A DNA stretch of 12,877 nucleotides from contig CADDYT010000170.1 of assembly GCA_902810755.1 (NCBI GenBank), forward strand, positions 1 to 12,877. Direction: 5' to 3'. Both the position numbers and the translations under genes were made by a program. The stretch's first letter is position 1; each line of letters begins with the position of its first letter. The DNA comes from Chloroflexota bacterium. Lineage in GTDB: Bacteria; Chloroflexota; Ktedonobacteria; Ktedonobacterales; Ktedonobacteraceae. Of this stretch, positions 1 through 12,877 are shown piece after piece. Under the pieces are notes generated by a model that saw only the letters and a program-made list of their open reading frames with translations, ran no database searches and was not told where the DNA came from.

Positions 1-741
1 CCGCTGGGCCTGGCCTTCGGCGCGGGCGTGCTGTCCACGCTCAACCCCTGCGGCTTCGCCTTGCTGCCCGCCTATGTCTCCTACGCGGTTGAGCAGCAGG
101 TGTCCGTGTCCGCCGCTTCTGCAAAGCCACCGTCTGGCTGGCAGCACCTGTTGCGCGGTGGACTGCTGGGCCTCCCACTGGCGGCGGGCTTCCTGCTGGT
201 CTTCCTCGTCGCCGGTTTTGTACTTGCGCTCGGCGGGCGCCTGCTGGTGCATCTGTTCCCCTGGCTTGCCATACTGGTTGGTGTCGGGTTAGTGTTCCTG
301 GGAGGCTGGACGCTATTCACCGGACGAGCGCCGGAGATTCCGGGACTCAGTGCGGTGGCGACGAGGCTGGACACGTCGAGGCCTGGAGGACGTGCTTCAT
401 CCGAGGCGCAGTCGCCTCCACGCGCGCTGCGGGCTGCGTGGATCTTCGGAGTAGGCTATGGCCTTTCCTCGCTGGGGTGTACGCTGCCTGTCTTTCTGCT
501 CGTAGTGGGGACGGCAATCACTGCAGGCGGCGTGGGAAGCGCGGCGCTGGTGTTCTTGAGCTACGCGGCGGGTATGACCCTGGTGTTACTGGCCGTCGCC
601 CTGGCAGCCACCCAACTGTCCGACCTGCTGCGTACCGCCGTCTTTCCCCTTTTGCGCTGGGTGCTACCTCTGACCTCGCTGTTCTTGATCGCCGCTGGCC
701 TCTACATCGTGGTCTACCAACTGCGTGCCGGGCTGTGGTAG
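1..741 (+). CDS. CcdA-family cytochrome c biogenesis / thiol-disulfide membrane protein (5' end outside window)
   Basis: The frame is open from base 1, so the gene starts upstream of the window; the internal GTG at 28 is not its real start. The visible 246 residues form a polytopic membrane protein. The first helix carries the LNPCGFALLPAY signature (Cys at visible residue 17) and a later helix carries SSLGCTLPVF (Cys at residue 160). Paired cysteines in the first and fourth membrane segments are the hallmark of CcdA/DsbD-beta proteins, which pass electrons from cytoplasmic thioredoxin across the membrane to extracytoplasmic thiol oxidoreductases. A long charged loop (about residues 105-142) separates the two halves, as in CcdA. 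The partner protein is not in the window and may lie upstream. An MFS gene follows on the same strand after 81 nt. The family call is firm; the exact client (cytochrome c maturation, metal or thiol repair) is unknown. Confidence 0.88.
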   Translation, partial: PLGLAFGAGVLSTLNPCGFALLPAYVSYAVEQQVSVSAASAKPPSGWQHLLRGGLLGLPLAAGFLLVFLVAGFVLALGGRLLVHLFPWLAILVGVGLVFLGGWTLFTGRAPEIPGLSAVATRLDTSRPGGRASSEAQSPPRALRAAWIFGVGYGLSSLGCTLPVFLLVVGTAITAGGVGSAALVFLSYAAGMTLVLLAVALAATQLSDLLRTAVFPLLRWVLPLTSLFLIAAGLYIVVYQLRAGLW

Positions 742-764
742 CCCGCCAGAGGGCATGTCTTGTA

Positions 765-796
765 CACCCGGTTCGCTGCGACAGTCAGACCGGGTG
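765..796 (+). other. Intergenic hairpin between CcdA-like and MFS genes
   Basis: A perfect 8-bp inverted repeat, CACCCGGT (765-772) and ACCGGGTG (789-796), encloses a 16-nt loop. It lies 24 nt after the stop of the CcdA-like gene and just ahead of the MFS ribosome binding site. No T-run follows, so it is not a standard intrinsic terminator. It could be an attenuating or RNA-stabilising structure, or chance. Confidence 0.35.
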
Positions 797-822
797 CGTG
801 TGAGCCGCGAGGAGACAATGTC

Positions 823-2118
823 ATGCAAGCGAACCGTCCACATCGCTATCCCATGAGCCAGGACAGTCTGGCTCAACACACGGACGATCCCCGCCCGGTC
901 GGCGCTCACGGCGTGTTTGCCCTCATGGCGTCCTCGCGTGAGCGGGGGGTGCTGCTAGCCGTCTTCCTGTCCTACCTGACGTTTGGCGTGCTGTTCCAGC
1001 TCTTTCCCCCACTGCTCTCGGCTCTCGGCAAAGAGTTCCACGTCAATCACGGCACGGCGTCGCTGGTCATGACTCTGTTTCTGCTCCCCATCCTGGTAGT
1101 CGCCTTCCCGGCTGGCGTCCTGGTTGCCCGTTATGGAGTCAGGCGCATCGGCCTGTGGGCCTTTGCCCTCTTGCTGGCAGGCGCCCTCGTGAATCTCGCT
1201 GCGCCCGCCTTCGCCATCTTGCTACTCGGTCGTGTGATCAGCGGTCTGGGCGGGGGTCTGCTGGTGATCGTACTTCTGTGGCTGCTCATCGAACACATCC
1301 CGCAGGCGCAGCGCGGCCTGGCGCCGGGTATCTTTGTCGCCGGGCTGCCAGCAGGGACGGGCCTCGCCTTTGATGTGCTGGCGCCCCTGGGCGCGAAATT
1401 GGGGTGGCGCGGCGAGATGGGCGTCGTCCTCCTGCTGCTGCTCGGCGTGCTGCTTGTCTTCCTGCGAGAGGCGCCACGAACGCCGCACCGGCGAGTTCAC
1501 GCTCCGCGTCTCTTGCCCGTGCTATACAATGAGCAGCTGTGGCGCCTCTCGCTGGTGACGCTGCTGGGATATACGGCCATCATCGGGTTTACCACCTGGG
1601 CGCCCACGACCCTGGTCACCGTTACGCGGGTTCCCCTCTGGCTGGGGACAGTACTCGCCTCGGTCTTGCTTGTGATTGATATCCCGTTTGCCCCCCTCTG
1701 GGGCGCCGTTTCCGACCGTCTGGGGCGGCGCAAGCCGTTGATCGTGGGTGGTTTTACTATCTATCTGCTCGGCTCTCTGGCGGTGCCAGTTGTGGCCCAC
1801 GCGGGGGCCTTGAGCGTTCCGGGGCTGCTGCTCACGATCACCGGCATGGGTATCGGGTGTGCGATGTTCTTTCCCGCCGCCCTCGCCATTCCGGTCGAAA
1901 CAGTCGAGTCCGAGCAGGTCGGGTTGGCCTATGCCCTGTTTTTCTTGGCGCAGGTCGGCGGCATGCTGCTCGGCCCTGTCCTCGTCGGCGCGGTGCTGGA
2001 CTTCGGCTCTGCCACCGAAGCATTCCTCGTTGTCAGCGCCATCACGCTGGTGGGAGTGCTGGTTGGCCTTACGCTCCGTACCCCGAAAGCCGGGAAAGGG
2101 ACTGGGCAGGAACCGTAG
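823..2118 (+). CDS. Major facilitator superfamily (MFS) transporter
   Basis: A 431-residue, about 12-helix membrane protein. I chose the ATG at 823 because a GAGGAG box at 809-814 sits 8 nt upstream; the frame is open back to 760 but has only a TTG there. The MFS loop signature appears twice, as expected for the two six-helix halves: GVLVARYGVRRIG after helix 2 and GAVSDRLGRRKPLIVGG after helix 8. Glycine-rich helices (ISGLGGGLLVIV and TGMGIGCAMFFPAALAIP) are typical of substrate-path helices. The N-terminal 40 residues are hydrophilic and cytoplasmic. The substrate cannot be told from the sequence; drug or metabolite export is the usual guess for this type. It follows the CcdA-like gene on the same strand, and the truncated CBM48 gene comes next. 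Confidence 0.9.
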   Translation: MQANRPHRYPMSQDSLAQHTDDPRPVGAHGVFALMASSRERGVLLAVFLSYLTFGVLFQLFPPLLSALGKEFHVNHGTASLVMTLFLLPILVVAFPAGVLVARYGVRRIGLWAFALLLAGALVNLAAPAFAILLLGRVISGLGGGLLVIVLLWLLIEHIPQAQRGLAPGIFVAGLPAGTGLAFDVLAPLGAKLGWRGEMGVVLLLLLGVLLVFLREAPRTPHRRVHAPRLLPVLYNEQLWRLSLVTLLGYTAIIGFTTWAPTTLVTVTRVPLWLGTVLASVLLVIDIPFAPLWGAVSDRLGRRKPLIVGGFTIYLLGSLAVPVVAHAGALSVPGLLLTITGMGIGCAMFFPAALAIPVETVESEQVGLAYALFFLAQVGGMLLGPVLVGAVLDFGSATEAFLVVSAITLVGVLVGLTLRTPKAGKGTGQEP

Positions 2119-2199
2119 TAGGGAATGGGACCGGTCAGACGCACGAGGAGGCGAGTCGAGGTGATCGCCACAACCTGTACCAGAACGGAGGGGAAACTG

Positions 2200-2349
2200 G
2201 TGACGCGGGTGACATTGAAGCTTTCGCAGCATCTCTGGGCGGGCGTCATCTCTCTTGTGGGCGATTTCAGCGATTGGAATCGCGCGTTCCACCCGTTGCG
2301 GCGCGACCGCGCGGGAAGATTGAAGCTGTTCCCAGGCGTGTCATGCTGA
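2200..2349 (+). pseudogene. Truncated CBM48 / isoamylase N-terminal-like glycan-binding protein
   Basis: A GTG at 2200 is preceded by a strong GGAGGGG box (2187-2193, 6-nt spacing). The product would be only 49 residues. Residues 4-41 read like the first half of a CBM48 or AMPK-type glycogen-binding domain: a beta strand (VTLKL), then SLVGDFSDWN and HPLRRDRAGRL, matching the family pattern VxLVGDFNxW...HPLxRxxxG. Intact domains continue for roughly 40-50 more residues with further strands. Here similarity ends at residue 41, exactly where the left arm of a 25-bp palindrome begins (base 2323), and the tail KLFPGVSC is encoded by that arm. No remaining domain sequence is seen in any frame between the palindrome and the convergent GT87 gene. 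I infer a once-intact gene that lost its 3' half on arrival of the palindrome or in a linked deletion. A functional short peptide is less likely. Confidence 0.6.
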
Positions 2350-2384
2350 GTGGGAGCGAAGCATGACACGCCTGGGAACAGCTT
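2323..2384. repeat. Long palindrome, CATGCTGAG-core repeat copy 1 / bidirectional terminator
   Basis: Two perfectly complementary 25-nt arms (2323-2347 and 2360-2384) flank a 12-nt loop (GAGTGGGAGCGA). TTTT ends the right arm on the + strand, so it can act as an intrinsic terminator for the MFS/CBM side. It sits between convergent genes, 31 nt beyond the stop of the GT87 gene. The central 30 nt (2341-2370) matches a second site at 12072-12101 in 24 of 30 positions, showing that this is a dispersed repeat rather than a unique hairpin. Confidence 0.8.
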
Positions 2385-2415
2385 TTATGGTGAACACAGG
2401 CAACAGGAAGACCGG

Positions 2416-3819
2416 CTAACGCAGGGAAAAGATCGAGATTTCACTCTGCTCTATGGGCAATGGTTTGCGTTTGCGGACGTGAAACCAGTTGAAGAGGAAG
2501 GCGAGCGTTGCCAGCACAAAGCAGGCATCGCGCAGAGCTACCGTTTGCACGAAGCCGGGAACGTATGGGATAAGCAGGACGCTGGGCGCTCGCGTGTAGA
2601 GGTAGGCATAGATATAGGTGGTCAGGAAGGAGAGCGTTCCCCAGCAGAGCAGCCAGAAGCCGTCCAGCGCGCCGTTGTAGGCGAGCAGGGGCATGACCCA
2701 GATGAGATATTGCGGGCTGAAGACCTTGCCGGTGGCGATGAAGACGAGCAGGATAGCGATACTGGCCTGCGTCAGATCGAACTTTTTGCGCCATTGCAGG
2801 AAGAGAATGGTGATGAAGCCAAGCACAAGCGCCACATCGCCCACCGCAGATACAAAGCCGTCCAGTACGCTATCGATGTTGAGCGAGCCGTAACTGGAGA
2901 CAATCTTGACGGGAAAGCCAAAGGCGGTTGTCAGCCAGAGGAAGGTGCTACTGGTGGCCTCTACCTGCACGGGCCGGTGCAGGAAGTAGCTAAGCTGGCT
3001 TAGTACGGCCCCCTGAAAGTTCAAGAGCGCGAAGAAGCCGGTAATGCCCAGCGTGATAGCGAGGAAGATGAGCGTATTTTTCCATTTCCACCGGCGCAAC
3101 TCGCGCAGCGTTTGCCAGAGAACACCTGGAATAGCGCGCGCAGGCAGCGAGCGTGGCGGCGCAGCGAGCGTGCGCGCGTCGTATTGCTCGGCGAGAAAGA
3201 GGGCAGGCAGGAGCAGAATCGGGTAGAGTTTGAGCAAGACACCAAAGGCCAGGGCGATGTAGGCCAGAGCCCAGCGTTTCCGTTCGGCGGCGATGATACA
3301 GATGAGTGTACAGGCGGCGGGCAGAAGATCATAACGTCCCTCCGCCGTTGCCCACGCGCCCAGCAGAACATAAATGGCGAATGCCAGCGCGCCTCCACGC
3401 GGCCCGTAACGCAGCAAGAGCCAGTAGATCAGCACGGCGACCAGCGCCATCCAGATGGCGAAGACCAGTTGATAATACTGGATCGGAGCCAGCAGGGCCA
3501 GAGAGAACGGGAGCAGCGTAAACGGCGGATATTCCGTCGGCAGCATATGGAACGGCGGTTGGGCTGAGGTGATGCCCAGAAACTGGCATTGCGAGGCGGG
3601 CAGCAGGTGTGTTCCCCAGCTACCGAGCCAGAACGTGATAGCATAGCACTGATAGCGAGCGGCATCTGTACTCAGCCAGAGCATCTGCCAGGAGGCGCCG
3701 CTGAACATCAAAATAGTGACAACCACAATGGGTATATACGCAACGATGCCGCTTTGCGCCAGCAACGATTCCCAGATAGAAGGAGTTTTATACCTCTGCG
3801 AAATCTGTTCTTGCACCAA
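2416..3819 (-). CDS. GT87 (DUF2029-type) GT-C membrane glycosyltransferase
   Basis: A 467-residue polytopic membrane protein with about 10-12 hydrophobic helices. Features typical of the GT87/PimE-like polyprenyl-phosphate-dependent mannosyltransferase group are an Asp in the first extracytoplasmic loop (STDAARYQCYA, D52), TEYPPFTLLPF (E96-F105), AEGRYDLLPAA (R162-D164), FGVLLKLYPILLLP (K197-P200) and SPQYLIWVMPLLAY near the C-terminus. Such enzymes move a sugar from a lipid-linked donor onto an acceptor on the outer face of the membrane. The acceptor is unknown. The start is uncertain: a TTG at 3819 or GTG at 3816, with GGAGG at 3837-3833 and a nearer AAGAG box; no in-frame ATG fits. It is monocistronic, divergent from the peroxiredoxin and convergent with the MFS/CBM side. 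Confidence 0.8.
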   Translation of the reverse strand: MVQEQISQRYKTPSIWESLLAQSGIVAYIPIVVVTILMFSGASWQMLWLSTDAARYQCYAITFWLGSWGTHLLPASQCQFLGITSAQPPFHMLPTEYPPFTLLPFSLALLAPIQYYQLVFAIWMALVAVLIYWLLLRYGPRGGALAFAIYVLLGAWATAEGRYDLLPAACTLICIIAAERKRWALAYIALAFGVLLKLYPILLLPALFLAEQYDARTLAAPPRSLPARAIPGVLWQTLRELRRWKWKNTLIFLAITLGITGFFALLNFQGAVLSQLSYFLHRPVQVEATSSTFLWLTTAFGFPVKIVSSYGSLNIDSVLDGFVSAVGDVALVLGFITILFLQWRKKFDLTQASIAILLVFIATGKVFSPQYLIWVMPLLAYNGALDGFWLLCWGTLSFLTTYIYAYLYTRAPSVLLIPYVPGFVQTVALRDACFVLATLAFLFNWFHVRKRKPLPIEQSEISIFSLR

Positions 3820-3846
3820 AACTCTTTTCTTGCCTCCGATCTCTGT

Positions 3847-3876
3847 TTGACATTATCTCTACGCAGGTGCTACAAT
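3847..3876 (+). promoter_or_regulatory. Sigma-70-type promoter for the peroxiredoxin gene
   Basis: A perfect -35 TTGACA (3847-3852) is followed by an 18-nt spacer and a -10 TACAAT (3871-3876). A TG one base before the -10 gives an extended -10. Transcription would begin near 3883, leaving a leader of about 150 nt before the peroxiredoxin start at 4036. Confidence 0.7.
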
Positions 3877-3891
3877 CTCAGCGACGTACCC

Positions 3892-3962
3892 TTGTTTGCC
3901 TTACGACAGGGGTATCAATTATTTTGTCGCACGTGCGTACCTTTCAGACGATTGGCAAACAA
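3892..3962 (+). promoter_or_regulatory. Structured 5' leader upstream of peroxiredoxin
   Basis: Inside the predicted leader, TTGTTTGCC (3892-3900) pairs perfectly with GGCAAACAA (3954-3962). Within that loop, CGACA (3904-3908) can pair with TGTCG (3925-3929), and a 10-bp palindrome CGCACGTGCG lies at 3928-3937. It could be a regulatory RNA fold or DNA operator sites. I recognise no known riboswitch class. Confidence 0.35.
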
Positions 3963-4035
3963 CGGTAGTCACCTGTAACTCTGTGCGTATTTCTTTGTGG
4001 AAAAGCAGCAACTTGCTATGGGAGGATACGGAGCA

Positions 4036-4521
4036 ATGAGCAGTAACGCTCGTTCGGAGACAAAAACCTTGAAAGTCGGTGATGTCGCTCCCGACTTTAC
4101 TCTCAAGACCGCGACCCGGCAGGACTGGCACCTGGCGGACTTCCGGCATAAGAAAAATGTCGTTCTCGCTTTCGTGCCGTTTGCTTTCAGCCGTGTTTGC
4201 TCGGCACAACTTCCCTCATACGAGGCGGAGTTAGAGCGGTTCAAAGATGCTGATACCGAAATTGTCAGTATCAGCATGGATAGCCATCACGCACTCAACG
4301 CCTGGGCAAAGGCAATGAATACCTCGTTTCCCCTGCTTTCAGACTTCTACCCGCAGGGGCAGGTTGTCGATCTCTACGGTGTGCGGAACCCTCTGGGCAT
4401 GCCAGAACGCGCCCTGTTCGTTATCGACAAAGAGGGTGTGATCCGTTATATCGAAGTGATGAATTCCCCCGGTGACATGCCCGATAACGAGGATCTTTTC
4501 GAGGCATTACGTAAACTCTGA
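4036..4521 (+). CDS. 1-Cys peroxiredoxin, AhpE-like (redoxin domain)
   Basis: A 161-residue thioredoxin-fold peroxidase. Peroxiredoxins reduce H2O2, organic hydroperoxides or peroxynitrite in the cytoplasm through a reactive cysteine. The active-site pattern PxxxSxxC is present as PFAFSRVC (P48, S52, C55), and the N-terminal VGDVAPDFTL (14-23) is standard. C55 is the only cysteine in the protein, so it must be a 1-Cys enzyme resolved by an external thiol such as thioredoxin, mycothiol or bacillithiol. The length fits AhpE (about 153). I chose the ATG at 4036: a GGAGG at 4021-4025 lies 10 nt upstream, and that box overlaps codons of the longer GTG-started frame. It has its own promoter and is closed off downstream by an 18-bp-arm palindrome. 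There is no signal peptide. Confidence 0.9.
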   Translation: MSSNARSETKTLKVGDVAPDFTLKTATRQDWHLADFRHKKNVVLAFVPFAFSRVCSAQLPSYEAELERFKDADTEIVSISMDSHHALNAWAKAMNTSFPLLSDFYPQGQVVDLYGVRNPLGMPERALFVIDKEGVIRYIEVMNSPGDMPDNEDLFEALRKL

Positions 4522-4535
4522 TGAAGTGGCCCTAT

Positions 4536-4575
4536 CACCGTGCCATGCTGAGCCGCCGCTCAGCATGGCACGGTG
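4536..4575. repeat. Perfect palindrome between convergent genes, CATGCTGAG-core repeat copy 2
   Basis: Two perfect 18-nt arms (4536-4553 and 4558-4575) flank a 4-nt CGCC loop. The core CATGCTGAG is shared with the palindrome at 2323-2384. It lies 14 nt after the peroxiredoxin stop and 21 nt after the stop of the convergent selenoprotein gene, so it is placed to end or protect both transcripts. Neither side has a U-tract, so factor-independent termination is not assured. Confidence 0.75.
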
Positions 4576-4596
4576 GTGAGAGCTGTTCGACTGTAT

Positions 4597-5316
4597 TTAT
4601 TCTTCGCGATATGCTTCGCGCCAGCTATCGTCAGCGGTGTAGGCCGGGTATGGCTGTTCCCAGATACGGCCTGGTTCTTCTCTGGCCTCCCAGCGGCGCA
4701 GGGCGTCTTGCAACACCTGGCGCTGCAATTCTACCTGATGCGGACCGCCCAGACTGTTGCCCGGCTTAAAGTTCTGTGGATGGAAGGCGCGCGGTGGTCC
4801 AGCCTGCCGCGTTTCCTCCGGGAAGACCGTAATCATGACGGTAGGAATGCCGACCATCTCGATTTCGCGCTGGATTGCAACTGCAACCCGATGGCAGAGA
4901 GGTCAGCCGGCGGTCATGAGGACGGCATCGGCGTTGGAGCGCAGGATGAGTTTTGCCATTTCCGGCGCGACCTGCTCGTAGATCTCGCGCAGGCGCTGGC
5001 TATAACCCATAAAGCCCAGGTGCCTGCTGGCAACACCGCCGATGATGCCCCCGGCAGCCAGTTCGCGCAGCCGGTCGATGGGAAAAACGCAATTGATATC
5101 TTCGTCCGCATCATGATGATCATAATGGTCGTGAGTTACCATCAACTGCTCTGCCTGCACATCTCCCGGTAGCACGCGCCAGCTATTGTCGCCCTCGATA
5201 TTGAACGGCTCCTGCCCGCGCAGGTGGACGCCTGCCGTACTGACGAGCGCGAAGACACTCTGATGTAGCTCGCGCGAACGTGGCGTGTAGGGGATACACC
5301 GCTTTGACATTGGCAT
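4597..5316 (-). CDS. GrdB-family selenoprotein (glycine/sarcosine/betaine reductase selenoprotein B-like), TGA read as Sec
   Basis: I annotate one 239-residue protein with selenocysteine at residue 138 (TGA at 4905-4903). The N-terminal part matches the GRDB family: FALVSTAGVHL (22-32), then residues 62-86 beginning HDHYDHHDADEDINC and ending FPIDRLREL, and LGFMGYSQR. The TGA falls in VLMTAG-U-PLCHR, a UxxC redox motif at the place where GrdB has its Sec. After it the same frame continues (VAVAIQREIEMVGIPTVMI) for 101 residues to a TAA. Clostridial GrdB is about 430 residues, so this is a short family version; its substrate is unknown, and glycine reductase itself is not implied. An AGGAG box lies 9 nt before the ATG at 5316. 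It is the last gene of a four-gene operon, 32 nt after the esterase. The alternative is a nonsense-mutated pseudogene, which the intact downstream frame and SECIS-like hairpin argue against. Confidence 0.85.
4872..4905 (-). promoter_or_regulatory. Bacterial SECIS-like hairpin with its UGA codon
   Basis: Reading the coding strand, the UGA (4905-4903) is followed by 13 nt, then a perfect 7-bp stem GGGUUGC (4889-4883) / GCAAUCC (4878-4872) with one G-U pair, closing a 4-nt loop AGUU. The loop begins 21 nt after the UGA and has a G among its first two bases. Both fit the published general pattern of bacterial SECIS elements, which recruit SelB for selenocysteine insertion. The fold was made by eye. 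Confidence 0.7.
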
Positions 5317-5348
5317 ATGTGATTTCTCCTGTACGTTGAGCTATGTGT

Positions 5349-6212
5349 TTATCGTACTACCAGGGGATGATCCTGAAAAAACGCCTGGATGGTCGCGGTC
5401 GCATCCAGATTGCGCGTCGTTTTCCCGATGAGGCCAACCGGGAGGTATTGCTTACCGCCGGGCCAGGTGTGACCGCCGCCAATGATATTGTAGTGGAGGA
5501 CATCGGCCCCCTGCGCGCCTCCCCGGTAGTGTATTTGCTGCACCTGCGTGCCATCGCTGACCGGCGTGGGAAGCGAGGTGATGGCGGGCGCTGGCATACA
5601 TCGATTATGCCTGGCCCACCATTGGACGGCATCCGTTATCGAAAGAATCGAGCCTTTTGCGCCGATGGTGACAATGCCGCCGCCTGCCGGGACGAAACGA
5701 TCCTCGCTGCCGTGGAAATACAGGACGGGGACAGGGCGTGACGGCCTGGCGCGTTCGGCCAGCAGGGTTGGCATGGTGGCGGCGACGATGGCAATGGCCG
5801 CGTTTCTGTCGGCAAGCTCGCAGCCCAGGCGCGCCGTGAAAAAGCCCCCGTTCGACATCCCGGCAGCATAGATGCGCTGCGTATCGATATTCAGGCTGTG
5901 GGTGAGTTGATCGAGCAGCGCGGCGACAAAGGTGACGTCGTTCACGCCATCCTGATCGGCTTTTGTGGTTCCGCGACCGTCGGCCCAGGAGCGGTGGTAG
6001 CCGTTCGGGTAGATAACGATAAAGTTTTGCGTATTGGCCAGGGGGTTGAAGCGGGCCAGACCGGTCATGCTCTGCCCGTAACTGCCACCGCCATGAAAGA
6101 CCAGCACGAGCGGGTAGCGGGCCTCCTGGCTATAATGGGTGGGCAGGTGAACAAGGTAGGAACGACGTCGGCCATCCACCTGAATGGACGCAAGATAATT
6201 GTATGCCTTCAT
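5349..6212 (-). CDS. PHB-depolymerase-family esterase (alpha/beta hydrolase, LpqC/feruloyl-esterase-like)
   Basis: A 287-residue alpha/beta hydrolase. The N-terminal pattern RRRSYLVHLPTHY, then PLVLVFHGGG (oxyanion region, 34-43), is typical of the esterase PHB depolymerase family. The catalytic triad is complete: nucleophile S120 in GMSNGG, D171 in HGSEDRFVP, and H248 in GGGHTWPGG. Such enzymes cleave esters of polyhydroxyalkanoate, feruloyl-sugar or acylated polysaccharide type. No signal peptide is seen, so it probably acts in the cytoplasm, unlike most secreted family members. The start is fixed by AGGAGG 7 nt upstream and by the ATGA overlap with the acyltransferase stop, which implies translational coupling. 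Following a glycosyltransferase and an acyltransferase, it may trim or remodel an acylated glycolipid; that role is inference. Confidence 0.85.
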   Translation of the reverse strand: MKAYNYLASIQVDGRRRSYLVHLPTHYSQEARYPLVLVFHGGGSYGQSMTGLARFNPLANTQNFIVIYPNGYHRSWADGRGTTKADQDGVNDVTFVAALLDQLTHSLNIDTQRIYAAGMSNGGFFTARLGCELADRNAAIAIVAATMPTLLAERARPSRPVPVLYFHGSEDRFVPAGGGIVTIGAKGSILSITDAVQWWARHNRCMPAPAITSLPTPVSDGTQVQQIHYRGGAQGADVLHYNIIGGGHTWPGGKQYLPVGLIGKTTRNLDATATIQAFFQDHPLVVR

Positions 6213-6922
6213 GTACAGTCCTCCTGTGAGAGTGTGCGAACGCTTTCCTCCACTGTGTGCAGAAGGATGGTGTGGCTGGCGAAGTCACGGCGGAAAAGCG
6301 GTGGGCCGAAGCGTACCGTGGCATGCCAGCGGGAGCCGTCTTTCTTATAGACAAAGCCTACCGGAACAATGGCTACCTGGACCTGCCCATTCCGTTCCGC
6401 CATCTCCGCCATTTTGATAAATCCTGGTTTGAAAGGAAGGAAAGCGTCCAGGTCGGTTTTAGGCGTAGGGTGAGGATCAATGTTAGGGTACCCTTCCGGG
6501 AAGATGACGAGCATCCTTTCGCTGCGTAGCAGGCGCACTGTGGACTTTGCGACCTGCCTCAAATACTGCCTGGCTTCGATCGAGCTATACGCCCACTGTT
6601 GCTCGCCTGCGCGCTGCCGGATTTGTTCGCTACGCAGGACAATGGGCCAGTCCGCCAGCGCGCAGGCACATTCGACCAGCAAACGCAATAATCGGCTTTG
6701 CATCCAGTCCAGGGCGACAATGGTGTGCAGGGGACGGTCAATAGCACGCAGCAGGACGTAGCCGTCATAAAAGAAATGAAAATGGCGTGCGGCGATCAGC
6801 ACCGGCCCGGAGCGGGGAACATGTTCCAGGCCCTCGACACACATGATAATCTTGCGCCTGCCGATCAACCGACTCAAGGCGCGCATCAGCACCCAGGCTC
6901 CTCTGGTAACTGCTTTATTCAT
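6209..6922 (-). CDS. PlsC-like lysophospholipid / glycolipid acyltransferase
   Basis: A 237-residue protein of the 1-acyl-glycerol-3-phosphate acyltransferase superfamily. After a short basic N-terminus comes VEGLEHVPRSGPVLIAARHFHFFYDG (29-54), the family's 'G.E.xP..GP.I...NH.S..D' block, and later VIFPEGYPN (139-147), motif III. Motif I is odd: the usual H-x4-D is replaced by RHFHFFYD, giving HX5D from H47 or HX3D from H49 to D53. It may be a lineage variant with shifted catalytic geometry. The enzyme would use acyl-CoA or acyl-ACP at the inner membrane face. It overlaps the upstream GT2 gene by 8 nt and the downstream esterase by 4 nt, so all three are probably co-translated. This suggests acylation of the GT2 product rather than general phospholipid synthesis. 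Confidence 0.75.
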   Translation of the reverse strand: MNKAVTRGAWVLMRALSRLIGRRKIIMCVEGLEHVPRSGPVLIAARHFHFFYDGYVLLRAIDRPLHTIVALDWMQSRLLRLLVECACALADWPIVLRSEQIRQRAGEQQWAYSSIEARQYLRQVAKSTVRLLRSERMLVIFPEGYPNIDPHPTPKTDLDAFLPFKPGFIKMAEMAERNGQVQVAIVPVGFVYKKDGSRWHATVRFGPPLFRRDFASHTILLHTVEESVRTLSQEDCT

Positions 6923-8150
6923 CTTTTATCCGCCCTGGAAAGCTTCTCTCCTGCCTGGGAAGTTCGCGCCCTTTCCAGCCGATACCGCGCCCGCTGAGAA
7001 TATGCAGGGCTATATCGATGACCAGCACGCCAAAGATGGCCCATCCTGCCGGAGCAGTGAGCGCCCAGGGGAAAGGAAGCCCGTATTCACGGTCAAAGCG
7101 TCGTTTTGCGGCAATCTGCGCTATCAGCACCGCTGCCGCCAGCGTAGTGGAGAGACGATACATCTTTTTTGTGGAAAAGGCTGAGAGCAGACTGATAAGC
7201 GGACCCAGACCATAGACGAGCAGCGCAAGACCGCCCAGGATACCGGTGAGCGGGCCGTGGGAGCGGGCAAGTTCGCCATAGGTGCTTTTGCGCCATCCCT
7301 GTAATGCGCTTCTCCAGGTTGTCCACTGCCTGTTTGCTACCAGCCCGCGTCCATCAACTACGTCTATCCGTCCGCCATGCCATTTGATGTGTTCTGCCAG
7401 GGCAACATCATCGACGGAGGTTCTCCGCATAGCGGGCGTATCATAGCCACCGGATGCGATATATGCTTCGCGGCGCACAAGGATGTACTGCCCGAAGGCA
7501 AAGGCGTGCGGGAAGGTTGCGTCTCGTATCTGTGTGGGCGTCATCAGTTGGGCGAGAATAATTTCGCTCATGGGCATGAGGAGAGGCGAGGCTGACCCGG
7601 TGAGGGTCATTAAACAGGTGCGCATGGAGAGCAGGTCAACGCCCTGTCGGAGCGCGTGTCCCATCATCAGGCTCAGCGTATGCGGGGCGTGGCGCGTATC
7701 CGCGTCGGTGAAAAGGATCCATTCGCCGCATGTTTGTGTGACGCCGGTATGCATGGCGTGTGCCTTCCCTGCCCATCCCTGCGGAAGCCTGTCTATGCGG
7801 TGGACTCTTACTCGCCTGTCAGAGGCTCTCCATCGTTCCAGTAAGCACGGAGTTGCATCGGTTGACCCATCATCGATCACTGTAACGGTGAAGTCGGGGT
7901 AATCCTGGGCCAGCAATGAGGTGAGGCAGGCATCGACATTGGCTTCCTCGTTGCGGACGGGCAGGACGATCGAGACATGCGGGGGTGGAACGGGCAAGGA
8001 TACCGCTTCAGGAGGATGGGTTTCTTTGATGCTGCGCTGCACACGGTAAAGCTGCCAGAGGGCCGTTCCCAGGCCCAGGGCAAGCACGCACGCATGGAGC
8101 CGCCGGGACAGCGATTTGATGTGGGCGCCGACTGTGGTATGTTTCATCAT
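6915..8150 (-). CDS. Membrane-associated family 2 glycosyltransferase (CrtQ/HpnB-like)
   Basis: A 411-residue GT-A enzyme. One N-terminal membrane segment (about 20-35) precedes the GT2 domain: VSIVLPVRNEEANV (59-72), nucleotide-binding VIDDGSTD (91-98), LPQGWAGKAHAM (122-133) and FTDADT with the metal-binding DAD (149-151). Then come SVDDVALAEHIK (acid/base region) and the QGWRKST block, which resembles the Q/RxxRW motif of processive or lipid-acceptor GT2 enzymes. About three hydrophobic helices end the protein. The LPxGWxGK pattern is typical of the CrtQ (carotenoid glucosyltransferase) and HpnB group. The start is the ATG at 8150 (another follows at 8147; a TTG lies at 8159), with no clear Shine-Dalgarno. 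It is the first gene of the operon and is served by the divergent promoter at 8282-8253. The acceptor is unknown; a lipid or isoprenoid is likely. Confidence 0.82.
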   Translation of the reverse strand: MMKHTTVGAHIKSLSRRLHACVLALGLGTALWQLYRVQRSIKETHPPEAVSLPVPPPHVSIVLPVRNEEANVDACLTSLLAQDYPDFTVTVIDDGSTDATPCLLERWRASDRRVRVHRIDRLPQGWAGKAHAMHTGVTQTCGEWILFTDADTRHAPHTLSLMMGHALRQGVDLLSMRTCLMTLTGSASPLLMPMSEIILAQLMTPTQIRDATFPHAFAFGQYILVRREAYIASGGYDTPAMRRTSVDDVALAEHIKWHGGRIDVVDGRGLVANRQWTTWRSALQGWRKSTYGELARSHGPLTGILGGLALLVYGLGPLISLLSAFSTKKMYRLSTTLAAAVLIAQIAAKRRFDREYGLPFPWALTAPAGWAIFGVLVIDIALHILSGRGIGWKGRELPRQERSFPGRIKDE

Positions 8151-8252
8151 CGTATACAAAGCACAAAAAAACTATTGACTGTTCCTGTTATATCAGGCAA
8201 GGGAAAAGCCGTTGCCTCACTATGCCAACAGGAGAGAAACTATCTGGCTCTT

Positions 8253-8282
8253 ATGATACCACAATGGCTTTCATGCTGCCTG
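8253..8282 (-). promoter_or_regulatory. Promoter of the GT2-acyltransferase-esterase-selenoprotein operon
   Basis: On the minus strand, CAGGCA (8282-8277) is followed by 13 nt and TGTGGTATCAT (8263-8253). That gives an extended -10 (TGG-TATCAT) with the CAGGCA element 18 nt upstream of the hexamer. The same layout occurs in the divergent promoter at 8312-8341. The leader to the ATG at 8150 would be about 95 nt. Confidence 0.5.
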
Positions 8283-8311
8283 AACGTCTCACATATTTGA
8301 GGCGAAACACG

Positions 8312-8341
8312 CAGGCATTTTGCTGAGGAATGTGGTATAAT
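8312..8341 (+). promoter_or_regulatory. Extended -10 promoter for the DnaX-like / M48 / EamA operon
   Basis: A consensus TATAAT (8336-8341) is preceded by TGG, an extended -10, within TGTGGTATAAT. CAGGCA (8312-8317) lies 18 nt upstream of the hexamer in the -35 position. Transcription would start near 8348, giving a leader of about 36 nt to the GTG at 8384. Confidence 0.65.
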
Positions 8342-8383
8342 CAATACATGCCAGTTACCTTGAGTTCGACAAGGAGGCCCCTC

Positions 8384-8704
8384 GTGGAGCAGAAGCCGCG
8401 CGCTCGATATGACGAGTTTGCTGAACAATTTACGTCTGTTCTGTACGACCACTGGTCGGATATTCTTCAGATTATCAATCGTCAATCCCCCCGCGTTGCC
8501 GCGCTCTTACGAGTGGCGGTACCTTCGGGTCTGAAACGGGAAAACGGCTCCTGGCGTATCAAACTGCTTATCAAGCGGGTCGTGCAGCAGGATAAGCTGC
8601 GGCAGCCACGCGATAATGAACTGGTGGCCCAGTCGATACGGCTGTGGGCGCACTCGGCGGCGCAACTGAAGTTGCCCCGTGTGTTCGTTGAGTTTGAGCC
8701 GTAA
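8384..8704 (+). CDS. Small protein resembling the C-terminal domain of DnaX (gamma/tau)
   Basis: A 106-residue protein. I chose the GTG at 8384 because AAGGAGG (8371-8377) lies 6 nt upstream; the ATG at 8348 falls at the predicted transcription start and has no binding site. No catalytic motif is visible. The order of features, an acidic or aromatic helix with W..ILQIIN, then SPRVAALLRVAVPSGLK, a strand-like stretch (WRIKLLIK), DKLRQPRDNELVAQSI and a C-terminal KLPRVFVEFEP, resembles the domain at the C-terminus of many DNA polymerase III gamma/tau subunits, which has the form W..il..vk...rr.aaLL..a.p ... l..p.n...ie..l ... vrv. This is from memory of the pattern and is weak. It leads an apparent operon with the M48 peptidase (34-nt gap). 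It could equally be an unrelated, lineage-specific protein. Confidence 0.5.
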   Translation: MEQKPRARYDEFAEQFTSVLYDHWSDILQIINRQSPRVAALLRVAVPSGLKRENGSWRIKLLIKRVVQQDKLRQPRDNELVAQSIRLWAHSAAQLKLPRVFVEFEP

Positions 8705-8738
8705 CGCTTCAATGAGGGCCTGAGAAGGAGTTCTCTTC

Positions 8739-9794
8739 ATGTCTGCTGCTCAACCAAAGGTGCGGCGGCGTTTCCCAGGTCTGGACCCCGTTGTCCTGCA
8801 ACATCCCTATGATCGAGCGGCGCTGGGCGCTTTGCAAAAAGTGCCAGGCCTGGATATTGTCGTGCGGAAATTCATCGAATTATTTCCAGAGCGGGTGGCT
8901 TACATCCAGAATGTGGCGCAGACGGTCAGAGCTGGCCAGACCCAGTGTCCGCAGTTGTATGCACAATTGCGCGAAGCCTGCGCCATCCTCGATGTGCCTG
9001 AACCCGAACTGTATGTTGCCCAGAATCCCACTCCCAACGCCGTGACCAGCGGCCACGATCACCCTTACATCATTCTCTCTACCGGTCTGCTTGATTTGAT
9101 GAACGAAGATGAGATACTGGCGGTGATCGCGCATGAGCTTGGGCATATCAAGTCCGGCCATGTGCTGTATAAGACGATGGCGCGCGGTATCAGCTTCCTG
9201 CTGGCGCTGGTCGGCGATCTCACACTCGGCATCGGGCGCCTGGTCGGACGCACGCTGGAAGCAACCCTGCTTGAGTGGGATCGTATGTCAGAGTTCACCG
9301 CCGATCGCTCCTCATTGCTGGTCGTGCAGGATCCACAGGTGATGCTCTCGCTGATGATGAAATTCGCCGGCGGTACGCTTTTCCAGCGCGACCAGATGGA
9401 CGCCGCCGAGTTTCTCAAACAGGCCGATCTCTATGAGGCAGTGGATGCGAACATCCTGGATCGGGTCTATAAGATGCTGCTGGTTGGCGCAGTCAACCAT
9501 CCGCTTACAATTGTACGGGCGCGTGAGATCATGAACTGGTCAGAGAGCCGCGAGTATAAAGATATCCTGATGGGTCGCTATCCACGTCATGCCGCCCCCG
9601 GCTTCGCGGAAAATCATACATGGAACAAAAGCAGTAATACAGGGACAGACGGGAAGAGTACCAATACAAAGAAAACTTCATCGTCTTCTTCGACGCCAGC
9701 GTCCAATGGGAACGCGCTGATACGCTGCCCGCATTGCCATCGCGAGCAACCGAACCGGCGCTTCTGTAGTCTCTGCGGTGGGGCGATTGCGTGA
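8739..9794 (+). CDS. M48-family zinc metallopeptidase with C-terminal zinc ribbon
   Basis: A 351-residue protein. The zinc-binding HEXXH motif is AHELGHIKSGH (H132, E133, H136) and the third ligand is E185 in SEFTADR, the usual ExxxD of M48 gluzincins (HtpX/Ste24/Oma1 group). One hydrophobic stretch (about 150-172) lies between the two motifs and may be membrane-inserted; there is no signal peptide or N-terminal helix pair as in HtpX. A Ser/Thr/Asn/Lys-rich linker (about 293-325) leads to a zinc ribbon, CPHCHREQPNRRFCSLC (C330, C333, C343, C346). M48 enzymes degrade misfolded membrane proteins; the ribbon may bind a partner or adaptor. The start is ATG 8739 with GAAGGAG 8 nt upstream. It overlaps the EamA gene by 4 nt (GTGA), so the two are coupled. 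Confidence 0.88.
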   Translation: MSAAQPKVRRRFPGLDPVVLQHPYDRAALGALQKVPGLDIVVRKFIELFPERVAYIQNVAQTVRAGQTQCPQLYAQLREACAILDVPEPELYVAQNPTPNAVTSGHDHPYIILSTGLLDLMNEDEILAVIAHELGHIKSGHVLYKTMARGISFLLALVGDLTLGIGRLVGRTLEATLLEWDRMSEFTADRSSLLVVQDPQVMLSLMMKFAGGTLFQRDQMDAAEFLKQADLYEAVDANILDRVYKMLLVGAVNHPLTIVRAREIMNWSESREYKDILMGRYPRHAAPGFAENHTWNKSSNTGTDGKSTNTKKTSSSSSTPASNGNALIRCPHCHREQPNRRFCSLCGGAIA

Positions 9795-10705
9795 ACACTC
9801 AACCCGGCACATACAGGTTTGTCGGCTACGCGATGATTCTGACGGCAGCCGCCCTCTTTGGCTTTAACGGCAACCTTTCGCGCCTGCTCTTCGACGAAGG
9901 AGTGACGCCTGTCACACTCGTCCAGTTTCGTATGCTCATCGGCGGCCTCTGCCTGCTGCTGGTCATGCTCACCGCCTGGCGTGGTGGTCTGAAGCTGCCG
10001 CGACGAAACTGGGGCTGGATCGTCGCCTTTGGCCTCTCGCTGGCACTGGTGACGTATACCTATTTTGTCTCGATCAGCCGCCTGCCCATTGCCATTGCTC
10101 TGGTCATTCAGTTCAGCGCCCCCGCCTGGATGGCGCTGGCAGAGGCGTTCTGGCGACGACGTCTGCCCTCAACCCATGTCATCATCTCGATTGCTCTCAC
10201 CTTCGGCGGCATCATCTTCCTGACGGGCCTGTGGAAAGAGAGTTTCAATGGGCTGGACAGTCTTGGCCTGCTCTTTGCCTGCCTCTCCGTCCTGGCCTAC
10301 ATCGCCTATCTCTTGCTGGGACGGCGCGTGGGTCGTGATGTACCGTCGGTTACCTCAACAGCTTACGGCGCGCTGGTCGCTGCTGCCTTCTGGTTCTGCG
10401 TCCAGCCCCCCTGGACGGTCCCGGCCAGCACGTGGGAGCCGTCCCGCCTCTGGCTGATTCTCATCGTTGGCGTCGTCGGCATGGCTATTCCCTTCTCGCT
10501 GACACTTGGCTCGCTGCGCCGCCTTGATGCCACTCGCGTCGGCATTGCCGGGATGCTCGAACTCGTCTCCGCCGGTATCATCGCCTATTTCTGGCTCGGC
10601 CAGCACCTTGACCTCGTGCAAATTTTCGGGGGAGTGCTGGTCATGGCCGGTATCACCATTTTGCAGCTAGAGAAGCCGGAGGCAGACATTGCGCCGCCAG
10701 ATTGA
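9791..10705 (+). CDS. EamA-family (DMT superfamily) transporter
   Basis: A 304-residue protein with about ten membrane helices in two repeated five-helix EamA units. The first unit begins AMILTAAALFGFNGNLSRLLFDEGVTPVTLVQFRM, giving the typical 'G.n....k....g..P......R' layout. The second begins GLLFACLSVLAYIAYLLLGRRVG and ends with LDATRVGIAGMLELVSAGIIAYFWLGQHLDLVQIFGGVLVMAGI, the family's hallmark last three helices. Members export amino acids, nucleosides or other metabolites across the inner membrane; the substrate here is unknown. The GTG start at 9791 overlaps the M48 stop in a GTGA and is preceded by a G-rich stretch (GGTGGGG). It ends 29 nt from the stop of the convergent gene, and no terminator hairpin is seen in that gap. 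Confidence 0.9.
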   Translation: MNTQPGTYRFVGYAMILTAAALFGFNGNLSRLLFDEGVTPVTLVQFRMLIGGLCLLLVMLTAWRGGLKLPRRNWGWIVAFGLSLALVTYTYFVSISRLPIAIALVIQFSAPAWMALAEAFWRRRLPSTHVIISIALTFGGIIFLTGLWKESFNGLDSLGLLFACLSVLAYIAYLLLGRRVGRDVPSVTSTAYGALVAAAFWFCVQPPWTVPASTWEPSRLWLILIVGVVGMAIPFSLTLGSLRRLDATRVGIAGMLELVSAGIIAYFWLGQHLDLVQIFGGVLVMAGITILQLEKPEADIAPPD

Positions 10706-10734
10706 TTTCTTATAGCCATAGACTACCACAATCA

Positions 10735-11352
10735 TCAGCAACCCCCACCACCAGAAGAAACCTGCCAGACCCCATGATGATTCAGACTATGGTTAACATA
10801 TTGTCCGCTCATAGAGCCATCCACATGGAGAAAGCCATTGAAATCGCTTGGTCCATAACCATCATCGGCATTGATAATACTGAACTGCACACGCAAATCG
10901 CTACCGATAGTTCCTGTAAAAGGACCACTTCCTGAGAACAGTGTTAGCTTCATCTCTCCGGCGATAGTGTTGCCGCTCTGGACAACCGCGCAGAGAAACA
11001 TATCCGACGTAGTATTGAGGGCATCTTCATCAGTTATGGTACCCTTATATGTTCGGGCCAGCGTATGTGAGGCCGGGACGACTCCGGTAGCCGTTGCAGT
11101 GGCACCGGTGGTAGCTGTCGTGGAAGATGAAGGCTTCCCAGTGCCTGTGATGTTTCCTGCCGGGAATGCCGCTGAATACCACAAAGATAAGGCACCTGCC
11201 GCAATCAAGATAAGAGCCAGGGGGGCTCCGACGAGCTTGAAACGCTGCTTTGTCTGAGGGCTATGGGTGGTGAAATAGGCTGCGAGAGTGGCGATGCTGC
11301 TGGCAATACCAGCCACGATGCCAATATCTCCAAGAATTTGCCAGAAGCCCAT
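10735..11352 (-). CDS. Hypothetical membrane-anchored protein with extracytoplasmic domain
   Basis: I do not recognise a family. The 205 residues contain an N-terminal hydrophobic helix (about 5-28), a short basic loop (HSPQTKQRFK), a second helix (about 40-63), then a Ser/Thr/Ala/Gly linker (SSSTTATTGATATATG, about 75-90) and a compact, probably beta-rich domain of about 110 residues. The domain has repeated strand-turn patterns (YKGTITDEDAL, GEMKLTLFSGSGPFTGTIG, FNGFLHVDGSMSGQY). The layout suggests a cell-surface domain held by two membrane helices. The protein ends in SSGGGGC, with a terminal cysteine. An AGGAGG lies 8 nt before the ATG at 11352. It follows the CAP-domain lipoprotein by 51 nt on the same strand, so the two are probably co-transcribed and both face outward. 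Confidence 0.7.
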   Translation of the reverse strand: MGFWQILGDIGIVAGIASSIATLAAYFTTHSPQTKQRFKLVGAPLALILIAAGALSLWYSAAFPAGNITGTGKPSSSTTATTGATATATGVVPASHTLARTYKGTITDEDALNTTSDMFLCAVVQSGNTIAGEMKLTLFSGSGPFTGTIGSDLRVQFSIINADDGYGPSDFNGFLHVDGSMSGQYVNHSLNHHGVWQVSSGGGGC

Positions 11353-11403
11353 GCGCTATCCCTCCTGTTCATCTCGTCACCGGCAATGTTCTCATACTCC
11401 CGG

Positions 11404-11985
11404 TCATTCTTTCGCAAAATCCTCGGTCAGCCAGAGGACACCGTGTTGCTGATCGAGCAGAATACTGATGCCGATCATCGTACCGACGTTGGTGAGGATA
11501 TTCTGGCGATGTCCGTCATCGGGTGGACGTTCGTTCATCATTGCCTGATGCAGGGCCAGCGCGCCGTCCGTTGACATCTCTGTCGTTTCTCCGATATTCT
11601 CGGCGGCCCAGACCCAGTGAATGCCCTGCTGGCTCTCGCGCTTTCCCAGATCAGCCTCCCCCGGCAACTGGTGTGAAAGCGTATTTGCTGCCTGCATAGC
11701 CAGATTATGCTGTCTCGCGCTGCGCACAAGAGCGACATTCCACCGCAACGGCGGGAGATGGTTCTCGGCCCGCGATTGGTTGAGGGCGCGAAAAACTGCC
11801 TGAGCAATCTGATTCTCCTGCGTCGTCGCTCCGGGCGCGCCAGCGTTGACGCTACCCGCCGTACCGGATGCCGCCGGTGTTGCCTGGCCCCCAACCGCTG
11901 GAATGGAGCAGGAGGCCAGTATTATAAGAAGAAAGATGATGCAGAGACTGCCGACCACGAACGATTCGCTTTTAGATATGCGCAT
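11404..11985 (-). CDS. CAP-domain (SCP/PR-1-like) lipoprotein
   Basis: A 193-residue secreted protein. The N-terminus is a lipoprotein signal: RISKSES, a hydrophobic core, then the lipobox LASC with C26 as the lipidated residue. A low-complexity Ala/Gly/Thr/Pro spacer (about 27-53) separates it from a CAP domain: AVFRALNQSRAENHLPPLRWNVALVRSARQHNLAM, LSHQLPGE, AAENIGE, and HQAMMNERPPDDGHRQNILTNVGTMIGISI, ending WLTEDFA. The His of LSHQ, the Glu of AENIG and the His of GHRQNIL are the conserved cavity residues. Bacterial CAP proteins of this kind are common on the cell surface; their chemical role is mostly unknown. I chose the ATG at 11985 because an AAGGG box lies about 7 nt upstream; a TTG at 12006 would add 7 unneeded residues. 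A promoter is visible at 12060-12030. Confidence 0.88.
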   Translation of the reverse strand: MRISKSESFVVGSLCIIFLLIILASCSIPAVGGQATPAASGTAGSVNAGAPGATTQENQIAQAVFRALNQSRAENHLPPLRWNVALVRSARQHNLAMQAANTLSHQLPGEADLGKRESQQGIHWVWAAENIGETTEMSTDGALALHQAMMNERPPDDGHRQNILTNVGTMIGISILLDQQHGVLWLTEDFAKE

Positions 11986-12029
11986 AGGATATCCCTTCTC
12001 ACACAACGATGGTTATTGAAAGCCTGCTT

Positions 12030-12060
12030 ATTATACGAGTGAGCGTACAAGAAGTGTCAG
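12030..12060 (-). promoter_or_regulatory. Promoter of the CAP lipoprotein gene
   Basis: On the minus strand, a perfect -10 TATAAT (12035-12030) is preceded, after a 19-nt spacer, by CTGACA (12060-12055), five of six bases of the -35 consensus. The distance from the -10 to the ATG at 11985 is about 45 nt. The spacer is slightly long, so the -35 assignment is less sure than the -10. Confidence 0.5.
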
Positions 12061-12065
12061 CATAT

Positions 12066-12109
12066 ATCGGATCACGCTGAGCGAGAGCAAGGCATGACAG
12101 GTTCCCGAT
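12066..12109. repeat. Degenerate copy 3 of the CATGCTGAG-type palindromic repeat
   Basis: Bases 12072-12101 match the core of the palindrome at 2341-2370 in 24 of 30 positions without gaps. It can still form an imperfect hairpin (TCACGCT against GGCATGA) inside an outer ATCGG/CCGAT pair (12066-12070 and 12105-12109). It lies just after the stop of the minus-strand B3/4 gene, the same 3'-end position as the other two copies. Confidence 0.6.
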
Positions 12110-12121
12110 GGTTTGTTCCAG

Positions 12122-12829
12122 CTACCAGGAGATATGAGAACAGTTTTTATCCAGTACGCCGACGGTATAGGTGCCGTGAGCGTACTCGTGCAGGAGAGCC
12201 TGCAAGTCTCTGAGAGCTGTTTCGACATCCCTGCGGGCATTTGCATGATGTGCCTCGACGGTGATAATCGCGTCGGTGGTATCGAGCCGGGCGGCGCTCT
12301 GGTCGCTCTGCCGCCAGCACCAGCGACGGGCAATGACAAGGCCGGTTTCATCGGAGAAGACAACTTCGCCCATTTCAGGGTGGTCTGTTTCCGCCTCACC
12401 GAGCGTCGTGTAACGCTCAGAGCTGTCGGCGAAGTGGACGGTAACGGCACCTTGCAGGACACGCGTATCGAAAACGGCGACGGGCAGGGCATAGCGAATG
12501 CTGACCAGATTGCCGATATCAACCAGAGTGTTGATGGTGGGAATGTCGCCCTTTCTGGTCAGGCGGCGCAGCAGAGCTTCGGCGGCGCTGCGGTACTGTG
12601 TCGGCTCAACGCCAAACGCGCGCATTGCAGAGCGCCAGGCCGAGAGTGATTCGATCTGGCTGAGGGGAGTGTTACCGATACGACGTAATACCGTTTGCTG
12701 CTCGGCCTGAAACGCTGCTCGCAGGCTGTCAGGGGTAGGACCATTGGTGAGGCCCTGCGCCAGAATTACGCCGCCGACAATGGCGGGATAACGGGCCAGG
12801 ATGTCAGGATGGTACTGGAATGCGGGCAT
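12122..12829 (-). CDS. B3/4 (tRNA-editing) domain protein
   Basis: A 235-residue standalone B3/4 domain protein, the fold found in the beta subunit of phenylalanyl-tRNA synthetase where it edits mischarged tRNA. Recognisable parts are SAWRSAMRAFGVEPTQYRSAAEALLRRLTRKGDIPTINTLVDIGNLVSIRYALPVAVFD (about 62-120), with the family's 'P.in.lVD..N..sl...lP...yD' block, and GEVVFSDETGLVIARRWCWRQSDQSAARLDTTDAIITVEA. Free-standing B3/4 proteins are widespread; a role in clearing mischarged amino-acyl-tRNA is proposed but unproven for most. The start is ATG 12829; GAGGAG lies upstream at a rather long spacing of 12 nt. The gene upstream is outside the window. A degenerate palindrome follows its stop. Confidence 0.88.
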   Translation of the reverse strand: MPAFQYHPDILARYPAIVGGVILAQGLTNGPTPDSLRAAFQAEQQTVLRRIGNTPLSQIESLSAWRSAMRAFGVEPTQYRSAAEALLRRLTRKGDIPTINTLVDIGNLVSIRYALPVAVFDTRVLQGAVTVHFADSSERYTTLGEAETDHPEMGEVVFSDETGLVIARRWCWRQSDQSAARLDTTDAIITVEAHHANARRDVETALRDLQALLHEYAHGTYTVGVLDKNCSHISW

Positions 12830-12877
12830 AGTGGATGCATTCTCCTCAATGGTACTGTAACGCAGGAGCCACCTGAC

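Follow-up and report, generated by a model that had tools for sequence, protein, structure and literature searches.

The window, that is, the whole stretch of 12,877 nucleotides analysed here (contig CADDYT010000170.1 of a Chloroflexota bacterium of the Ktedonobacteraceae), carries two apparent small genes which are in fact a single protein with an in-frame TGA, and this TGA very probably encodes selenocysteine (Sec). Judged by profile scores, the resulting protein of 239 residues is PrdB-like and has the normal length of the PrdB family, and it is encoded next to, and convergently with, an AhpE-like 1-Cys peroxiredoxin (Table 1). Gene neighbourhood across related genomes makes it probable that the function of the selenoprotein is tied to the peroxiredoxin, and leads us to propose, more tentatively, that it is a thiol/selenol redox partner dedicated to this neighbour and serves as its reductant.

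Table 1. Coordinates of the features of the window that are discussed in the text.
Feature	Position	Strand	Remarks
AhpE-like 1-Cys peroxiredoxin gene	3997..4521	+	PF00578, 117.7 bits; Rv2238c, E 1.8e-27; convergent with the selenoprotein gene
Codon of the only Cys (Cys68, counted from GTG 3997), peroxidatic position	4198..4200	+	Matching position is TGA in the peroxiredoxins of L019, L020 and L168
Inverted repeat, terminator-like	4536..4575		19-base arms, 2 central bases; between the convergent genes; symmetry checked, near-perfect
Predicted PrdB-like selenoprotein CDS	4597..5316	-	239 codons ending in TAA, TGA taken as Sec; the read-through scores 194 bits with TIGR04483
Candidate SECIS hairpin GGGUUGC-AGUU-GCAAUCC	4872..4889	-	7-bp stem, loop 20 nt after the UGA
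Codon of Cys141, second member of the UxxC pair	4894..4896	-	Invariant in 18 aligned members and in 60; codon checked
In-frame TGA, predicted Sec138 of the U-x-x-C motif	4903..4905	-	TGA in 12/30 and TGC/TGT in 18/30 relatives; sister L001 also TGA
AGGAG, ribosome-binding-like site	5326..5330	-	9 nt upstream of ATG 5316; direct sequence reading

The open reading frames of 137 residues (4903..5316) and 86 residues (4597..4857), both on the minus strand, lie in the same frame, and the original prediction that they are split by nothing but the TGA at 4905-4903 proved correct in its coordinates and in the 239-residue read-through. From 5316 down to 4597 the frame holds this single TGA, at residue 138 in the context TAGUPLCH, and the UxxC/CxxC active-site motif of PrdB is thus present as TAGUPLC. 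The 101 residues beyond the TGA, which had been described as open and protein-like up to a TAA, are indeed so: when each half is scored alone against the PrdB model TIGR04483, the N-terminal half matches at 20-147 with 125 bits and the C-terminal half at 151-233 with 50 bits, at consecutive profile positions, and over the aligned parts the two halves are 78.8% and 77.8% identical, respectively, to those of the nearest relative, L001, with synonymous differences saturated. Because both halves match PrdB in register, and because identity to L001 is kept despite saturated synonymous sites, coding across the TGA exceeds what chance would give. An AF2 model of the protein (pLDDT 93.5) places the UxxC motif at the N-end of helix 139-154, and the structure matches listed for it include no thioredoxin-fold entry.

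When family membership is considered, the assignment to the GrdB family holds at the level of the superfamily, since PF07355 (GRDB) is matched with 35.6 bits against a Pfam gathering cut-off of 22, and fails below that level, the protein being far nearer to PrdB (194 bits) than to the GrdB-type models (50-53 bits). The description as a short GrdB relative was accordingly rejected, as the protein is full-length for PrdB. With GrdB (selenoprotein B of glycine/sarcosine/betaine reductase; PF07355, TIGR01917) it shares a UxxC in the same place and a match to the C-terminal part of the profile (213-346 of 347), but it has 239 residues against the 431 of the TIGR01917 model, to which it scores 51 bits where the cut-off is 602; furthermore, no grd family was found among the window proteins scanned. 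The likeness to PrdB (TIGR04483) extends to length, PF07355-type sequence, a UxxC with Sec or Cys and the register of both halves, whereas the window protein differs in scoring below the curated equivalog cut-off of 300 bits, in having a peroxiredoxin gene as its partner, and in that no PrdA/GrdE companion was found in nearly all the relatives scanned. On this last point, PF09338 (PrdA/GrdE) was found in just one of 21 relative genomes and not in the other 20, in contrast to the prdB of Ligilactobacillus salivarius (L182), which lies inside a prdA-prdB-prdD-racemase cluster. These differences make it very unlikely that the gene encodes a genuine subunit of D-proline reductase, or of another PrdB/GrdB-type amino-acid reductase with an unlinked pyruvoyl subunit, even though PrdB is the nearest named family, tblastn identity to the PrdB-type genes in the 20 plasmid records listed is 40-44%, and D-proline reductase PrdB is the frequent annotation of the relatives in their sources. 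It is nevertheless important to stress that context alone is no proof here, since a Peptoclostridium plasmid prdB has no prdA nearby either. On balance, the name D-proline reductase probably misstates the function of the protein.

Relatives are defined here as genomes with at least 300 bits against an alignment of 18 sequences; there are 30 of them, 28 in a draw of 400 genomes of the G019 phylum (Chloroflexota) and 2 in a draw of 95 of the G020 phylum (Methylomirabilota), and they include the 21 of a first scan of the species-genome collection. An initial motif scan missed two of these 21, and full reading gave TGA in 10 and TGC/TGT in 11. The expectation that the column of the TGA would hold Sec or Cys in homologues was therefore borne out in 21 of 21 first-scan and 30 of 30 extended relatives, no other codon being found (Table 1). 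The machinery counts refer to ten TGA genomes, those within the first 21 relatives (the later TGA genomes G102 and G429 lie outside them): SelB exceeds its cut-off in nine, a tRNA-Sec of at least 60 bits is present in nine, SelA exceeds its cut-off in eight, and SelD is found in eight, each of these SelD matches having one in-frame TGA that, in five of six fetched sequences, occupies one site of a conserved motif. The misses are distributed over four genomes: G020 gave a sub-cut-off piece of SelB and no SelA, G021 a tRNA-Sec match of 48 bits and no SelD, G015 no SelA, and G012 no SelD; these gaps may come from incomplete assemblies. Sec machinery is present in most of the Cys-form genomes as well; in G017, one of the Cys-form genomes, none of SelA, SelB and SelD exceeds its cut-off and the tRNA match reaches 48 bits. 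A selD with an in-frame TGA occurs in eight genomes with a Sec-type PrdB-like gene (G001, G007, G011, G013-G015, G019 and G020) and also in G010.

Taken together, the column and the machinery found in most TGA relatives tested uphold the idea of an in-frame Sec codon in a protein of the GrdB/PrdB superfamily, and Sec coding in the PrdB-like family of these relatives is well supported. A tree of 201 sequences places the window gene and L001, a TGA relative, as sisters at a support of 0.866, with 108 Cys sequences alongside, and because of this pairing the TGA of the window gene is most simply explained as inherited rather than as a lone mutation; that read-through takes place in the window's own cell is what we infer from these comparisons. 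Two relatives should be read with care as records. In Ktedonospora formicarum (L018, 8415-8689) the C-terminal half changes frame and appears as two tblastn pieces, which reflects a frameshift in the gene or in the assembly, and L011, titled as a Proteobacteria MAG, is probably mislabelled, as its genome falls in the Chloroflexota-relative phylum draw and its gene groups with theirs.

A further question is how the UGA would be recoded. After the motif, all 12 Sec relatives encode Arg-[Thr/Ala]-Val-Val with the codons CGC-[A/G]CG-GTC-GT, which put CGGUCGU in the loop of an AUCGCA/UGCGAU-type stem, whereas none of the five Cys relatives with the same R-T-V-V uses CGC-[A/G]CG-GTC, a codon pattern that speaks for a SECIS in the Sec relatives (Fisher p 1.6e-4; this and the other Fisher p value given below overstate independence, as the relatives share descent). 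The stem itself gives no strong statistical signal: only two of the 12 Sec relatives fall below 5% in a synonymous recoding test, folding z-scores are ordinary (none below -1.6), and pair covariation does not rise above shuffles. Other PrdB-like Sec genes of the same phyla have, as judged by eye, hairpins of different sequence at about the same distance. The window reads CGG-GTT-GCA-GTT instead, and its alternative hairpin, which fits a bacterial SECIS in position and in its G-containing loop, is without the CGGUC loop of the 12 Sec relatives; with a folding z of -0.67 and 9% of synonymous recodings equally good, it appears as an atypical SECIS and is a candidate only. What looks like a recent switch from Sec to Cys is seen in L010 (8412-8461): this Cys relative retains a large part of the Sec-type stem sequence, but its loop has ACC GTC for ACG GTC.

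The loss of the conserved loop bears on a rather improbable alternative, namely that the gene is decaying in the window lineage, or that the TGA is a point mutation or sequencing error for TGC/TGT, so that a 137-residue product or nothing at all is made. The stretch HRVAVAIQ, which follows the TGA, is similar to that of Cys relatives such as L008, and the C-terminal half shows more non-synonymous change to L001 than the N-terminal half (0.177 against 0.120 per site), both of which speak for this alternative. The faster C-terminal half is, however, also seen against the Cys relative L172, which translates it (0.225 against 0.132), the sister L001 has the TGA too, the 101 codons beyond it are open, and the alternative hairpin, with a G in its loop 20 nt after the TGA, lies near the place that hairpins take, by eye, in other PrdB-like Sec genes.

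The surroundings of the gene had been described as a lipid/glycan-type operon, and this did not hold up across relatives: the depolymerase, acyltransferase and glycosyltransferase proteins of the same strand gave no match by tblastn at 1e-8 in any of the 21 loci of relatives, several of which are short. By this comparison the neighbour that appears conserved is instead the peroxiredoxin on the plus strand, and the inverted repeat between the two genes is likely to be a two-way terminator. The product of 3997..4521 has an AhpC-TSA domain and one Cys, with no resolving Cys, as in AhpE-like 1-Cys peroxiredoxins. Its closest solved relative is Rv2238c of Mycobacterium tuberculosis, which we take to be AhpE and which has its Cys in the same motif. 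AhpE is reportedly reduced by mycoredoxin/mycothiol, whereas the most constant neighbour of the window peroxiredoxin is the PrdB-like protein. In the peroxiredoxin genes of L019, L020 and L168 an in-frame TGA takes the very place of the peroxidatic Cys codon (TPV-U), and by the same reading both members of the pair would be selenoproteins there; the remaining 18 relatives whose peroxiredoxin was read have one Cys in it, as does the window.

An orthologue of the peroxiredoxin (at least 120 bits, a line set after the scores had been seen, the next score below it being 99 bits) is found in 29 of the 30 relatives, G021 being the one in which it was not found. The comparison set comprises 31 genomes hand-picked from the same two phyla, of which 19 have other PrdB-like genes and the remaining 12 have no match; the orthologue is present in five of the 31 (Fisher p 4e-11). 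The comparison genomes G054, G062, G096, G119 and G127 have a peroxiredoxin about 50% identical to that of the window and lack this PrdB-like branch. The two genes are less than 700 bp apart in 16 of the 30 relatives and within 4 kb in 22, against a chance expectation of 0.05; among the 16 closest pairs, 13 lie on one strand with the peroxiredoxin first and three converge like the pair of the window. In G003, G004, G018 and G350 the two genes are separated by 32-160 kb, and in G009, G011 and G302 they fall on different contigs. The one-strand pair recurs in Ktedonobacteria, in L019 from another class of Chloroflexota (from a class draw of 29 genomes, none of them among the Ktedonobacteria of the set), and in L020 and L168 from the Methylomirabilota phylum draw, and ten outer neighbours compared at seven of the pair loci mostly differ from one another, with a zinc alcohol dehydrogenase at two of these loci (L016 and L019). 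Within the Ktedonobacteraceae, closeness may be partly general synteny, because a relative of the window gene at 2416-3819 also follows the peroxiredoxin there. PrdB-like genes of these phyla that are more distantly related have a peroxiredoxin beside them in 1 of 42 and 1 of 47 loci, the two sets overlapping.

PrdB-like genes are by themselves common in these phyla. Matches of the PrdB/GrdB type, the window branch included, occur in 97 of the 400 genomes of the Chloroflexota draw and in 68 of the 95 of the Methylomirabilota draw, and the corresponding Sec genes (L074-L164 and the hit lists) number up to ten per genome (G177), nearly all of those listed having one TGA; outside the window branch they are rarely beside a peroxiredoxin where checked.

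Since a peroxiredoxin with a single Cys should need an outside reductant, and its most constant neighbour offers a UxxC pair, the two proteins can be read as a redox pair in which the PrdB-like protein is the reductant; that both members can be selenoproteins, and that PrdA/GrdE was not found in most relatives scanned, argues in the same direction. The single Cys of the peroxiredoxin would reduce the peroxide and become a sulfenic acid, which Sec138 of the PrdB-like protein would attack to form a mixed Se-S link; Cys141 would then resolve this link and release the reduced peroxiredoxin, and the Se-S bond left in the PrdB-like partner would in turn be reduced by a general donor, such as thioredoxin or a small thiol. 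That electrons pass between the two proteins, and in this direction, is what we infer from the pairing, and the reductant role is a plausible proposal held with some reserve. To our knowledge, the PrdB-type fold has not been associated with the reduction of peroxiredoxins. The suggestion made earlier of a possibly new reaction still stands, and the clue to it is the convergent peroxiredoxin, which the original prediction did not include.

It is a weaker and safer claim that the two proteins share a pathway. One form of it, which we hold to be less likely than the reductant role, is that the PrdB-like protein is a Sec/Cys redox protein acting in the same pathway as the peroxiredoxin, through peroxide stress or a common third protein or metabolite, without being its reductant, and that its electrons may flow to another substrate. 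The same co-occurrence and adjacency data would fit; a read-through model of the peroxiredoxin and the PrdB-like protein (pTM 0.62) gave no confident interface, and the other PrdB-like branches of the same phyla, which rarely have a peroxiredoxin neighbour, must act otherwise. Against it stands the outside reductant that a one-Cys peroxiredoxin should need, together with the UxxC pair in its most constant neighbour. Several results also weigh against the reductant role: the relatives in which the two genes lie far apart or on different contigs, the five comparison genomes with a similar peroxiredoxin and no such PrdB-like branch, and the structure matches listed, with no thioredoxin-fold entry among them. 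In addition, no fusion of the two proteins was seen among the best 120 of 221 proteins listed, the scored set being the 7997 candidates that share most words.

In the portions of the literature available to us, the two families have been recorded side by side. Marine metagenome surveys (PMC1088965, PMC2398784) include UxxC PrdB and TxxU peroxiredoxin as known selenoprotein families, with counts of 42 and 43, respectively, in the Sargasso data (PMC1088965) and of 235 and 253 in GOS (PMC2398784), and in the parts seen they treat them as separate families, with PrdB as a proline reductase. These similar marine counts (PMC1088965, PMC2398784) are a weak hint of a link, given that several other families count similarly, and would bear on the branch discussed here if the marine sequences belong to it. 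Both families are also listed, with no link drawn between them in the available parts, in PMC9312934, PMC1794560 and PMC5029168, while the operon list of a 2026 review, as far as accessible (PMC13188914), pairs peroxiredoxin with a SELENOW-like protein, a peroxiredoxin-like with an AhpD-like protein, and prdB with prdC, peroxiredoxin with PrdB being absent from it. No published link between PrdB and a peroxiredoxin was found in the literature searched, to which most subscription journals do not belong.

A wider reading, possible though bolder than the reductant role in the window itself, is that the whole Chloroflexota/Methylomirabilota “PrdB” branch consists not of amino-acid reductases but of separate enzymes without a thioredoxin fold that reduce 1-Cys (or Sec) peroxiredoxins, and that form with them a two-selenoprotein, peroxide-reducing pair in the Sec-rich members. 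Were this so, it could explain why PrdB stands beside the peroxiredoxin among the leading selenoproteins in surface-ocean surveys. The common automatic annotation as D-proline reductase PrdB would then be wrong for a selenoprotein branch of soil bacteria, which would also account for the appearance in aerobes of a name that belongs to an anaerobic enzyme of amino-acid fermentation. With so many Sec forms occurring next to Cys forms, the family is useful for studying selenocysteine loss, and, if the proposal is true, a group of single-Cys peroxiredoxins would gain a concrete and testable candidate for their electron donor.
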